Numbered from the stretch's first letter, positions 1 to 64,000 are shown. The stretch is 64,000 nucleotides of DNA from Lentisphaerota bacterium (GCA_015061745.1 SUWB01000001.1:62001-126000); one strand, 5' to 3'. Notes: a model not told the origin generated them from the letters alone. Translations and numbers: made by a program.

Positions 1-1247
1 AAGCCGATACAATGCGTACCATTGACGATTTGCGTAAATGGGGACTTGAAGTCAAAGCTGTTGTTGTCACCCGTTACTGCAATCAGCCGGGAGTGCGTTT
101 TTTCCTCAACCGCCTGACCCGTCAGGGAATCAAGGTCTATCTGCACCGTCCCATTGAAGGGTATCCCACTGATGTCAATGCCATTGTCAGCGAACACGGT
201 TACGGTGCCAATGAATATATTGAAACCACCCGCCCCATTGTGGCCGTCATCGGCCCCGGTCCCAATTCCGGAAAAATGGGAACCTGTCTTTCACAGGTTT
301 ACCACGAACAACTCAGGGGTATCCGTTCAGGATATGCCAAGTTTGAAACGTTCCCGGTCTGGAATCTGCCCCTTGATCATCCTGTCAACGTCGCTTATGA
401 AGCGGCCACAGCTGATCTTGCCGATGTGAATATGGTGGATCCCTTTCACCTTGCCGCCTGTAATGAAACTGCGATCAACTACAACCGGGATGTGGAAATA
501 TTCCCGGTGGTACGCCGCATCTGTGAACGGATAATGGCTCCGGAACAGCTTTACGTTTCTCCCACCGATATGGGTGTCAACCGGGTCGGATTTGCCATTA
601 CTGATGATGCTGTCGTCCGCGAAGCCGCCACTCAGGAGGTCATTCGCCGTTACTTCAGAGCGTGCTGTGATTATGCTTCCGGCATCGCCGAAAAGACGGT
701 TCCGGAACGCTGCAAGCTGCTGATGGATTCCCTGGGAGTCAATGAAAGTTGCCGCAGCGTAGTTGAGCCCGCCCGCAAAGCCGCTCAGGAAGCAGAAAAG
801 AAACATAAAGAAACAGACAATGTCAACGTCTTTTGCGGTGCCGCCCTTGAACTGTCCGACGGAAAAATCATCACCGGTAAAAACTCCCAGCTGCTCCACG
901 CGGCCACCAGCTGCGTTTTGAATGCCATCAAATATCTGGCTGATCTGCCGGATGATCTGCATTTGCTGCCCCAGCTGGTCATTGACTCCGTGGGCAAGCT
1001 GAAGCAGCAGCTTTATCAGGATCAGCGTATCTCGCTGACTTTGAATGAAGCTCTTATTGCTCTGAGTGTCAGTGAGCCTTCAAATCCGGCGGCACAGCTG
1101 GCTATGTCCAAACTGCCTTTGCTCAAAGGATGTCAGATGCACTTCACCCACATCGTTCCCGAAGGCGATCTGGCTCCCTTGCGGAAACTTGGTATCACCT
1201 TTACCTGCGATCCGGTTTACACAAGTAAAAACCTCTTTATGGAGTGA
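1..1247 (+). CDS. DUF1846 family protein, 5'-truncated by the window edge
   Basis: The reading frame is open to the first bases of the window, so the ATG at 12 is probably internal and the gene begins upstream. The 411 visible residues match my knowledge of DUF1846 proteins, which are usually close to 500 aa. Recognisable blocks are the N-terminal 'IDDLRKWGL' segment, 'VIGPGPNSGKMGTCL' (a glycine-rich, P-loop-like turn) and 'DMVDPFHL/NYNRDVE'-type text near residues 140-160. The biochemical role of the family is not established, so none is given. A perfect 12-bp inverted repeat with a T-tract follows the stop, so the transcript probably ends there. Confidence 0.85.
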   Translation, partial: ADTMRTIDDLRKWGLEVKAVVVTRYCNQPGVRFFLNRLTRQGIKVYLHRPIEGYPTDVNAIVSEHGYGANEYIETTRPIVAVIGPGPNSGKMGTCLSQVYHEQLRGIRSGYAKFETFPVWNLPLDHPVNVAYEAATADLADVNMVDPFHLAACNETAINYNRDVEIFPVVRRICERIMAPEQLYVSPTDMGVNRVGFAITDDAVVREAATQEVIRRYFRACCDYASGIAEKTVPERCKLLMDSLGVNESCRSVVEPARKAAQEAEKKHKETDNVNVFCGAALELSDGKIITGKNSQLLHAATSCVLNAIKYLADLPDDLHLLPQLVIDSVGKLKQQLYQDQRISLTLNEALIALSVSEPSNPAAQLAMSKLPLLKGCQMHFTHIVPEGDLAPLRKLGITFTCDPVYTSKNLFME

Positions 1248-1278
1248 TCCGTTGCAGCAAACGCCACATTTTCTCTGC

Positions 1279-1313
1279 AAGACAACAGTTCAACTGTTGT
1301 CTTTTATTTTTTG
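1279..1313 (+). terminator. Intrinsic terminator after the DUF1846 gene
   Basis: The arms AAGACAACAGTT and AACTGTTGTCTT are perfect complements separated by one base, and are followed by a T-rich run. It lies 31 bases after the stop codon and before the ribosome binding site of the next gene. Confidence 0.75.
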
Positions 1314-1346
1314 AGACCGGTCCCGGTACAACAGGAAAGGAGCATT

Positions 1347-2462
1347 ATGGATAAGCGATTACTGATTCCGCAAATCATTTACGGAAGTGCGGGGATTGAG
1401 ATGAATGTTTATTTTTCCAATATTTTTGAGACATTGAATCCGGATAACTACGCTTTCCATTTTCATTGTTCCTGCGGCAGCTGTTGCGATGAGCGGTGGC
1501 ATTTTACACCGTCAACCGGCAGCACAGGAACTTTTGACGCCAAGCTTGAAGTCTTTGACGACAATGGTTTGCAAACCGCAGGTTCGTGCCGTATTATCAT
1601 ACGGGATCCTGCTCAAAGTGCCGGAAAAAAGCTGAAACTTCTGATAATAGGCGACAGTCTGACTGACCAGAGCCATTATCCGGTCCATATCCATACCTTA
1701 TGCAAACAGTACGGGATCGGCCTTGAAATGCTGGGGACAAACATTCCGGAACACCTCAAGTCCCGGCCGGGACAGCTGATCCGTTATCCTGAATCAGAAT
1801 TGCTCCCGGGAGTCCGTCACGAAGGATACGGCGGCTGGAGTGCCGCAACCTTCCTCACCCGCAGAGAAGCTCTCAAAACCAATCCCTTTCACCATTGGCA
1901 TTGTGCCTCACCTTTTCTCAATGCCTGCGGCGAATTTGACTTCAAAGAATACCTTGAAAAAAATTGTTCAGGGCAAATACCCGATGTCATTATGATCGGC
2001 TTGGGAACAAATGATCTGGGGGCTGCCGATGAAGACAATCATAAGGAGCTTACGGCAAGATTCCTTGAAAATATGACAACTCTCTATGAGAAGCTGCACA
2101 AAGATGCCCCGGAAGCCGTTTTCGGAATCGTCCTGAATCCCTACGGCACAGCCAGTCAGTCCGCCTGGGGCAAAAATTACGGCAGCAGCAGATTCCGCCG
2201 TAATGTACGGCACTTTATGCCTCTTGCATACAGGGAACTTGAAAAAATCTTCGGCTCAAAGAGAAACTGTTACATCGTTCCCCTTTATCACGCCATAGAT
2301 CCATATCACGGCTATCCAGAAGAAACTTCAGAAGCTTTTTCCGGCAGCAACATCACAGTTACCCGTCAATGCAATGCCTTGCACCCCTCCCCTGCCGGAT
2401 ACCGCCAGTTGGGAGCAGCAGCCTTCAGCTGGCTTCTGGATATCCTTGAAAGCCGCTCTTGA
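1347..2462 (+). CDS. SGNH/GDSL-type hydrolase
   Basis: The start was moved from the ORF-track start (1311) to the ATG at 1347 because GGAAAGGAG sits 4-7 bases in front of it. The product has 371 residues. Block I is GDSLTD near residue 100 (nucleophile Ser), block III is GLGTND near residue 217, and block V is HPSPAG near residue 345 (catalytic Asp/His region). This is the standard SGNH hydrolase order. There is an extra N-terminal beta-rich segment of about 95 residues. No signal peptide is obvious. The family removes acyl groups from carbohydrates or lipids, but the substrate cannot be read from sequence. It converges on the murI-like gene with one base between the stops. Confidence 0.8.
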   Translation: MDKRLLIPQIIYGSAGIEMNVYFSNIFETLNPDNYAFHFHCSCGSCCDERWHFTPSTGSTGTFDAKLEVFDDNGLQTAGSCRIIIRDPAQSAGKKLKLLIIGDSLTDQSHYPVHIHTLCKQYGIGLEMLGTNIPEHLKSRPGQLIRYPESELLPGVRHEGYGGWSAATFLTRREALKTNPFHHWHCASPFLNACGEFDFKEYLEKNCSGQIPDVIMIGLGTNDLGAADEDNHKELTARFLENMTTLYEKLHKDAPEAVFGIVLNPYGTASQSAWGKNYGSSRFRRNVRHFMPLAYRELEKIFGSKRNCYIVPLYHAIDPYHGYPEETSEAFSGSNITVTRQCNALHPSPAGYRQLGAAAFSWLLDILESRS

Positions 2463-2463
2463 G

Positions 2464-3288
2464 TTATCGCACCTGATAAAGTTCAGGAGTATAGCGATAG
2501 TTTTCCAATGCTTCCGCCACAGGGGGAGCAGATGCAAAAAGGAACTTCAAATTGGCGATTTTTTCTTTTGAAAGAGGGATCTTGGAATAAAACTCAACTT
2601 TGATCCCCCCAACTCCCTGAGGGAATGCCACCTCTTTCAATATTTCTTCATTGGGGTTGAGCAGCGAATCAGGAGCAAAGATCTCATACCAGAGGGGGGC
2701 AATATATCCGAAATGGGTACAACACAGCCCCAGAGCATAATCACTGAAATCGGTGATATGGGGTATTTCTGCTTTCCCCTGTTTCATTCTTTCAGCTGCG
2801 GCAGCTGTTCCCGGCTCATTTTCAATAATGGTCGCCAATCCCGGCAGTGGAAGTCCTGCTATGCGTTCCGGGGCGATCCCAGCTTCAACGAGCATATTTT
2901 TGTAACAGTTGGAATTGACCGTTTCAGCCGTTCCCGTAATCAGAAGCTTTTTTTCAGGGTTCCGGTGCAAAAAGTTCCCGCAGACAGATACAGCTGCATC
3001 AACGATATCCACAACAGGAACTCTTTTATCTCCAAACCGTCTGCTGCGGCGGTGCACCACAGACAAGGTATTGCAGCCGATGACCAGCAAATCAGGCTGA
3101 TAAGTCATCATACCGTCAAAGGCCCGTTCCCAGACAGCTGTTCTTTCTTCCGGGGGCATTTTTCCGAATCCCCGGTCGGGTTCGGGCCATACGTTGAAGT
3201 AGAGCAGCTCCCCTTCACCGCCCTTTTGCCACAATCTTGCAGCGATATCAAGCCCCCCAAGACCGGAGTCACAGACAGCGATCTTCAC
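2464..3288 (-). CDS. murI: Asp/Glu racemase family protein, glutamate racemase-like
   Basis: The protein has 274 residues, normal for glutamate racemase. It opens with a DSGLGGL motif, and the two catalytic cysteines expected for the family appear in GCNTLS (C72) and LCCTHFG (C190). Glutamate racemase makes D-glutamate for peptidoglycan. Its start overlaps the end of the CapA-like gene by four bases (ATGA), so the two are translationally coupled. It is the last gene of a minus-strand run. Several family positions differ from canonical MurI (for example LCCTHFG rather than LGCTHYP), so a related racemase, or a role tied to the neighbouring CapA-like protein, is possible. Confidence 0.75.
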   Translation of the reverse strand: MKIAVCDSGLGGLDIAARLWQKGGEGELLYFNVWPEPDRGFGKMPPEERTAVWERAFDGMMTYQPDLLVIGCNTLSVVHRRSRRFGDKRVPVVDIVDAAVSVCGNFLHRNPEKKLLITGTAETVNSNCYKNMLVEAGIAPERIAGLPLPGLATIIENEPGTAAAAERMKQGKAEIPHITDFSDYALGLCCTHFGYIAPLWYEIFAPDSLLNPNEEILKEVAFPQGVGGIKVEFYSKIPLSKEKIANLKFLFASAPPVAEALENYRYTPELYQVR

Positions 3289-4475
3289 TTGGGGACCTCA
3301 GTGGTAAAGTAAATTTCGGCCAATTTCTTTGCCCATTCGGGAGCTTTATGGATCTCGCCTGAAACGATCCTTGACAAACCGTCATTCCAGTGGTGCAAAT
3401 GCTGCAAGGTCATAACCCGGTTACGGAGCATAGCGGCCCCTTTGCCGGAATTTTCTTTCATTTCATTTATGATCCGCTGGAGTTCATCAAGATATCCCTC
3501 AACGCCGTAGTAGCTCAAAAAACCGTTCCAGGCCTCTTCCATAGAGGAGCGTTTTTCCAGACAAGCGGAAATGGCATCAAGGATCCCGTCAAACTGCACA
3601 GGATCAAAACGCCTTACTCCGGCATCGGTCAATTGATAAGGCAACACTTCAACAGATGAAATACCTTTATCATTGACACCAACGTGGAGATGATATCCTA
3701 TTTTACGGTAAGCAAGGGGTTTCGGCTGATAGAAAACAAAGTTCCCCAAACTGAAAAAGACCGGCTTTTCGTGCAGAAAAGTCATTCCCTGAGGGACGTG
3801 AGGATGATGCCCCACCACCAGATCAGCTCCGGCAGCAGCAAGGCGGTCAAAGCAGTCATACACATAAGGCGGAGGAGTCGGCACATATTCCAAGCCGCAG
3901 TGCACAATGGCGATCACGGCGTGAAATTTCTCTCTGGCCTGCCAAATGGCATTTTCCATAGCCTCAACTTCCCATCCGGCAACTCCGGGGGAGTCATCTC
4001 CGGCGGCCATACGGTCCTCGCCCTCGGAAAAGTTGAACACGGCAATTTTTACCCCTTTGACTTCAACTTCAAGGGGTTCCAGAGCCTCTTTCTTATTCAT
4101 CCCGGCACCGCAGTAAGCAATGCCGTTTTCTCTGAGAAGCTGAGCGGTTCTCTGAAACCCGGAAACTCCGCAGTCAAAGGTATGGTTGTTTGCCAGAGTC
4201 ACAGCATCAAAAGGAACGGCTGTAAGAGAAGAAAAATGATGTTCTTCACCGTGGAAAGCCGCTCCGCTTTTGACAATGAGTTCACCGGAAGTCATCGGAG
4301 CTTCAAGATTGGTGATCCGCCAGTCTGCTTTACGCAGTTCCGGAAGCAGATCACCGTAGATCCCGGTGGGATCGGAACTCATAAGCTCCCCGTAATGACG
4401 GATGGGAGCCCAGTCTCCGGAAATATCAAGCAATGCCTGAAAAGGAGCTTTGTTGAGGGGATTTTCCCAAAGCAT
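3285..4475 (-). CDS. CapA-family (poly-gamma-glutamate synthesis) metallophosphatase-like protein
   Basis: The 396-residue protein begins with 'LDISGDWAPIR' and has NLEAP, ANNHTFDCG and VVGHHPHVPQG in order. These are the metal-binding signatures of the PGA_cap (CapA) domain, a calcineurin-like phosphoesterase relative. No signal peptide or membrane anchor is evident, unlike classical CapA, so it looks cytoplasmic. It starts on a TGATG overlap with the AllA-like gene upstream and overlaps the racemase-like gene downstream. The pairing of a CapA-like protein with a glutamate-racemase-like protein is suggestive of glutamyl-polymer or cell-wall chemistry, but this is inference. Confidence 0.75.
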   Translation of the reverse strand: MLWENPLNKAPFQALLDISGDWAPIRHYGELMSSDPTGIYGDLLPELRKADWRITNLEAPMTSGELIVKSGAAFHGEEHHFSSLTAVPFDAVTLANNHTFDCGVSGFQRTAQLLRENGIAYCGAGMNKKEALEPLEVEVKGVKIAVFNFSEGEDRMAAGDDSPGVAGWEVEAMENAIWQAREKFHAVIAIVHCGLEYVPTPPPYVYDCFDRLAAAGADLVVGHHPHVPQGMTFLHEKPVFFSLGNFVFYQPKPLAYRKIGYHLHVGVNDKGISSVEVLPYQLTDAGVRRFDPVQFDGILDAISACLEKRSSMEEAWNGFLSYYGVEGYLDELQRIINEMKENSGKGAAMLRNRVMTLQHLHHWNDGLSRIVSGEIHKAPEWAKKLAEIYFTTEVPK

Positions 4476-4972
4476 CAGAATTCGATCTCCACTTGCTTGT
4501 CAGCGGGGATCTCTGCAACGTGGCAATCAGTAGCGTAGCAGCGTTCAGGCAGCACGATCATCACATTGACATCCTTATCGTTGGGAGTAAAAGCGGCGTG
4601 ATGCCACACCCCGGGCCGCAGAGAAAGCAAGGTGCCTTTGGGGACAAAAAAGACTTCGATATCGTCCACAGGGACTTCAGTAACAGCACCGGCGGGAGCC
4701 ACCCAGACCAGAGCATCATTGTCAAGGGGCATACTCACTTCGCAGGTAAAGTCGTGATATTCCCCCACAGTGATGACCATAGGACGGGGCCGCATAAAGC
4801 AGGTTGAAAAAGAAGGAGAATCAGAAAGAGTCTGCTGCACCATATCCCGGAAGAAAACGATTTCCGCATCTTTGGGGCCTGTGGCATCGGCACAGGGATT
4901 GATCATCTGAGCATAAGAACCGTAACGGTGGAATTTTTCGACACTGAGCTGCTGAACTTTAACTTTTTTCAT
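4475..4972 (-). CDS. Ureidoglycolate lyase (AllA)-like cupin
   Basis: 165 residues, with 'PKGTLLSLRPGVWHHAAF' near residue 115 and a 'FMRPRPMVITVGEYHD' segment. These resemble the cupin fold and metal-binding region of AllA family proteins (PF04115). AllA cleaves ureidoglycolate in purine degradation. No other allantoin genes are nearby, so the actual substrate is uncertain. AAGGAT lies in front of the ATG. The stop shares a base with the start of the CapA-like gene (TGATG), and DUF362 ends 16 bases upstream, so it belongs to the same run. Confidence 0.65.
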   Translation of the reverse strand: MKKVKVQQLSVEKFHRYGSYAQMINPCADATGPKDAEIVFFRDMVQQTLSDSPSFSTCFMRPRPMVITVGEYHDFTCEVSMPLDNDALVWVAPAGAVTEVPVDDIEVFFVPKGTLLSLRPGVWHHAAFTPNDKDVNVMIVLPERCYATDCHVAEIPADKQVEIEF

Positions 4973-4988
4973 AATTTTAATCCTTTTT

Positions 4989-6095
4989 TCAGTTGATTTC
5001 TTTTAATGTATATTCTGTTGTGCCCATACCCATTTTTTCAAGGGCTTTGACCACAGCATAGGGATTTTTATGGTGGACTCTTTCAAAAAGATGCTTTGTT
5101 GTGTCAGGATCACAATTCCAGTTTGGCGGCAAAGCATCCTGATAGAAGGTTGCTTTGCCGATCAGATCCAGAGAAGCCTGTTCGATAGCGACGATATCAC
5201 GTCCGGCGAGGATACCGATATCGGGAGTCAATGCCGGAGTCGTCATTCCCCAGCAGTCACAAAAGAGAGTGATATCCATAAGCATATTGATATAAAGCTG
5301 CCGATCCTTGAAATGGGAAATCAACTTGGCAGTAGTCATCGCCATTGCCTGCTGAAAATCCACATAGCTGCCCTGATCTATCTTGATCGCTTTTTGCGGA
5401 CAGATCAGCATACAGTGACGGCAATATTTGCAATTGTGAAAAAAGATCTTGAGTTTTCCGTCTTTAAATGTCATCGCCTTATCGGGGCAGTTGTTCACAC
5501 ATTTGCTGCATTTGTTGCACTTTTCGCTGTTCCATTCAAGTCCCCCTTCCTGAGCGTGGAGCAATTGACGCATTGCATTGGTCACAGCCCCCATAGAAAG
5601 ATTTTTTGAAGCACCGCCGAAACCGCAGACACCGTGGCCCTTGACGTGAGAAAAATCCAGCAGCACATCACTGTCAAGAATGGGTTTTGACAGTTCTATT
5701 CTGTCCATCGTCTTGAAAGGCGGTTCGACAGGAAAGGTCACAAAGGCAGATTCATCTTCACCGCAGACAGGGACAATGGGACATCCGCAAACTTCTTCCG
5801 TATAGCCGCGATCAATGGCGTGATCCACATCCCGTTTCATATCGGTGATAAAAACTTTGGACGCTCCCGCTTCTTTGACAGCTTTGACCAACTTGCGGAC
5901 AAAAAAAGGATGTATGGTTGAAAATCCGTTTCCACCGCCCAGGTGCATCTTGATGACCACACGGCGGTCTTTAACAGTGCTTGCAAGATCAAAAGCAGCG
6001 ATCAAACGATCAAATTTGGCTCCAATCGACTGATCGGGAGACATATTTTTGGGCGGGAAAGGCGCAAAAAGAAGTTCACTTGCCATAAAAGTCAT
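4989..6095 (-). CDS. DUF362 protein with 4Fe-4S ferredoxin domain
   Basis: 368 residues. The N-terminal two thirds are DUF362-like ('RRVVIKMHLGGGNG', 'DVLLDFSHVKGHG'). Near residues 190-240 are two cysteine clusters, CNKCSKCVNNCP and CKYCRHCMLICP, each typical of a 4Fe-4S site. Such proteins are thought to be cytoplasmic redox components, but no substrate is known to me. GAGG precedes the first ATG by seven bases. A second ATG three codons in is possible. It lies six bases behind the DUF2059 gene in the long minus-strand run. Confidence 0.8.
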   Translation of the reverse strand: MTFMASELLFAPFPPKNMSPDQSIGAKFDRLIAAFDLASTVKDRRVVIKMHLGGGNGFSTIHPFFVRKLVKAVKEAGASKVFITDMKRDVDHAIDRGYTEEVCGCPIVPVCGEDESAFVTFPVEPPFKTMDRIELSKPILDSDVLLDFSHVKGHGVCGFGGASKNLSMGAVTNAMRQLLHAQEGGLEWNSEKCNKCSKCVNNCPDKAMTFKDGKLKIFFHNCKYCRHCMLICPQKAIKIDQGSYVDFQQAMAMTTAKLISHFKDRQLYINMLMDITLFCDCWGMTTPALTPDIGILAGRDIVAIEQASLDLIGKATFYQDALPPNWNCDPDTTKHLFERVHHKNPYAVVKALEKMGMGTTEYTLKEIN

Positions 6096-6101
6096 TGTCC
6101 C

Positions 6102-6554
6102 TCAATTAAGTTTTTGAAGTAATTTTTGAAGCTCGGGCATTTTCTTTTGGGAATGTTTCAAAAACAGAGCCCCCAATTCCGCACTGAGCACAGCATCAAC
6201 TTTGGCTTTTTTCTTTCCGGCAGGAGTCCGGTAAAAAGCAGAAATCGCTTTGAGTTCTTCAAGGGAGTAGTGCTTCATATAAAGGGCACACAGCTCCGGT
6301 TCAAGAGCTTTGAAAGAAAAGGCCTTCTTGTAAAATTCAGTCAGTTGCGGACGGATTTTTTCCAGTTCAGGAACAGCCCGGATCTGATTTTCCAACTGAG
6401 AATCAAAGGCTCTTTTGAGCATTTCAGGAACTCCGCTTGCATAAAGCATCTCAAGACACGCTTTTTTATGGGAAACAGATTCTCCTGCCCCTGTGATAAG
6501 CCCCCCAAAAAGCACTGCGAAAGAGAGTAAAATCTTGATTTTCACAACACTCAC
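6102..6554 (-). CDS. DUF2059 family secreted protein
   Basis: 150 residues beginning with a hydrophobic signal-like segment (IKILLSFAVLFGGLITGAG) and followed by an all-helical domain. The C-terminal 'SLEELKAISAFYRTPAGKKK' is the hallmark of DUF2059, a domain usually found in periplasmic proteins of unknown function. The ATG overlaps the RNase R stop by four bases, so it is co-translated with rnr. Confidence 0.75.
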   Translation of the reverse strand: MSVVKIKILLSFAVLFGGLITGAGESVSHKKACLEMLYASGVPEMLKRAFDSQLENQIRAVPELEKIRPQLTEFYKKAFSFKALEPELCALYMKHYSLEELKAISAFYRTPAGKKKAKVDAVLSAELGALFLKHSQKKMPELQKLLQKLN

Positions 6555-8551
6555 CTTCCCGCAGGAACAAATATGGCACTGCCGCGGGCAAAATCAATTC
6601 CGGCTAGACGCAGATAAATGTAGTCCCCCAGTTTAAAATTGCTGCTGCTGTTCTTTTCGGCGTAAAGGGCAAACTTGCCCCTGCGCCGGTTTCCGGGAAG
6701 TGCATCAACGGGAACAAAACCGTAAAGGCCCAATTGTTCGATGGCTACTTGCAGCCCTGCGGTAATGACTTTGGCGATGACGCCTTCATAAATCTTGAGT
6801 TCCCCCTGTTCCAGTTCTTTTTCAAGCAACCGGAGTTTCATTCTGTCAGAAGCGGCAAAAGAAGCAGAATCCACCTGTTCCTCAAGTTCGGTACACTTCA
6901 AGGCGATCCGTTCAAGGGTATCACTCCGCCGGGTACGGGCCTTTTTATCCAGGTTCCACAACTGCTGATGCACAGTCAGATCGGCATAGCGGCGGATCGG
7001 ACTGGTAAAATGGGCATAAGCGGTTTTTCCCAAAGCATAATGCAGTAAAGGTTTTGCCGCATATTCAGCCCGGGGGAAAGAACGCAGCAGGAGACTCAAA
7101 ACGACTTCACGCTTCGGGTTATCGGGCAGAGAACGCACAAAATCATTGCATACCTTGCGGGAACGCAAATCCCCTGTGGCAAATCCGAACTGCTCTGCCA
7201 TATCAGAAAACTCCCAGAGTTTTTCCGCTTCCGGTTCCTGATGAACACGATATACACCGGCAACGCCCTTTGCCACAAGCTCAGCTCCCACGGCAGAATT
7301 GGCAGCCAGCATACACTCCTCTACGAGCTGTTCGGAAGGACGTGAAACACGGGCTTCAACGCCGAGAAGTTCATTTTTCTTTTCGTCACAGCGGACCCGG
7401 ACTTCCGGCAGGGGCAATTCGATAAACTCCTCCTTTTCAGCCCGGTATTTCCGCATAAGGGCGGTGATCTTGAGCAGATCATTGACCATTTTTTTCAATT
7501 TGGGCGGCCACTCCTCAGGAGCTTTGCCGCTGTCGGCAAATTCCTGAACCTTGTCATAGTCAAGGCGGTGAGCGATCGTCACAAGGGTATGTTCCCGTCT
7601 GTAATTTGTGATTTCTCCTGTTTTTTTGTTCACAGTAAGAAACACAGTATGGGCAAAAGAAGGAACACCTGCTTGCATACTGATTTTTGCCGTCAATCCG
7701 GGGGGCAGCATCGGCAGGGTACGCCCCGGCAGATAACAGGAAAATCCCCTTCTGGCCGCCTGGGCATCAAAACGGCTTTGGGGCGGAATAAAAGCTGCCA
7801 CATCAGCGATATGGACACCCAGTTCAAGATGTTCTTTGTCCGGGCCGGGAGAAATTGACAAAGCATCGTCAAAATCCTTTGCATCATCGGGATCAATGGT
7901 GACAACAAAGAGTTTCGGATAACTTTTTCTTTCGATTTCCCGGGGGACGATAGCCATAGCGGCATCATTTTCTTCCTTGGAATAGGCGGAAGGGATATCA
8001 TATTCAGCCATAACAGCATCAAGTTCTGCTTCAAGGACACCTGCTTTGCCGATAACAGAGGAAATAGAACCCCGCCATTCGCCGTCAAACATTTCAGGGC
8101 CGCGGACTCTGACAAAATCTCCTTTTTGAGCTCCTTTACGTCCGCCGAGCAACTTGACTGCATCGGGCAGCCGGGTATTGAGAGGGCGCACCACGCCCCC
8201 GGGCAGAACTTCTCCGACAAATGATTCCCGGGAACGCTCAAGGACCTCAACGATCCTGCCGGTGGCTCCCCGGTTGGCAGTATCGTCGGAAAACTCTCTG
8301 CGCCCGGGCAGAAGCTGAACCTTGACCACATCTCCGTCCAAAGCTCCGTTGATTTTCGGAATGGGGATGAAGATATCTTCTGCTTGTTCTGTCACTCTTT
8401 CTGCCGGGTCGATTTCCACAAAACCGTACCCGGAATGGGTCATCTTGAGTTTGCCGGTCACAAACTTTCCGGCCCGTTCAAGCTGTCTTTCATACTTACG
8501 GTCTGCGATACGGAGCAGACGGTTCTTTTTTTGATGTTTGCGTTTGGACAT
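6551..8551 (-). CDS. rnr: Ribonuclease R / RNase II family 3'-5' exoribonuclease
   Basis: 666 residues, somewhat shorter than typical RNase R. A cold-shock/OB-like region ('THSGYGFVEI') lies near residues 38-48. The RNB catalytic domain starts near residue 205, with the metal-binding Asp cluster DPDDAKDFDD at 220-229. A C-terminal S1 domain covers roughly residues 580-660. The enzyme degrades structured RNA in the cytoplasm. There is a basic N-terminus (SKRKHQKKNR). No strong ribosome binding site precedes the ATG. It sits 20 bases behind the lipoprotein gene and overlaps the DUF2059 gene. Confidence 0.95.
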   Translation of the reverse strand: MSKRKHQKKNRLLRIADRKYERQLERAGKFVTGKLKMTHSGYGFVEIDPAERVTEQAEDIFIPIPKINGALDGDVVKVQLLPGRREFSDDTANRGATGRIVEVLERSRESFVGEVLPGGVVRPLNTRLPDAVKLLGGRKGAQKGDFVRVRGPEMFDGEWRGSISSVIGKAGVLEAELDAVMAEYDIPSAYSKEENDAAMAIVPREIERKSYPKLFVVTIDPDDAKDFDDALSISPGPDKEHLELGVHIADVAAFIPPQSRFDAQAARRGFSCYLPGRTLPMLPPGLTAKISMQAGVPSFAHTVFLTVNKKTGEITNYRREHTLVTIAHRLDYDKVQEFADSGKAPEEWPPKLKKMVNDLLKITALMRKYRAEKEEFIELPLPEVRVRCDEKKNELLGVEARVSRPSEQLVEECMLAANSAVGAELVAKGVAGVYRVHQEPEAEKLWEFSDMAEQFGFATGDLRSRKVCNDFVRSLPDNPKREVVLSLLLRSFPRAEYAAKPLLHYALGKTAYAHFTSPIRRYADLTVHQQLWNLDKKARTRRSDTLERIALKCTELEEQVDSASFAASDRMKLRLLEKELEQGELKIYEGVIAKVITAGLQVAIEQLGLYGFVPVDALPGNRRRGKFALYAEKNSSSNFKLGDYIYLRLAGIDFARGSAIFVPAGR

Positions 8552-8571
8552 AAATTATGCTTTTTACACTT

Positions 8572-9114
8572 TCACTTTACTTTTTTGGGGGCAGTGGTTG
8601 CTTTGGCGGGAGTTTTTGCTGCGGGAGCGGCCGCTTTTTTGTCATCATTGTAGCGGAGAAATTCAGCTCTGATAACGCGGCGGTAGTCAGATATGGCAGG
8701 TGCTGAAGCAGAGCTTTTCTGTCCGATATTTCCGATCGTTATATCAACATCCCGGTAAAGTTCACCCCAGCTGTGATTGGTACTGTCGTAATCATAAGCA
8801 GTAAAGAAGCCCCCCCGGCCCTGCCGGAGCATCGTTTCGGGCAACACCTGCTGTTCAACGATCAACACGGCATCGGCACCGGATTTTTTGGCTTCAGCCA
8901 GAAGTTTGTTAATCATTCTGTCCCGGCTCACCTGTTGGTAATTGCCTGACACGACAGCAGTTCCCAGCACGGTATAGGGCTTTGTAATCTTCCCGGAATC
9001 GCTGAAAACGACCACCTTCCGGCCGTCCGGCACAGCGGTCTTTCCGGTATAGGAATAAGAGACACAGCCGCTCAAAAACAAAAGAGCAAAAACAAACACA
9101 AAAGCAATTTTCAT
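8572..9114 (-). CDS. Small lipoprotein of unknown function
   Basis: I place the start at the ATG at 9114, not the ORF-track start at 9171. GGAGGA precedes it by 9 bases and a hydrophobic stretch ending in the lipobox LFLSGC follows at once. The mature protein (about 160 residues) has an alpha/beta segment 'VLGTAVVSGNYQQVSRDRM...KKSGADAVLIVEQQ', reminiscent of small stress or YbjQ-like folds, and an Ala/Lys/Pro-rich tail. The function is not recognised. It is the first gene of a run that continues through rnr to the racemase-like gene, with its own promoter. Confidence 0.75.
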   Translation of the reverse strand: MKIAFVFVFALLFLSGCVSYSYTGKTAVPDGRKVVVFSDSGKITKPYTVLGTAVVSGNYQQVSRDRMINKLLAEAKKSGADAVLIVEQQVLPETMLRQGRGGFFTAYDYDSTNHSWGELYRDVDITIGNIGQKSSASAPAISDYRRVIRAEFLRYNDDKKAAAPAAKTPAKATTAPKKVK

Positions 9115-9149
9115 ATCAACAGAATCCTCCAAAACATTTGTCTGTTGTA

Positions 9150-9178
9150 AAGATACCACATTCTCCCCCAAAAAGCAA
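9150..9178 (-). promoter_or_regulatory. Promoter of the lipoprotein-rnr run
   Basis: Read on the minus strand, TTGCTT and TATCTT are separated by exactly 17 bases, about 35 bases upstream of the lipoprotein start. The same -10 variant and spacing occur at other promoters in this window. Confidence 0.55.
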
Positions 9179-9290
9179 GGGATTTTTCAAGTTTTTTCCA
9201 TTTTTTTATCTTGAAAAGTTTTTCCCATCCTGTCTGCGAAAAAAATCCCGCCATTTTCCTGTTTTTCCTTCTGTATTTTTTATATACGGC

Positions 9291-9319
9291 TTGACTTTTA
9301 TTCTTTCAGGAACTATCTT
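9291..9319 (+). promoter_or_regulatory. Promoter of the first prepilin-like gene
   Basis: TTGACT and TATCTT with a 17-base spacer, ending about 50 bases before the ATG. The 9180-9290 stretch before it is T-rich on the plus strand and holds no gene I can see. Confidence 0.55.
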
Positions 9320-9370
9320 ATACACTTGGTTCTTGTAAATTAAAATATCTGGTTCTTAAATCCCGGAAAA

Positions 9371-10531
9371 ATGATGATGAAATACACAAAAAAAGATATT
9401 TCCTCCTGCAGTCAGGCGTTCACTTTGATCGAACTTCTGGTTACTGTTGCACAACAGAACTGTCTTTTAAAATCAAAAAGCAACACATCCTTACGCCCGG
9501 CAGGGCGCACTTCACGCTTTTTTTGCGGATGCAAAAAAAGCTCTTCACACCTTCACATCTTCACTCAATCAGCGTTCACGCTGATTGAACTTCTGGTTAC
9601 TACTGCACAACAGAACTGTTTTTCAAAAAATAAAAACAACACATCCTTACGCCCGGCAGGGCGCACTTCACGCTTTTTTTGCGGATGCAAAAAAAGCTCT
9701 TCACACCTTCACATCTTCACTCAATCAGCGTTCACGCTGATTGAACTATTGGTCGTCATTGCCATTATTGCGATCCTTGCGGCTATGCTTCTGCCTGCCT
9801 TGCAGCAGGCCCGGGAACGGGGGCGTTCCGCAAAATGTATTGCCAATATGAAGCAGTCCGCTTTGGCTTTTTCTGCTTATGTAGACGAATATAAAGGTTA
9901 TCTTCCGCCCTACAAGAACGGATCAACGGTCAATTCCAACGGTAAAGTGACCGAGTCCGGCAAGACCTGGTTCAGTGCCCGGAAAGGAGCCGGTCTGCTT
10001 GCCCCTTATGTGGGAATGGAAACAGATTATGACTGTGCATTTGCCGGATACGGCCGCTCAACGAAGAATGCCGGATGGAGATTGATCCGTCACCCCCTAT
10101 CCTGCCCTACCAAAGATGTCAAAGCTGAATGGGTGGAGGGCGGCAATGGGATCCCCGGTATCGGAATGAACTCCAGAGTGAACTGGTATGCAGTCAATCT
10201 CGGGGTTTCCGGAAAAACTCAACCCTATCAGATCGATAAAGCCAAGTATCCTTCCCGGGGAATGGTGGCTATGGAAAAGTATAAAACGGGCTACATCATC
10301 ACTTATACGCACAATGTCCTGACCGGGTCCGCATCAACTTATGCAGCCGACTATCCCCACAGTGATAAATCGACGATTATTTTTCTGGATTTCCATATTG
10401 ACCAGCTGAAACGCAGCAAAATACCTGATCAGAAAATCAATTCCAGCGGTGCTAATGAAGCCGCATACACAAGTTTCTGGGACCCCTTCCGTACTCTGCG
10501 TGCGAACAAACTTCCCTCAAACAATTGGTAA
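9371..10531 (+). CDS. Prepilin-like secreted protein with a triplicated FTLIELLV motif
   Basis: 386 residues. The third copy of the motif continues into a full type IV/type II pseudopilin N-terminal helix ([21 protein letters not shown], from about residue 120), followed by '[15 protein letters not shown]' and a beta-rich body. The C-terminal '[14 protein letters not shown]' is typical of the DUF1559-like proteins common in PVC bacteria. Before the true helix lie two 52-residue units, each starting with AFTLIELLV but continuing into a Cys/Arg/Ser-rich segment that cannot be a transmembrane helix. No in-frame start codon lies between the second and third motif. ATGs at 9371, 9374 and 9377 are possible starts. 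An M19-like dipeptidase gene follows closely. Confidence 0.8.
9416..9571 (+). repeat. Tandem 156-bp unit, copy 1
   Basis: The unit begins at the codons for AFTLIELLV and runs 52 codons to the next copy of that motif. Bases 9481-9591 (running 20 bases into copy 2) are identical to 9637-9747, while the first 65 bases differ at many positions. It contains the perfect hairpin at 9516-9541 and a short GCCC-GGCA-GGGC palindrome. The length is a multiple of three, so the frame is kept. Confidence 0.9.
9516..9541. repeat. Perfect hairpin inside the 156-bp unit
   Basis: GCTTTTTTTGC, a GGAT loop, then GCAAAAAAAGC: an 11-bp perfect stem. It lies in the middle of the coding frame (translated as FFCGCKK) and is repeated in copy 2 at 9672-9697. 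Confidence 0.9.
9572..9727 (+). repeat. Tandem 156-bp unit, copy 2
   Basis: Same unit as copy 1, ending exactly where the intact prepilin helix begins at 9728. The join sequence GCGTTCACGCTGATTGAACT occurs at the start of this unit and again at 9728. The hairpin recurs at 9672-9697. Confidence 0.9.
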
Positions 10532-10557
10532 TGCCATATAAACAGGACATCAAAAAA

Positions 10558-11748
10558 ATGATCAATGCAGAAAGAAACCGGAACATCGCTCTGCAGATGC
10601 TCAAGCCCAGTGCCAAAGACCTTGAACACGGTCTGGAACTCCACAAAAACTCTCTCGTCTTTGACGCTTACGGCTTTATGCCCCTGGTGGGCGGCCGTTC
10701 TGCCCGTGAAGAAGAACTGGTAGCCAAAGGAGCTTCCCGGGATGAAATCAATTTCGCAAGTGAAATGCACCATATGGTTGAGGGATTCCACAATCCCCAG
10801 ATGCGTAAACTTCTGCGTGAAACCTGGGAATACGGCGGTGTGGACTGTATCTTTCAGAACTGCGGCGAAGAAAGCAACGATGTGGAACGGCTCATCAAGC
10901 GTCTCGGCAACTACACCCGCACCATAGACTATTGTACAGAAGTCTATGAAAGATGTCCCTTTGTTGACCGTCTGGAAGGTATCCGCAGCCGGGGCAAAAA
11001 GGCTCTTTACATCACCACCAACGGCGTGCCTGTTTCTTCAAAGTTTGTTTCCGCAGAAGAAAATCTGCACCTTGTGGAAACTTTCTTTAATCTGGGCGTC
11101 CGTATGATGCATATGACCTACAACCGCCGGAATCTGATGGGTGACGGCTGTGCCGAAGAAGCCAACGGCGGCTTGAGTCACTTCGGGCGTATGGCTGTTG
11201 CTGAAATGAACCGGGTAGGCATCATCCCTGATGTGGCCCACTCCGGGCAGCGCACCAGTCTGGAAACAGCCTTGTGTTCCACAAAGCCGGTTGTGGCAAG
11301 TCATACTGTGGCAGGTCACTTTTCAACCCATTACCGGGGCAAATGCGACGAAGTCATTGAAGCTATCAAAAAGACCAACGGATATGTGGGTATCTGTGCT
11401 TATCCCGCCTTTTTGCAGCAGCAGAAAAACATCAATGCTTTCCTGGATCACATCGACTATGTGGCAAAAACCTTTGGCGTCGATCACGTTGCCATCGGAA
11501 CCGACCGGGGGGCGGGACTTTCAGAATATGTCTGGACTGAAAATATGCCGACTTTCCGCAAAAACTGGGAACAGTACTGGCGTGCCCCCGGCTCAGGGCC
11601 TAACGATCCTGACGATTTCGCTTCACTTGCCTGGACAAACTGGCCCCTTTTCACTGTCGGTCTTGTGATGAGAGGATATTCCGACAGCGATATCCAGAAG
11701 ATCATCGGCGGCAACGTAATGCGTGTCTGCCAGGATTCTTTGCCGTAA
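10558..11748 (+). CDS. Membrane dipeptidase (M19)-like amidohydrolase
   Basis: I choose the ATG at 10558 because an AGGA lies ten bases before it. The ORF-track TTG start at 10525 overlaps the preceding stop and has no ribosome binding site. The roughly 396 residues show the M19 order: 'SLVFDAYG' near the start, 'MMHMTYNRRNLMGDG', 'IIPDVAHSG', 'PVVASHT', 'HVAIGTDRG' and the C-terminal 'IQKIIGGNVMRV'. The His ligands in DVAHSG and SHT are present. The usual first metal motif (HxD in 'DGHND') reads DAYGF here, so canonical two-zinc catalysis is doubtful. No signal peptide is seen, so it is likely cytoplasmic. It sits between the prepilin-like gene and a DUF4838 gene. Confidence 0.8.
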   Translation: MINAERNRNIALQMLKPSAKDLEHGLELHKNSLVFDAYGFMPLVGGRSAREEELVAKGASRDEINFASEMHHMVEGFHNPQMRKLLRETWEYGGVDCIFQNCGEESNDVERLIKRLGNYTRTIDYCTEVYERCPFVDRLEGIRSRGKKALYITTNGVPVSSKFVSAEENLHLVETFFNLGVRMMHMTYNRRNLMGDGCAEEANGGLSHFGRMAVAEMNRVGIIPDVAHSGQRTSLETALCSTKPVVASHTVAGHFSTHYRGKCDEVIEAIKKTNGYVGICAYPAFLQQQKNINAFLDHIDYVAKTFGVDHVAIGTDRGAGLSEYVWTENMPTFRKNWEQYWRAPGSGPNDPDDFASLAWTNWPLFTVGLVMRGYSDSDIQKIIGGNVMRVCQDSLP

Positions 11749-11781
11749 GTCCTTAAAAATATTTTCAAGGAGCCTTTTCTT

Positions 11782-14292
11782 ATGAAAAAAATCTTTTTTC
11801 TGATGTTGGGGCTCCCTGCCCTGCTTTTGACGGGAGCCGATCTTGACATTATCAGCAACAGACGCTCTGAATACAAGATCGTCTATGCAGATAAGGAGCT
11901 GTACCCTTTTCACAACCGGTACAGCTCCATTGCAGCCGCCACTTTGCAGCGGGTACTCCGTCACGCAACGGGAGCCGTGCTGCCAGTTGTTCCCGAAAGT
12001 AAATTTGACGGCAAAGGCAAAGGGATCTTTCTCGGTTCAACCAATGCGGTGCGAAAGGCGGGACTTGCTCCTGCACGGTATGGCCGCTGGGAACACAGGA
12101 TCGACGTCAAAGGGGGGAATATCTATCTTCACGGTATGGACTGGCGGAACACCAGCGACCCCAAAGCGGGCTATCGCCAGCGTTATGTCTTCGGTTCCCA
12201 CAAGGCAATGCTGACATTCCTTGAAAAGTTCACCGGTGCCGTTTTTGCGGGAACTCCCAATGTTTGCGACGGAGTTCCCAAGATCAAAAGACTTTCCATT
12301 CCTGAAAATTATTCTTTCGCAAGAACCCCTGTCATTGAATACAATATGACCGGCAGGCGTACTCTTGACTACGATATTGCCAATAACGGTTTTTACGGTC
12401 CCTGGTACGGCAGTTACGGCGGACATAATCACAATGTGGCACTTGCTCCTGCCAAATATTTCAAAACACACCCTGAATACTACGCTCTCAACCGGGGCAA
12501 AAGAGTTCCCGGTCCCCGGGTACAGTTGTGTCTTTCAAACAAAGCTGTACAGGAATTGATTTACAAAGAGGTGCTCGACCACATAGATCAAGGGTATGAA
12601 ATGGTACAGCTCGCCCAAAGCGACGGATTTTCCCCTTGTGAATGTGTCAACTGTCAGGAGCTTTTCGGCTTGAAGCCCCAGGCTGCACCGGCAGACCGGA
12701 ACGGCTACCGCTCCTCCCCTGTCTGGGGCGAAAAACTCTGGATACTCCACCGTAATTTTGCCAGGAGACTTCTGAAAGACCGTCCCGGAAAAAAGGTTTG
12801 CATCATCGCCTACGGTCCTACCCGCAGACCTCCTGAGACCTTCAAAGAGTTCCCTGACAATGTGGTCATCGAACTTGCCCCCTACAATGATGAAGTCCTC
12901 AAATCCTGGCAGAACTACAAGGTTCCCGGCGGTTTTGTGGTCTATCTTTATAATTGGGGCTACTACAAGCCTGAAGGTTTTATGCCCAAGTGTTCCTGGA
13001 AATTCTGCCAGACTCAGATCCGTTCTATGTTCAAGAACAATGTCAAAGGCATTTACTGCTGCGGCTTCGGAGAAGCCCACGGCCTTGAAGGCCCCACCTA
13101 TTACATCTGGCTCAAGCTGACAGAAAATCCTCATCAGGATGTAAAAGGATTACTCAACCGTTTCTGCAAAGCGATGTTCCCCAAAGCAGCCAGAGAAATG
13201 GCAGAATTTTACACTCTCCTCGACTCCCGGCTGCAGCTCCAGTATGAACAGAAAGAGGTGGACTGGAACGACCCGGCTCTGCTCTCAGGCAAGCTGCCCC
13301 AGTGTGACCGGGCGGCATTCGGTACTGTGGTATTGCGTTATCCGGAAAGTGTTTTGCAGAAACTTGATGCTCTGCTCAAACAAGCAGAAAGAAAATCCGG
13401 TAAAAATTGGCAGCTCTCTCTGGTCAGGCTGGAACTTGACTATCTGCTCCATACGGCCCGGGCAGTACACGCGTTGAAAAAGTTCCGTACCACGCTCTCT
13501 GACAGTGATTACAAGAGCGTTGAACACAATCTGCTTCAGCGGCAGAAGTTTTTGGATTCTCTTTCCTGGAACAAAAGCGGTTACGCTTTGAAAGATGGTC
13601 TGGCTCTTTTTTCCTATGCCAACAAAACGACTGTTCAAAACGGCGGCAGGATGCGGGGACTCTTTTTTGCTCCCTTCAACTGGGACATCCGCTGGCTGAA
13701 AGAAAAAAAGATCAAACCTGCCGGACGGGTCATAAAGGTCAATGATACTCAAGGCCAATATCTGATCCCCGGAAACTATCTGGTCGATATGGTTCCCTGG
13801 CACAAGGAAAAGGCTGTCCGCATTTTCTGCCGGGCAGACAAAGAGGCTTTGAAAGTCGTTTTCATCCGGAGCAGCTCCAATTATCAGGAAGTAACACGCA
13901 ATCAGATTTCTGTCACGTTGGGCCCTGACCGTAAAAATCTTCAGCGTTTTTACGGCAGATTCCGTAACAAAAGCACTCCCGCCCGGTATATAAAACAGCT
14001 TGACAATACCGCAAACAAAGGCCAGGGGGATCGTTACGTCAATAAAGGAAGTGCAGGTAAAGTTACAGTTCCCGCCCCGGGAGTGGCTCTTGCTCCGGGG
14101 GAAATTTCTGCTGAGTTGACCATTCCTTTCAAGTTTTTCGGCAAAGCTCCGCAGCCGGGAGATGAATGGCTTTTTAATGCGACCTCAGACCACACGATTC
14201 CCAAAGTGAATTGCTACTTCATCTGGGAACACAACTTTGAGCAGAACACCTGGCGGAATACCGCAGACAGACAGGGAAAGATCAAGTTCTGA
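11782..14292 (+). CDS. Secreted DUF4838 protein, glycoside-hydrolase-like
   Basis: 836 residues with a clear signal peptide (KKIFFLMLGLPALLLTGA). An alpha/beta N-terminal domain (about 20-170) is followed by a DUF4838 domain, with 'KTHPEYYALNRGKR' and the conserved Cys motif CECVNC near residue 285 ('SDGFSPCECVNC'). The C-terminal 200 residues are beta-rich with 'ISAELTIPFKFFG', resembling a CBM9-like carbohydrate-binding fold. DUF4838 proteins occur in polysaccharide-degradation loci; the chemistry is unproven. AAGGAG precedes the ATG. It is a distant paralogue of the 60.9-kb gene. Both follow a prepilin-like gene, here with the dipeptidase gene between. Confidence 0.8.
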   Translation: MKKIFFLMLGLPALLLTGADLDIISNRRSEYKIVYADKELYPFHNRYSSIAAATLQRVLRHATGAVLPVVPESKFDGKGKGIFLGSTNAVRKAGLAPARYGRWEHRIDVKGGNIYLHGMDWRNTSDPKAGYRQRYVFGSHKAMLTFLEKFTGAVFAGTPNVCDGVPKIKRLSIPENYSFARTPVIEYNMTGRRTLDYDIANNGFYGPWYGSYGGHNHNVALAPAKYFKTHPEYYALNRGKRVPGPRVQLCLSNKAVQELIYKEVLDHIDQGYEMVQLAQSDGFSPCECVNCQELFGLKPQAAPADRNGYRSSPVWGEKLWILHRNFARRLLKDRPGKKVCIIAYGPTRRPPETFKEFPDNVVIELAPYNDEVLKSWQNYKVPGGFVVYLYNWGYYKPEGFMPKCSWKFCQTQIRSMFKNNVKGIYCCGFGEAHGLEGPTYYIWLKLTENPHQDVKGLLNRFCKAMFPKAAREMAEFYTLLDSRLQLQYEQKEVDWNDPALLSGKLPQCDRAAFGTVVLRYPESVLQKLDALLKQAERKSGKNWQLSLVRLELDYLLHTARAVHALKKFRTTLSDSDYKSVEHNLLQRQKFLDSLSWNKSGYALKDGLALFSYANKTTVQNGGRMRGLFFAPFNWDIRWLKEKKIKPAGRVIKVNDTQGQYLIPGNYLVDMVPWHKEKAVRIFCRADKEALKVVFIRSSSNYQEVTRNQISVTLGPDRKNLQRFYGRFRNKSTPARYIKQLDNTANKGQGDRYVNKGSAGKVTVPAPGVALAPGEISAELTIPFKFFGKAPQPGDEWLFNATSDHTIPKVNCYFIWEHNFEQNTWRNTADRQGKIKF

Positions 14293-14293
14293 A

Positions 14294-14386
14294 TCTGTCT
14301 CCAAATTCCTGAAAAAAATTTTCCGGTACTTGACAAATCAAAGAAAGAGTATTATATTTCCCAAGAAAAAGACAGTTGGAGACAGA
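14294..14386. promoter_or_regulatory. Promoter of the GntR/LacI regulator flanked by an 11-bp inverted repeat
   Basis: TTGACA (14330-14335) and TATATT (14353-14358) are 17 bases apart. TCTGTCTCCAA at 14294-14304 and its exact reverse complement TTGGAGACAGA at 14376-14386 flank this promoter, upstream of -35 and downstream of the start point. This is the arrangement expected for operator half-sites used in autoregulation, possibly by looping. Which protein binds is inference. Confidence 0.6.
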
Positions 14387-14406
14387 AAAACAAGGAACTT
14401 TAACGA

Positions 14407-15483
14407 ATGCCCCATTTGACATTCACAAAAGATCAGCCCTTATATGTTGAAACAGCGGCATTGCTGCGGGAGGCGATCCAATCGGGAGCCCTGCCCGGTA
14501 ATTCCCGCCTTGATTCTGTTACGGGGCTTGCAAAAAAATTTCACACCAGCCGCAAAGTCGTGGAAAATGCCCTGAGACTTCTGAAAGAAGAAGGTCTGAT
14601 CGTCAGTTTTCCCCGACGGGGACTTTATGTGTGCGGAACTGATAAAAATAAAGTATTGCTCGTCTGTTCCACAAATTCCCGGACTCCTGAATCAGCTGCG
14701 GGAGAGTTGATAAATATCCTCAGCGACTCCTCTGACTGGCATCTTGAATTCATTGAAGCGGAATTTCTGCGGCATCTTCCGGAAGATACATTTAAAAGAG
14801 AATGCAGCTCTTTCGGTTCAGTATTGTTTTTCGGACAGGGGTGTCAGGCAGATGCTCCTGAAATTGCCCGGTTGAAAACCTTGAATATCCCGGTGCTTTT
14901 CCCCTTTGCCTCCCCCGCAGACAGTGCCGTTACAGGATTTCACGCTCTTTACAGCGATACAGAAGCTGGCACAAAAATGCTGCTGGATCACCTGAAAGCT
15001 CAAGGTTGTTCTTCCGTAGGTATACTGGGCTGGCAGAACCCGTATAAAGGAGAGGCTTTCCGTCTCCCCAAAGAAAAATATCTTGAACTCATCGAAAATG
15101 CAAATTTGAAGATACCTCAAAGGCTTTTCGGAACGATCCACAGAGACAGTGTTCCCGGCGATGAGGCACTTGCTGATTTTATGACAGAGTGGAACCGCTT
15201 TGATGCTGTTATCTGTTATTCTCATTTGTCGGCACTTCACTTGTATACCTGGTGCAAAAAACACAAGGTCAATATTCCCGGCGATCTGAAGGTCGCCGCC
15301 TGCGGAATGAGACTCCATTCAGAACTTCTCGATCCGCCTTTGACAGCCTTCCACATAGACCGGAAACGGCATCTTGATGAAGTAATGAAGTTTCTCAAAG
15401 GGGAGTTTCCCCCTGAGAAAAATATCAATATGGCGATACCGCCCACATTGGCAATTCACGCAAGTACAAGCAATTCAATATAA
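14407..15483 (+). CDS. GntR-type regulator with LacI-like sugar-sensing domain
   Basis: 358 residues. Residues 1-75 form a GntR winged helix-turn-helix ('LYVETAALLREAIQSG', 'SRKVVENALRLLKEEGLI'). Residues 80-355 resemble the periplasmic-binding-protein/LacI ligand domain, ending with 'LKVAACGMRLHSELLDPPLTAF'. This is the AraR-like hybrid architecture, in which a sugar releases the repressor from DNA. The gene directly precedes the beta-propeller/glycosidase/esterase genes, which are the likely targets. Its own promoter lies between the arms of an 11-bp inverted repeat, consistent with autoregulation. Confidence 0.85.
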   Translation: MPHLTFTKDQPLYVETAALLREAIQSGALPGNSRLDSVTGLAKKFHTSRKVVENALRLLKEEGLIVSFPRRGLYVCGTDKNKVLLVCSTNSRTPESAAGELINILSDSSDWHLEFIEAEFLRHLPEDTFKRECSSFGSVLFFGQGCQADAPEIARLKTLNIPVLFPFASPADSAVTGFHALYSDTEAGTKMLLDHLKAQGCSSVGILGWQNPYKGEAFRLPKEKYLELIENANLKIPQRLFGTIHRDSVPGDEALADFMTEWNRFDAVICYSHLSALHLYTWCKKHKVNIPGDLKVAACGMRLHSELLDPPLTAFHIDRKRHLDEVMKFLKGEFPPEKNINMAIPPTLAIHASTSNSI

Positions 15484-15497
15484 GAAAGGCAACATTT

Positions 15498-16601
15498 ATG
15501 AAAACCACCTCCTATGTATTGAGGGAACTGAAAGACAAAGTCGGCGTCCCTCTCGGCACTCTGGGCTATCGGGACTTCACCGGAAACCCCGACTGGAAAC
15601 GCAATCTGATTTCTTTCACCTCTCTGCTCTATGACAAAAAACGCAGTACTCTTTTCTGCGGAATGACCGCTTTTGACTGTGACTTGATGTATTCTTTTGA
15701 TCCTGCTGCGGCAACTTTCAAAAATCTGGGCTATCAGGCAGTAGCCGAAAAGTTTGAGATCAAGATCCACCGTTCACTTCACCTCTGCAAAGACGGTAAA
15801 ATCGTCGGTGCAACTGCCTGTCTTCACCGGGAAGATCAGCGTGAAGAGGGCCAGGGCGGCCGTATCTTCATCTATGATCCCGAAAAAGGAACCTATGACT
15901 TTCTGCCCATTCCCGTTCCTCAGGATTATATCCAGACCATTACAGTGGATGAGGAGCGTCAGCTGATCTACGGATTCAGCTATCCTGTTTTCTGCTTCTT
16001 TGTGGTGGATATGGCGACCCGCAAGGTCAAACGGGTTCAGTATATGGGCAGTATTCCCCATATCGTTTCTCTCGCTCCCGACGGCAAATACTATGCCACC
16101 TGGAACTGCCGTACCCACAACCTCTTTTGTTATGATCCCGATACGGACAAGATCACCTTTTTCAACTATGCGTTGCCCCACACTAAAGAATCCTGCGGCT
16201 TGATGTATCCCGGAGCGGGCCCCATTGACGGTATGGCAACCGGTGCCGACGGAATGCTTTACATCGGCGAAGCCTCCGGACATCTCGACCGTCTGGACCC
16301 CAAAACCGGCAAAGTCGAAGATCTGGGCCGGGTCGCCGGTAACGAAACCCGTATCCCGGCACTGGAAACCGGTGCCGACGGCAGGATCTACGGCATTGCA
16401 GGATTCCTTGAAAGATGCCATTTGTTCGCCTTTGATCCCGCAACGGGAAAAAGTGAAGTTTTCGGACTCATCCAGGACGACAAAGACAATACCCGCCTTT
16501 TCATCGGACACGATATCGCCATTATGGACGAACACACCATTTTTGTGGGTGAAACCGACACCAGCGACCGTGCCGGAAGATTGTGGAGATGTGAAATATG
16601 A
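15498..16601 (+). CDS. Cytoplasmic beta-propeller protein
   Basis: 367 residues without a signal peptide. Repeated blades of the type 'IFIYDPEKGTYDFLP', 'LFCYDPDTDKITFF', 'LDRLDPKTGKVEDLG' and 'LFAFDPATGKSEVFG' indicate a six- or seven-bladed propeller like those of SMP-30/Vgb-type proteins. Enzymes with this fold include sugar lactonases and lyases, but no catalytic signature is identified. It starts 14 bases after the regulator stop with a GAAAGG ribosome binding site, and overlaps the next gene by four bases (ATGA). Confidence 0.7.
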   Translation: MKTTSYVLRELKDKVGVPLGTLGYRDFTGNPDWKRNLISFTSLLYDKKRSTLFCGMTAFDCDLMYSFDPAAATFKNLGYQAVAEKFEIKIHRSLHLCKDGKIVGATACLHREDQREEGQGGRIFIYDPEKGTYDFLPIPVPQDYIQTITVDEERQLIYGFSYPVFCFFVVDMATRKVKRVQYMGSIPHIVSLAPDGKYYATWNCRTHNLFCYDPDTDKITFFNYALPHTKESCGLMYPGAGPIDGMATGADGMLYIGEASGHLDRLDPKTGKVEDLGRVAGNETRIPALETGADGRIYGIAGFLERCHLFAFDPATGKSEVFGLIQDDKDNTRLFIGHDIAIMDEHTIFVGETDTSDRAGRLWRCEI

Positions 16602-18349
16602 AACCTTTAGTCTGGGCCTTCTGGGCACACGAACCCATACAGTTCTATCAACGCCGTCACAGCGATCTGTACTCACTTCTGGGCAACGGAGAGTGGGTCA
16701 AAGATTGGTATGACAGGATCCATTCCGAAGAAGCCATTGCCAAAGCCGCCGCTATGGGAGTCAATGAGATCTATATGCACTTCTATAAAGGGTTCGGTTT
16801 GAAAATGGAACACGATGATATGATGCGTACAGCGGAAGTGGTGCAGATCGCTCACAAGTACGGGATCAAAGTCATCGGATACTGTACCATTGGGACTTAC
16901 TACTACGAAACCCTTGAAGATGAACTTCCCGGTGTTATTGACTGCGGTACCATCGGATCGGACGGAAAAGTAGTTCATCCCACCTTTGAAGGGGGATTCG
17001 TCAGCAGAAATTATGCCTGCTACAATGCCTCACTTTACTATGATGAATACTATCCCAAGATCATTGAATTCGGTCTTAAAACAGTCAAACTGGACGGATT
17101 CCACTTTGATAACGGTTCCTGTCTTTCCTGTTACTGCCCCCGCTGTGTTGAAGGATTCCGGGAGTATCTGCGTAAAAACGTGCCCGACCCCAAAGTTTAT
17201 GCTTTGCACTCCTTTGACCACGTTGCACTGCCGGGAGAAGAATCCAGAAATGAACCCCTGCGGCTCCATTATCTGAAATACCGCCGTGAACTGTGTGCCT
17301 ACCGTCACCGGAAAACTTTTCAGCTGGTCAAGTCCATCAAGCCCGATGCCATTGTGCTCTACAACTGCGGCATAGGACGCTTCACCTCACCCGGTCACGC
17401 AGGATACGATCCTGCCTTTACTCCGGCAGAAGCGGATCAGGTCTTTATTGAAACCGGCTCATTCATCAACTTCAAAGAGGGCAAACTCACCTCAACAGTT
17501 CCCGGATTCAAGCTGGGACGCCGTCTGGGCCTGTCGGTTCTCAACACCTCCTGGCTCCACAACGAAAAATCCCTGCGTATCCCCGAAACAGTCGAGGAGA
17601 TCACCCTCTTTCAATCAGAAAGTCTGGTCTACGGTTCCGACTGCGGCAGCAATTGGCTGGCCCGCCCCCTGAAATGCAGCAACGGCAAAATGGTTATGGA
17701 TACAGAGCCGCATCATTCTCTGCTGACGCGGATTTTCCACTACTACCTTGACCACCCGGAACTGTACGCTGAATCCAAAGCCGTTTCCAAAGTCAAAGTC
17801 CTTTATCATCCCGATTCCCGTTTGATGGATCCGGCAACATTAAGGGAAACTTTCAATCAGGTCTGCAGCGATCTGCTGGCACGGCATATTCCCTTTGAAG
17901 TGGTCTTCCCCGACGACAAATTGACCGCTGAAGAGACACTGATATTGCCCGGTGTCACGATGCTCACGGCTGAGGAAGTGGAAAAATTCAAAAATCAGCC
18001 TTGCAAAGTCATCGCCATAACACCTGCCGGCATTTACAATGAATTCGGTGCCGAGCGGATCACTCCTGCCATTCCGGCAGGCAGTATTGACGAGATTGCC
18101 GGAGAATTTGAGGTAAGTGCCCCTGCCATTCTCCTTGAAACGGCCGAGACTCCCGACAAAAAGAAAGTGATCCACCTGATCCACTGTGACAATTCAAAAG
18201 ATGTAACAGATCTGACAATCAAGCTGCCCTTTACCAGTGATGCCGTTGAAGCCTTCAGTTATGAAGAAGGTGTCACAGCAGTTATGACAGCCCCTGATAC
18301 AGTCAAGATATCTTCCTTCCGTACTTTGTGTACCTTGAAGTTTAATTAA
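16598..18349 (+). CDS. TIM-barrel glycosidase-like protein with GH42M-like C-terminal domain
   Basis: 583 residues and no signal peptide. The N-terminal 350 residues look like a (beta/alpha)8 barrel of the hypothetical glycosyl hydrolase type: 'AAAMGVNEIYMHFYKG', 'KYGIKVIGYCTIG' and 'TVKLDGFHFDNGSC'. The acidic residues in the last segment are candidate catalytic or ligand positions. Residues of about 390-500 ('KVLYHPDSRL...ETLILPGVTMLTAEEVEKF') resemble the beta-galactosidase trimerisation domain (GH42M). The cluster Cys-x-Cys-x2-Cys (SCYCPRC) near residue 180 could bind metal. It overlaps the propeller gene, so they are co-translated. Confidence 0.65.
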   Translation: MKPLVWAFWAHEPIQFYQRRHSDLYSLLGNGEWVKDWYDRIHSEEAIAKAAAMGVNEIYMHFYKGFGLKMEHDDMMRTAEVVQIAHKYGIKVIGYCTIGTYYYETLEDELPGVIDCGTIGSDGKVVHPTFEGGFVSRNYACYNASLYYDEYYPKIIEFGLKTVKLDGFHFDNGSCLSCYCPRCVEGFREYLRKNVPDPKVYALHSFDHVALPGEESRNEPLRLHYLKYRRELCAYRHRKTFQLVKSIKPDAIVLYNCGIGRFTSPGHAGYDPAFTPAEADQVFIETGSFINFKEGKLTSTVPGFKLGRRLGLSVLNTSWLHNEKSLRIPETVEEITLFQSESLVYGSDCGSNWLARPLKCSNGKMVMDTEPHHSLLTRIFHYYLDHPELYAESKAVSKVKVLYHPDSRLMDPATLRETFNQVCSDLLARHIPFEVVFPDDKLTAEETLILPGVTMLTAEEVEKFKNQPCKVIAITPAGIYNEFGAERITPAIPAGSIDEIAGEFEVSAPAILLETAETPDKKKVIHLIHCDNSKDVTDLTIKLPFTSDAVEAFSYEEGVTAVMTAPDTVKISSFRTLCTLKFN

Positions 18350-18369
18350 ACAAAAAAAGGATCGACATT

Positions 18370-20277
18370 ATGATAAACGCTGAAATTCCTTACGGTACAG
18401 CCCTTTACGATTATCTCGATCAGCTGGGAAGTTGTGCAGATGCCCGCCGCAGAGAGAAACTCTTTGCCGTTTCCACTGCCGAAGAAGCAGAAAAACATTG
18501 TGCAGAAGTCAGAAACACTCTGCGTAATTTGATGCTTTCAAATCGTTTTACTCCGGGAACGACTCCGCCGCAGGTGGTCGCCACCATTGAAAAGAACGGC
18601 GTTCTGATCGACAAGGTTCTCCTTGAAGTACGTCCCGGTATCTTCAATGCCGGACTCTTCTGGCGCAGAGCCGATATCAAAGGCAAGGTGCCCGGAATCC
18701 TGGGCGTCTGCGGCCACTCGGACAACGGCAAGGCTTGTGACTCCTATCAATCCTTTGCTTTCGGTCTGGCACTCAAGGGCTTCGGCGTTTTTATGTGCGA
18801 CCCCGCCGGACAGGGGGAATCCCACCAGTTCAAACCTGCCAAGGGCCCCACTGATGAACACACCATTATGGGCAAAGCCCTGAGAAGTGCCGGACTTCTG
18901 ACGGCCTCACTCTTTATCCACGATGCACAGCAGGCCCTTTCTTATCTGATTTCACGTCCGGAAATCATTGAAGACAAGATCGGCGTCACCGGTTCCTCCG
19001 GCGGCGGTCAGATGAGCTTTTTCCTTTTCGGTCTGGACGACCGGATCAAAGCCGCAGGTTGTTCCTGCCATATGAACAGATTTTACGATGTGTTCCGCAA
19101 CGAAACAGCCACCGACGGCGAAAGTACCCCGGAAGGCCTTATTGCCGCCGGATGCGACCGTCCCGACTTCGCCATTGCCGGTGCCCCCAAGCCCTTTTTG
19201 CTTATGGCCACTGAAGATGACTTTCTGGATCTGCGGAGCGTTAAAAAATCCTATGAAGAAGTTTCCCACATTTACAGCAAACTGGGAATGTCCGACCGCT
19301 TGCACTTTTCAATTGCTCCCGGCCCGCACAATTATTGCCGGACAAGCAGAGAAGCGATGTACGGCTTTTTCACCTCTCTCTTTCTCGGCAAAGAGGACAG
19401 CAAAGAACCCGAATTTGAACTGCTTACCGATGAAGAAGCAAATGTCACTTCCACCGGTTACGTCATTGATCTGCCCGGGGCTTTGACTGAAGGAGAAGCA
19501 ATTAAGCAATATCTGCCTGACACTTACACTGCAACCGCTGAGAGCATTGCCGACTTTTTGCGGAAGACCCTTGATCTTCCCGGCGAATTGCCGGCAGCCC
19601 CCGATTACCGTGTTCCCCGGAACCGCTTTCTTGTTCCCGGGCACAGTGATAACCGTTTTGTGCTGATCCCGGAACCGGGAACGCCGGTCAAATCAGTGCT
19701 TCACACCACCATTGGTTTGCCCCTGATCCCCCGGCGTACTGCTGCAACGCTCCATTGTGCCCACCTTTCTGCGGCAGATGAAATGGCAAAAAGAGCGGAA
19801 GAAAAAAATCTTTTTGTCCTTGAAGTTCGCGGCGTCGGCGAAACCCGTTCAACCGCAGGCAGAAGCACCAGAGATGACTTCTTTGCCCCAGTGGGACGGG
19901 ACAGCTTTATGGAAGGCACTGCCGAACTTCACGGCGTGCCGCTTCTCAGAGGCAAGATCATCGACCTGTTGGGAGCGATCGCTTTGCTGAAAGAACACGA
20001 CTGCGAAGAACTGACTCTTTCCGGCCGGGGAATGGGCGGTGTCATTGCCGCCTTTGCTGCGGCGACGGTAAAACTTCCTGTCAAGGAGATCATTCTTGAT
20101 GAAGTTCCCGCTTCCTTGAGGAAACTTATTGAAAAGCGTATCTTCCGTCTGCCCAACAGCGTCCTGCCCAAAGGAATGCTTCAGCACTTTGATTTCCCGG
20201 AACTGTATGAGTGTCTCAAACAGAATTACACTGTGACGATCAACTGTTCCGAAGATGTCCCCGCTGATGTTGAGTAA
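18370..20277 (+). CDS. Two-domain alpha/beta hydrolase, second domain degenerate
   Basis: 635 residues. The first half has a full alpha/beta-hydrolase core like acetyl xylan esterases: 'GILGVCGHSDNG', 'CDPAGQGES' and the nucleophile elbow GSSGGG near residue 215, plus a late Asp/His region ('MATEDDFLDLR', 'APGPHNYC'). The second half repeats the fold, but its elbow reads SGRGMGG, with Gly where the nucleophile Ser should be. The second domain is therefore probably structural. No signal peptide. AAAAGGAT precedes the ATG. It likely deacylates sugars taken up by the same pathway. Confidence 0.75.
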   Translation: MINAEIPYGTALYDYLDQLGSCADARRREKLFAVSTAEEAEKHCAEVRNTLRNLMLSNRFTPGTTPPQVVATIEKNGVLIDKVLLEVRPGIFNAGLFWRRADIKGKVPGILGVCGHSDNGKACDSYQSFAFGLALKGFGVFMCDPAGQGESHQFKPAKGPTDEHTIMGKALRSAGLLTASLFIHDAQQALSYLISRPEIIEDKIGVTGSSGGGQMSFFLFGLDDRIKAAGCSCHMNRFYDVFRNETATDGESTPEGLIAAGCDRPDFAIAGAPKPFLLMATEDDFLDLRSVKKSYEEVSHIYSKLGMSDRLHFSIAPGPHNYCRTSREAMYGFFTSLFLGKEDSKEPEFELLTDEEANVTSTGYVIDLPGALTEGEAIKQYLPDTYTATAESIADFLRKTLDLPGELPAAPDYRVPRNRFLVPGHSDNRFVLIPEPGTPVKSVLHTTIGLPLIPRRTAATLHCAHLSAADEMAKRAEEKNLFVLEVRGVGETRSTAGRSTRDDFFAPVGRDSFMEGTAELHGVPLLRGKIIDLLGAIALLKEHDCEELTLSGRGMGGVIAAFAAATVKLPVKEIILDEVPASLRKLIEKRIFRLPNSVLPKGMLQHFDFPELYECLKQNYTVTINCSEDVPADVE

Positions 20278-20280
20278 AAA

Positions 20281-21015
20281 ATGGCACAGCACTCTTTGAA
20301 AGAAAAAATCGTTCTTTTGACCGGAGCCGGCGGCGGTATCGGCAGAGCCGTCGCCGAAAGGCTTGCCGGTGAAGGAATGAAAATCATTCTGCTGGGAGGC
20401 AATAACCGGGAAAAACTTTTTTCCACGCAGCAGGCAATTGAAAAATATGCCCCCTGCCTGGTCTTTCCCGGTGATTTGACAGATACGGCATTTTTGTCCG
20501 AATCAGTGGCCAAAGCGGTTGAAATGTGGGACGGCATCGATATCTTGATCAACAATGCCGGAAGTGCCGCCAATACCCCTTTTGAAAAGGTCTCTCTTGA
20601 GGATTTTGACAGGATTATGAACATCAATGTGCGTGTTCCTTTTTTCCTGACTCAGCTGGTTCTGCCCCATTTGAAGCGTTCAGCGACAGCCACGATCATC
20701 AATATTGCCTCAGTGACAGCCCATTCAGGTTATCCGCAGCAAAGCGTTTACAGTGCTTCAAAGCACGCTTTGCTCGGATTGACCAAAAGCATCGCAGCAG
20801 AATATTACAAAGATAATATCCGTGTTCACGCCGTCTCTCCGGGAGGCGTTTACACGGATATGGTCAAGGTCACCCGCCCCGATCTTTCACCTGAAGGAAT
20901 GATTATGCCGGAAGATATCGCCGATATCGTCCACTTTTTCCTGACCAACCGGGGAAATGCGGTCATTGACGAGATTCTGGTTCACCGGGCAGGCAAGACG
21001 CCTTTTCAAGTGTAA
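20281..21015 (+). CDS. Short-chain dehydrogenase/reductase
   Basis: 244 residues, the normal size for classical SDRs. The NAD(P) motif TGAGGGIGRA sits near residue 13, NNAG near residue 90, and the catalytic Ser/Tyr/Lys set is seen in 'NIASVTAHSG' and YSASK. It starts three bases after the esterase stop, so the genes are an operon. It converges on the LacI regulator with eight bases between the stops. It probably oxidises or reduces a sugar or polyol produced by the upstream enzymes; the substrate is unknown. Confidence 0.9.
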   Translation: MAQHSLKEKIVLLTGAGGGIGRAVAERLAGEGMKIILLGGNNREKLFSTQQAIEKYAPCLVFPGDLTDTAFLSESVAKAVEMWDGIDILINNAGSAANTPFEKVSLEDFDRIMNINVRVPFFLTQLVLPHLKRSATATIINIASVTAHSGYPQQSVYSASKHALLGLTKSIAAEYYKDNIRVHAVSPGGVYTDMVKVTRPDLSPEGMIMPEDIADIVHFFLTNRGNAVIDEILVHRAGKTPFQV

Positions 21016-21023
21016 AGATATTT

Positions 21024-22037
21024 TTACGGCTGCTCAAAGAGAAGCTGATTGGCAAGATCGGCAACTTTTAGTGAGTGGAATTCGTTTTCAGGGACAAACA
21101 CAGCTTTGGTTTTCAAGTGTCTGACGGGAGCACCGCTGCACTGTTCCCAAAGCTGTTCCACGGCATTGCGGACCGCCGTTTCGGCCCGTTCCAGAATAAT
21201 ACCGCACAGATCAAAGGTCTGAGCCGCAGCCATTGTCCACTCATTGTAAAATCCGACCACATCACTGTGAAATCCCAATTCACGGCAGCGGTCAAGGTAA
21301 ATACGCATTGAGTATTTGCCGTAAAGGATCACAGCAGGCAGTTTTTCATTGGCAAGAAAAGCGGCCTGCTTTTTTTCGTTGTGAATCCTGAAATCAGGAA
21401 CAACCTGCAGCTGAGCACAACTTTCCCTGAAGATTTTTTCAGTCACAAGATTATCAAATGCTTTCCCCTCAAAAAGGCAGAGAGTGATTTTTTTATGCCC
21501 TCTGTCAGCAAGATTTTTCACAGCAAGGGGCAAGGCTTCAGAGTAATCAGGAGCAGCCGACGAAAACTCCCAGAAACTGCGGCCGCACAAAGTGAAAAAA
21601 GGAAATTTTCTTTGAGCCAGACTTTCCATAAGCTCCCGGGGCAGCTGCTCCGGAGCACAGGAAGTAATGATTCCCTCCATTCCGGATGCCAGAAATGCCT
21701 TGATCGCTTCTGCGGTCTGAGTTTTGTCAAAGCGTGCCAGACGCAAAGCAACTTTATAATCTTTTTTCCCGGCTTCATCCATTGCCGTTTCCACAGCAGC
21801 CCCCAGAAATTGATCCGTGAGGATATCCACCAGAAAACCGAAACTCCGGGTGGAGCCACGGCGGAGTGCCAGCGCAACTTCACTTGGCTGGTAACCGTGA
21901 GCAGCGGCAATCAGCCGCACTCTGTCAGCGCGTTCTCTGGCATCACGCCGCTTATCTTTGGTCACTCCTGAGAGTGCCCGCTCTGCCGTCTTGGCAGAAA
22001 CACCCGCCAGACGGGCGATTTCTTTTATGGTTATCAT
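21024..22037 (-). CDS. LacI-family transcriptional regulator
   Basis: 337 residues. The N-terminal helix-turn-helix 'ITIKEIARLAGVSAKTAERALSG' is canonical, followed by the hinge and 'STRSFGFLVDILTDQF' opening a ligand-binding domain of the usual size. It is read toward the SDR and away from the Fe-S/U32/TIM-barrel operon. The 171-bp divergent intergenic region is the likely place for its operator. Its own promoter is immediately upstream. Confidence 0.9.
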   Translation of the reverse strand: MITIKEIARLAGVSAKTAERALSGVTKDKRRDARERADRVRLIAAAHGYQPSEVALALRRGSTRSFGFLVDILTDQFLGAAVETAMDEAGKKDYKVALRLARFDKTQTAEAIKAFLASGMEGIITSCAPEQLPRELMESLAQRKFPFFTLCGRSFWEFSSAAPDYSEALPLAVKNLADRGHKKITLCLFEGKAFDNLVTEKIFRESCAQLQVVPDFRIHNEKKQAAFLANEKLPAVILYGKYSMRIYLDRCRELGFHSDVVGFYNEWTMAAAQTFDLCGIILERAETAVRNAVEQLWEQCSGAPVRHLKTKAVFVPENEFHSLKVADLANQLLFEQP

Positions 22038-22043
22038 AGGGTA

Positions 22044-22072
22044 AATATAGCACTTTTCCCTGCTTTTTTCAA
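22044..22072 (-). promoter_or_regulatory. Promoter of the LacI regulator
   Basis: On the minus strand, TTGAAA and TATATT are 17 bases apart, with TGC just before the -10 box. It starts seven bases upstream of the ATG, so the leader is nearly absent. Confidence 0.55.
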
Positions 22073-22095
22073 GTCAAATCGTCTCTGTAAAACAG

Positions 22096-22148
22096 TTTTT
22101 TGAAATTTTCTTTCCTCAATTTGACTTTTCAAAAAAAAGGATTATATT
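22096..22148 (+). promoter_or_regulatory. Promoter of the Fe-S/U32 operon with overlapping inverted repeat
   Basis: TTGACT (22121-22126) and TATATT (22143-22148) are 16 bases apart. TTTTTTGAAA at 22096-22105 and TTTCAAAAAA at 22127-22136 form a perfect 10-bp inverted repeat whose right arm sits in the promoter spacer. It could be an operator, though AT-rich repeats arise by chance. Confidence 0.45.
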
Positions 22149-22208
22149 ATATAAGTGTACAACGAAGACAGTTATATTGACAATAACCTATTTATGGAGC
22201 TGTAAACA

Positions 22209-23303
22209 ATGTTCGTCCCTGAAAAAATCACTGCCGCCGAAGTCAAAGCCAAAGCCAGAGAGCTTGGTGCCGATCTTGTGGGTATTTCCCCGATGTCCCG
22301 TTTTGAGGGAGCTCCGAAGCAAAATGATGCCCGCTATATTTTCCCGGCTGCCAAATCTATGATCGTTCTGGGGTTCCGTATCGCCCGGGGAATGTTCCGC
22401 GGCATTGAGGAAGGAACGCTTTTTTCTGCCTATCCCTCTATGGGCTATGCCGGTATGAATCAGGTTTACGGCCCTATGGTGCTGTGGAATCTGACCCGTT
22501 ATCTTGAAGACAAAGGCTATGAAACGTTGCCCATTATGAACAGTAACGGCGGCGAAGCCATCAACCCTGTGACGGGCAATTTCCGGGAAGGCTGGAGCCG
22601 TCCTGTGGCAGAAGGACTCCCCTACCCCGATGTGCTGCTTCACTTCAGATTATGTGCCTATATGGCAGGACTCGGAGAAATCGGCTGGAGCAAATTGCTG
22701 CTTACTCCTGAATATGGTCCCCGGCAGCGTTTCGTCGTACTGCTGACCGAAGCCGAACTTGAGGGAGATCCCATTTTTGAAGGAAAAATCTGCGACCGCT
22801 GCAAGCTGTGTGCCCATAATTGCACCTCTCAGGCCATCAGCAAAACAGAAACGGTAAAATGCACCGTTGCCGGTCACGAAATCGAATGGGGCAAACTGGA
22901 ACCGATGCTGTGTGAAAGAGGACTTCACGGCGGATGCCACGGCCAGCGCAATCCTTTTGAAGGGGACTACCCCCGGAAATACGGTTACGGCCGGGCCATT
23001 GAAGGAGCTTCAGGTTGTATGCGGGCCTGTATGATCCATCTGGAAGAAAAAGGAATTCTCAAAAACAAATTTGCCAGCAAATTCCGTACCCATAAAGTCT
23101 GGGACGATATCGACCATTCAAAGCCCTGGGAAATGACTCAGGATGCCCGGGAAACCTATGCTGACAGGGGACAAACAGAACCTCACGACGTTTATTCAAA
23201 CTATCGTGTGACCGACAACTTCGGTACAGCTAAAAAAGAGGATATTGAAAAACAGCAGCAGAGTTCAAAAGACTCCAAAACTTACAATCCTCTCATCGAC
23301 TGA
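22209..23303 (+). CDS. Fe-S protein related to epoxyqueuosine reductase/reductive dehalogenases
   Basis: 364 residues. The N-terminal half ('ARELGADLVGISPMSRFEG', 'LGEIGWSKLLLTPEYGPRQR') resembles the cobalamin-dependent QueG/reductive-dehalogenase fold. The C-terminal half carries CDRCKLCAHNC near residue 197 and further cysteines in 'ERGLHGGCHG' and 'ASGCMRACM', enough for two clusters. True QueG has a different length and additional repeats, so this is a relative of unknown substrate. It is first in a three-gene operon and ends four bases before the U32-like gene. Confidence 0.65.
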   Translation: MFVPEKITAAEVKAKARELGADLVGISPMSRFEGAPKQNDARYIFPAAKSMIVLGFRIARGMFRGIEEGTLFSAYPSMGYAGMNQVYGPMVLWNLTRYLEDKGYETLPIMNSNGGEAINPVTGNFREGWSRPVAEGLPYPDVLLHFRLCAYMAGLGEIGWSKLLLTPEYGPRQRFVVLLTEAELEGDPIFEGKICDRCKLCAHNCTSQAISKTETVKCTVAGHEIEWGKLEPMLCERGLHGGCHGQRNPFEGDYPRKYGYGRAIEGASGCMRACMIHLEEKGILKNKFASKFRTHKVWDDIDHSKPWEMTQDARETYADRGQTEPHDVYSNYRVTDNFGTAKKEDIEKQQQSSKDSKTYNPLID

Positions 23304-23306
23304 CAA

Positions 23307-24281
23307 ATGGCAGACGCTTTGAAACTTTCTGTCGGCTATCAGCTGCCTGAGCGTTACAGCATCGTGGAAGTTATAGAAACCTACCGAGATGCTGTCGATG
23401 AAGTTTATTTTCCCTGGTTCGGTATTCCGGACGGGCGGGGCGTTTCGATCCGTTATGAGGCAGACCAATACCTTATGGAAAAAGAGCTGCTTCAACTCCG
23501 CAATATGGGGATAAAACTTCACTTGCTGCTCAATGCCAACTGTTATGGCAAAGATGCCCTTTCTCAGAAATTTGCAGAAACCCTGGAGTCTATGCTGGGA
23601 TTTCTCACTGAGAAATTTCATCTGACCGGCATTACGACCACATCGCTTTTTGTTGCAAGATTCTGCAAAAAGAATTTTCCTGCTCTTGAAGTGCGTGCTT
23701 CTGTAAATATGAACATCACTTCTAAACAGGCAATGGAGTACGTCGCAGATTTTTTTGACGGTTTTTATGCCGGTCGTTCTCTCAACCGTGATCCTGAGGC
23801 GGTCGCTTCTTTGCGTATCCCCGGCAAAAAGCTCTACCTGCTGGCCAACAGCGGCTGTCTGAGCAATTGTCCTGCCCATACATTTCACGACAATCTGGTG
23901 GCCCACGAAAGTGAAATCGACCACGATAAAAGCTGCTGGAACTTTCAGGGCATCTGCTGGGAACGTTACAGCAAAAAAGCCAATCAGGAGTTTATTCTTG
24001 CTGATTCCACCTGGATACGCCCTGAAGAAATCGACCTCTACACCGGAGTTGTGGACGGTATAAAAGTGGCTTCAAGGACCAATCCCCATTTCGGTACCAT
24101 TATCAAAGCCTACGCAGAACGCAGTTTTTCCGGAAATATGCTCAGTTTGTGCGAACCGGATTTTTCAAAGCTGATCTTTCTTGAAAACAAAGCCTTCCCC
24201 GCCGGCTGGATGAAACATCTTCACCCCGGGACGCCCGAATATCAACACATTCTTGACAGGGTAAAAAATGAAAACAAGTGA
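23307..24281 (+). CDS. Peptidase U32-like protein
   Basis: 324 residues. 'VRASVNMNITSKQAMEYV', 'SLNRDPEAVASLR' and the cysteine motif 'LLANSGCLSNCPAHTFHDN' match the U32 layout. U32 members include RlhA, TrhP and the oxygen-independent hydroxylation proteins UbiU/UbiV, which hold a 4Fe-4S cluster on conserved cysteines. Additional cysteines at 'CWNFQGICW' could complete such a cluster. It sits next to another Fe-S protein. The ATG lies four bases behind the preceding stop, and the 3' end overlaps the next gene by 14 bases. Confidence 0.65.
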   Translation: MADALKLSVGYQLPERYSIVEVIETYRDAVDEVYFPWFGIPDGRGVSIRYEADQYLMEKELLQLRNMGIKLHLLLNANCYGKDALSQKFAETLESMLGFLTEKFHLTGITTTSLFVARFCKKNFPALEVRASVNMNITSKQAMEYVADFFDGFYAGRSLNRDPEAVASLRIPGKKLYLLANSGCLSNCPAHTFHDNLVAHESEIDHDKSCWNFQGICWERYSKKANQEFILADSTWIRPEEIDLYTGVVDGIKVASRTNPHFGTIIKAYAERSFSGNMLSLCEPDFSKLIFLENKAFPAGWMKHLHPGTPEYQHILDRVKNENK

Positions 24282-26265
24282 AATTTCCTGGAGCGTAATG
24301 CACCCTACGCCTCTCAATGCTGATTATATCCGTCAGCTTATTGAAAAATCAAACGAATATCACGTTGACAGTTTTGAAATCTGCGGCCAGTGTCATACCC
24401 CCTACGGCGGTTTGGACGGCCTCATTGATTACCGGGAATTTCCCCACGCTTATGCCAACTGGGATCAGAAAAAGGTTGCCGAAACTCAGGCAGAGATGGC
24501 GGAAATTCTTGATCTCGCTCACGCGGCCGGAAAAAAAGTCTTTTATTTCCACCGGGAAGTAATGATCCCGCCGGGACTTCTTGAGGACATTCCTGACCTC
24601 CTTGATGAAAACAGGGAATTTGATCTTTTGGGAGAACGTTTTGCCCAGCTGATCCGTTACAAGATCGACAAGGTTATGACCAAACTTCCGAAACTGGACG
24701 GTATTGTACTGACTCTGACTGAAGCGGACTTTTCAGCCATTCACAATTCCAATGCAGAAAAATACCCTCCCGTCGAGGTGGTCAGTTTCATCATCTCCCT
24801 TTTTGCCGAAGAACTTGAAAAACGCAATAAACGTTTTATTATGCGTTCTTTTGGTTCGATTGCCAAAGATTATGAAGATATCCTTGCCGGTGCCGTAAAA
24901 CTCGCCGGGAAGTTCAAGTTTGAAATAGAAACCAAGATCACCCCCTATGATTTTGATCCTTTTCTGGATAAAAATCCCTTTTTGCGGCCCAATCCCGGCT
25001 TCACTCTCTCAGCAGAATGTGAAAGCGTTGGCGAATTTATGGGCCAGGGCAATATGCCTTTTGAGCACGTCCACAATATTGTCCGCTACGTCCGTGAAGC
25101 ACAGGAAGCAGGTGTTGACCGTTTTGTGATCCGCATCGACCGCAGGGGCAATTGTATTTTCGATCTTTATGAATTGAACTATTACGCCTATGCCCGTGCC
25201 ATTGAAGATCCCGCCGTTACAGCCGACGAGATCCGGCAGGAGTGGTATGAAAAACACTATCCGACTTCTATCCGGGAATCCCTCATCGAACTTGACCGTC
25301 TGGGCTGGGAAATGGTGACTAAAACCTACTTCATTGACAAACAGGTTTTGTTCCACGGCAATTACTCCATAAAATATCTGAAATCCGCTTTTGTTTTTTC
25401 ACTCTTTCGTGAAGGTGTTTCACTTGAAAACGGCAAAGATATCTGGTCTATCCTGACCGATCGCCCCGCTCCGGGAAGAAAGTTTGCCCTTCAGGAAAAA
25501 GATGAAGCTGTCGCCTGTGCTGACCGGGGAGCGGCCTTGTGCAGCTCCCTGCACCTGCCCTCAGATGATTACCGTCTGCGGTTGTGGAACAATGCAGTGG
25601 TCATCACAAGATGTGTCCGGGAACTGGTCAGATGTATGGCAGCCTACTTTGAAGATATGGAATCCGGCAGCAGCGAGTGTACACTCCTGAAGAAGCAGGT
25701 TGCTGCAAGTCTTGCTGAATATGACCGTCTGGCGGGCCATAAAGTAGAAATCCTTGAACGGGAATTCATCAACGGCCTTGAGCACCGTCTTCAGGAGTAC
25801 CGCCGCCCCATTGAAGAAATATGTATTGAACCTCTGGCCGCTATCTGCCAGACATTGCCCCGGGAATATGCCGCAGAAATGGCGGCACGGAAACAATTTC
25901 TGAAATATGCCGCAGACGGAGTCATTCCCGGCGGACTTTATGACGATCACCGGATCTACCGTTATATGCACGGTTCCCACTCAGTGATCCAGAACGGCTT
26001 TCCCGGCCGCTGGGCGGGAAACCGGGTATTCCCCAACGGCTTTTTTGAAGTGACACTCCAAGGCGGAAAAGAACTTTTGATTTGCGGAGACGCCTCTGAA
26101 ACAAAACATTTCACCCTCACTGTCAACGGAGTTTCCCGGAAACTTTCTCTTGACAATGACGGTATCTGCAAGGTAGTTCTTGAAAACAAAGACGAAAAGA
26201 TCACAGTAAGGATTTCCAAATCAGGAGCCTGCTACCCCCTCATTTATGCTCTTGCAGTGTGCTGA
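24268..26265 (+). CDS. TIM-barrel protein, alpha-glucuronidase/GH20-like in outline
   Basis: 665 residues without a signal peptide. The first 350 residues look like a (beta/alpha)8 barrel: 'YHVDSFEICGQCHTPYGGLDG', 'KVFYFHREVMIPPG', 'LDGIVLTLTEADFS', 'FIMRSFGS' and 'RFVIRIDRRGN'. A helical region and a beta-rich C-terminus follow. The TEAD and ETK acidic residues are candidate catalytic positions. I recognise the general shape of glycosidases acting on uronic or amino sugars but not the family. It overlaps the U32-like gene by 14 bases. Its partnership with two putative Fe-S proteins is odd for a plain glycosidase. Confidence 0.5.
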   Translation: MKTSEISWSVMHPTPLNADYIRQLIEKSNEYHVDSFEICGQCHTPYGGLDGLIDYREFPHAYANWDQKKVAETQAEMAEILDLAHAAGKKVFYFHREVMIPPGLLEDIPDLLDENREFDLLGERFAQLIRYKIDKVMTKLPKLDGIVLTLTEADFSAIHNSNAEKYPPVEVVSFIISLFAEELEKRNKRFIMRSFGSIAKDYEDILAGAVKLAGKFKFEIETKITPYDFDPFLDKNPFLRPNPGFTLSAECESVGEFMGQGNMPFEHVHNIVRYVREAQEAGVDRFVIRIDRRGNCIFDLYELNYYAYARAIEDPAVTADEIRQEWYEKHYPTSIRESLIELDRLGWEMVTKTYFIDKQVLFHGNYSIKYLKSAFVFSLFREGVSLENGKDIWSILTDRPAPGRKFALQEKDEAVACADRGAALCSSLHLPSDDYRLRLWNNAVVITRCVRELVRCMAAYFEDMESGSSECTLLKKQVAASLAEYDRLAGHKVEILEREFINGLEHRLQEYRRPIEEICIEPLAAICQTLPREYAAEMAARKQFLKYAADGVIPGGLYDDHRIYRYMHGSHSVIQNGFPGRWAGNRVFPNGFFEVTLQGGKELLICGDASETKHFTLTVNGVSRKLSLDNDGICKVVLENKDEKITVRISKSGACYPLIYALAVC

Positions 26266-26271
26266 AGTATA

Positions 26272-26309
26272 AAAAATCCCGGAACAAAGTGCTTTGTCCC
26301 GGGATTTTT
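26272..26309. terminator. Bidirectional terminator between convergent operons
   Basis: AAAAATCCCGGAACAAAG and CTTTGTCCCGGGATTTTT pair at 17 of 18 positions with a two-base gap. A-tract and T-tract ends make it work for both the TIM-barrel operon and the M20 peptidase gene. Confidence 0.8.
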
Positions 26310-26321
26310 ATTGTCAAAAAT

Positions 26322-27383
26322 TTACTGTTTCACAAGTTCCAGGATCATAGCCACGCCTTTGTCAATGGAACTGAGACAAAGTTTTTCTTCCGCAGAGTGA
26401 GCTCCTGAACCGTCGATACCGGACACATACACAGGCCGTCCGATTTTATAAAGGTGGCGGGCATCCGTAGCACCGCAGATACGCCCGGGGGTGATCTCTT
26501 TGCCAAAGGCTTTTGAATAAGCCGCCGCAAGAGTTCTCATTTCTTCACTGTCAACAGGGGAATTGAAGGGATCACAGCTTTCAGTAACTTTGACTTCAAG
26601 TCCGGTCACCTGACGGATACGCTCGACGACAGCGTCTTTTTCTTCAAGTTTCACCAGACGCAAATTCAACTCAGCCTCAGCCACGTCGGGAATACGGTTG
26701 ACAACACTTCCGGCACGCAATATGGTGGGAGCCATAGACATACGCCAATCGGCGGCCTCCGCAGGATTTTCCCATTCGGCAAAGAGTTTCTGCAAACCGT
26801 TGACCAGCTTTACAACAGGATTGTCAAAAGCCCAGGGACGGGCAGAATGACCGCCTGTTCCATAAGCAGTCAGAGTCAGATTAAGGATACCCTTTTGAGC
26901 GTAATAAACGCTGCCGCCGGAATCCATAACCAACCCCATTTTACGGGCTCCGTAGCCATTTTTCACCATAAAGTCCGTTGTCTTGCCGCCGATCTCCTCA
27001 TCTGCGGTAAAAATACATCCCAAAGAAGCTCCTTCAGGGGCGTTGCACATCGCCTTCATAATGGCAATGGCGTCCCCCATACAGTCACTTGAACCGCGTC
27101 CATAGAGAAAATCGCCTTCGATATAAGGCTCATACTGACTTTCGTTATCAGCAGGAACCACATCCAAATGGGCACACAAAAGAATATCCTGCACTTTGCC
27201 GGGAGCAGTTGCCGCAAAAAGGACTTCCCTTTCGCCGTCTTTTTCCATAGTGCAGTAAAGCCCTTTTTCAGTCAGAAATTCCTGAACGCGCCGCTGTACC
27301 CGGTTGACGGCCGTAATATCCTGGCTTTCGGGTCTCATACGGATCATTTCACACAAAAGGTCGATATAGCAATCTTTTTCCAT
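26322..27383 (-). CDS. M20 family metallopeptidase (ArgE/DapE-like)
   Basis: 353 residues. The metal ligands appear in order: CAHLDVVP near residue 90, 'GRGSSDCMGD' near residue 112, and the catalytic base with metal Glu in TADEEIGG near residue 145. The C-terminal His lies in 'VSGIDGSGAHSAEEK'. The family removes acyl or amino-acid groups from amino-acid substrates in the cytoplasm using two zincs. AAGGATG precedes the ATG. It follows dnaE with a 114-bp gap in which I see no gene. Confidence 0.9.
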   Translation of the reverse strand: MEKDCYIDLLCEMIRMRPESQDITAVNRVQRRVQEFLTEKGLYCTMEKDGEREVLFAATAPGKVQDILLCAHLDVVPADNESQYEPYIEGDFLYGRGSSDCMGDAIAIMKAMCNAPEGASLGCIFTADEEIGGKTTDFMVKNGYGARKMGLVMDSGGSVYYAQKGILNLTLTAYGTGGHSARPWAFDNPVVKLVNGLQKLFAEWENPAEAADWRMSMAPTILRAGSVVNRIPDVAEAELNLRLVKLEEKDAVVERIRQVTGLEVKVTESCDPFNSPVDSEEMRTLAAAYSKAFGKEITPGRICGATDARHLYKIGRPVYVSGIDGSGAHSAEEKLCLSSIDKGVAMILELVKQ

Positions 27384-27497
27384 AATTTCATCCTTTGATA
27401 TTTGAACTTACTTCTCAATTACCCGGCTCTTTTTTATCCTCTTTTCAAACCTCTCAAGCGATCTGCCCCAAAGGGCTTTTCAGAGAACTCAAAAATA

Positions 27498-30400
27498 TCA
27501 GTCAGTAATGACTTGAGTTTCCTGAGGTGGTTTCACCCAACGGCGTGGCGGAGGAGCACAGGGTTTGATTTTGAGTTTATAATGTCCCCGCCCCAGAATC
27601 TTGTCGATTTCCTGCAGCATTTCCCACGTTACAGTTGTATCCTCGCGGCTTTCAATATAAACCACAGAGTCATCTTCACGCATTACTGCGATAATGGTAT
27701 GCATATCCCCTTTATGGGCTTTAAGAAGCTCAGACAGAGCTTTAAGCGTAGGAGTGGGACAAGCAGGCGGCAGGTGAATATAAATCTCCTCGGTCAGTGT
27801 TTGCGGAGCTTCTGCAAGCAGCATAAGTTTTTCAACAGAAAGCCGGGGGCTTTCAGATTCATCGCGCTTGGAAACAGTCACTTCCACAGCCACAGGCAGA
27901 CCGGCTTCAAGAGTGATTCCGGCTTCTGAAATCTTGCCGAGGGTACGTTCATAAATCATACATTCACAGCGTGCATCAAGGTCCTCAAGGTGAAGAACGC
28001 AGAATTGTTTTCCTGAATTTTTGGAAAATTTGAACTCACAAGCGTTGATCATACCGGTCAGGCGGATCACTTCCCCGTCACCGATCTCTTCGATTTCACG
28101 AATGGGAACAGTGGCACAGCTTTTCAGCAAAGCACTCCAGGCATCAAGAGGATGACCTGACACATAGAATCCAAGGAGTTCTTTTTCACTCTTGAGGATA
28201 TCTTCCCAGGCAAATTCCGGCAATTCAGGAATGGGAATGGAAAATCCGGCATCTTCAGTGCCATCGTCCTCCAGTGCATCAAAGAGCGAGCCCTGCCCCA
28301 CCGCCTTATCCCGGGCTCTTTCGGCAGCGTAAGCGATCATCTTGTCTGCAACAGCAAGGATCTGGGAACGTTTCAGCCCCAGAGAGTCAAGAGCTCCTGC
28401 CCGGGTCAGATGTTCGATCATACGGGAGTTGATTTCAGAACCGCAGCGTTCACAAAAATCGAGGAAGTTTTTGAATTTACCCTCTTTTTTGCGGCTTTCA
28501 ATGATTTTTCCGGCAGCACCTTCCCCCATACCCTTGATAGCCCCCAGACCGAAACGGATATTGGAACCGTCAACTGAAAAACTGATACCGCTGGAATTTA
28601 CATCAGGCGGCAGAATGGAAATTCCCATTTCACGGCAGGCGGAAATAAGGAATGCGATCTTTTCAGCATTTTCCAATTCACTGGTCAGCACGGCAGCCAT
28701 AAATTCCACAGGATAATTGGCCTTCAAATAAGCGGTATGGTAAGAAACGACACCGTAGGCGGCAGAGTGGGATTTATTGAATCCGTACCCGGCAAACAAT
28801 TCGATTTTCTTCCAGATTTCTTCGGCAACTTCTTCAGAAATGCCGCTGTGGCTGGCACATCCGGCAATAAACTTTGCCTTCTGGTCCATAAGGACATCCA
28901 CCTTTTTCTTACCGATGGCACGACGCAGAATGTCAGCACCGCCCAGAGAAAATCCGGCCAACACCTGCACCACCTGCATAATCTGCTCCTGATAAAGCAT
29001 AATACCATAAGTTTCCTTGAGGTACTGCTCCATCTTGGGGTGGTCATAGATGATTTGTTCTTCGCCCTTTTTACGGGCGATAAAGGTGGGAATAAACTGC
29101 ATAGGTCCGGGACGGTAGATTGCCACAAGAGCGATCAGGTGCTTCACCGTTTCCACACCGAAAGTACGGCACAAATTGCGCATACCGCCGGATTCAAGCT
29201 GGAATACAGCAATAGTGTCTCCTCTGCGGAGCATTTCAAAGGTGGGTTCATCATCAAGAGGGACCTTTGACATATCGATGTCGATCCCCTGATTTTCTTT
29301 GATAAGGTCAAGGGCGTTGCGGATGATAGTCAAAGTACGCAGCCCCAGGAAGTCCATTTTAAGCAGCCCCTGCTGTTCACAGGGAACAGCGGTAAATTCC
29401 ACCACCATACCGCCTTGAGCACTCCGGGCAAGGGGAACCAGATTGTCCAGTTCCTGGTCTCCGATGATCACACCGGCGGCGTGGATCCCCGGCTGACGGT
29501 TCAATCCTTCAAGAACTTTAGCATAATCCCATACTTTTTTGACTTCCGGATCTTTTTCCAGAAGTTCAGCCAATTCCTTGTTTTCTTCAACAGCTTTGGA
29601 AAGGGTCATCTTGGCATCATCGGGGATCATCTTGGTCAGTTTGTTGCCGAATTCAAAATCTTTTCCCAGCACCCGGGCCACATCCTTGACCACAGCCTTG
29701 GCTTTCAACTGTCCGTAGGTGGAGATCTGAGCCACACTTTCATAACCATACTTCTGCCGGACGTATTCAATCACCTCGCCGCGTCTTTTTTCACAGAAGT
29801 CGATATCAAAGTCAGGGGGACTCACACGCTCAGGGTTGAGGAAGCGTTCAAAAAGCAAGTCATACTCAAGGGGATCAATATCAGTAATAAGCGTCAGATA
29901 GGCCACAAGACTTCCGGCACCTGAACCGCGTCCGGGACCGACAGGGACCCCCTGCCGTTTGGCGTGAGCGATAAAGTCAGACACCACAAGGAAGTAACTG
30001 CAGAACCCTGAGCCTTCGATGATCCCCAGCTCATAGTCCATACGTTCAATGATTTTTTGCTGTTCAGGCGTATAGGTTTCGGCGTGACCGTTGAAGCCGT
30101 AACGCATTTCCATATTATCAAGACAGATCTTACGCAGATACTCCCTGCCGGGAACAGTTCCGTCAGGAAGTTTATAAACAGGATAATGGTTGACTTCAGG
30201 CACATAATGGAATTTCATTGAGCACCGTTCCGCCACCAGTCTGGTATTTGTAATGGCTTCGGGGATCTCTTTAAAAAGTTCCCGCATTTCAGCTTCACTC
30301 TTGAAGTAAAACTCAGGTGACGGGAAACGGAAACGTTTGGGATCATCCAATTTTGAACCGGTCTGGATACACAGCATCACATCGTGAGCGGCGGCATCCT

Positions 30401-31157
30401 CTTTGGCCATATAATGCACGTCGTTGGTAGCCACCAGTTTCAAATCGTGTTTTTTGGCAAGTTCAACAAGCATCCGGTTAGCCTGCCGTTCCTGCTCCAT
30501 ACCGTGATCCATAATTTCAATGAAAAAGTTTTCTCTGCCAAAGATGTCCAGATACTCTTTCAAAGCCTTTTCCGCCCGTTCAAAGTTCCCCATAAAAGCA
30601 GATTGGGGGCGGGCGATTTGAGAAGCGGCTTCAAAGGAAATCAGCATATCATCCTGTTTTTGCCCCTCAACATCGTGAAAATCAGCCTCGTCATCATTAG
30701 ATTCCCCCAGCAGTAAACGGGGGATCTCGCCTGCAATACAGGCTGAAAGGGCAATCAGCCCCTCGCTGTATTTGGCAAGAAGTTCTTTGTCCATACGGGG
30801 TCTATAATAAATTCCCGTTCTGTACGCTTCAGAAATCAGTTTGCACAAGTTATGATAACCGGTTTCATTTTCACAAAGCAGCACCAAATGGAATCCTTTG
30901 ATAAAAGGCACCGCCGGATTGTGATCAAAACGGGAACCGGGAGCGACATAAGCTTCACAGCCGATAACGGGATTGATCCCCGCCTTGCCGACCACACGGT
31001 GAAACTCCTCTACGCCCCCCATATAACCGTGGTCGGTAATAGCGATAGCCGGCATTTCATACTGGGTCGCCAATTTCACAAGACCGGCAGGAGTACACGC
31101 TCCGTCAAGCATACTGTAATGGGTATGCAAATGCAAATGAACAAAATCAGAAGGCAT
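27498..31157 (-). CDS. dnaE: DNA polymerase III alpha subunit
   Basis: 1219 residues, full length. The N-terminal PHP domain opens with 'FVHLHLHTHYSMLDGA'. The catalytic palm has the PDFDIDF aspartates around residue 450. The helix-hairpin-helix and OB-fold regions lie in the last 400 residues ('VIRLTGMINACEFKFSKNSGKQF'). It is the replicative polymerase. AGGGG lies ten bases upstream of the ATG. rdgB lies 18 bases upstream on the same strand, so they are probably one transcript. Confidence 0.97.
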   Translation of the reverse strand: MPSDFVHLHLHTHYSMLDGACTPAGLVKLATQYEMPAIAITDHGYMGGVEEFHRVVGKAGINPVIGCEAYVAPGSRFDHNPAVPFIKGFHLVLLCENETGYHNLCKLISEAYRTGIYYRPRMDKELLAKYSEGLIALSACIAGEIPRLLLGESNDDEADFHDVEGQKQDDMLISFEAASQIARPQSAFMGNFERAEKALKEYLDIFGRENFFIEIMDHGMEQERQANRMLVELAKKHDLKLVATNDVHYMAKEDAAAHDVMLCIQTGSKLDDPKRFRFPSPEFYFKSEAEMRELFKEIPEAITNTRLVAERCSMKFHYVPEVNHYPVYKLPDGTVPGREYLRKICLDNMEMRYGFNGHAETYTPEQQKIIERMDYELGIIEGSGFCSYFLVVSDFIAHAKRQGVPVGPGRGSGAGSLVAYLTLITDIDPLEYDLLFERFLNPERVSPPDFDIDFCEKRRGEVIEYVRQKYGYESVAQISTYGQLKAKAVVKDVARVLGKDFEFGNKLTKMIPDDAKMTLSKAVEENKELAELLEKDPEVKKVWDYAKVLEGLNRQPGIHAAGVIIGDQELDNLVPLARSAQGGMVVEFTAVPCEQQGLLKMDFLGLRTLTIIRNALDLIKENQGIDIDMSKVPLDDEPTFEMLRRGDTIAVFQLESGGMRNLCRTFGVETVKHLIALVAIYRPGPMQFIPTFIARKKGEEQIIYDHPKMEQYLKETYGIMLYQEQIMQVVQVLAGFSLGGADILRRAIGKKKVDVLMDQKAKFIAGCASHSGISEEVAEEIWKKIELFAGYGFNKSHSAAYGVVSYHTAYLKANYPVEFMAAVLTSELENAEKIAFLISACREMGISILPPDVNSSGISFSVDGSNIRFGLGAIKGMGEGAAGKIIESRKKEGKFKNFLDFCERCGSEINSRMIEHLTRAGALDSLGLKRSQILAVADKMIAYAAERARDKAVGQGSLFDALEDDGTEDAGFSIPIPELPEFAWEDILKSEKELLGFYVSGHPLDAWSALLKSCATVPIREIEEIGDGEVIRLTGMINACEFKFSKNSGKQFCVLHLEDLDARCECMIYERTLGKISEAGITLEAGLPVAVEVTVSKRDESESPRLSVEKLMLLAEAPQTLTEEIYIHLPPACPTPTLKALSELLKAHKGDMHTIIAVMREDDSVVYIESREDTTVTWEMLQEIDKILGRGHYKLKIKPCAPPPRRWVKPPQETQVITD

Positions 31158-31175
31158 AATATTTACCCCTTTGCC

Positions 31176-31775
31176 TTAAAAACCATTGCCCCAGACGGAC
31201 AATTGTTCTTCCACAAATTCCACAGCCTTTTGAAATGCTCTGGCACGGTGACTGATCTTGTTTTTGAGTTCCTGAGGCATTTCGGCAAAGGTCTGATCGT
31301 AACCGTCGGGGATGAAAAGGGGATCATAGCCGAATCCGCCCTCGCCCCGTTCCTCTGTAATGATCGTTCCTTTGACTTCTCCCTCAAAGGTTTCAATCAC
31401 TTCACCGTTGAAAGCGATCGCTATAACACAAACAAAACGGGCTCTGCGGTTTTCTTTGCCTTCCAATTCGGCCAGGAGTTTCGCCCGGCGGGCGGGATCA
31501 TTTTCGGCATAACGGGCTGAATAGATCCCCGGACGGCCGTCAAGAGCTTCCACTTCAAGACCGGAATCATCTGCAAAAGCAGGAGCCTCACAATATGAAC
31601 TGACTGCAATTGCCTTGATAGAGGCATTCTCGGTAAAAGTTTTGCCGTTTTCTTCAACGCCCGGAAATCCGGGATAATCAGCCAGTGACTGCAGTTCCAC
31701 TTCCTCGCCTTGCAGCAGGGCACGGTATTCTTCTACTTTATGGGAATTTGCCGAAGCAATCACAATATATGACAT
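31176..31775 (-). CDS. rdgB: XTP/dITP pyrophosphatase (non-canonical purine NTPase)
   Basis: I place the start at the ATG at 31775 rather than 31844. GGAAGGAA precedes it, and the protein then begins MSYIVIASANSHKVEEY, the usual N-terminus. The 199 residues include 'FADDSGLEVEALDGRPGIYSARYAE' and the C-terminal 'KNKISHRARAFQKA', both family hallmarks. It hydrolyses deaminated purine triphosphates to protect DNA. It is divergent from tilS, and their promoters overlap. Confidence 0.95.
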   Translation of the reverse strand: MSYIVIASANSHKVEEYRALLQGEEVELQSLADYPGFPGVEENGKTFTENASIKAIAVSSYCEAPAFADDSGLEVEALDGRPGIYSARYAENDPARRAKLLAELEGKENRRARFVCVIAIAFNGEVIETFEGEVKGTIITEERGEGGFGYDPLFIPDGYDQTFAEMPQELKNKISHRARAFQKAVEFVEEQLSVWGNGF

Positions 31776-31791
31776 TTTTTTTCCTTCCGTT

Positions 31792-31820
31792 TTGAAATTT
31801 TGCTGTATCAGGCATATATT
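31792..31820 (+). promoter_or_regulatory. Promoter of the tilS-aroB-dprA-mnmE operon
   Basis: TTGAAA and TATATT separated by 17 bases. The expected start point is under 20 bases from the tilS ATG, giving a very short leader. Confidence 0.55.
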
Positions 31821-31844
31821 ATACCATAAACACAAATTTTTCAA

Positions 31845-33161
31845 ATGAAAATGGATTTTTCAGAGCAACTTTTTGCAAAATTTTCCGGATACCGCATTTT
31901 TTGCGGTTTTTCCGGCGGTGCCGACAGTACCGCCGCACTTTTGCTTGCCCGGAAATATCAATCTTCAGCAGGATTCTATTTGCAGGCAGTTCACTTCAAT
32001 CATCATCTGCGGGGCAGTGAATCCGATGCTGAAGCAAAAGAGGCAGCCGCATTTGCACAAAAGTACAATATTCCATTTCAGTGCATTGATCTGCGCATTC
32101 CGTCAAACAGCAATCTGGAAAGTGCCGCAAGAGCGGCCCGCCTGGAAGCGTGGAAACAAATTCTTCCCCGTGAAAAAGGAGCCGTACTTCTCGGTCACCA
32201 CGCCGATGACCGGCGGGAAAACCTCATCATCAGACTTTGTCGGGGGTCAAATTCCGGCGGATTGAGCTCTATGCGTGCCGTTTCTGAAATTGAAGGCGTG
32301 ACCTTCCTGCGTCCGCTGCTGCAAATGACGAGAAAAGAGATTGAAACATTCCTGCTCAGTCAGGGAATTACCCAATGGGCCCAAGATTCTTCCAACAAAT
32401 CAACGCATTTTCTGCGGAACTATCTGCGGAACATTCTTTTTCCCGGACTCTCAGCTCACTTCCCGGGAGTACTCAAAGGTATGGACCGTTCCCTTGAAGC
32501 ACTGGAATGTGATGCGGATTTCATCAACAGTATCGTCGATGCCATTCCGCAGGAAAAGAAAAACAGTATCGCATTCTGGCAAACTCAGCACAACGCAGTC
32601 AAGATCCGCCTTCTCAGGGAACTGACAGGTTCGATCCCCACATACGATTTGCTGACCCGGATCAACAAAGAATTGCAAACGACTACTCCGGAGCTCCGGC
32701 AGATCCCGGTCAATCAAGCTCAAGTCATCCGCTTGAAAAATGATACTATTTCCTCACATTCCGCCTTCCGGGAAGAACCTGCTGCCGTTTTCTGGAAGTG
32801 GCGTGAAGAACCGGAAAAAAAATGGAACAGCGGCATATTCACCGTTTCCCGTGCTGCGGCAGCGGAGTGTTGCGCTCCGGATACAGCATATTTTGATGGG
32901 AACCAGTTGCCTGATGTGCTTGAAATTTCTCCTGTACATCCGGGAGAACAGATGATTCCCTTCGGGAGCAGCTCCCCGAAGAAAATCAAAAAACTCCGTA
33001 CCGACAGGCACATCGGAGCAGAAGAAAAAATGCCTGTCCTCAGAAGCTGCAGCGGCGAAGTTTTCTGGGCAGTTAATGTCCGGAATTCCGCATTGGCAGC
33101 CGTTTCTGACTCAACTGCTGATATTGTAAAATTTGAATATAAAGGAGCGGAAAGAAAATGA
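31845..33161 (+). CDS. tilS: tRNA(Ile)-lysidine synthase
   Basis: 438 residues. The PP-loop SGGADST sits near residue 25, 'VHFNHHLRGSESDAEA' near residue 55 and 'LLGHHADDRRENLIIRLCRGS' near residue 115, all canonical. The C-terminal 'FGSSSPKKIKKLRTDRHI' is the TilS C-terminal domain. It puts lysidine on the CAU anticodon of tRNA-Ile. ATGs at 31845 and 31851 are both possible. It overlaps aroB by four bases. Confidence 0.95.
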   Translation: MKMDFSEQLFAKFSGYRIFCGFSGGADSTAALLLARKYQSSAGFYLQAVHFNHHLRGSESDAEAKEAAAFAQKYNIPFQCIDLRIPSNSNLESAARAARLEAWKQILPREKGAVLLGHHADDRRENLIIRLCRGSNSGGLSSMRAVSEIEGVTFLRPLLQMTRKEIETFLLSQGITQWAQDSSNKSTHFLRNYLRNILFPGLSAHFPGVLKGMDRSLEALECDADFINSIVDAIPQEKKNSIAFWQTQHNAVKIRLLRELTGSIPTYDLLTRINKELQTTTPELRQIPVNQAQVIRLKNDTISSHSAFREEPAAVFWKWREEPEKKWNSGIFTVSRAAAAECCAPDTAYFDGNQLPDVLEISPVHPGEQMIPFGSSSPKKIKKLRTDRHIGAEEKMPVLRSCSGEVFWAVNVRNSALAAVSDSTADIVKFEYKGAERK

Positions 33162-34201
33162 TAAATACAGTTCATTGTCATACAGCAAGTGCTTCATACG
33201 ACATTACGATCGCCCCCGGAGCGTGGCAAAAGGCCGCTGATTTTCCGGGCAGAAAACTTCTTGTCCGGGACGCCAACGTCCCTAATCCCGGCATTGCAGC
33301 AGACGGAGAAATCGTCCTGACTCCCGGGGAACAGTACAAAACTTTTTCCGCCGTAGAATCCATCTGCCGGGCAGCAGCCCGGCTTCACCTGACCCGCCAG
33401 GATCGTTTTATCGCTTTGGGCGGCGGTGTAACAGGCGACCTGACCGGATTTGCAAGTGCAATCTATATGCGTGGAGTCCATTTCATTCAAATCCCCACCA
33501 CGTTGCTTGCTATGGTAGATGCCAGTGTCGGCGGAAAAACAGCCGCAGATCTGCCGGAAGGAAAAAATCTTATCGGGGCGTTCCATCAGCCGGATGCCGT
33601 TCTGATCGATCCTGGTTTTCTGAAAACGCTCTCGCTCGAAAATCTTATTTGCGGACTTGCTGAAGTGGTCAAAACAGCCGTTATACTGGATCGTGACCTT
33701 TTTGCCCTTTTGGAAAGAGAAAGTTCCGGATGCGTCAATTCACCTGACTTTGACACTCTTTACCCCGAACTGATCGGCCGGTGCTGTCAACTCAAATCTC
33801 AAGTGGTCAGTTCAGATGAAAAAGAACAGGGCCTCCGGGCTATTCTCAATTACGGACACACTTTCGGTCACGCAGTGGAACAGTTGAGTCAATTTTCCAT
33901 TCCTCACGGCTTGGGAGTTGCCATCGGAATGAACACAGCCGGACTTCTGGCGGAAAAAATAAATCTGTGGTCCCCGGAAGAAAACGCAAGACAGAGACAT
34001 CTGCTGAAAAGTCTGCAAATGCCTGTTTCCATTCCCCGGAACTTTTCCTCAGATGCCCTTCTTGAAGTTATGCGTTCCGACAAAAAGAACGATTCTTCAG
34101 GGATCCGCCTGGTCCTTCCGGAAAAAATCGGTTCGGCTCAAACATTTTCCGGTATTCCAGAAGCACTGATAAAAGAAATTCTGGAGCTTTCTTATGAATG
34201 A
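33158..34201 (+). CDS. aroB: 3-dehydroquinate synthase
   Basis: 347 residues, full length. 'ALGGGVTGDLTGFAS' (NAD binding), 'IPTTLLAMVDASVGGKTA' and 'ILNYGHTFGHAVEQ' are the family signatures. It is the second step of the shikimate pathway. The ATG overlaps the tilS stop (ATGA), and its 3' end overlaps dprA by eight bases. Confidence 0.97.
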   Translation: MINTVHCHTASASYDITIAPGAWQKAADFPGRKLLVRDANVPNPGIAADGEIVLTPGEQYKTFSAVESICRAAARLHLTRQDRFIALGGGVTGDLTGFASAIYMRGVHFIQIPTTLLAMVDASVGGKTAADLPEGKNLIGAFHQPDAVLIDPGFLKTLSLENLICGLAEVVKTAVILDRDLFALLERESSGCVNSPDFDTLYPELIGRCCQLKSQVVSSDEKEQGLRAILNYGHTFGHAVEQLSQFSIPHGLGVAIGMNTAGLLAEKINLWSPEENARQRHLLKSLQMPVSIPRNFSSDALLEVMRSDKKNDSSGIRLVLPEKIGSAQTFSGIPEALIKEILELSYE

Positions 34202-35294
34202 CCGTGACGGCTGTATTGCACTCAATCTGGTACAGGGGATCGGTTACAACCGTTTTCAGCTGCTTTCAGAATATTTCGGAGCTCCCGGACAGGTTTTCAA
34301 TCACGCCGCAGCAGAATACGCAAAATTACAAAGTTTCGGTGCTCAATTGAGCCAAAGGCTGGCTGATTTCGATGCAGAAACCGCCCTCGCCGCTGAACTG
34401 GAACTTGCAGAACGCGGCGGCGTGGATATCATCACGCTCTTTGACAGTAATTATCCGGTCGTTCTGCGGGAACTTCCCACACCTCCTTTGTGTCTCTATG
34501 TCAGAGGCACATTGCCGGAATTCCCCAAAAAAAGCGTTGCGGTCGTAGGTACAAGACGTATGAGTGCCTACGGAGCAAGAATGAGTGAACGCATTGCTTC
34601 TGATGCCGCCGCAATGGGATATACTGTCGTTTCAGGACTTGCAATGGGAGTTGATACCATCGCCCATCAGGCCGCTCTCAAGGCCAAAGGAATCACCATT
34701 GCCGTCATCGCCGCCGGTCTGGCTCACGTCCACCCCAAAGAGAATATTCCCCTTGCACGCACTATTGTTGAAAACGGTGGTGCGGTCATCAGCGAATTTC
34801 CGATCCAGCTGACTCCTGCCCGCCAGAATTTCCCCAGACGCAACAGGATCGTTGCCGGATTGTGTGAAGGAACCATCGTTACAGAAGCCGGTCTGGAATC
34901 AGGAGCAATGATTACCGCCAGACTTGCCGTGGAAAACAACAGAGAACTTTTCGCCGTTCCCGGCAATGTGGACAATCCTGTTGCCCGGGGCTGCAATGCC
35001 CTGATCAAGGAGGGAGCAACCCTTATTGAACGGTTTGAAGATGCCGCTGTTGTCCTTGACAGAGGTTTTACCCGGCCTGCCGCAGTGCCGGAGTCATCTG
35101 ATTCACCTCCGGAAGATCTGGATGATTTTTCCAAACGTCTGTGGGAACTTCTCGGCCAGGGCGAATACGGCTTTGACGAACTCCAGACCGCATTGAATGC
35201 GGAAACAGGCGAGTTACTCACTGCCCTTATGAAATTTGAACTTAAAATGCTGATCGAACTGACTCCCGAACAGCGTTACAGGAGAATGGTATGA
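34194..35294 (+). CDS. dprA: DNA-processing protein DprA
   Basis: 366 residues. The Rossmann-like core has 'VAVVGTRRMSAYGARMSE', 'VVSGLAMGVDTIAHQAAL' and 'PRRNRIVAGL', standard for DprA/Smf. The N-terminal segment is SAM-like and the C-terminal 70 residues form a winged-helix (DprA WH) region. DprA loads RecA on incoming single-stranded DNA during natural transformation. It overlaps both neighbours by four to eight bases. Confidence 0.95.
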   Translation: MNDRDGCIALNLVQGIGYNRFQLLSEYFGAPGQVFNHAAAEYAKLQSFGAQLSQRLADFDAETALAAELELAERGGVDIITLFDSNYPVVLRELPTPPLCLYVRGTLPEFPKKSVAVVGTRRMSAYGARMSERIASDAAAMGYTVVSGLAMGVDTIAHQAALKAKGITIAVIAAGLAHVHPKENIPLARTIVENGGAVISEFPIQLTPARQNFPRRNRIVAGLCEGTIVTEAGLESGAMITARLAVENNRELFAVPGNVDNPVARGCNALIKEGATLIERFEDAAVVLDRGFTRPAAVPESSDSPPEDLDDFSKRLWELLGQGEYGFDELQTALNAETGELLTALMKFELKMLIELTPEQRYRRMV

Positions 35295-36622
35295 ACACAA
35301 CCGACACCATTGCCGCCCCCGCCAGTGCTGTGGGCGGTGCCGTTACTGTCATCAGGATCTCCGGTCCGGAAGCACTGACTGTTTTGAAAAAAGTTTGGCA
35401 GGGAAAAAATGATCCCGGAAAAGAAAGTAATTTCAGAAAAATGCTTCTGGGCAATGTCAAAGGCGATCCGGCATTGGCTGTTTTTATGCCCGGCCCCCGC
35501 AGTTATACCGGAGATGATGTGGCAGAGATCCACTGTCACGGCGGAGCTGCCGCAGCAGCCAACGCTGTGGAAGCGATCCTTTCAGCCGGAGCCCGCAGTG
35601 CAGAACCCGGCGAGTTCACCTTCCGGGCCTTTGTCAACGGAAAACTTGATCTGACGCAGGCGGAAGCCGTTTCAGACCTTATCTGTGCCGGCAGCAATGC
35701 GGCATTAAAATTGGCAGAACGGCAGCTGGCAGGGTCACTCAGTGAAAAGCTCAACGGGATCTACGAAAAAATTTCCGCTCTTATTTCAGAATGTGAAGCC
35801 CGTTTGGACTTTCCCGACGAGGAGTTGGACTTTGACCCTCAGGATGCCGGCAAGATCGAAGATATCCGGAAACATATCAAAAATCTTTTGGACTCAGGCA
35901 GAGCCGGAGCTCTTATCAGAGACGGTATTGATGTCGTCCTCGCCGGAAAACCCAATGCCGGAAAATCAAGTCTGTTCAATTTGCTTGCAGGCAGTGAACG
36001 TGCCATCGTCACTCCCATTCCCGGCACGACCCGGGATACGGTTGAAAGCCAGATCGTCCTGTGTGACCTGCCGGTAAAACTGACGGATACGGCCGGTTTG
36101 CGTGAAACGCCCGACCCGGTCGAACAGCTCGGTGTTGCCCGGAGCCGCAGAGCCATTGCTGCCGCAAAAGTAGTTTTCTGGGTGCTTGATGCATCGGTTT
36201 CCGATTTGCAAAGTGAAGCAACCGAGATAGAGTTTATTCCCGGAACGATCGCAGTTTGGAACAAATGCGATTTAGTTGCTCCAGATACGGTTTTGCCTCA
36301 GCTCCCCTGCCCTGCTGTCAGGATTTCTGCCACAGAAAACACAAACATTGATGATCTTCTGGCAGAATTCACCAAGATAGTCTATGGGGAAAAAGAAAAT
36401 GCCCGTATCCCTGAAGTCGCTGTCAATGCCCGTGCCAAGGCACTTTTGGAAGAAGCTGAATCTGCCTTGCAGCAAGCATTGAGCCAATTCGCAGACGGCG
36501 ACTTTGAACTGGCTGCCAGCGACTTGCGTAACGCTTTGCACGCAATTGGAAAAATTACCGGAAAAAGTTCTGATCCTGATGTGCTGGATGAGATTTTCCG
36601 TAATTTTTGTATCGGCAAATGA
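35291..36622 (+). CDS. mnmE: tRNA uridine-5-carboxymethylaminomethyl modification GTPase
   Basis: 443 residues. It has an N-terminal folate-binding domain ('DTIAAPASAVGGAVTVIRISG'), a G domain with GKPNAGKSS near residue 220, and NKCD. The C-terminus is FCIGK, whose Cys is conserved in MnmE. With MnmG it modifies wobble uridines. It overlaps the dprA stop (ATGA) and closes the four-gene coupled operon. Confidence 0.97.
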   Translation: MNTTDTIAAPASAVGGAVTVIRISGPEALTVLKKVWQGKNDPGKESNFRKMLLGNVKGDPALAVFMPGPRSYTGDDVAEIHCHGGAAAAANAVEAILSAGARSAEPGEFTFRAFVNGKLDLTQAEAVSDLICAGSNAALKLAERQLAGSLSEKLNGIYEKISALISECEARLDFPDEELDFDPQDAGKIEDIRKHIKNLLDSGRAGALIRDGIDVVLAGKPNAGKSSLFNLLAGSERAIVTPIPGTTRDTVESQIVLCDLPVKLTDTAGLRETPDPVEQLGVARSRRAIAAAKVVFWVLDASVSDLQSEATEIEFIPGTIAVWNKCDLVAPDTVLPQLPCPAVRISATENTNIDDLLAEFTKIVYGEKENARIPEVAVNARAKALLEEAESALQQALSQFADGDFELAASDLRNALHAIGKITGKSSDPDVLDEIFRNFCIGK

Positions 36623-36651
36623 CTTTTTTCCCGAAAAAAAGTATTTTTTGC

Positions 36652-36680
36652 TTGCAATTCAGTCAATAACGATATATCTT
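36652..36680 (+). promoter_or_regulatory. Promoter of the PpiC-type isomerase gene
   Basis: TTGCAA and TATCTT with a 17-base spacer, about 55 bases before the ATG. Confidence 0.5.
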
Positions 36681-36734
36681 ATTATTTTAGATGAGAGAAA
36701 ATGTCTCACACCCAAATACAAAGGAGAAATTCTA

Positions 36735-37877
36735 ATGAGTTATGCCAAGATGCTGATGACCGGTGCTGCCGCTGCGCTGCTGACAGTTTCCGGATTCGCT
36801 GCTGATGCAAAAGCCAAGCCCGCTGCAAAAACTGCTGCCAAAGCAGCGGTGAAACCTGCTGCAAAACCTGCAGCCAAAGCAGCGGCCAAGCCCGCCGCCA
36901 AGGTCGATCCTTTCAGTGCACTGCCCGCAGTCGTTGCTGAAATGAACGGCAAAAAAGTCACCCGTCAGGATATTGTCAATTTCTTCAAGAAACTTTCTCC
37001 CGACGGTCAGATCCCCGCCCAGCTCACTCCTGAAATCGTCAAGAGTGCCGCTTATGATCTGGTCAATGCCTACATCGCCAAAACTCTTCTCGATCAGGCA
37101 ATGGCCAAGGCAAAGTTCACAATGAGTGCAAAAGAAATTGAAAAGGTCATCGCTGACCAGTTCAAAAATATGCCCAAAGAACTTTACAATATGATGATCA
37201 CCCAGCTCAACCAGCAGAAAACAACTATGGATCAGCACATCAAAAAGATGGCTGCCAATCCGGCTATGCGTGAGCAGATCATTCTTGATGCTTTTATCAA
37301 GAAATATGTTTTCAAAAAGCTGAACATTTCCGAAGCTGATGCTTTGAAATTCTACAACAGCAACAAATCTCAGTTCACCGTTCCCGCCGATGCCCCCGAC
37401 ACCCTCCGTGCTTCTCACATTCTGATCGCTGTCGCCAAAGGTTCCGACGGCAAGGCTGAACTCAAAAAAGCCAATGAACTCTACGCCAAGGCTGTCAAAA
37501 ATCCCGCTTCTTTCGGTGCCCTTGCTGCCGAAAACAGTGCTTGTCCTTCCGGAAAACAGGCTCAGGGTTCTCTCGGTGCTTTCCAGAAAGGCCAGATGGT
37601 TCCCGAATTTGAAAAGGCCACTCTTGCTCTGAAACCCAATCAGATCTCCAAGCCCGTCAAGACTCAGTTCGGCTGGCACATCATCAAGCGTGAAGCTCTG
37701 CGTAAGAGCGAAGTCCGTCCCTTTGCCACTGTCAAAGATCAGCTGATCCAGTACCTCAAGGCTCAGAAGGAACAGGAACTGCTCAAAAATTACATTGCCG
37801 GACTGGAAAAACAGGCCAAGGTCAAGATCCTTGTTGCCCGTCCTGCCGCCCCCCAGATGATGATGCCTGGTATGTAA
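36735..37877 (+). CDS. Periplasmic PpiC/SurA-type peptidyl-prolyl isomerase
   Basis: The ORF track extends to 36504, but the real start is the ATG at 36735, with AAGGAG eight bases upstream and a signal peptide following (MLMTGAAAALLTVSGFAADA). The 380 residues include an Ala/Lys/Pro-rich linker (residues 24-54, repeated AKPAAK), a SurA-like helical region and a rotamase domain with 'LRASHILIA', 'NSACPSGKQAQGSLGAF' and 'VKTQFGWHIIKRE'. It probably helps fold exported or outer-membrane proteins. A terminator follows. Confidence 0.9.
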   Translation: MSYAKMLMTGAAAALLTVSGFAADAKAKPAAKTAAKAAVKPAAKPAAKAAAKPAAKVDPFSALPAVVAEMNGKKVTRQDIVNFFKKLSPDGQIPAQLTPEIVKSAAYDLVNAYIAKTLLDQAMAKAKFTMSAKEIEKVIADQFKNMPKELYNMMITQLNQQKTTMDQHIKKMAANPAMREQIILDAFIKKYVFKKLNISEADALKFYNSNKSQFTVPADAPDTLRASHILIAVAKGSDGKAELKKANELYAKAVKNPASFGALAAENSACPSGKQAQGSLGAFQKGQMVPEFEKATLALKPNQISKPVKTQFGWHIIKREALRKSEVRPFATVKDQLIQYLKAQKEQELLKNYIAGLEKQAKVKILVARPAAPQMMMPGM

Positions 37878-37903
37878 TAACTACTTCGCACTGATTCATA
37901 TAC

Positions 37904-37943
37904 GCCGGGTTTTCGTTCTGCAAAACCCGGCTTTTTTACAGAT
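37904..37943 (+). terminator. Intrinsic terminator after the isomerase gene
   Basis: GCCGGGTTTT, an eight-base loop and AAAACCCGGC, followed by a T-tract. Confidence 0.85.
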
Positions 37944-37958
37944 TTTACAGAAAGAATA

Positions 37959-39410
37959 ATGTTCCGCAACAAAAAAATCCTCATTTCCGGAGCACTTTTG
38001 GTTACGCTGGTCTTTTTTGTCTCCGGCACCTATCTGGTTCGTCCATTGTGGTTTGATGAAGCCCTGACGATCCAGAATTTTGCTTTGCTGCCTTCAGTCA
38101 AAAGCATTTACTTTAATTATACGATCCCCAACAATCAGCTGCTTTATACCATAATGCTCCACTTCTGGCTGAAACTCTATTCAGGAGTTTGTGCCATTGA
38201 TGACTGGATGCGCCTCCTTTCGCTGCTGCTGGCGGGAGTTACTTTGCTCTATACGTTCCGCCGTTTCCGGGTGACATACGGTTCCGGAGTTTTGGCAGTT
38301 GTTCTTATCTCTTTTTGCTGTGCCCCCCCCTTTCTGCTTCACGCAACGGCTTTGCGTGGATATATGGCAGGTGCTTGTTTTTCTGTCCTGACATTGGGGG
38401 CTGCCCTTGATTACGTTGCTCTGGGTCAAAAACGGGCGTGGATACGCTACTTTTTTTTCTCTCTTTGTGCAGTGGCAGTGCTGCCTTCTGATATGCTGGC
38501 ACTGGGAGCGGTCATTCTCTATGCCTTCCCGGGATGCGGCAAAAACTTCTGGAAAAACAAACGTTTTTATCTTCTCTGCCTGACACCTTTTATGGCTTTT
38601 GCTCTTTTTTATCTGCCCATTTTCAATCAATTGCTCACAGTTGCCAAAGTGGGAAGCAATGAGAGCTGGAAAGATCTTCCCGGCGTTCTTCAGGCGGTTT
38701 ATCTGCCTCAGCTTTTTACTTTTGCAATGCTTCTGCTGCCCGCTTCAGCGGCATTACTCTTTTTCCGCCGTGCCGGATTCAATATGCGGCGAACAAGCAG
38801 AGCCGGTATCTGGCTGCTGCCTCTGATTCCCATATTACTCTTTCCGGCTCCCCCTTTTCCCCGGGTATTTTTCCCGTTGTTTCCCTTTTTCGCCCTGCTT
38901 ACAGCGGCAGGAGTTCGTGATTTTACAGCTGTTTTTTGCAGATTACGCCGCCGTTTCAACCGTAAATCCTGGATAATTGGTTTAGTGATCCTGTCTCTCA
39001 GTTGGTGCTGTATCCAGCAGCATCAGCATATCATATCCGCTTTTTCCGGCCGTTGCGGCGGAGCAGGCAGAGATGATTTCTATTCGCCCTACTATCTCAG
39101 GCCCTCTCATCTGCCCGATGCCACTGCCAGAATGGCACTTGCCAATGACACTGTTCGGAACTCTGAGGGCTTTTATTTCACATTCAATGCCGATCCCTGG
39201 CCGTTAATGTTCTATTTGCGTCTCAACGGTTCCGGAGATAAACTGTTTCTTTTTGACGGTCCCCGGGGAATGGTCAACGAACTGCCCTCAGCTTGTACAG
39301 TGATCCTTAAAGCTGACGAATCGCAAACCGCCCTTGCAAAGCGTTTTCCCGGTAAATGGAAAAAACTTTTCAGCAATGTCAATCATCAGGTTTGGAGTTA
39401 TTCATTATGA
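37959..39410 (+). CDS. GT39-like membrane glycosyltransferase
   Basis: 483 residues with roughly ten hydrophobic helices. 'RPLWFDEALTIQNFAL' near residue 35 supplies the Asp-Glu pair typical of the first extracytoplasmic loop of GT-C enzymes (PMT/ArnT type), and 'YTIPNNQLLYTIMLHFW' follows as in those families. Such enzymes use polyprenyl-phosphate sugars at the inner membrane. A donor or acceptor cannot be named. It overlaps miaA by four bases. Confidence 0.75.
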   Translation: MFRNKKILISGALLVTLVFFVSGTYLVRPLWFDEALTIQNFALLPSVKSIYFNYTIPNNQLLYTIMLHFWLKLYSGVCAIDDWMRLLSLLLAGVTLLYTFRRFRVTYGSGVLAVVLISFCCAPPFLLHATALRGYMAGACFSVLTLGAALDYVALGQKRAWIRYFFFSLCAVAVLPSDMLALGAVILYAFPGCGKNFWKNKRFYLLCLTPFMAFALFYLPIFNQLLTVAKVGSNESWKDLPGVLQAVYLPQLFTFAMLLLPASAALLFFRRAGFNMRRTSRAGIWLLPLIPILLFPAPPFPRVFFPLFPFFALLTAAGVRDFTAVFCRLRRRFNRKSWIIGLVILSLSWCCIQQHQHIISAFSGRCGGAGRDDFYSPYYLRPSHLPDATARMALANDTVRNSEGFYFTFNADPWPLMFYLRLNGSGDKLFLFDGPRGMVNELPSACTVILKADESQTALAKRFPGKWKKLFSNVNHQVWSYSL

Positions 39411-40291
39411 TTATCGTCATTATGGGTCCAACAGCTTCCGGGAAAAGCCGTCTTGCCTTGGAAACTGCTCAAAAAATCAACGGTGAAATCGTTTCTTTTG
39501 ACTCAATGCAGGTCTACCGGGGCCTTGAAATCGGTACCGCCCAGCCGACGGCGGCTGAACGGCAGATGATCCCTCATCATCTGGTGGGGATTTATGATAT
39601 TCATCAGCGTTTGGATGTGTACACCTTTACTGAACTTGCAGAAAAAGCTGTTCAGGATATTCTTCAAAGGGGAAAGGTGCCCATTCTTGCCGGGGGTACA
39701 GGAATGTATCTGCGTTCCTTCCTCTACGGTATGGACGATATGCCCGGAGACAGAAAAATCCGGGCAGAACTGGATGAGCTCTATGATGCGCCTGAAAAAG
39801 AACCTGCATTGCACGCCCGGATGGCAGAACTTGACCCTGCTGTGCTGGAAAAATGGCGGGATTGCCGCAGACGTCTGATACGGGCTTTGGAAGTAAAATT
39901 AGTCTCAGGAAAGTCCATTCTTGAACTTCAGCAAAACCTTGACCGCAAACTCCGGTACGATATTCAGGCCTTCAAACTGGATCTTGAACCGGAAGTTCTG
40001 AACCAAAAAATTGCCGCCCGGACAGAAGTAATGCTCAACGAAGGCTGGATAGAAGAAGCTGAAGCTGCCATAAAAGCCGGATTGCTTGAAACTCCGACAG
40101 CACATCAGGCTCTCGGATATAAGCTTATCGCAAGTTACCTCAACGGTGAATTTTCTCTTGCAGTTTTGAAAGAAAAACTGATTATCGCCACCCGGCAATA
40201 TGCCAGACGGCAGCGCACCTGGTTCCGGCATCAGCATCCGGAAGCTCAATCAGTTACTTCCCCAGAATCTCCGCTGCCAATCGTTCATTGA
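39407..40291 (+). CDS. miaA: tRNA dimethylallyltransferase
   Basis: The start is the ATG at 39407 overlapping the upstream stop (ATGA), not 39356. The product is 294 residues. The P-loop GPTASGKS, 'SFDSMQVYRGLEIGTAQP' and 'ILAGGTGMYLRSFLYG' are diagnostic. It prenylates A37 of tRNAs reading UNN codons. Its last 38 bases overlap the 3' end of the convergent PHP gene. Confidence 0.95.
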   Translation: MIIVIMGPTASGKSRLALETAQKINGEIVSFDSMQVYRGLEIGTAQPTAAERQMIPHHLVGIYDIHQRLDVYTFTELAEKAVQDILQRGKVPILAGGTGMYLRSFLYGMDDMPGDRKIRAELDELYDAPEKEPALHARMAELDPAVLEKWRDCRRRLIRALEVKLVSGKSILELQQNLDRKLRYDIQAFKLDLEPEVLNQKIAARTEVMLNEGWIEEAEAAIKAGLLETPTAHQALGYKLIASYLNGEFSLAVLKEKLIIATRQYARRQRTWFRHQHPEAQSVTSPESPLPIVH

Positions 40292-41069
40292 TCACGGGGA
40301 GTCCCAATTCACGGGCCCACCCTTCGATTTCAGGCACAGCCCGCCATAATGCACTGGGCGTATGGGCATCGGAACTGCAAACGACCTCTATGCCTCCTGT
40401 TTCAGCAACAAGTTCCCAGAATTGTCTGATGGGATAACGCTGACGGATCAGGCCGTCTGAAGCTGTAACAGGCTGTTTTCTGATGCCGTAAGCATTGATC
40501 TCCAAGGGCACTTTCAGGGCCTTGGCCGCTTCAATAATATCTTTTGAAGCAGCCTTACTTTCAGGAGTCCACGGACAGCCGTAGGCAAAAAACAGATCGG
40601 GATGAGCAAAAAATATCCCAAGTCTGCTTTCCATAAGTTTTATACTTTGTTCTGCAATGATCTTGAGTGCAGCAGGATCGGAAACAGACGGGAATTGCAC
40701 ATTCTTTCCATCAAGCCACATATAGTGATTTGAAGCGATCATATAATCCAATTTATGGATTTCCTTCAATTCCTTCTGGTAGTTCATCAATTCAGGGATA
40801 TATTCCCCTTCAAGAGCCCTGAGAACACTTATTTCAGGAAATTTCTGCTGTGCCTCATCCAATTCGGCCCACAATTCCCCCAGCAGTTCTCCCCGCATAC
40901 GGCTTTTGCACAAAAGTCCGTTGGGCAAAGGAACGTGCTCACTGAATCCCAGTACAGCAAACTTTTCCTTTTCCGCCCACACCATATAATCCGCAATATT
41001 TCCGGCACCGTGACGGCAGCGGTAGGTGTGAGTATGCAGATTGACTTTTCCATCAAACAGGGGATTCAT
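40254..41069 (-). CDS. PHP-domain phosphatase, histidinol-phosphatase-like
   Basis: The start was moved to the ATG at 41069, which has GAGG six bases upstream, giving 271 residues. 'KVNLHTHTYRCRHG' and 'AVLGFSEHVP' supply the first metal ligands. 'ALEGEYIPE', 'FFAHPDLFF' and 'VVCSSDAHTP' give the rest, as in HisK-type histidinol phosphatases. Other PHP phosphoesterases are possible. It follows rsmB by about 30 bases and its end overlaps miaA. Confidence 0.75.
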   Translation of the reverse strand: MNPLFDGKVNLHTHTYRCRHGAGNIADYMVWAEKEKFAVLGFSEHVPLPNGLLCKSRMRGELLGELWAELDEAQQKFPEISVLRALEGEYIPELMNYQKELKEIHKLDYMIASNHYMWLDGKNVQFPSVSDPAALKIIAEQSIKLMESRLGIFFAHPDLFFAYGCPWTPESKAASKDIIEAAKALKVPLEINAYGIRKQPVTASDGLIRQRYPIRQFWELVAETGGIEVVCSSDAHTPSALWRAVPEIEGWARELGLPVINERLAAEILGK

Positions 41070-41099
41070 TTTTTCCTCAACTTTCAACAACAGGGGTAA

Positions 41100-42278
41100 T
41101 TATTTTTTCTTCCGCATAACAGCAGCAAAAGCTCCGTCTGTTTCCAGATCCGGGATAAGCTGCCGCTGTGAAACAAGGGAAAGCTCGGGATGTTTTTCAA
41201 GAAAATCACTTACCTGAAGTACATTTTCTTCGGGTTCAATCGAACAAGTACTGTAAATCAGCAAACCACCGGGAGCGACCCGTGCGCAAACCGATTCCAT
41301 AATCTCCCTCTGAATCTTGACCAGCTCCTCCATCTTAGCTGCGGAAAAGTTCCACAAGGCATCGGGACGGCGGCGGAACACGCCGGTATTGGAACAGGGA
41401 ACATCAGCTAAAACCAAGTCATAACTTCCCGCAAGCTCCTCCGGCAATGCCACAATAACATCGGCTTTAATACCGCGGCTTTCAAGATTCTGCCGGGTCA
41501 GTTTCTGCCGGTTGCGGGAACGGTCAGCAGCCACGATCCGGGCCGTTACAGGGAGTAATTCAGCCAACATCAAAGTCTTTCCGCCCGGAGCAGCACACAC
41601 ATCAAGAGCCTTGTGGACTCCCGACAGGTCAAGATCCTGAAAGATCAGAGAAGTAGCGGGATCCTGTATATAAATATGATTTTCTTTGAAAGGAACGCTG
41701 TTCAGCACCTCAGCGGCATTACCTTTGAAAAACCGGAACGCCGGACTGGAAACGGCTTCTGCCTGTACTCCCTCAAGCTCCCATTCCTTCTCAAGCCTGA
41801 AAGTAAAATCAGCCCCTTTCAAAAAGGCATCAGCCAATCGGGAAAGTTCCGGCCGGTGTTTCCATTTTTTCAATATCTGCTCAGGAAAAACCTCTTGAGG
41901 AGTATTTCCAAATTCCGCTCCTGCGGCAATAATGCGGCGCAAAACAGCATTGACAAATTTGTCGGCTTTGTATCTTTTAGCTTCAGTTACGGCAATATTT
42001 ACGGCAGATTGAGCCGCAATGGCACGCTGAAAGAAAACCTGTGTCACCACGCTTTGAAGCAATGCCTGAACAGCAGGCAGCGGGGGACGCTGAATACGCT
42101 GCTGCAAAAGAGCATCAACAGCCTTACGTCTGCGAAAAAAAGTCAGTACCAAATGCCCAATCGACCTGCGGTAAGCCGGGTCGATCTTTTCCATTTCCTC
42201 ATCCAGGACAGCTTTGTTTGAAGTCACAGCTTCAATCAGGGCAGCCGCCCCGCGCAATATTCTTCCTGAGTCGTGCAT
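41100..42278 (-). CDS. rsmB: 16S rRNA m5C methyltransferase, RsmB-like
   Basis: 392 residues. The N-terminal 140 residues are NusB-like and helical ('AVDALLQQRIQRPPLPAVQALLQ'). The methyltransferase domain has 'LDVCAAPGGKTLMLAE', 'DVPCSNTGVFRRRPD' (motif IV Cys) and 'LIYSTCSIEPEEN' (catalytic Cys). It would methylate C967 of 16S rRNA. It starts on a TGATG overlap with hldD. Confidence 0.9.
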   Translation of the reverse strand: MHDSGRILRGAAALIEAVTSNKAVLDEEMEKIDPAYRRSIGHLVLTFFRRRKAVDALLQQRIQRPPLPAVQALLQSVVTQVFFQRAIAAQSAVNIAVTEAKRYKADKFVNAVLRRIIAAGAEFGNTPQEVFPEQILKKWKHRPELSRLADAFLKGADFTFRLEKEWELEGVQAEAVSSPAFRFFKGNAAEVLNSVPFKENHIYIQDPATSLIFQDLDLSGVHKALDVCAAPGGKTLMLAELLPVTARIVAADRSRNRQKLTRQNLESRGIKADVIVALPEELAGSYDLVLADVPCSNTGVFRRRPDALWNFSAAKMEELVKIQREIMESVCARVAPGGLLIYSTCSIEPEENVLQVSDFLEKHPELSLVSQRQLIPDLETDGAFAAVMRKKK

Positions 42279-43252
42279 CAGTCACCGAGATATTTACCGG
42301 GAATAAGGTAATTGACAACGTAATCTCTGATTGCCTCTTGCAGAGACATAATTTCTTTATCAAAGCCGGTGCTGTAAAATTTCCCCATTTCCGCTTTGGT
42401 ATAATATTGATAACGGTCTCTCAAATGGTCGGGCATATCAATATACTCAATGTTGACCTCTTTGCCAAGAGCATCAAAAACAGCTTTGCCGAGAGAGTTC
42501 CAAGTCTCTGCCTTGCCGCTGCCGATATTGTAAAGCCCGCAGGCTTTGGAAGTACCGAAAAGGTGAAGCACCATTTCAACGGCATCTTTGACATACAGGA
42601 AATCCCGCATAAATTCACCGTCGGCGTACTCCTTGTTGTAGGACTTGAAAAGTTTAAGTTTTCCGCATTCGGTAATCTGCTCAAATGCTCTCAGCACCAC
42701 ACTGCGCATCTCAGCTTTATGTCTTTCATTAGGTCCGTAAACATTGGAAAACTTACATCCGACAAGCTGTTTGAGCCAGTTGCGCCGTCTGGCATAAAGG
42801 TCGAACATCTGCTTGGAGTAACCATACATATTCATAGGCCGGAGTTCTTCGATCCGGTCATCATCATCCACATATCCTTTGCTGCCGTCGCCATAGGTGG
42901 CACAGCTTGAGGCATAGACCATACGGATACCTTTGGAGATGCAGTATTCAGCCAATTCGGCCGTATAACGGAAATTGTTGTCGATCAGGTAACTGGCATC
43001 TCTTTCTGTGGTGGAAGAACAGGCACCCAAATGAAAAACGCCTTCAATATTTCCGCCGAAAGCTCCGCTGCGGAGTTTCTCTCTGAAAACCTCTTTTTCC
43101 AAATAATCATCGTACGCAAGAGGGGCAAGATTTTTCCATTTGTCAGAACATCCGAGGTGATCCACCACCAATATTTCGCTGATCCCTCTCAAGTTGAGAG
43201 CCGCAACAACTGCACTGCCGATAAGGCCGGCACCACCGGTTACAATGTACAT
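42278..43252 (-). CDS. hldD: ADP-L-glycero-D-manno-heptose 6-epimerase
   Basis: 324 residues. It has the NADP-binding TGGAGLIGS at the N-terminus, 'GACSSTTERDASYLIDNN', the catalytic 'YGYSKQMFD' and 'SNVYGPNERHKAEMRSV', closely following HldD/RfaD. It makes the heptose precursor of the LPS inner core, showing that this organism makes heptose-containing LPS. It lies between lptD and rsmB in one operon. Confidence 0.92.
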   Translation of the reverse strand: MYIVTGGAGLIGSAVVAALNLRGISEILVVDHLGCSDKWKNLAPLAYDDYLEKEVFREKLRSGAFGGNIEGVFHLGACSSTTERDASYLIDNNFRYTAELAEYCISKGIRMVYASSCATYGDGSKGYVDDDDRIEELRPMNMYGYSKQMFDLYARRRNWLKQLVGCKFSNVYGPNERHKAEMRSVVLRAFEQITECGKLKLFKSYNKEYADGEFMRDFLYVKDAVEMVLHLFGTSKACGLYNIGSGKAETWNSLGKAVFDALGKEVNIEYIDMPDHLRDRYQYYTKAEMGKFYSTGFDKEIMSLQEAIRDYVVNYLIPGKYLGD

Positions 43253-43267
43253 AGCAAAAACTCCTTT

Positions 43268-45850
43268 TTACAATCCGCCGCCATTGCCAAAAGTGAATGC
43301 AGAAGCAAGCACCCCATTGGAATGCTGCATAATGGGGGTATCAAGTCCGGTAAAACGGAAGGCAACGGAAAATTCCGTTTCCCATTCCTTATCCGAATTT
43401 CCATCATCGTTATACTCCAGCCCTGCAGTCAGCGTCAATTCAAAACAATGGAAAATCCGTCTCAACACCAGACGATAGTAATCCACATTGCCATCTCTGA
43501 AATCATAGGCCATAAAAAATCCGGCAAAAGTTCTGTCATCAAATGTCAGGGGCACCTGAACTCCCAAAGTACAACTTTCTTCATAGCTGTTCCAATCCCG
43601 TTTGAACCAGCGGGTACTGTCCAGCGCAGTCAGAGTGGACCCCATAGAATAGGGGTTGCGTCCCTTATAGGGGCGGTCATAACTGTAGCTGAAAGAAAAC
43701 ACTACATTTTGAACAGGCGAATACTTCAAACTCACATCCCAGCTGTTGATCCACTTCAAATCAATACCGGAATAGCCATCAGCGTCACGATACCGTGCGG
43801 GCAATTCTTCATTATTACCTCCTGTATCGATCAACAGCCGGGTCGAAAGAGACAACCCTTTGATCGGTGTCCAGGCGAGGATCGTACAGAAGTCCCCCAA
43901 TTGACTTACGTCTTCATCTGAAGATGTGTAAAGATCAATAAAATTTTCCATTCTGAACCAATCCCGCAAAGAATTGCCGGCACGGGTCTGCAGCCGATTC
44001 TCCACTCCCAAACGGAAAAAACTCTGTTTTTCAATGCGGTCGACTTCGTCAAAATAATAAATCTTTTCCTTAGCGAGCGTCGGTTTACTCACAAAGGTAT
44101 AATTCACATAGGGTCTCATAACGTGCCGCAATCCATCGAGGCGCAGCAGAGAACTTCTGACATTTGCCCAGGTATTATGGACTTTGGTGGAAAGTTCAAA
44201 TCCCAGTTCGCCTGCAAGACGGACTTTGGAACCGCCATCATCATCATAATTCTGGAATTTGCGTTTCTTCAAGTTTGTTGTAGCAGCGGCGTTAAACATA
44301 TTAACAAGATCATCTTCTGTAACATCCGTATCAGAAGTTCGGGAATAAGCCGTCAGCTTGAATCCGGCACGGGGAGTCAGAGTAAAATAAGGGGTTCTCA
44401 AAGGCAGATACAGAAAATGAGTCGTATCAAGTCTGAATGCTTCATAGTCGTGGAGCTTGCTGCCGGGATCCCCTTTGATTTTCTTGTCAAACTCGATCCA
44501 CTTCATTTCATAATAACCGGCTTTCAGGTCTCCCTGATAATAAAGCGGAGTGTTCAAGATCTGCTGTCTTTGTCCGAGCAAAGTAAACTCAGGCATTTTT
44601 TCGACAGTTGTATATGTTCTCATCAGCTGCGGACGGAAATAGAATGCGGCCGAAAGGTGATCGAACTGATGTTCAAGTGAAAAGTAGGTCGCCGGCTCAG
44701 GATCACTGGTAAATTTCCCATAATAAAAATCTCTGAGAAAATAAGGGTCACTTGAGTAATCAACAACACCGCGAAAATCAAGCCGGGGCGTAATATGACT
44801 CAAATTAGTGAGCCTGAAATTGAACCGTTCGTGGGGAACATCAATCCGGTAATCATCATAATTTTCAGAACCGTAAGGATCCGTATCGTAAATTGTATAG
44901 ACAAAAAATTCTGTCGTACTGTTTTCTGTGGCAAAAGTACCGCTTGCGCCCCCTCCGATGCCGCGCTCGGAATATCCGTCAAGAACGACTTTTACTTTGG
45001 ACAAAGGGTATTCAGAAAAAACGAACCGCTTGTAGGCAGAGAAAAAGTATCCGAAATCCCCGTTTTTTCCAATTTTCAACCCAAAGATTCCCGGATCTTC
45101 ATCCCTGGGTTTCCACACTACGGGCAGATAAAACACGGGTAATCCGTACACTTTAACGATTCCGTGCAGCATAGTAATTGTGTGATCGTCAAAGTCACGG
45201 TCCATATTTTTTGAACCATACAACCCGGTTTTGTGGGGAGTCAGCCGAATCTTGTGAGCTCCGAAAGAGTAATGAGCATTATCAGAGGTCAAATAAGAAC
45301 AACTGCTGACTTCGCCATTGGTCAATTCAAGCACACCATCCGGGAGCCGTTCTCCTGAATCTGCACGGCAGACAATGGAACTTGTTTTCACCCGCGGCTG
45401 CTCAAAACGGAAATATCCGCTTTTTGTATTACCGACAATCGTCTGAGCACTGACAGACTCATAAATATACTCAGCCCTGACAGCAAGCCGGCGTTCACCG
45501 AATATATCTCCGGTAACGCCCTCGACCGTCACAATGATATCATTTCTCTTTTCCAACTCAGCAAGCTTCTTCACCGGAATGGTCATAGAGGTCACTTTCC
45601 AGCGAAGCAAGCGGCAGTTGCCCCGTGCTTCCAAATCCCCCAATGCAGGGTTGATCACAGCCCGGTCACAACTCAGAACAAAGTCTTTATATTTCACAGA
45701 CACCTTGCCGCTCAGCACATAGTTGCCGCCGACAACACTCCACTTGTCTGCCTTGATATGCCTGAGGGCAGCAAGACTGGAAAACTCTGCACTGCAAAGC
45801 GTAAATGCTGCGCTTAATACCAGCAGCGATATCCATAAAGACCGTTTCAT
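43268..45850 (-). CDS. lptD: LPS-assembly outer-membrane protein LptD
   Basis: 860 residues with a signal peptide (RSLWISLLVLSAAFTLCSA). Residues of about 25-220 are the OstA-like beta-jellyroll ('VVGGNYVLSGKVSVKYKDFVLSCDRAV', 'DLEARGNCRL'). Then comes 'VYGLPVFYLPVVWKP' and a long beta-barrel with many aromatic alternating strands. LptD inserts LPS in the outer leaflet. It starts immediately after the plsC-like stop (TAA-ATG). Confidence 0.88.
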   Translation of the reverse strand: MKRSLWISLLVLSAAFTLCSAEFSSLAALRHIKADKWSVVGGNYVLSGKVSVKYKDFVLSCDRAVINPALGDLEARGNCRLLRWKVTSMTIPVKKLAELEKRNDIIVTVEGVTGDIFGERRLAVRAEYIYESVSAQTIVGNTKSGYFRFEQPRVKTSSIVCRADSGERLPDGVLELTNGEVSSCSYLTSDNAHYSFGAHKIRLTPHKTGLYGSKNMDRDFDDHTITMLHGIVKVYGLPVFYLPVVWKPRDEDPGIFGLKIGKNGDFGYFFSAYKRFVFSEYPLSKVKVVLDGYSERGIGGGASGTFATENSTTEFFVYTIYDTDPYGSENYDDYRIDVPHERFNFRLTNLSHITPRLDFRGVVDYSSDPYFLRDFYYGKFTSDPEPATYFSLEHQFDHLSAAFYFRPQLMRTYTTVEKMPEFTLLGQRQQILNTPLYYQGDLKAGYYEMKWIEFDKKIKGDPGSKLHDYEAFRLDTTHFLYLPLRTPYFTLTPRAGFKLTAYSRTSDTDVTEDDLVNMFNAAATTNLKKRKFQNYDDDGGSKVRLAGELGFELSTKVHNTWANVRSSLLRLDGLRHVMRPYVNYTFVSKPTLAKEKIYYFDEVDRIEKQSFFRLGVENRLQTRAGNSLRDWFRMENFIDLYTSSDEDVSQLGDFCTILAWTPIKGLSLSTRLLIDTGGNNEELPARYRDADGYSGIDLKWINSWDVSLKYSPVQNVVFSFSYSYDRPYKGRNPYSMGSTLTALDSTRWFKRDWNSYEESCTLGVQVPLTFDDRTFAGFFMAYDFRDGNVDYYRLVLRRIFHCFELTLTAGLEYNDDGNSDKEWETEFSVAFRFTGLDTPIMQHSNGVLASAFTFGNGGGL

Positions 45851-46675
45851 TTAATTCAGCCCCCTGCCTTCCGTCTTGAACCACACCTCAAGCCGGGACT
45901 GGATAAATTCAATAGTTTTCTGCAGCTGCTCCTGTCCGTTGCCGGTAACTTCCATTGCCGGTCCGAATTCAAACCAGGTATGACGTCCGGGATGAACAGG
46001 CCCCAAGTCGCGGAATATTCCTTTTCCCTGGGTCAGGAAGTCGGTTTTCAAAGCAAAAGGAACGATGGGAACTCCGGCGGATTTTGCAATCTTGACACCG
46101 AGAGAATTGAACTTTTCAGGGTCCAGCACCGCTGTACGGGTGGACTGGGGAAAAACAATGATCGACTTTCCTTCACTCAAAAGTCTTTTTCCTTCAGAAA
46201 GAACCACTTTTAAGTCCTCACGGGGATTCTTGCGTTCAACAGGAATATTGCCGATCGCCTTGAGGATATCCCTGAAATAGGGAACCTTCATAAGGGAAGA
46301 CTTGACAACAAAAGCAAAGTCAACATACTCTCTGGCAACAGCGTGGAACACACCGGTCTCAAGCAAACTCATATGATTGCCCATAAGCACAACCGGTCTG
46401 CCGTTAAGAGCTCTCAAATGTTCGCGTCCTCTGACGTGGACACAGCTGCCGCACCGTTCAGTCAGACGTAAATTGATACTGGACATCCAAATCTGCTCCG
46501 GTCCTCCGAGTTCTCCACGCTGCCCCAATCTGCCGCAACGGCAGAAAACGCCAAAGTTGACCGCATAGAAATACCAACGGCTGTTGAACATCAGTTTAAA
46601 AAGTTTGGACTGGGGCAAATCCGCAGGTGTATCGTAAGAATCCAACCCCGGCATAATCTCAAATCTACTGTTCAT
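45851..46675 (-). CDS. PlsC-like lysophospholipid/1-acylglycerol-phosphate acyltransferase
   Basis: 274 residues. Motif I reads NHMSLLE, with Glu replacing the usual Asp of NHxSxxD. Motif III reads FPQSTRT in place of FPEGTR. 'VVKSSLMKVPYFRDIL' and 'IPVERKNPREDLKVV' lie between them as expected. It probably acylates a glycerophospholipid or lipid A-related acceptor at the inner membrane. GGAG lies five bases upstream of the ATG. It is first in the LPS operon. Confidence 0.8.
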   Translation of the reverse strand: MNSRFEIMPGLDSYDTPADLPQSKLFKLMFNSRWYFYAVNFGVFCRCGRLGQRGELGGPEQIWMSSINLRLTERCGSCVHVRGREHLRALNGRPVVLMGNHMSLLETGVFHAVAREYVDFAFVVKSSLMKVPYFRDILKAIGNIPVERKNPREDLKVVLSEGKRLLSEGKSIIVFPQSTRTAVLDPEKFNSLGVKIAKSAGVPIVPFALKTDFLTQGKGIFRDLGPVHPGRHTWFEFGPAMEVTGNGQEQLQKTIEFIQSRLEVWFKTEGRGLN

Positions 46676-46723
46676 CGCACTCCCCTAAACCATTTGTTAA
46701 AAGTCATATACTGTACGCCATAT

Positions 46724-46752
46724 AATATAGCACACAACATTAATTTTTTCCA
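46724..46752 (-). promoter_or_regulatory. Promoter of the LPS-assembly operon
   Basis: On the minus strand, TGGAAA and TATATT are 17 bases apart, with TGC before the -10 box as at the LacI and queF promoters. Confidence 0.5.
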
Positions 46753-46823
46753 GTCATTCCCGTTAAAAAGGCCTCAAAACACTATTTAAGTTCTTTGTTT
46801 CCCCCGGCACCTTGATTCCGGAC

Positions 46824-47528
46824 TCATTCTTCCAGGAACAGCCTTTCCGGAAACCAGGGATCACTCTGTCTCAAATGTCCCAGATAAATATAAGCGACAT
46901 TACCGTCTGCACCTGTTACCGGCTTGAACATTTCACGCATATCATTGATGTAAAATCTTCCGCCGGAACTATCTCCAATGACCTCACACAGCCGTCCGGC
47001 CAGCCGGGCCGCAGCAATCCGGTCCGTCACTCTGGAAAGCGGGATCCGCCGGAAACAATTTTCTCTGACTTGAATTTCAAACCGTATATCCTTACCTCCG
47101 GCCGCCAATACATAAGGGATTCCCATCATACAATTTGTCCATTCATCTCCCGCTTTGAGGGGATTACCTTCCATATCCTCAGCCCGTCCTGAAATATACA
47201 CCGTTTTCCCCGGTTCATCTTCGATCTGAAATATCAGTTCGGCCCGGTATTTTCCTGCAAGATAATATTTTCCTTCACCGCCTGCCGGTACGATCACCTG
47301 GCGGAATTCGTTGATATAAAAGGAACCTCCCGGAACTCCGCTGCAAGCTTCTTTGACCTCATTGACCATACGGACCAATTCAGGATGTTCTTTTGTCGTC
47401 GGAGTCCAATATTCGCCGTTACTGCTGTTATAGACGATTCCGACAACCCAGGAGCCTTTTTCAAATTTAACACTGTAACGGGCATCCCGGCGGACAGCCT
47501 GGGGACAATTACCGGTATAGATTATCAT
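46824..47528 (-). CDS. Unknown protein with two GGSFxINEF-type modules (helicase partner B)
   Basis: 234 residues, family not recognised. Two modules are visible: 'GGSFYINEFRQVIVP' near residue 88 followed by 'YYLAGKYRAELIF', and 'GGRFYINDMREMFKP' near residue 193 followed by 'AYIYLGHL'. It ends with 'DPWFPERLF'. The same two modules and a WFP tail occur in the gene upstream, so the two are paralogues. No signal peptide or membrane helix, and no nuclease motif that I can name. AAGGAG lies eight bases before the ATG, inside the end of the preceding gene. It is the last gene of the helicase cassette. Confidence 0.75.
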   Translation of the reverse strand: MIIYTGNCPQAVRRDARYSVKFEKGSWVVGIVYNSSNGEYWTPTTKEHPELVRMVNEVKEACSGVPGGSFYINEFRQVIVPAGGEGKYYLAGKYRAELIFQIEDEPGKTVYISGRAEDMEGNPLKAGDEWTNCMMGIPYVLAAGGKDIRFEIQVRENCFRRIPLSRVTDRIAAARLAGRLCEVIGDSSGGRFYINDMREMFKPVTGADGNVAYIYLGHLRQSDPWFPERLFLEE

Positions 47529-47540
47529 TCTCTCAACTCC

Positions 47541-48371
47541 TTAATCAACGCTGTTGTACAATATTGACAGCTGCCAGGTCTGCCATCTGTCAAGGGATTC
47601 GCCCTGGTAAATGTAATAATATTCAAAATAATGGAATCTATCACGGCTTTCTCTATCCAGGAAATTCCTTTTTGCCTCAAGATCTTCCAACATATCGACC
47701 GCCTCATCTGAACCGTCTTCAAAGTCCATTGCATCAGGAAACCAGGAATAGAAATCAATTTTTCCGACACTGTAAACAGGCCCATATCCATTATTGCTTT
47801 TGACCAGTACGACGCCGTGGCAGTTGACCAAAAATGATATACCGCTGTGCCCCGGCCTTATTCTGCGGAGTCTTTCTATCAGGTCGGTATCCTGATAAGG
47901 GGAATATATTAAGATTTCTTCACCGGCCTGATTGTTGTACTTCAAATAGATTCTGTCGTTTCCGGACAAATGGAATTTTATTCCCAGATAAGGATAAGGC
48001 CAGATCCCGGTAACCGGGGAAGCCATAGAAAAGAGATTATTGTCCAAATCCCGAAAAACCATATCTCCTGTCCAGCGGCCGATCACCCGTGGAAAGTGTC
48101 CGACAAGAGGAACTATGACCCAACCGAATTCATTGATAACAAAACTCCCGCCTGCCCGTCCGGCAAACTTCAGTTTGCACCCATTGACAGCCCAGGCAAG
48201 ATCCTGCATTTCAGAACTCATCTCGGCCCGGCAGAGGATCCTGGAATACTCATCCTGCTGAACGACATTGATCTGTTCCTGTGAATCAACGTGAAAAACA
48301 GAAGTCTTCCCGTAAGGACGTTCGTAGTGTCCCCACCATTCGATACTCTGCGGCAACCCCTTGTATCCCAC
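47541..48371 (-). CDS. Unknown protein with two GGSFxINEF-type modules (helicase partner A)
   Basis: 276 residues starting with GTG. The ribosome binding site GGAGGTGGAGT directly before it is very strong, supporting this start. Module 1 is 'GGSFVINEFGWVIVP' followed by 'VIGRWTGDMVF'. Module 2 is 'SGISFLVNCHGVVLV' followed by 'VYSVGKIDF', then 'YSWFPDAM'. The order matches partner B. No catalytic motif is recognised. The modules may form a recognition or binding fold (inference). It lies 28 bases after the helicase and 12 bases before partner B. Confidence 0.75.
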   Translation of the reverse strand: MGYKGLPQSIEWWGHYERPYGKTSVFHVDSQEQINVVQQDEYSRILCRAEMSSEMQDLAWAVNGCKLKFAGRAGGSFVINEFGWVIVPLVGHFPRVIGRWTGDMVFRDLDNNLFSMASPVTGIWPYPYLGIKFHLSGNDRIYLKYNNQAGEEILIYSPYQDTDLIERLRRIRPGHSGISFLVNCHGVVLVKSNNGYGPVYSVGKIDFYSWFPDAMDFEDGSDEAVDMLEDLEAKRNFLDRESRDRFHYFEYYYIYQGESLDRWQTWQLSILYNSVD

Positions 48372-48399
48372 ACTCCACCTCCAGTTCGTTTACAGAAAC

Positions 48400-50475
48400 T
48401 TAAAATTCCAATTCCCGGCTCAAGGCACAAAGAGCGATTACATTGCCCTCCTGCCTGACTTCAACATATTTCCTATTTCTCACAAATATTTGACTGCATT
48501 GAAGTTTGTTTTTTTCCAAACTGTCAAAAACTTCTCCGGCAAGTTCTTCAGGAAAATTGCGGGCGATCCCCTGCTTTGCCCGGGCCTGCTGAATAATTCT
48601 TTTCCCCCGGAAAGATTTTATTTTGAATTCATCAACAAGCTCCTGCTCAGATGACGGAACGGTTTGGAAGATTTCTTCCGTTTGACCGCAAAAGAGCCAA
48701 CTCCATTCATCATCATTGTTCTGACGCAAAAAGATCCTGCCGCTTGAACTTTGCCGCACATAATTGTTCTGCATCAGCATCTTAAAAGGAGCAAGCAGTT
48801 CAAGAATATTCTGAGGATTGGCAATAAACTCTTTTGCAGAACCTTTTTTACAAAAAAGATTATTGTGCTGATCTATTTGAAAATCCTTACCGTCAACATC
48901 TATTTTCAACAAACTTCCCGGCTTGACATTACTCCAATCAATTGTGTGTTCAGAAGGCAGCGGAACAACAGGGGGAGCTGGTTGTTCTGCATCAAAAATG
49001 TTCTGATTTTCATCTGCGGGATCCCAGAAAAAGTACCTGTTTCTTCTGGCTCCTGTAAGGGAAGCAAAATCCACATTGCGGTAAATATTTTCATCGGTGG
49101 TATTTTTGATGTAAAACCTTACGATCAAGCCTGTATCATCACTTCCGTTTTTACGCAGAATACGGCCGATAGACTGGATCGCCTGGATCTTTGACCCGGA
49201 AGATGCGACATTGATCCCGCAGTCCGCTGCGGGGGCATCAAATCCTTCGATCAGAGCTTTTCCGGAAACGATGACTTTAGCGATCCCCTGACGGAAAAGA
49301 GCAATACTGTTTTCTCTCAAACTCTCTTTCAGTTCCGAGTGTTCCGGAACCGCCGCAATTCCGGCATCGCAGAGCAGAGAATAAATGTGCATAACTTCTT
49401 CGATTCGCTCGTGGAACAATATCGCCTGACTTTTCCGGTTTTTCTTCAAACGTTCCTGCAAAAATCTCACCACGGCCTTTTCACGGTTGGCGGCACGGTA
49501 GAGCAAAGTTTTTCTTTCAGCGACTTTACTGACATAGTGTTTACAAACTGCTGCACTGTCCTCATCCAGTTTTCCTTTATTGAGCTTCATCGTGACCCAG
49601 CCGCTCAGTTCGCCGCCTTTGGGGGCATCCGGAAAGATCATAAAAATCCTGTCCCGCAGCCGGGTGATCTCATCAGAAATCCGCCGGTACAGAATTTCCT
49701 CATTTCCGGCAAGAGGCAGTCCCACGTGGCAGATTTCAAATTCCGGCAGGAATCCGGCCCTGACGGCGTCATCGTAATTCAATGAAAAAAAGATTTTTCC
49801 CAATTCAGAACTGAGGATCCGGTCATATTCGTTTGCTTCAGTTTTTTCCGGATTTTCTCCTGTATCGACATCTGGCGTCGCAGAAAGTCCCAGGGAATAT
49901 TTCCGTTTGATCTCAAAGATTTTACGCATAACTTCGCCGCGATAACGGTGACATTCGTCGGCGATAAAGAAAAGATTATCTTTGTAACGATCTCCAAAGC
50001 GGTCAACATAATTTGCAACGCTGTTGCAGACGCCCACAACAATGGGGTGATTATCAAGAAGGTCGCTGTAACCGCCCCCGAGGCGTCCAATTGCTGAAGG
50101 CGGCAGATTGCTGTGCCGGGCGATCACATCCACCCACTGTTCAAGTAAAACGATCGTAGGAACAACGATCAAAACCTTCAAATCCCTCTGACGGCGTTGG
50201 AGTTTTTCAGCCAGAGCCAAAGCAAACATCGTTTTTCCGGCACCAGTCACGACTTCGGCAATACCGGAACCGTTATATTTTTCCAGACATTCGGTCTGCC
50301 AGGAATAAAGCTTGACTCCTCTGGTCATCACCCATTTTTCCGGCAATCCGGCAAAGGGAGCATCTTCAGATACGGTGTTTATTTCCCCGCGTCGCCGGCT
50401 GCTCCAATAATCAGCGACTTGCAATTGGTGCAAAAGCAGCTTTTGTTTGCTGCTCAAATCGAAATTATCTGCCAC
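48400..50475 (-). CDS. SF2 DEAD/DEAH-box helicase with unusual C-terminal domain
   Basis: The ORF track starts at a TTG (50532), but the GTG at 50475 has a perfect AGGAG six bases upstream, so I use it (691 aa). Walker A TGAGKT, the DECH box (FIADECH), SATP, and motif VI QSIGRILR make it an XPB/type-III-restriction-like SF2 helicase or translocase. The last 180 residues are not helicase. They include 'GKDFQIDQHNNLFCK' and 'SGRIFLRQNNDDEWSW', which faintly resemble the modules in the two downstream partners. It lies in a tight operon with them, behind the purQ terminator. No obvious consensus promoter is seen. Confidence 0.8.
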   Translation of the reverse strand: MADNFDLSSKQKLLLHQLQVADYWSSRRRGEINTVSEDAPFAGLPEKWVMTRGVKLYSWQTECLEKYNGSGIAEVVTGAGKTMFALALAEKLQRRQRDLKVLIVVPTIVLLEQWVDVIARHSNLPPSAIGRLGGGYSDLLDNHPIVVGVCNSVANYVDRFGDRYKDNLFFIADECHRYRGEVMRKIFEIKRKYSLGLSATPDVDTGENPEKTEANEYDRILSSELGKIFFSLNYDDAVRAGFLPEFEICHVGLPLAGNEEILYRRISDEITRLRDRIFMIFPDAPKGGELSGWVTMKLNKGKLDEDSAAVCKHYVSKVAERKTLLYRAANREKAVVRFLQERLKKNRKSQAILFHERIEEVMHIYSLLCDAGIAAVPEHSELKESLRENSIALFRQGIAKVIVSGKALIEGFDAPAADCGINVASSGSKIQAIQSIGRILRKNGSDDTGLIVRFYIKNTTDENIYRNVDFASLTGARRNRYFFWDPADENQNIFDAEQPAPPVVPLPSEHTIDWSNVKPGSLLKIDVDGKDFQIDQHNNLFCKKGSAKEFIANPQNILELLAPFKMLMQNNYVRQSSSGRIFLRQNNDDEWSWLFCGQTEEIFQTVPSSEQELVDEFKIKSFRGKRIIQQARAKQGIARNFPEELAGEVFDSLEKNKLQCSQIFVRNRKYVEVRQEGNVIALCALSRELEF

Positions 50476-50574
50476 AACGCTCTCCTTTCTCTCATCTTGA
50501 TCGGACTTGAGCTGAATTTTATTTTTCTCCAAACAGCTCTGCCTTTACCGCACATTTTAACAAAAAAAGAAAAC

Positions 50575-50599
50575 TTCCCGGGAATACGATCCCCGGGAA
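50575..50599 (-). terminator. Terminator between purQ and the helicase cassette
   Basis: On the minus strand, TTCCCGGG and CCCGGGAA enclose a nine-base loop, followed by GTTTTCTTTTTTTG. It separates the queF-argJ-purQ transcript from the helicase gene. Confidence 0.7.
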
Positions 50600-50663
50600 A
50601 TCAGATGTTTTCAATCTGCTTCCCGTTTCGATCCTGATTCCGGAAAGTTCTCTTTTTGCGGAA

Positions 50664-50688
50664 CTCTGCCGGATGTTCTCCGGCAGAG
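50664..50688. repeat. Perfect 10-bp hairpin downstream of purQ
   Basis: CTCTGCCGGA, a five-base loop and TCCGGCAGAG. No T-tract follows on either strand, so it is more likely an RNA-stability or processing hairpin than a terminator. Confidence 0.6.
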
Positions 50689-50722
50689 GCAACTGTTTTC
50701 AATGGAAAAACTTGATTCCATC

Positions 50723-51529
50723 TCAGAAATTTTCGGCGATATAATCCGCAGCATTGCGGAAAATCATCACGCCATCCCCTTCTTCAGCAATTTTTCCGTT
50801 GGCCCGGTCACGGGTCCAGTCGGGACTGTTGAAAGGTGAAAGGAAGGCTTCGGGATGAGGCATCAAACCGAAAATGCGTCCTGTTTTGTCACAGATACCG
50901 GCAATGGAATTAGTAGAACCATTGGGATTGGCAGGAAATTCCGCAGCAATGGAGCCATCAGCATTGCAGTAACGCAACGCCACCTGATTATTGGCTTCGA
51001 TCTCAGCGATCACTTCAGGAGCGGCAACAAACTTGCCTTCTCCGTGACGCAGAGGCAGTCTGAACTGATCCATATTGCGGGTAAAGACGCAAGGACTGGC
51101 CTTTTCAGCTTTGAGGCAGCACCAGTCATCCCGGAACACGCCGCAGTCATTGTGAGCCAGAGCAACTTCCTGAGTAAAATAATCGCCGTGGAGAGCGGGC
51201 ACCATACCCAGACGGGTCAAAGTCTGAAATCCGTTGCAGATACCGATGACCAGTTTGCCGTCATCAACGAACTTCTGGAGCTGATCCTGCAGCTGAAATT
51301 TCACACGGTTGGCAAACACAGTACCGGAGCCCAAGTGGTCACCGAAAGAAAATCCGCCGATAAAGCAGAGGAAATGAAACTCATCGAGAGTTCTTTTTCC
51401 GGCAATCAGGTCATTGAGATGCACCTTTTCGGGAGTCATCCCCACCAGTTTGCAGGCGGCGGCAGTTTCAGTTTCACAGTTGAGTCCGAATCCGGTAATG
51501 ACCAGAGCCTTGATTTGATTTTTTTCCAT
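50723..51529 (-). CDS. purQ: Phosphoribosylformylglycinamidine synthase, glutaminase subunit
   Basis: 268 residues. 'ALVITGFGLNCETETAAAC', 'FIGGFSFGDHLGSG' and 'VIGICNGFQTLTRLG' (nucleophile Cys), then 'LMPHPEAFL' (His/Glu of the triad), are typical of PurQ, the class I amidotransferase that feeds ammonia to PurL in purine synthesis. It sits nine bases behind argJ. Confidence 0.93.
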   Translation of the reverse strand: MEKNQIKALVITGFGLNCETETAAACKLVGMTPEKVHLNDLIAGKRTLDEFHFLCFIGGFSFGDHLGSGTVFANRVKFQLQDQLQKFVDDGKLVIGICNGFQTLTRLGMVPALHGDYFTQEVALAHNDCGVFRDDWCCLKAEKASPCVFTRNMDQFRLPLRHGEGKFVAAPEVIAEIEANNQVALRYCNADGSIAAEFPANPNGSTNSIAGICDKTGRIFGLMPHPEAFLSPFNSPDWTRDRANGKIAEEGDGVMIFRNAADYIAENF

Positions 51530-51538
51530 AATTGATCC

Positions 51539-52765
51539 TCAGGTATGATAATCTGCGTTGATAGTAACATATTCGTGAGAGAGGTCACTTGACCAGACCC
51601 AGTATTCCTCCTGCCCTTCACCGAAGTCGCAGGTAATGGTAAATTCACGTTTTTTCACCACGTCCAGCAAATCTTCTTCCGGAGTCCCGGCATCGCCGCC
51701 GTTCCGGACAACAGGAGTTTCATCATAGTAAATATTGCAGTTTGCCGGATCGAATTCCGCTCCGGAGTAACCCAGTGCAGCCACCACACGGCCCCAGTTG
51801 GGATCATTGCCGAACCAGGCAGTTTTGCACAAAAGGGAATTGGCAACAGCTTCAGCGGCAAGTTTGGCATCGCAAGTTGTGCGGGCGTTGACCACTTTAA
51901 CGGTCACAAACTTGGTGGCACCTTCGCCGTCCATAACCATTTCGCGGGCCAGTTTCTGCATTACAGTCAACAGTGCAGAACGGAAAAGTTCAGCCTCGGG
52001 AGTTCCGGCAGTGATCCGGACTCCGGAACGGCCGTTTGCCATAAGGATGACCGTATCATTGGTACTCATATCCCCGTCAACGGTTATGCGGTTAAAGGAA
52101 TCTTCCGCACAGGGCAGCAGAAGCTTGCTCAGAGTTTCATTATCTGCCGCAGCATCAGTTGCGATACAGCAAAGCATCGTTGCGTGAGGAGCGATCAGTT
52201 TGGGGTCAATCATTCCGGCCCCCTTGGTCATAGCTCCCACTGTCACATCAACACCATTGATATTGACTTTGACAGCAACAGCCTTCGGAACCGTATCGGT
52301 GGTCATAATGGCACGTGCCGCATCATTTCCGCCGTCAGCAGAAAGAGCGGGCACAGCCAGCTCGATTCCTTTTTCGATCAAGCTCATATCCATTTGAACG
52401 CCGATACGCCCGGTGGAAGCGACCACCACCTGATCCGCAGGAATCCCCAATGCGGCTCCGGCGATCTCGCAGCTTTTTCTGGAATTGGCAAGTCCCTGAG
52501 CACCGGTACAGGCGTTGGCATTGCCGCTGTTAATGGCAAAGGCACGCAAAACGCCGCCCTTCAAGACTTTTTCTCTGCCGAGCAGCACAGGGGCGGCGGC
52601 AAAAGTACAACTGGTAAAAACGCCTGAAAAATTGGCAGGATCTTCAGAAAAGACCAGAGCAAAATCGGGAGCTCCGGATCTTTTGAATCCCGCAGTCACT
52701 CCGGCGGCCTTGAAGCCGGGCACGGAAGTTACGGAACCATTTTCAATAAATTTGATTTTTTCCAT
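51539..52765 (-). CDS. argJ: Bifunctional glutamate N-acetyltransferase/ornithine acetyltransferase
   Basis: 408 residues. 'GAMTKGAGMIDPKLIAPHATML' contains the Thr at which ArgJ self-cleaves into alpha and beta chains, and 'NTNDTVILMANG'-like and 'GDPNWGR'-like segments are present ('MSTNDTVILMANG', 'GNDPNWGRVVAALGYSG'). It recycles the acetyl group in arginine synthesis. It lies between queF and purQ in one operon. Confidence 0.95.
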   Translation of the reverse strand: MEKIKFIENGSVTSVPGFKAAGVTAGFKRSGAPDFALVFSEDPANFSGVFTSCTFAAAPVLLGREKVLKGGVLRAFAINSGNANACTGAQGLANSRKSCEIAGAALGIPADQVVVASTGRIGVQMDMSLIEKGIELAVPALSADGGNDAARAIMTTDTVPKAVAVKVNINGVDVTVGAMTKGAGMIDPKLIAPHATMLCCIATDAAADNETLSKLLLPCAEDSFNRITVDGDMSTNDTVILMANGRSGVRITAGTPEAELFRSALLTVMQKLAREMVMDGEGATKFVTVKVVNARTTCDAKLAAEAVANSLLCKTAWFGNDPNWGRVVAALGYSGAEFDPANCNIYYDETPVVRNGGDAGTPEEDLLDVVKKREFTITCDFGEGQEEYWVWSSDLSHEYVTINADYHT

Positions 52766-52774
52766 AATACGGAG

Positions 52775-53200
52775 TCATCCTTCCTTATCGTAAGAAGCCT
52801 TGACGTTTATAGCAATACCGCCCCGGGGACGGAAATGCCCCTCAACCACTGCGTGACGGGGGGCACACGCCTCAACAACAGCATCGAGAATCCGGTTGAC
52901 AGCTTCTTCGTGAAAAGTATTGTCGTTGCGGAAAGAAAAGAGAAAGAGTTTCAAAGACTTGCTTTCGATGCACAATTTATCCGGGATATACCGCAGCACG
53001 ATATGTCCGAAATCAGGCTGATTGGTCACAGGACAAAGAGAGGTGAATTCCGGACAGTCGAATTCTATTTCATAATCCCTGTCGGCATAAACATTATCAA
53101 AGACCTCAAGTCGTGCCTCATCGGGCGTCTTGGGGTAGCGGCGTTCCGAGGCTGAAAGCAAAGTCAGCTTATCAAACCGGGCGGCACTGTTTTTTTCCAT
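52775..53200 (-). CDS. queF: NADPH-dependent 7-cyano-7-deazaguanine reductase
   Basis: The start was moved to the ATG at 53200, with GGAG eight bases upstream, giving 141 residues, the size of the short (unimodular) QueF type. 'EFTSLCPVTNQPDFGHIVLRYIP' holds the catalytic Cys, followed by 'LFSFRNDNTFHEEAVNRI' and the C-terminal 'PRGGIAINV'. It makes preQ1 for queuosine in tRNA. It is first in an operon with argJ and purQ and has its own promoter. Confidence 0.95.
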   Translation of the reverse strand: MEKNSAARFDKLTLLSASERRYPKTPDEARLEVFDNVYADRDYEIEFDCPEFTSLCPVTNQPDFGHIVLRYIPDKLCIESKSLKLFLFSFRNDNTFHEEAVNRILDAVVEACAPRHAVVEGHFRPRGGIAINVKASYDKEG

Positions 53201-53235
53201 AACGAACACTCCTGCTGTTTCATATACTTTCTGAT

Positions 53236-53264
53236 AATATAGCACACATTCCTGATTTTTTCAA
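53236..53264 (-). promoter_or_regulatory. Promoter of queF-argJ-purQ
   Basis: On the minus strand, TTGAAA and TATATT are 17 bases apart, with TGTGC before the -10 box. It starts 36 bases upstream of the ATG. Confidence 0.6.
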
Positions 53265-53371
53265 TATCAAAAAGGCGTCCCGGAAGTACAATTATAATTT
53301 TATATGTACAAAGAATGATCCCCTTTTTACCTGTGCCGGTGATGATTACGGCAACGATGATATGGAGTCTG

Positions 53372-53434
53372 AAATAAAAAAGTCTTTCTGCAGGCACCCT
53401 CAATCGTGAGGTTCCGCTCACACTCAGAAAGACT
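53372..53434 (-). ncRNA. Putative short structured RNA (about 63 nt) upstream of queF
   Basis: A well-formed minus-strand promoter (TTGACT at 53464-53469, 17 bases, TACATT at 53441-53446) should start transcription near 53434. There a 10-bp stem AGTCTTTCTG/CAGAAAGACT begins, enclosing GTGAG-CGGAAC-CTCAC and GAGGGTGCC, and the stem is followed by TTTTTTATTT. The whole transcript would be a structured leader ending in a terminator. I do not recognise a known riboswitch or SRP/6S signature. It may be a small RNA, or an attenuator for readthrough into queF about 170 bases further on. Confidence 0.45.
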
Positions 53435-53440
53435 GATCAT

Positions 53441-53469
53441 AATGTATCACCACTTTTTTGAAAAGTCAA
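53441..53469 (-). promoter_or_regulatory. Promoter of the putative short RNA
   Basis: TTGACT and TACATT separated by 17 bases on the minus strand. No open reading frame of meaningful size follows before the terminator. Confidence 0.5.
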
Positions 53470-53470
53470 G

Positions 53471-53528
53471 CACTGTTTTCTGATGCCGTCTGCCCCTCAA
53501 AACGGCACAACGGCATCAGATAACAGTG
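53471..53528. repeat. Long hairpin after the second BPL_N-like gene
   Basis: CACTGTTTTCTGATGCCGT and ACGGCATCAGATAACAGTG pair over 19 positions with one mismatch around a 20-base loop. It begins six bases after the stop of the minus-strand gene and ends next to the short-RNA promoter. It is probably a terminator or mRNA end structure, although no T-tract follows. Confidence 0.75.
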
Positions 53529-53533
53529 AAGCA

Positions 53534-54658
53534 TTACTGCAGGATATACTTTTTGAAATCCACCTTTTCAGGAAGTTTTTTAAGGTTCTTGTGTGCGGGG
53601 ACGACCTCTGCGGCGTTCCCCGCAGCCAAAACGACACCGCCCTTTTCCATAAACCTGAGAAGCTCCTGCTGGACAAATGGATATTTAAAGGTTTGCTTAT
53701 AAAAAAGAGCACAACCGTGGGGGAGTACCAGATAATCAAGATGACGGAGCATCCCGTCATAGATCTCTCTCAGCATCACATAATCAAGATCGATATCAGG
53801 ATGCCGTTCCAAATCAAGCATCGCTCTGACAGGTTCGTGCCCCTGCAGACCGGAACTGACAAAACCGACCCGCCAGGGACGGGGATTTTTCCTGGGGAAC
53901 ACAGGGGTCATACGGACACCGGTCACGGCATAAAAACATCCAAGCATCAACGGATGATTACTGTCCCAATATTCCGGATGAAAACTTGTGGCAATGATTT
54001 TTCCTTTTCCATAGGTCCCGTAGATCACAGCAGGAGAATCAAAAAACACCTTCTCAAACTTTGCTTTTTTAGCAACAGCTGTTTTGAAGACTCCCAGCGT
54101 TTTCCCTTTGCCGCCCTTTGCCGCTGACTTAAGAGGAAAAACCAGAGGGCCGCCGGAGTAACGCACCACGTGGATCCCGGGTTTGACACCCATAATCCGA
54201 GCCCCCTCTTTTGAAATTTCCACATTGACAAAAGAGGTGGGGCCGCCGGCGTTCTGATAACGGTCATAAGGAAGCAAATTCAGGCGGATCCCCGGCTTGC
54301 CCTGGACGACATTGTACATTCCGGCACAGGTCCCCACATAGGCACCTCCATTTTTCAGGAAGGTGTGGACTTTTTCCTCGTGTTCAATTCCGATCGTTTT
54401 CACCTGACGCCACGAATTCCCCCCCGGCATCACAAGAACATCTATCTCTTTGAGTTTTCCGGCCCGGATATCTTCTGCCATCACGGTCACAAGTTCCGTC
54501 TGGGGGGAATGGGCGATCAGACTTGCCAGATGCAAAACGCCGTTGCCTTTGGATCCGAAATCAACATAAAGACCGACCTTCAATTTTTCCGGAGCTTTTC
54601 CGGCAGCAAGAGTGCAGACAAATAAGGCAGAAATGATAAGAAGCAATAATTTTTTCAT
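53534..54658 (-). CDS. Secreted BPL_N (glutamine-amidotransferase-like) protein, copy 2
   Basis: 374 residues with a signal peptide (KKLLLLIISALFVCTLAAG). The core 'KVGLYVDFGSKGNGVLHLASL', 'VLVMPGGNSWRQVK' and 'GGAYVGTCAGMYNV' has the class I amidotransferase-like elbow with Cys in GTCAG, as in the biotin-protein-ligase N-terminal domain family (PF09825). A second region of about 110 residues ('PWRVGFVSSGLQGHEPVRAMLDLERHPDID') looks like a further alpha/beta unit. It is paralogous to the gene 62 bases upstream along most of its length. Role unknown; likely periplasmic. Confidence 0.75.
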   Translation of the reverse strand: MKKLLLLIISALFVCTLAAGKAPEKLKVGLYVDFGSKGNGVLHLASLIAHSPQTELVTVMAEDIRAGKLKEIDVLVMPGGNSWRQVKTIGIEHEEKVHTFLKNGGAYVGTCAGMYNVVQGKPGIRLNLLPYDRYQNAGGPTSFVNVEISKEGARIMGVKPGIHVVRYSGGPLVFPLKSAAKGGKGKTLGVFKTAVAKKAKFEKVFFDSPAVIYGTYGKGKIIATSFHPEYWDSNHPLMLGCFYAVTGVRMTPVFPRKNPRPWRVGFVSSGLQGHEPVRAMLDLERHPDIDLDYVMLREIYDGMLRHLDYLVLPHGCALFYKQTFKYPFVQQELLRFMEKGGVVLAAGNAAEVVPAHKNLKKLPEKVDFKKYILQ

Positions 54659-54720
54659 AATATTTCCTTAAGAATAATAAAACTCTCTTTTCCAAACAGA
54701 AATGAGCAGTTTGCAGTTCG

Positions 54721-55878
54721 TTACTTGAGGATGTATTTTTTGAAATCCACCTTTTCAGGAAGTTTTTTGACGTTTTTGTGGCTGGGAACGATCCCTGCGG
54801 CATTGCCGGAAGCAAGGATCACGCCGCCCCGGTCCATAAACATCTTGAACTGCTCCTGAACAAAGGGTTGTCCCATATATTGGTGAATAACCTTTTTGTT
54901 TCCGTGAGGCATCACCAGGTAATCAAGGTGTCTCATAATACCCTGATTGAGTTCAGCCATCATAACGTAATCCACGTCGATATCAGGATGTTTTTCCAGC
55001 TCAAGCATCGTTCTGACAGGTCCGTGTCCCGTAATGCCCGTACTCAACACGCCCACACGCCAGGGGCGTTTGTTCTTTTTGGGGAACACAGGAGTCATCT
55101 TGACGCCCTTCACAGCGTAGAAACATCCCAGCATCATATCGTGGCATTCGACAGAATATTCGGGGTGGAAACTTGTGGCAACAACTTTGCCTTTGCCGAA
55201 AGTGCCGTAGACCCACGCCACACTGCCGATGAATTTGCCCAGATGCTTCGGGTTCTTGCAGACAGCACTTTGGTATGTGGCAAGAACAATGCCTTTGCCT
55301 TCGCATTTGGCATCTTTGACAGCATAAGCCACAGGACCGCCGGAATAACGGGCAACGCGGCGTCCGGGTTTGATCCCCAGGATCTTTGCTCCTTCCGGTG
55401 TGATATCAATGGTGGCATAAGAAGTGGAACCGCCTGCACCGCCATAACGGCTGAAGGGAAGCAGCTGCAAACGTTTGTGAATCTGAAGCACGTTAAACAT
55501 ACCGGCACAGGTCCCCACATAACCGCCCCCGTTCCTCAAAAAGTCACGAATCTTGTCGTGATGCTCCAAGCCGATAGTCACACACTGTTTGGTGGAACCG
55601 CCGCCGGGCATAACAAGTATGTCGATCTCTTTGAGTTTTCCGGCACGGATATCACTTGCAAGCAGTGTCACAAGTTCCGTCTGGGGAGAGTGTTCAATGA
55701 GACTTGCCAGATGAAAAACGCCGCTGCCGCTGGCACCGTAGTCAACATACAACCCTACACGCACCTTCTTTTTTTGAGGGGCCTGCCCACACTTTCCGCT
55801 GCCGGTCGCAGTACAGGCACAGAATGCCATACAGCACAAGGCCGCTGCTATTAAACGTACAAACAATATTTTCATCAC
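54721..55878 (-). CDS. BPL_N (glutamine-amidotransferase-like) lipoprotein, copy 1
   Basis: 385 residues. The N-terminus 'FVRLIAAALCCMAFCACTATG' is a lipoprotein signal with lipobox AFCAC, so it is anchored, unlike copy 2. The amidotransferase-like core (VGLYVDYGASGSGVFHLASL, VLVMPGGGS, GTCAGMFNV) and the C-terminal unit ('RPWRVGVLSTGITGHGPVRTM') match copy 2 throughout, including the shared final 'KLPEKVDFKKYIL'. A recent tandem duplication with different localisation is the simplest reading. Confidence 0.75.
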   Translation of the reverse strand: MMKILFVRLIAAALCCMAFCACTATGSGKCGQAPQKKKVRVGLYVDYGASGSGVFHLASLIEHSPQTELVTLLASDIRAGKLKEIDILVMPGGGSTKQCVTIGLEHHDKIRDFLRNGGGYVGTCAGMFNVLQIHKRLQLLPFSRYGGAGGSTSYATIDITPEGAKILGIKPGRRVARYSGGPVAYAVKDAKCEGKGIVLATYQSAVCKNPKHLGKFIGSVAWVYGTFGKGKVVATSFHPEYSVECHDMMLGCFYAVKGVKMTPVFPKKNKRPWRVGVLSTGITGHGPVRTMLELEKHPDIDVDYVMMAELNQGIMRHLDYLVMPHGNKKVIHQYMGQPFVQEQFKMFMDRGGVILASGNAAGIVPSHKNVKKLPEKVDFKKYILK

Positions 55879-55936
55879 GTTTTTCCTTCTTTTCCTTACT
55901 TAAGAAACTGGTATCATTTCAAATATTGGAACGGAT

Positions 55937-55965
55937 AATATATCACCAGAAGTTCAATATGTCAA
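55937..55965 (-). promoter_or_regulatory. Promoter of the tandem BPL_N-like genes
   Basis: On the minus strand, TTGACA and TATATT are 17 bases apart, about 60 bases upstream of the first ATG. The 200 bases beyond it (55966-56165) show no gene or repeat I can support. Confidence 0.6.
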
Positions 55966-56165
55966 GCAGCCCGCCTCTCTCCCTCCAGTTTTCTATGCCC
56001 ACAAGGACTGATGCAAGTTATTTTATGCTGCAAGATATCAAGATAAACAAGTTATAAAAAAAGAAGTACACCTACACGACGACACTGATGCATTATTAAA
56101 AAGCGGCACAATTTTTGCAATCGTTCAAAAAAGGAATGTGCGCAAGATACCGGACACTGCAAAAA

Positions 56166-56208
56166 AAACTCCGGTAAGCAGATGTTTTATATATCCTTAC
56201 CGGAGTTT
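56166..56208 (-). terminator. Terminator of the small membrane-protein gene
   Basis: Read on the minus strand, AAACTCCGGTAAG, a 17-base loop and CTTACCGGAGTTT form a perfect 13-bp stem followed by TTTTT. It lies 46 bases past the stop codon of the 58-aa gene. Confidence 0.8.
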
Positions 56209-56254
56209 CTGTACAAGTTATTATTGCTTATGCAGCTATGATGTAAGATCAGTA

Positions 56255-56431
56255 TTATTTCATACTCATTACTTTTTTGAATGCCGAATAAATTATAAAA
56301 AGTATTACAAACATCATAAAAACGAAAGAAAAAGGTGTAGATGATGAACCATCTGATTGTTTTTCAAACCTTCTGCTTTCTATTTTTTTTGCGATCTGAG
56401 CGACTGCTTTACTCTGATATTCCTGCCCCAT
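56255..56431 (-). CDS. 58-aa single-span membrane protein, missed by the ORF track
   Basis: The frame begins with ATG at 56431, six bases after a near-perfect GGAGG. The product starts MGQEYQSKAVAQIAKKIES, continues through a Ser-rich linker, and has a C-terminal hydrophobic stretch (FSFVFMMFVILFIIYSAF) flanked by lysines: a cytoplasmic amphipathic helix with a single membrane anchor. It has its own promoter (TTGTAA, 17 bases, TATATT at 56530-56558) and a strong terminator, so it is a complete monocistronic unit. I recognise no family. Roles such as membrane-stress peptide or small regulator of a membrane protein are inference. Confidence 0.7.
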   Translation of the reverse strand: MGQEYQSKAVAQIAKKIESRRFEKQSDGSSSTPFSFVFMMFVILFIIYSAFKKVMSMK

Positions 56432-56529
56432 CATTCTCCTCCGCGGGATATTTTTTCACTGTTCAGCACCTTGACTTATTGGTGATACAAGTACAATTCA
56501 AAAAAAGACAACAACTTATAATAGTATAA

Positions 56530-56558
56530 AATATATCACACAAAAGCATAAATTACAA
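56530..56558 (-). promoter_or_regulatory. Promoter of the 58-aa protein gene
   Basis: TTGTAA (56553-56558) and TATATT (56530-56535) separated by 17 bases, about 100 bases upstream of the ATG. From here to the terminator at 56729 I see only AT-rich sequence without a supportable gene. Confidence 0.55.
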
Positions 56559-56728
56559 GAAAAAATGAAGTTTATTTCAGCACCCTTCAAAAAAAATCCT
56601 CCCCGGAAACACAAAGAGAATAATTTACATACAAAATCCATATCTGTCAAAAAAGATACACAGAAATAACGCCAATTTGAACAGCTCTGAATACCTCCCC
56701 CCATTTCATCAAATAACGATCACCCAAA

Positions 56729-56765
56729 AAAACGCACACCGTTTTTCCTGAACAGTGTGCGTTTT
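56729..56765 (-). terminator. Terminator after the first Gfo/Idh/MocA gene
   Basis: AAAACGCACAC and GTGTGCGTTTT are perfect 11-bp complements. On the minus strand they are followed by TTTGGG, so the stem plus T-tract ends the oxidoreductase transcript. Confidence 0.75.
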
Positions 56766-56819
56766 CTTTACAGAATATTTGCGGATATTTTTGTCTTTTT
56801 TAAGAGTTTTATCTCTGTT

Positions 56820-58001
56820 TCAACGGATAAAAATGGCAGGGATATACCGCTCGACCGGCACCGGCAGAGTTTGACGGCTCTCTATGGAACGGATCGCCAG
56901 CTGAGCAAGATATGTGGACTGGAATCCCGCAAGCTCATCACAGGGCGAGGGTTTATCGTTGAGAATGGCATCCACAAAGGCTTTCCACATATTCAAGTGC
57001 CCTTTATCAACTTCAAAGGGCTTATTGACTTCAATGCTCTTGGCATTGCCGCTGAAGTTCTCGTACCGTTCCCGGTATTTGGCCATATAAGCGGCTAACC
57101 CCTCCTCTTTGATATTGCCTGAATAGTGCTTCATCGGGAAACATTCTTTTTGAGCTCCGGGCACGCCGTAAGTGTTGTTTTCAACAAAAAACTCGCTGCG
57201 GAAAAAAGCATTTCCGGCAGTCACTTCAAAGAGCTCTTTGGGATAGTCAAAAGTTCCGGAACAGCTGAAAGTCAAGGTCATATCGTCTCCGTTGCTGAAC
57301 TTCAGATTGATACCGTGTGAAAGTCTGCTCGATCCCCAGGCTGTGATCTCGACCGGGATCGCCGGAGCAAAGAACCAGCAGGCCACATCCAGCCAGTGCA
57401 CAGATTCACCGATGATCTCTCCGCCGCCAATCAGAGGATCAAGATGCTGCAAGCCGTAAGAACTGCTTTCATCCTGGATCCGGATAAGCATATGTTTCTG
57501 TTCTTCCTCAGGCAGAGGCTGACGGACTGTTTCAATATAACGCCAGGGGGAATGAACAGGATTGGCAAGGTGTTCATTGACACTCTTTTTCAAAGCCTGA
57601 AGCGCAGGAGACATACGGCGGTTCAAGTCCACACAAAGTTTAACTCCGTGTCTGCGGACAGCTTTCATAATACGCCAGGCTTCTTCATCACGCATCGCCA
57701 TAGGCTTTTCGCAAAAAATATGTTTCCCGGCGGCAGCGGCACACTCCACAATGGGCAGATGTATTTCGTGAGAAGTCGCAATCTTGATAAGATCCACTTC
57801 AGGATCAGCACAGATCTCTTTGAAATCAGCGGTCACTTTTTCCGCTTTGAAATTTTCTTTGATCTCCGTTGCCCGGTTGAGATCGAGATCACACACCCAC
57901 TTGAGGATCACATTATCGAGAGAAGAAATATTGGGCAGATCTTCGTGTTCGGCAAATTTTCCGCATCCGATCTGTGCTACCACAAGTTTCCCGTTACGCA
58001 T
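56820..58001 (-). CDS. Gfo/Idh/MocA family oxidoreductase (minus strand)
   Basis: 393 residues. It has an N-terminal NAD(P) fold with 'VAQIGCGKFAEHEDLP' and the signature 'CEKPMAMRDEEAW' near residue 95 (catalytic Lys in EKP), then a C-terminal alpha/beta domain with 'GGGEIIGESVHWLDVACWFF' (His/Asp near residue 205). Such enzymes oxidise or reduce sugars and cyclitols. The substrate is unknown. AAGGAG precedes the ATG, and TATATT lies about 50 bases upstream. It is divergent from a second family member. Confidence 0.88.
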   Translation of the reverse strand: MRNGKLVVAQIGCGKFAEHEDLPNISSLDNVILKWVCDLDLNRATEIKENFKAEKVTADFKEICADPEVDLIKIATSHEIHLPIVECAAAAGKHIFCEKPMAMRDEEAWRIMKAVRRHGVKLCVDLNRRMSPALQALKKSVNEHLANPVHSPWRYIETVRQPLPEEEQKHMLIRIQDESSSYGLQHLDPLIGGGEIIGESVHWLDVACWFFAPAIPVEITAWGSSRLSHGINLKFSNGDDMTLTFSCSGTFDYPKELFEVTAGNAFFRSEFFVENNTYGVPGAQKECFPMKHYSGNIKEEGLAAYMAKYRERYENFSGNAKSIEVNKPFEVDKGHLNMWKAFVDAILNDKPSPCDELAGFQSTYLAQLAIRSIESRQTLPVPVERYIPAIFIR

Positions 58002-58387
58002 AGTTTGAAACTCCTTGATTCTATAAACTGTTGACTTTCCGCATTTGCCTGATAATATACCGCCAGAGGAGCCAAATTAAAAGTCTTTCTTTATAAAAAA
58101 GTTGTTTTTTGCAAAAAAAATGTCGCAATATGAATAAAAAAGCCCATTTCTGTTTTTATTTTATTCTTCGGTCCGGTACGGAATTTACGGCAAATAAGGC
58201 GTTTTTACACCTCTCTTGAAAATTATCGGATTTTCCTGAAGATATTGCGATTTCTGCCCTTGAATTATTCATTGCGGAGAGTTATATTATTTTTTGTAAG
58301 GCTACTTAACAAAGAAATTAAAGCGAGAGCATTTGAAGCTGTCCGGAACAGTTTTCAGATACTCCGGAAAATTGAAGGAAAGTTATT
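58002..58387. promoter_or_regulatory. Divergent intergenic region between two Gfo/Idh/MocA genes
   Basis: 386 bases without a gene. It contains TATATT for the minus-strand gene near 58055, a promoter for the plus-strand gene (TTGAAT 58260-58265, 17 bases, TATATT 58283-58288) and, at 58105-58141, the element TTTTTTGCAAAAAAAATGTCGCAATATGAATAAAAAA, listed separately because it recurs near the window end. Confidence 0.6.
58105..58141. repeat. Recurring AT-rich element, copy 1
   Basis: TTTTTTGCAAAAA followed by GTCGCA-A-TATGAATAAAAAA. It aligns, with a four-base and two one-base gaps, to 63945-63977. It is likely a shared regulator-binding site upstream of catabolic genes (inference). Confidence 0.5.
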
Positions 58388-59608
58388 ATGGCAAGAATAG
58401 CACTGGTCGGTGCCAGCAGCCGGGTCACTGCCTTTGTGAGCGTCCTCAAACGTGAGGAGTACAAAGGTATCCACGAAATCGTGGCAATGTTTGATATTGA
58501 TCCCGGCAAGATGGAAGGTTTCAAAGAAAAGTACAAACTGGATGTTCCCTGTTTTACCGACTTTGATGAAATGTGCAACACCGTCAAACCCGATATGGTC
58601 ATCGTCACTACCGTTGATGCCACCCACGCCCAGTATGTTATTGCTGCAATGGACCGCAAGATCGCAGTGGTTTCAGAAAAACCCCTCTGCATCAACGCCG
58701 AACAGTGCAAGCAGATCCGCGATGCAAAAGCACGGAATCCTGAAGTTTTTGCTGTCACCAGCCACAATGCCCGTTACAGCCCCCTGACCCTCAAGGTCAA
58801 AGAGATGATCGACAATGGCGTTATCGGCAAAGTGCTCCGTATGGAATACACTGAAATGCTCGACCGCAAACACGGCACCAGCTATTTCCGCCGCTGGAAC
58901 GGCCGCCGTGCCAATTCCAACGGTCTGGAACTGCACAAGAGCTGCCACCACTTTGACAAGATGAACTTCCTTCTTGACTCCAAGGCTCTTGAGATCACCG
59001 GTATGGGCGATCTGACCTATCACGGCAGCAAAGCTCCCCACAAGTATGAGGGAACCCGCTGCCACGAGTGCGAACACAAAGATGTCTGCCCCGACTTCTT
59101 TGAATATGACAAGGAACTTTTCAAATCCGATGCGATCTACACCCCCGATCTTTGTATCTGGGCTTCAGACATCGACATCGAAGATAACTATGCTGCAGTT
59201 ATCAGATTTGAATCCGGTGTCCTTTGCACCTACTCCATTTGTGCTCACTCCCAGTACGAAGGTGAAATCGTCATCATCGAAGGTGAAACCGGTCGTATCG
59301 AAGCCAAGAATATCTATTTCCGCGATATCAACGATCAGAGCAACACCCACGACACCAACATCATCACCAAACAGACCCTGACCCTGTGCCGTTTCGGCAA
59401 AGGCGAACCTGAAGATATCGAGATCCCCAAAGGCGAAGGCGGTCACGGCGGTGCCGACCTGGGTATTTTCGGCAAGATCTTTGCCACTCCCCCGGATCCC
59501 AACATCCCCACTCTGGAAGATGGTATCCAGGCAGTGCTGATGGGTGCCGGTCTGGTCGAAAGCATCAAAAAAGGCGGAAGTGTCGTCAAGGTTCAGGAAA
59601 TGATCTGA
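58388..59608 (+). CDS. Gfo/Idh/MocA family oxidoreductase with Cys-rich insert
   Basis: 406 residues. '[15 protein letters not shown]' opens the NAD(P) fold and '[17 protein letters not shown]' near residue 100 has the EKP Lys. '[19 protein letters not shown]' near residue 180 has the HxxD-type pair. A short insert '[14 protein letters not shown]' near residue 225 holds three cysteines that could bind a metal, unusual for the family but known in some members. AAGGAAAG precedes the ATG. A terminator follows, so it is monocistronic. Confidence 0.88.
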
Positions 59609-59643
59609 CAACAGACGATGCAGTAATCAATATCTGCTTTTAC

Positions 59644-59677
59644 AGGGACTTTCTTAAACAAGGAAGTCCCTTTTTAT
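59644..59677 (+). terminator. Terminator after the plus-strand Gfo/Idh/MocA gene
   Basis: AGGGACTT, a short interruption and AAGTCCCT followed by TTTTTATTT. Confidence 0.75.
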
Positions 59678-59706
59678 TTGCATTTTGTTTTATCGCAGGG
59701 TATATT
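59678..59706 (+). promoter_or_regulatory. Promoter of the second prepilin-like gene
   Basis: TTGCAT and TATATT with a 17-base spacer, about 52 bases before the ATG. Confidence 0.5.
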
Positions 59707-59757
59707 ATCAAAGGTTGTTCCATTTTTCACAACAGAACAAAGAAAGTAAGCCTGATT

Positions 59758-60873
59758 ATGAAAACATTGTCTTTGTATGGATGTGCAGCTTTTGAAAAAC
59801 GTGACTCAGCAGTTTGCAGACGGACAAAACTGTACCGCTTCACCCTTATTGAATTGCTCGTAAGCAAAACTTGTCAAATATGTGTTTATACTTTGCGAAA
59901 AATTGCCTCTTGCCTTAATATTTGCCATTGCAATCCTGCAAAATACGGGATTGTCGGTTTTGCAAATGCAAAAACGGCAATCCACCAAAAGTTTTTGGCA
60001 AGGATGGATGGGGCCCGGGGAAGGAAGGGAGAACCTTTTTTCAAAAAGGGTTCCCTTCCTTCCCCGGCTCCTTTCACCTTGATAGAACTTCTTGTTGTCA
60101 TTGCCATTATCGCTATTCTGGCAGCGATGCTGCTTCCCGCACTGCAAAAAGCACGGGAACGGGCCAGACAATCAACTTGTATGAACACGATGAACACACT
60201 CGGGAAAGCACTGGCCTTTTACTTTGATGACAATAAAGGCATAGTTCCGACCCTTTACAATACCACCGGTTGGGAAACTTGCAGCCGTGTCTGGTATTTC
60301 CCCAACAACGTTCCGGCACCTTCTCGCACTGCTAAAAGCGGAATGCTGACACCTTATATGGGAATCTCAGAAGTCGACCAATACAAGCTGGGATACAGCA
60401 TCGGCGGATTCCACAGATCAGAAGGAAAGGTTTATGTCAATCCTTTTATGTGCCCCACCCGCCAGGGCGTTATGCAGGAAATCATCGCCAGAAATCCTGC
60501 ACTGGGCTATGTTTACGGCGGATACAGCCGGAGCAATAATTCAGGCAGCATTTCCAGATACAAGCGTCCTTCACGCACCGTCAATGCCGGCGAATCAGCT
60601 TTTGACGAAAAAACTCATCAAGTCGGTGCCAATACAGCCGATTTCCCCGTATTTCCTCACGACAACCCCAATCCGGCTGAAAATGAAACCCGGATCTACA
60701 CCACAAAGATCACCACAGGAGCCGGAAAATCCTCGTTCCTTTTCTTTGACGGACACGTAGATATGCTGCAGCGCAACCGGGTTCCTGCTGCTGACAGGAC
60801 ACCTTCCGGCTGGTGGGGAGCGAACTATTGCTCCTTCTGGATGGGAGTCGGGTTCAAAAATGAAGATTTCTGA
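59758..60873 (+). CDS. Prepilin-like secreted protein with duplicated FTLIELLV motif
   Basis: 371 residues. A first FTLIELLV at residues 28-35 is cut off by 70 residues of unrelated sequence ('[17 protein letters not shown]...[12 protein letters not shown]'). Then a second, complete [24 protein letters not shown] begins at residue 106. The C-terminal body ends with '[19 protein letters not shown]', the DUF1559-like hallmark. Only the second motif can form the pseudopilin helix. An in-frame ATG at about 60004 lies ahead of it but lacks a spaced ribosome binding site. The DUF4838 gene follows 35 bases later with its own AAGGAG. Confidence 0.8.
59948..59983. repeat. Hairpin 1 inside the prepilin insert
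   Basis: GGATTGTCGGTTTTGCA and TGCAAAAACGGCAATCC pair at 15 of 17 positions around a two-base loop; the two exceptions are G-T pairs in RNA. Confidence 0.85.
60015..60067. repeat. Hairpin 2 inside the prepilin insert
   Basis: CCGGGGAAGGAAGGGA near the left and TCCCTTCCTTCCCCGG at the right are perfect complements, extended inward by GAACCTTTTT/AAAAAGGGTT with small bulges. It ends five bases before the second FTLIELLV codons. Confidence 0.9.
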
Positions 60874-60907
60874 TTAAAATTTTCACATAAATTTCAAGGA
60901 GAAAAAA

Positions 60908-63802
60908 ATGAAAAAGTATTTGTCATTTTTTCTGCTGACAGCTGTGATTTCAGTTTTTGCAGCAGAAAAAGTCGCCGTAGATTTCAAATCCAATATGAAG
61001 TATCTCAAAGGAGTTCAAAGATCAGATGACATCTTTGTGACCAAAGCTCCGGCACTGGCTGTTGACGGCCGTGAAACCAAAGGTAAAAAACATACCGTTG
61101 CAGGACAGCATTTTTACATTTTCGGTAATAATGCCAGAGCTCTCACAGGCAAGAATCTGGTTCTGCGGGCCAAGATCAAACGCATCAGCGGAATCGCACC
61201 CTTGAGTATGGGCTACCGCGTTTTCGGCAACGGCAACAAATATATGAGCGGACGCAGCATCTCTGTCAAAGCCGATAAAACCGGCAAATGGGAAGATCTT
61301 GAAATGAGTTTTCAGGTTCCCCCTCTTTCAGGTATCGAAAATGTGAATGTGGGTTTCACCCTCCGGCAGGAAACTCCCGAAAACAACCGGATCATTATTG
61401 ATGAAATAAAAATCTGCTTCGCCGAAAATTCCGGTCTGGAAAATGTCCCCGGTGCCGGTCTCGGTATGGCAGCTTTGACTTTGAACAAAGGAAAACTTGA
61501 TCTGATCAAAAACGGTGTTCCCCAATTCAAGATCGTTATTTCTCCCAAAGCCGACGGTATCGCCCGCTACGCAGCCCGGGAGATCCAAGCTCACGTCAAG
61601 ATGATGACCGGCAAGACAGTCCCCGTCATCAAAGATAACAATTATTCCGGCACCGCACTCTGGATCGGCAATACCGCTATGGCAGAAAAGTATGGTGTCA
61701 CCCCCGAAATGATCCCCGCTGAAAACTGGGTGGTCGCCCGGGCCGGTAATGCGGTCATTATTTCAGGCGGAGACAAGCCCGGCGTCACAGAAAGCAATAT
61801 CATTTCCCGTTCCACCATTCCTCTCGGAACTCTCAGTGCCGCCTATGAATTTCTGGAACGGGTCTTCGGATGCCGCTGGTACTGGCCCGGAAAACTGGGA
61901 ACTGTGTTTTCCACAGAAAAAAATATTTCCATTGACAATCTCTACAAAACAGGAGCCCCCCAGTTCGACTGCCGTGCTCTTTTTTACGACATCAGCAAAG
62001 ATCCCGACATCCCCCCAAGAGAAGTTGTCATCTGGCAGCGGCGCAACCGTCTGGGCGGTTCTGCCCCTGACCCCATTGCAATGCACACCTTTATCGACTG
62101 GCCTGACAAATTTGCAAAAACCCATCCTGAATATTTCGCCCTGCAGCCCGACGGGAAACGCAAGACCAACAAAGAATCCGGCGTCCACCTTTGTATGACC
62201 AATCCCGATGTGATCCGGGAAGCAGGAAAATGGGCCGTTGATTATTTCAAAAAACGCCCCAACGCCAAATTCATCAGCATTATGCCCGGCGACTGCAACG
62301 ATCTGAAATACTGCCGCTGCCCTGAGTGCACCAAGATGTTATCAGAAGAAAAAGGACGTTCCGGGATCCACTCAAATGCCGTCTGGAAATTTGTCAACCA
62401 GGTGGCAGCTGTCGTCGCTGAAAAATGTCCCGGCAAATTCGTCAAATGCTGTGCCTATGCCGACTATCTGCGCCGTCCTGATTTTGCCTTGCTCCCCAAT
62501 GTGGCAGTGACACTCTGTTTCGGTCCTGTCCCCCGTGCCAACGGCGTATACAAAAAAGCCTGGCGCGATCTGATCAATGAATGGCGTGTCACCGGTGCAA
62601 AACTTTATGTCTGGGAATACTGGAACAGCTCCCGTTACGGACGGGGCACTTACGGAGCCCCTGCCCTCTGGCCCCGCCAGCAGAAAGAGATCTATCTCAT
62701 TGACAGCAATCACGTTTCCGGACGTGTCATTGAACTTTCCGACGTCAATGCCGACGGTATCGGCGTCCAGAGCTGGGCAGACTGGATGTATGACAGTGTC
62801 AACCTTTACACCGCAATGAAACTTATGTGGGACAGAGATTACGATGTGGAAAATGAACTCAAAAAGTTCCATAAAGATTTCTATGGTCCTGCCGCCGCTG
62901 CAATGGAAGAATTCAACAACTCTCTGGAAATCGCCTGGTATAACGGACAGCACCTTGTCAAAGGTAAAAATGCCTGGGACTGGGAAGTTTGCTGGACTAA
63001 AGTCTATCCCCCAAAGTTCGTTGACCGTATGATGGCCCTGCTGCGTAAAGCCGTCAAAGATACCGCAGGCAAAGAGCCCTATTATTCCAGAGCCAAAAAG
63101 ACACTCGACTGCTATCAGTATTTTGAACGCAACAGCAAGATGTTCCGCGGCGTGCAGACAAAACGGGCAAAAGATATTGAAGTTCCCAAAGGTGCGGCTC
63201 CTCAAATTGATGGTATCGTCAAAGATTCCGAGTGGAAAGACGCCGCTGTCATCAGCAATTTCTGCGACAGTTTCAACGTTTATCAGGTCAAATCCAAAAC
63301 CACGATGAAATTCCGCCACGACGGCAAATTCCTTTATGCAGCAGTCATTGCCGACATTCCCAAGAGCAACGAAAACATCACTAAAAAGCCCAGCTCTACC
63401 GGCAAAAGAGATGCCTTCCTCTGGGACTTTGAAAGTGTTGAATTTTTCTTCGGCGGCAAAGACAATCAGAGCTATCAGTTCATCCTTGCCCCCGATAACG
63501 CTCTCTTTGATGCTGCCTGGGGCGGCAACCGGAACTTGAACACTGCTATGAAGTGGAACAGTGCCAATATTAAATTTGCCACAACTTTCACAAAAACCCG
63601 CTGGTGCGGTGAGATCGCCATCCCCATTGCCGATTTGAAACTTGCCAATCCTGTTGGTAAAAATAAATTCCGTTCCAATTTTGCCAGAAATCACCGCTAT
63701 ACCGATCAGAAAAACGCAAGACGGTGGGAACAGTCTATGTGGCTGCCCACCTTCGGAGGATTCCACAATATGGAACGTTACGGTACATTGATCCTCAAAT
63801 AA
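60908..63802 (+). CDS. Large secreted DUF4838 protein with CBM9-like C-terminus
   Basis: 964 residues with a signal peptide (KKYLSFFLLTAVISVFAAE). Residues 20-180 form a beta-sandwich like a carbohydrate-binding module. Residues of about 200-320 ('FKIVISPKADGIARYAAREIQAHVKMMTGK') are the alpha-glucuronidase-N-like domain, often placed before DUF4838. The DUF4838 barrel has 'KTHPEYFALQPDGKRKT' and CRCPEC near residue 467. The last 190 residues ('PQIDGIVKDSEWKDA', 'VEFFFGG', 'WCGEIAIPIADL') match CBM9-like domains. It probably binds and processes a complex glycan outside the cytoplasm. AAGGAG precedes the ATG. It is in an operon with the prepilin-like gene. Confidence 0.82.
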   Translation: MKKYLSFFLLTAVISVFAAEKVAVDFKSNMKYLKGVQRSDDIFVTKAPALAVDGRETKGKKHTVAGQHFYIFGNNARALTGKNLVLRAKIKRISGIAPLSMGYRVFGNGNKYMSGRSISVKADKTGKWEDLEMSFQVPPLSGIENVNVGFTLRQETPENNRIIIDEIKICFAENSGLENVPGAGLGMAALTLNKGKLDLIKNGVPQFKIVISPKADGIARYAAREIQAHVKMMTGKTVPVIKDNNYSGTALWIGNTAMAEKYGVTPEMIPAENWVVARAGNAVIISGGDKPGVTESNIISRSTIPLGTLSAAYEFLERVFGCRWYWPGKLGTVFSTEKNISIDNLYKTGAPQFDCRALFYDISKDPDIPPREVVIWQRRNRLGGSAPDPIAMHTFIDWPDKFAKTHPEYFALQPDGKRKTNKESGVHLCMTNPDVIREAGKWAVDYFKKRPNAKFISIMPGDCNDLKYCRCPECTKMLSEEKGRSGIHSNAVWKFVNQVAAVVAEKCPGKFVKCCAYADYLRRPDFALLPNVAVTLCFGPVPRANGVYKKAWRDLINEWRVTGAKLYVWEYWNSSRYGRGTYGAPALWPRQQKEIYLIDSNHVSGRVIELSDVNADGIGVQSWADWMYDSVNLYTAMKLMWDRDYDVENELKKFHKDFYGPAAAAMEEFNNSLEIAWYNGQHLVKGKNAWDWEVCWTKVYPPKFVDRMMALLRKAVKDTAGKEPYYSRAKKTLDCYQYFERNSKMFRGVQTKRAKDIEVPKGAAPQIDGIVKDSEWKDAAVISNFCDSFNVYQVKSKTTMKFRHDGKFLYAAVIADIPKSNENITKKPSSTGKRDAFLWDFESVEFFFGGKDNQSYQFILAPDNALFDAAWGGNRNLNTAMKWNSANIKFATTFTKTRWCGEIAIPIADLKLANPVGKNKFRSNFARNHRYTDQKNARRWEQSMWLPTFGGFHNMERYGTLILK

Positions 63803-63820
63803 CACTTTCAGCTCCGATCC

Positions 63821-63862
63821 TCCGGCAGAAATCCTCAATAAGAGTTTCTGCCGGATTTTTTT
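63821..63862 (+). terminator. Terminator after the second DUF4838 gene
   Basis: TCCGGCAGAAA, a 13-base loop and TTTCTGCCGGA, followed by a run of eight T. Confidence 0.85.
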
Positions 63863-63944
63863 TACCGCTGCAATACAACCGGGAGGAAAAGGTATTATTT
63901 GCCTACCTGTTTTTCCTTTTGACAAAAAAACAGAGAGATTTTTT

Positions 63945-63977
63945 TGCAAAAAGTCGCATATTGATAAAAAAACAACT
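63945..63977. repeat. Recurring AT-rich element, copy 2
   Basis: TTTTTTGCAAAAA-GTCGCA-TATTGATAAAAAAA, aligned to 58105-58141. A TTGACA at about 63919 suggests a promoter for a gene beyond the window edge. Confidence 0.5.
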
Positions 63978-64000
63978 GTTTTTGCAATTTGAAAAATTAC

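Follow-up and report, generated by a model that had tools for sequence, protein, structure and literature searches.

A helicase gene and two paralogous partner genes sharing an unlisted domain: a candidate anti-invader cassette in a Lentisphaerota bacterium, with relatives in haloarchaea

The window analysed here is a stretch of 64,000 nucleotides from a Lentisphaerota bacterium whose assembly totals 3.1 Mb. Three adjoining genes, read along the minus strand in the order helicase, partner 2, partner 1, form the cassette under study. Their coordinates, strand and layout, and the two short gaps between them, had been given correctly in a first-pass annotation. The features are as follows.

48400-50475, minus strand: SF2 helicase gene, GTG start, 691-aa product
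48655-48930 (approximate limits), minus strand: helicase C-terminus, first copy of the shared domain (hhalign and AF2)
48400-48650 (approximate limits), minus strand: helicase C-terminus, second copy of the shared domain (hhalign and AF2)
48372-48399, minus strand: gap of 28 bases before partner 2, with ribosome binding site GGAGGTGG (from the sequence)
47541-48371, minus strand: partner 2 gene, GTG start, two shared-domain copies and a 64-aa tail
47529-47540, minus strand: gap of 12 bases before partner 1, with ribosome binding site GGAG (from the sequence)
46824-47528, minus strand: partner 1 gene, ATG start, two shared-domain copies

Shine-Dalgarno sequences precede all three starts (AAAGGAG for the helicase, GGAGGTGG for partner 2 and GGAG for partner 1), as expected from the strong ribosome binding sites claimed earlier. 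GTG starts had also been claimed; these are used by the helicase and partner 2, but partner 1 begins with ATG. Upstream lie purQ/argJ, and downstream an acyltransferase gene followed by lptD (names read from their sequences, with no family search), a placement between housekeeping operons that agrees with the original description. Elsewhere in the window, two tandem secreted paralogues (53534-54658 and 54721-55878, minus strand) have similar starts (KVGLYVDFGSKGNGVLHLASLI and RVGLYVDYGASGSGVFHLASLI); presumably they resemble a BPL_N-type glutamine-amidotransferase-like fold.

The helicase consists of an XPB/PbeA-like SF2 core (residues ~51-470) and a C-terminal di-module (residues ~515-691), with the motifs TGAGKT, DECH, SATP and QSIGRILRK all intact. 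Pfam recognises ResIII (6.4e-20) and Helicase_C (6.3e-14), and the closest solved relatives in the PDB are XPB/Rad25 (4.7e-20). PbeA is the best PADLOC family (3.3e-44, covering the core only), with HamB (7e-4), DrmD and other PADLOC models giving weak matches only. The closest NCBIfam family is TIGR04095 (dnd_restrict_1; 1.7e-29 over the core, far under the family cut-off). These nearest families of the motor, PbeA and TIGR04095, are both restriction helicases. Assignment as an XPB/Rad25 equivalog was rejected, the helicase scoring 50.3 bits against a cut-off of 610 for NF045503 and 28.4 against 328.7 for TIGR00603. With the core recognised in Pfam, PDB and PADLOC and a pair of shared domains at the C-terminus, the protein is, as first described, an SF2 helicase with a non-helicase C-terminal domain.

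Partners 1 and 2 are paralogues (hhalign between their families, 98.2%, E 4.5e-14), and each gives two matches to an HMM of the module (4.7e-19 and 9.3e-18 in partner 1; 2.7e-20 and 1.1e-15 in partner 2), which bears out the earlier view of paralogues with two modules apiece. Partner 2 has a degenerate second copy (SGISFLVNCHGVVLVK). Both proteins had been said to end in a WFP segment; this is so for partner 1, where it lies near the end, but partner 2 runs on beyond WFP in a tail of ~64 aa that is absent from its relatives. No significant family match to either was found in Pfam, NCBIfam, PHROGs or PADLOC, and their joint profile has no match among solved-structure sequences, so that they were rightly placed outside the recognised families; a match to a known non-defence family had been named as a refutation, and no family of any kind was matched in the libraries searched. 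Pfam DUF3669 on one homologue (7e-4) was rejected, being below its cut-off and spanning just 20 residues. The trio contains no recognisable nuclease or other effector domain. In PADLOC, the partners match none of BREX, DISARM, Hachiman, Gabija, Druantia and Zorya and the helicase only weakly, in line with the claim that the cassette corresponds to none of these systems.

The "GGSFxINEFxxVIVP" module that had drawn attention to the partners is real, but it is merely the best-conserved hairpin of a longer domain of ~85-110 aa with the order b-b-b-helix-b-b-b, which is not listed in Pfam, NCBIfam, PHROGs or PADLOC. Copies of common ancestry occur twice each in the helicase C-terminus, partner 1 and partner 2, giving six per trio. 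The likeness of the helicase C-terminus to the partners, first called weak, is stronger than claimed, two full copies being present. Because the module HMM by itself does not reach the window helicase, the domain is placed there by profile comparison and an AF2 model. With four bacterial helicases on the helicase side, hhalign relates the first copy to partner-only modules at 96.1% (E 3.4e-9; 48.2 versus a shuffled maximum of 13.5) and the second at 93.5% (E 2.2e-7; 39.9 versus 16.1). AF2 models partner 1 as two b-b-b-helix-b-b-b units (pLDDT 84.8, pTM 0.83); the model of the helicase C-terminus is weaker (pLDDT 65.3, pTM 0.37) and gives nearly the same element order twice (first copy EEE-H-EEE; second EE-H-EEE, pLDDT about 75-86), the input alignments being shallow (7 and 4 rows). 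The domain shows no conspicuous pattern of catalytic residues, and the positions conserved in it (GG-F-I/V-N-E, G, W) seem to be structural.

Fold searches led to sliding clamps. Of the 50 best PDB ranks for partner 1, 49 were PCNA, the first 25 ranks for the helicase C-terminus were all PCNA, DnaN or 9-1-1, and a search of the viral library pointed to PCNA as well; these counts are inflated by PDB redundancy. The matches, none of them significant, have E values of at least 0.0096 (0.012 in PDB), TM of at most 0.23 and rmsd of at least 10 A, against a significance cut-off of E <= 0.001 or TM >= 0.5. A profile relation to bacterial DnaN (28 sequences) was rejected, with hhalign E values of 0.039 to 0.67 and most scores near those of shuffled controls. 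The six repeats per trio echo the six domains per ring of PCNA, DnaN and 9-1-1. The models weakly suggest that the trio's domain is related to the sliding-clamp fold, which we treat as a lead, not a result. It is a long shot that the six b3-a-b3 domains would close into a hetero-trimeric, clamp-like ring round DNA that tethers the motor, as an immune counterpart of PCNA/9-1-1 with a built-in motor in bacteria and haloarchaea. As a separate observation, the DnaN middle domain (PF02767), present in 56 of 59 sampled genomes, was not found in the window's assembly; this is probably an assembly gap.

The first-pass annotation had named co-occurrence of the three genes in other genomes as a point on which its proposal could fail. 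The trio is present at every one of the nine loci where a helicase of this clade was found: the window, a sheep-gut Lentisphaeria, DBS2-1.bin101 (L081, a bacterium of the window's phylum), a member of the Verrucomicrobiales (L024) and five haloarchaeal plasmids, the independent cases being fewer than nine since the archaeal records L020 and L026 are near-copies of each other. A scan of 100 related genomes gave one further trio and one lone module, and a species-genome scan gave four loci: a sheep-colon Lentisphaeria (the same contig as the trio of the first scan), DBS2-1.bin101, a Victivallaceae lone module and Verrucomicrobiales. The trios of the three bacterial relatives have the gene order of the window; in L024 the contig stops within partner 1, and a second contig of that genome has module copies in a 213-aa frame. 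The haloarchaeal relatives were reached by tblastn of the helicase against plasmids. Adjoining their helicases are genes of ~280-300 aa, each encoding the shared domain twice, and partner A, partner B and the trio-type helicase are all found in the same five plasmid records, in the order A-B-helicase in three. The bacterial partner 2 is related to haloarchaeal partner A (hhalign 97.4%, E 1e-11), as is the bacterial helicase C-terminus (95.3%, E 2e-8, 169 columns); the scores are 82 and 61 bits respectively, versus 26 bits at most in column-shuffled controls (60 per comparison). Partner 1 compared directly with partner A shows a weak relation only.

In a helicase-core tree of 14 rows, for which no outside data supplied a root, all nine helicases of trios fall into a single exclusive group (support 100/99) that leaves out the XPB rows. 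No module was found in the loci of the five helicases outside this clade; a sigma-fused helicase of Arthrobacter and a helicase of Rhodococcus were set aside as related motors without the shared domain. In Paenarthrobacter (L018:7965-10934, plus strand) a related helicase core is joined in one protein to a sigma-70 factor that looks complete, and in Ruegeria (L090) a sigma-like HTH protein lies immediately before PbeA.

The distribution is sparse: the module is present in three of 388 genomes drawn from the window's phylum and in none of 33 congeners of the window genome, collections beyond this phylum having been covered with restricted tools. Weak profile matches in three further genomes (G075, G308 and G240) were dismissed as chance: they were short, lacked a fitting gene context or ran antisense to genuine genes. 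Each of the five congeners compared has DNA beside purQ unlike that of the window. Horizontal gain of the window trio fits this sparse spread and the differing purQ flank, although the comparison yielded no exact empty site.

A placement in defence islands had been suggested as a point to survey, and it holds for several relatives, which lie among restriction or defence genes, but not for the window copy, beside which no defence gene occurs in the stretch read. In L081 the genes ahead of the trio are one for an N6 methylase (Type I MTase), two of unknown kind, one for a large protein with AAA_16 and one for a protein like HsdS; after the trio come DUF2130 and a HerA gene of which the start is present (recognised by similarity to HerA from L024). 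L024 has HerA and a kinase-TPR protein beside the trio. The phage-defence-candidate protein PDC-S26 is encoded 2.5 kb downstream of the sheep-gut trio. Near trios on haloarchaeal plasmids are Mrr, SNF2/DrmD-like and UvrD-type helicases, other haloarchaeal trios having unremarkable neighbours; in Haloferax and Halorhabdus, partner B is separated from partner A by genes for a nuclease of Mrr type, a large protein and an SNF2 protein. The genes for Type I MTase, HsdS, HerA or a kinase that lie beside the trio in L081 and L024 recall MADS/HerA clusters. Their matches to mad2, mad5 and mad8 are weak, and generic Type I and HerA models fit better; none of mad1-mad8 lies beside the window trio, and among the mad models listed none is matched by its proteins. 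Membership of MADS was accordingly rejected.

Such neighbours, in the two bacteria and again in Haloferax and Halorhabdus, raise the reading that the trio supplies the helicase and recognition functions of a larger system resembling restriction (with Type I MTase, HsdS, HerA, kinase, or Mrr/SNF2), the window copy being an incomplete remnant, inactive alone. We consider this unlikely: at five of the nine loci (the window, sheep-gut, L020, L025 and L026) none of these genes lies beside the trio, yet all trio genes there are open and their domains conserved, and the extra genes are not the same in bacteria and archaea.

Several other genes were observed in these loci. The Victivallaceae lone module is surrounded by BrxL, PglZ, a kinase/phosphatase/vWA set and Cas13b. 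The Cas13b-like protein (L005:4734-7718, minus strand; PADLOC 2.3e-28) has two R-x4-H motifs and directly adjoins a type II-like Cas1 (L005:3737-4759, minus strand; 7.2e-81), an unusual pairing that lies beside BrxL, PglZ and the kinase/PP2C/vWA set. At L003:1384-1665 (plus strand), with BREX and kinase genes around, a protein of 93 aa, which begins like a signal peptide, has the C-terminal half of the shared domain only. Natrinema pellirubrum plasmid pNATPE02 carries a PIWI-domain gene (L025:1598-3682, plus strand) 2.3 kb before the trio (partner A). A 1245-aa haloarchaeal protein with many C-x2-C zinc-ribbon-like repeats lies between the Mrr nuclease and the SNF2 protein (L082:9353-13090, minus strand), and Halorhabdus has a large unnamed gene in the equivalent position.

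The motor's nearest solved relatives being XPB/Rad25 (4.7e-20), the trio might instead be a DNA-repair or replication-restart helicase complex, like XPB with the nuclease Bax1, and not a defence system. XPB/Rad25 and XPBII with Bax1 (DUF790) likewise combine an SF2 motor with a dedicated partner gene, as do the plasmid XPB helicases of Deinococcus and Haloarcula, whose own partner is DUF790. Bax1, however, belongs to a different family from the trio partners, and the trio helicases form a clade of their own apart from XPB. The very patchy occurrence, with absence from all 33 congeners, the plasmid-borne copies in five archaea and the restriction-type neighbours also speak against repair, which we find less probable still. 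A mobile-element or plasmid function (replication, maintenance or anti-defence) unrelated to host protection is very unlikely: the five haloarchaeal copies are on plasmids and a transposase gene lies near one, but partner queries gave zero matches in 50,697 phage records or (five queries) in 2.9 million viral contigs, and no mobile-element genes surround the bacterial copies in the stretches read.

PbeA has an N-terminal PLD/HKD nuclease and the partners PbeB, PbeC (an ABC ATPase) and PbeD (PMC6459918, PMC10853773). That the trio is a divergent Pbe (phosphorothioate) system is hardly credible, since, although PbeA is the motor's best PADLOC family (3.3e-44) and the two share a related SF2 motor, gene content contradicts it: the helicase has its own C-terminal domain and no PLD/HKD (no PLD in Pfam; motifs start at ~residue 51, and the PbeA match begins at ~248 of 672 in the profile), PbeB, PbeC (CxC ABC ATPase) and PbeD (DndE) are not among the window neighbours (two partners, acyltransferase, lptD), the partners are unrelated, and the PbeA of Ruegeria lies outside the trio clade.

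With the shared domain in all three proteins and the trio in unrelated bacteria and haloarchaea, the cassette is probably an anti-virus system that has yet to be described. We favour, with somewhat better than even confidence, the reading that it is an undescribed, three-component, helicase-centred system against invaders. The housekeeping surroundings of the window copy, the lack of a recognised effector domain and the unremarkable neighbours of some haloarchaeal copies weigh against this reading. The defence or DNA-transaction module proposed in the first-pass annotation is supported by the co-occurrence, the unmatched partners and the neighbours of the relatives, from which we infer defence itself. 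Neither the trio nor its domain was found described in the open literature (searched by words and by haloarchaeal accession), which is weak evidence of absence.

As an anti-invader system, the trio would be built on an XPB/PbeA-like motor that binds DNA and moves along it. Its C-terminal b3-a-b3 pair would assemble with both partners into a heteromeric complex of six related domains, the shared domain mediating assembly of the partners on the helicase C-terminus and contacting DNA or a viral target. The partners and the helicase C-terminus would thus be the DNA-gripping or target-sensing part, and the ATPase would move, remodel or block incoming DNA. Some relatives may link the trio to HerA together with methylation/specificity proteins, or else to an SNF2 protein together with an Mrr nuclease. 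Without those genes, in the window and three haloarchaeal plasmids, it may block or stall invader DNA with no nuclease of its own; alternatively, it may feed partner enzymes where such enzymes exist. In Hachiman a helicase senses the state of DNA and has a dedicated partner (PMC12278908), and an analogous mode of action of the trio is plausible. HamA is a nuclease, however, no HamA model matches the trio partners, and the match of the trio's motor to HamB is only 7e-4.

Helicase-centred defence is a kind already known, and neither the shared domain nor the trio is described in the libraries and papers found. The cassette offers three defined genes, open to test, with a domain family unlisted by four current libraries and with related versions placed in both bacteria and archaea. 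From the presence of one domain in the motor and in each partner, a particular architecture is predicted: six related domains in a single hetero-complex. If clamp-like, it would join sliding-clamp biology and immune-helicase biology; if defensive, it would add a helicase system that senses its target through a new domain.
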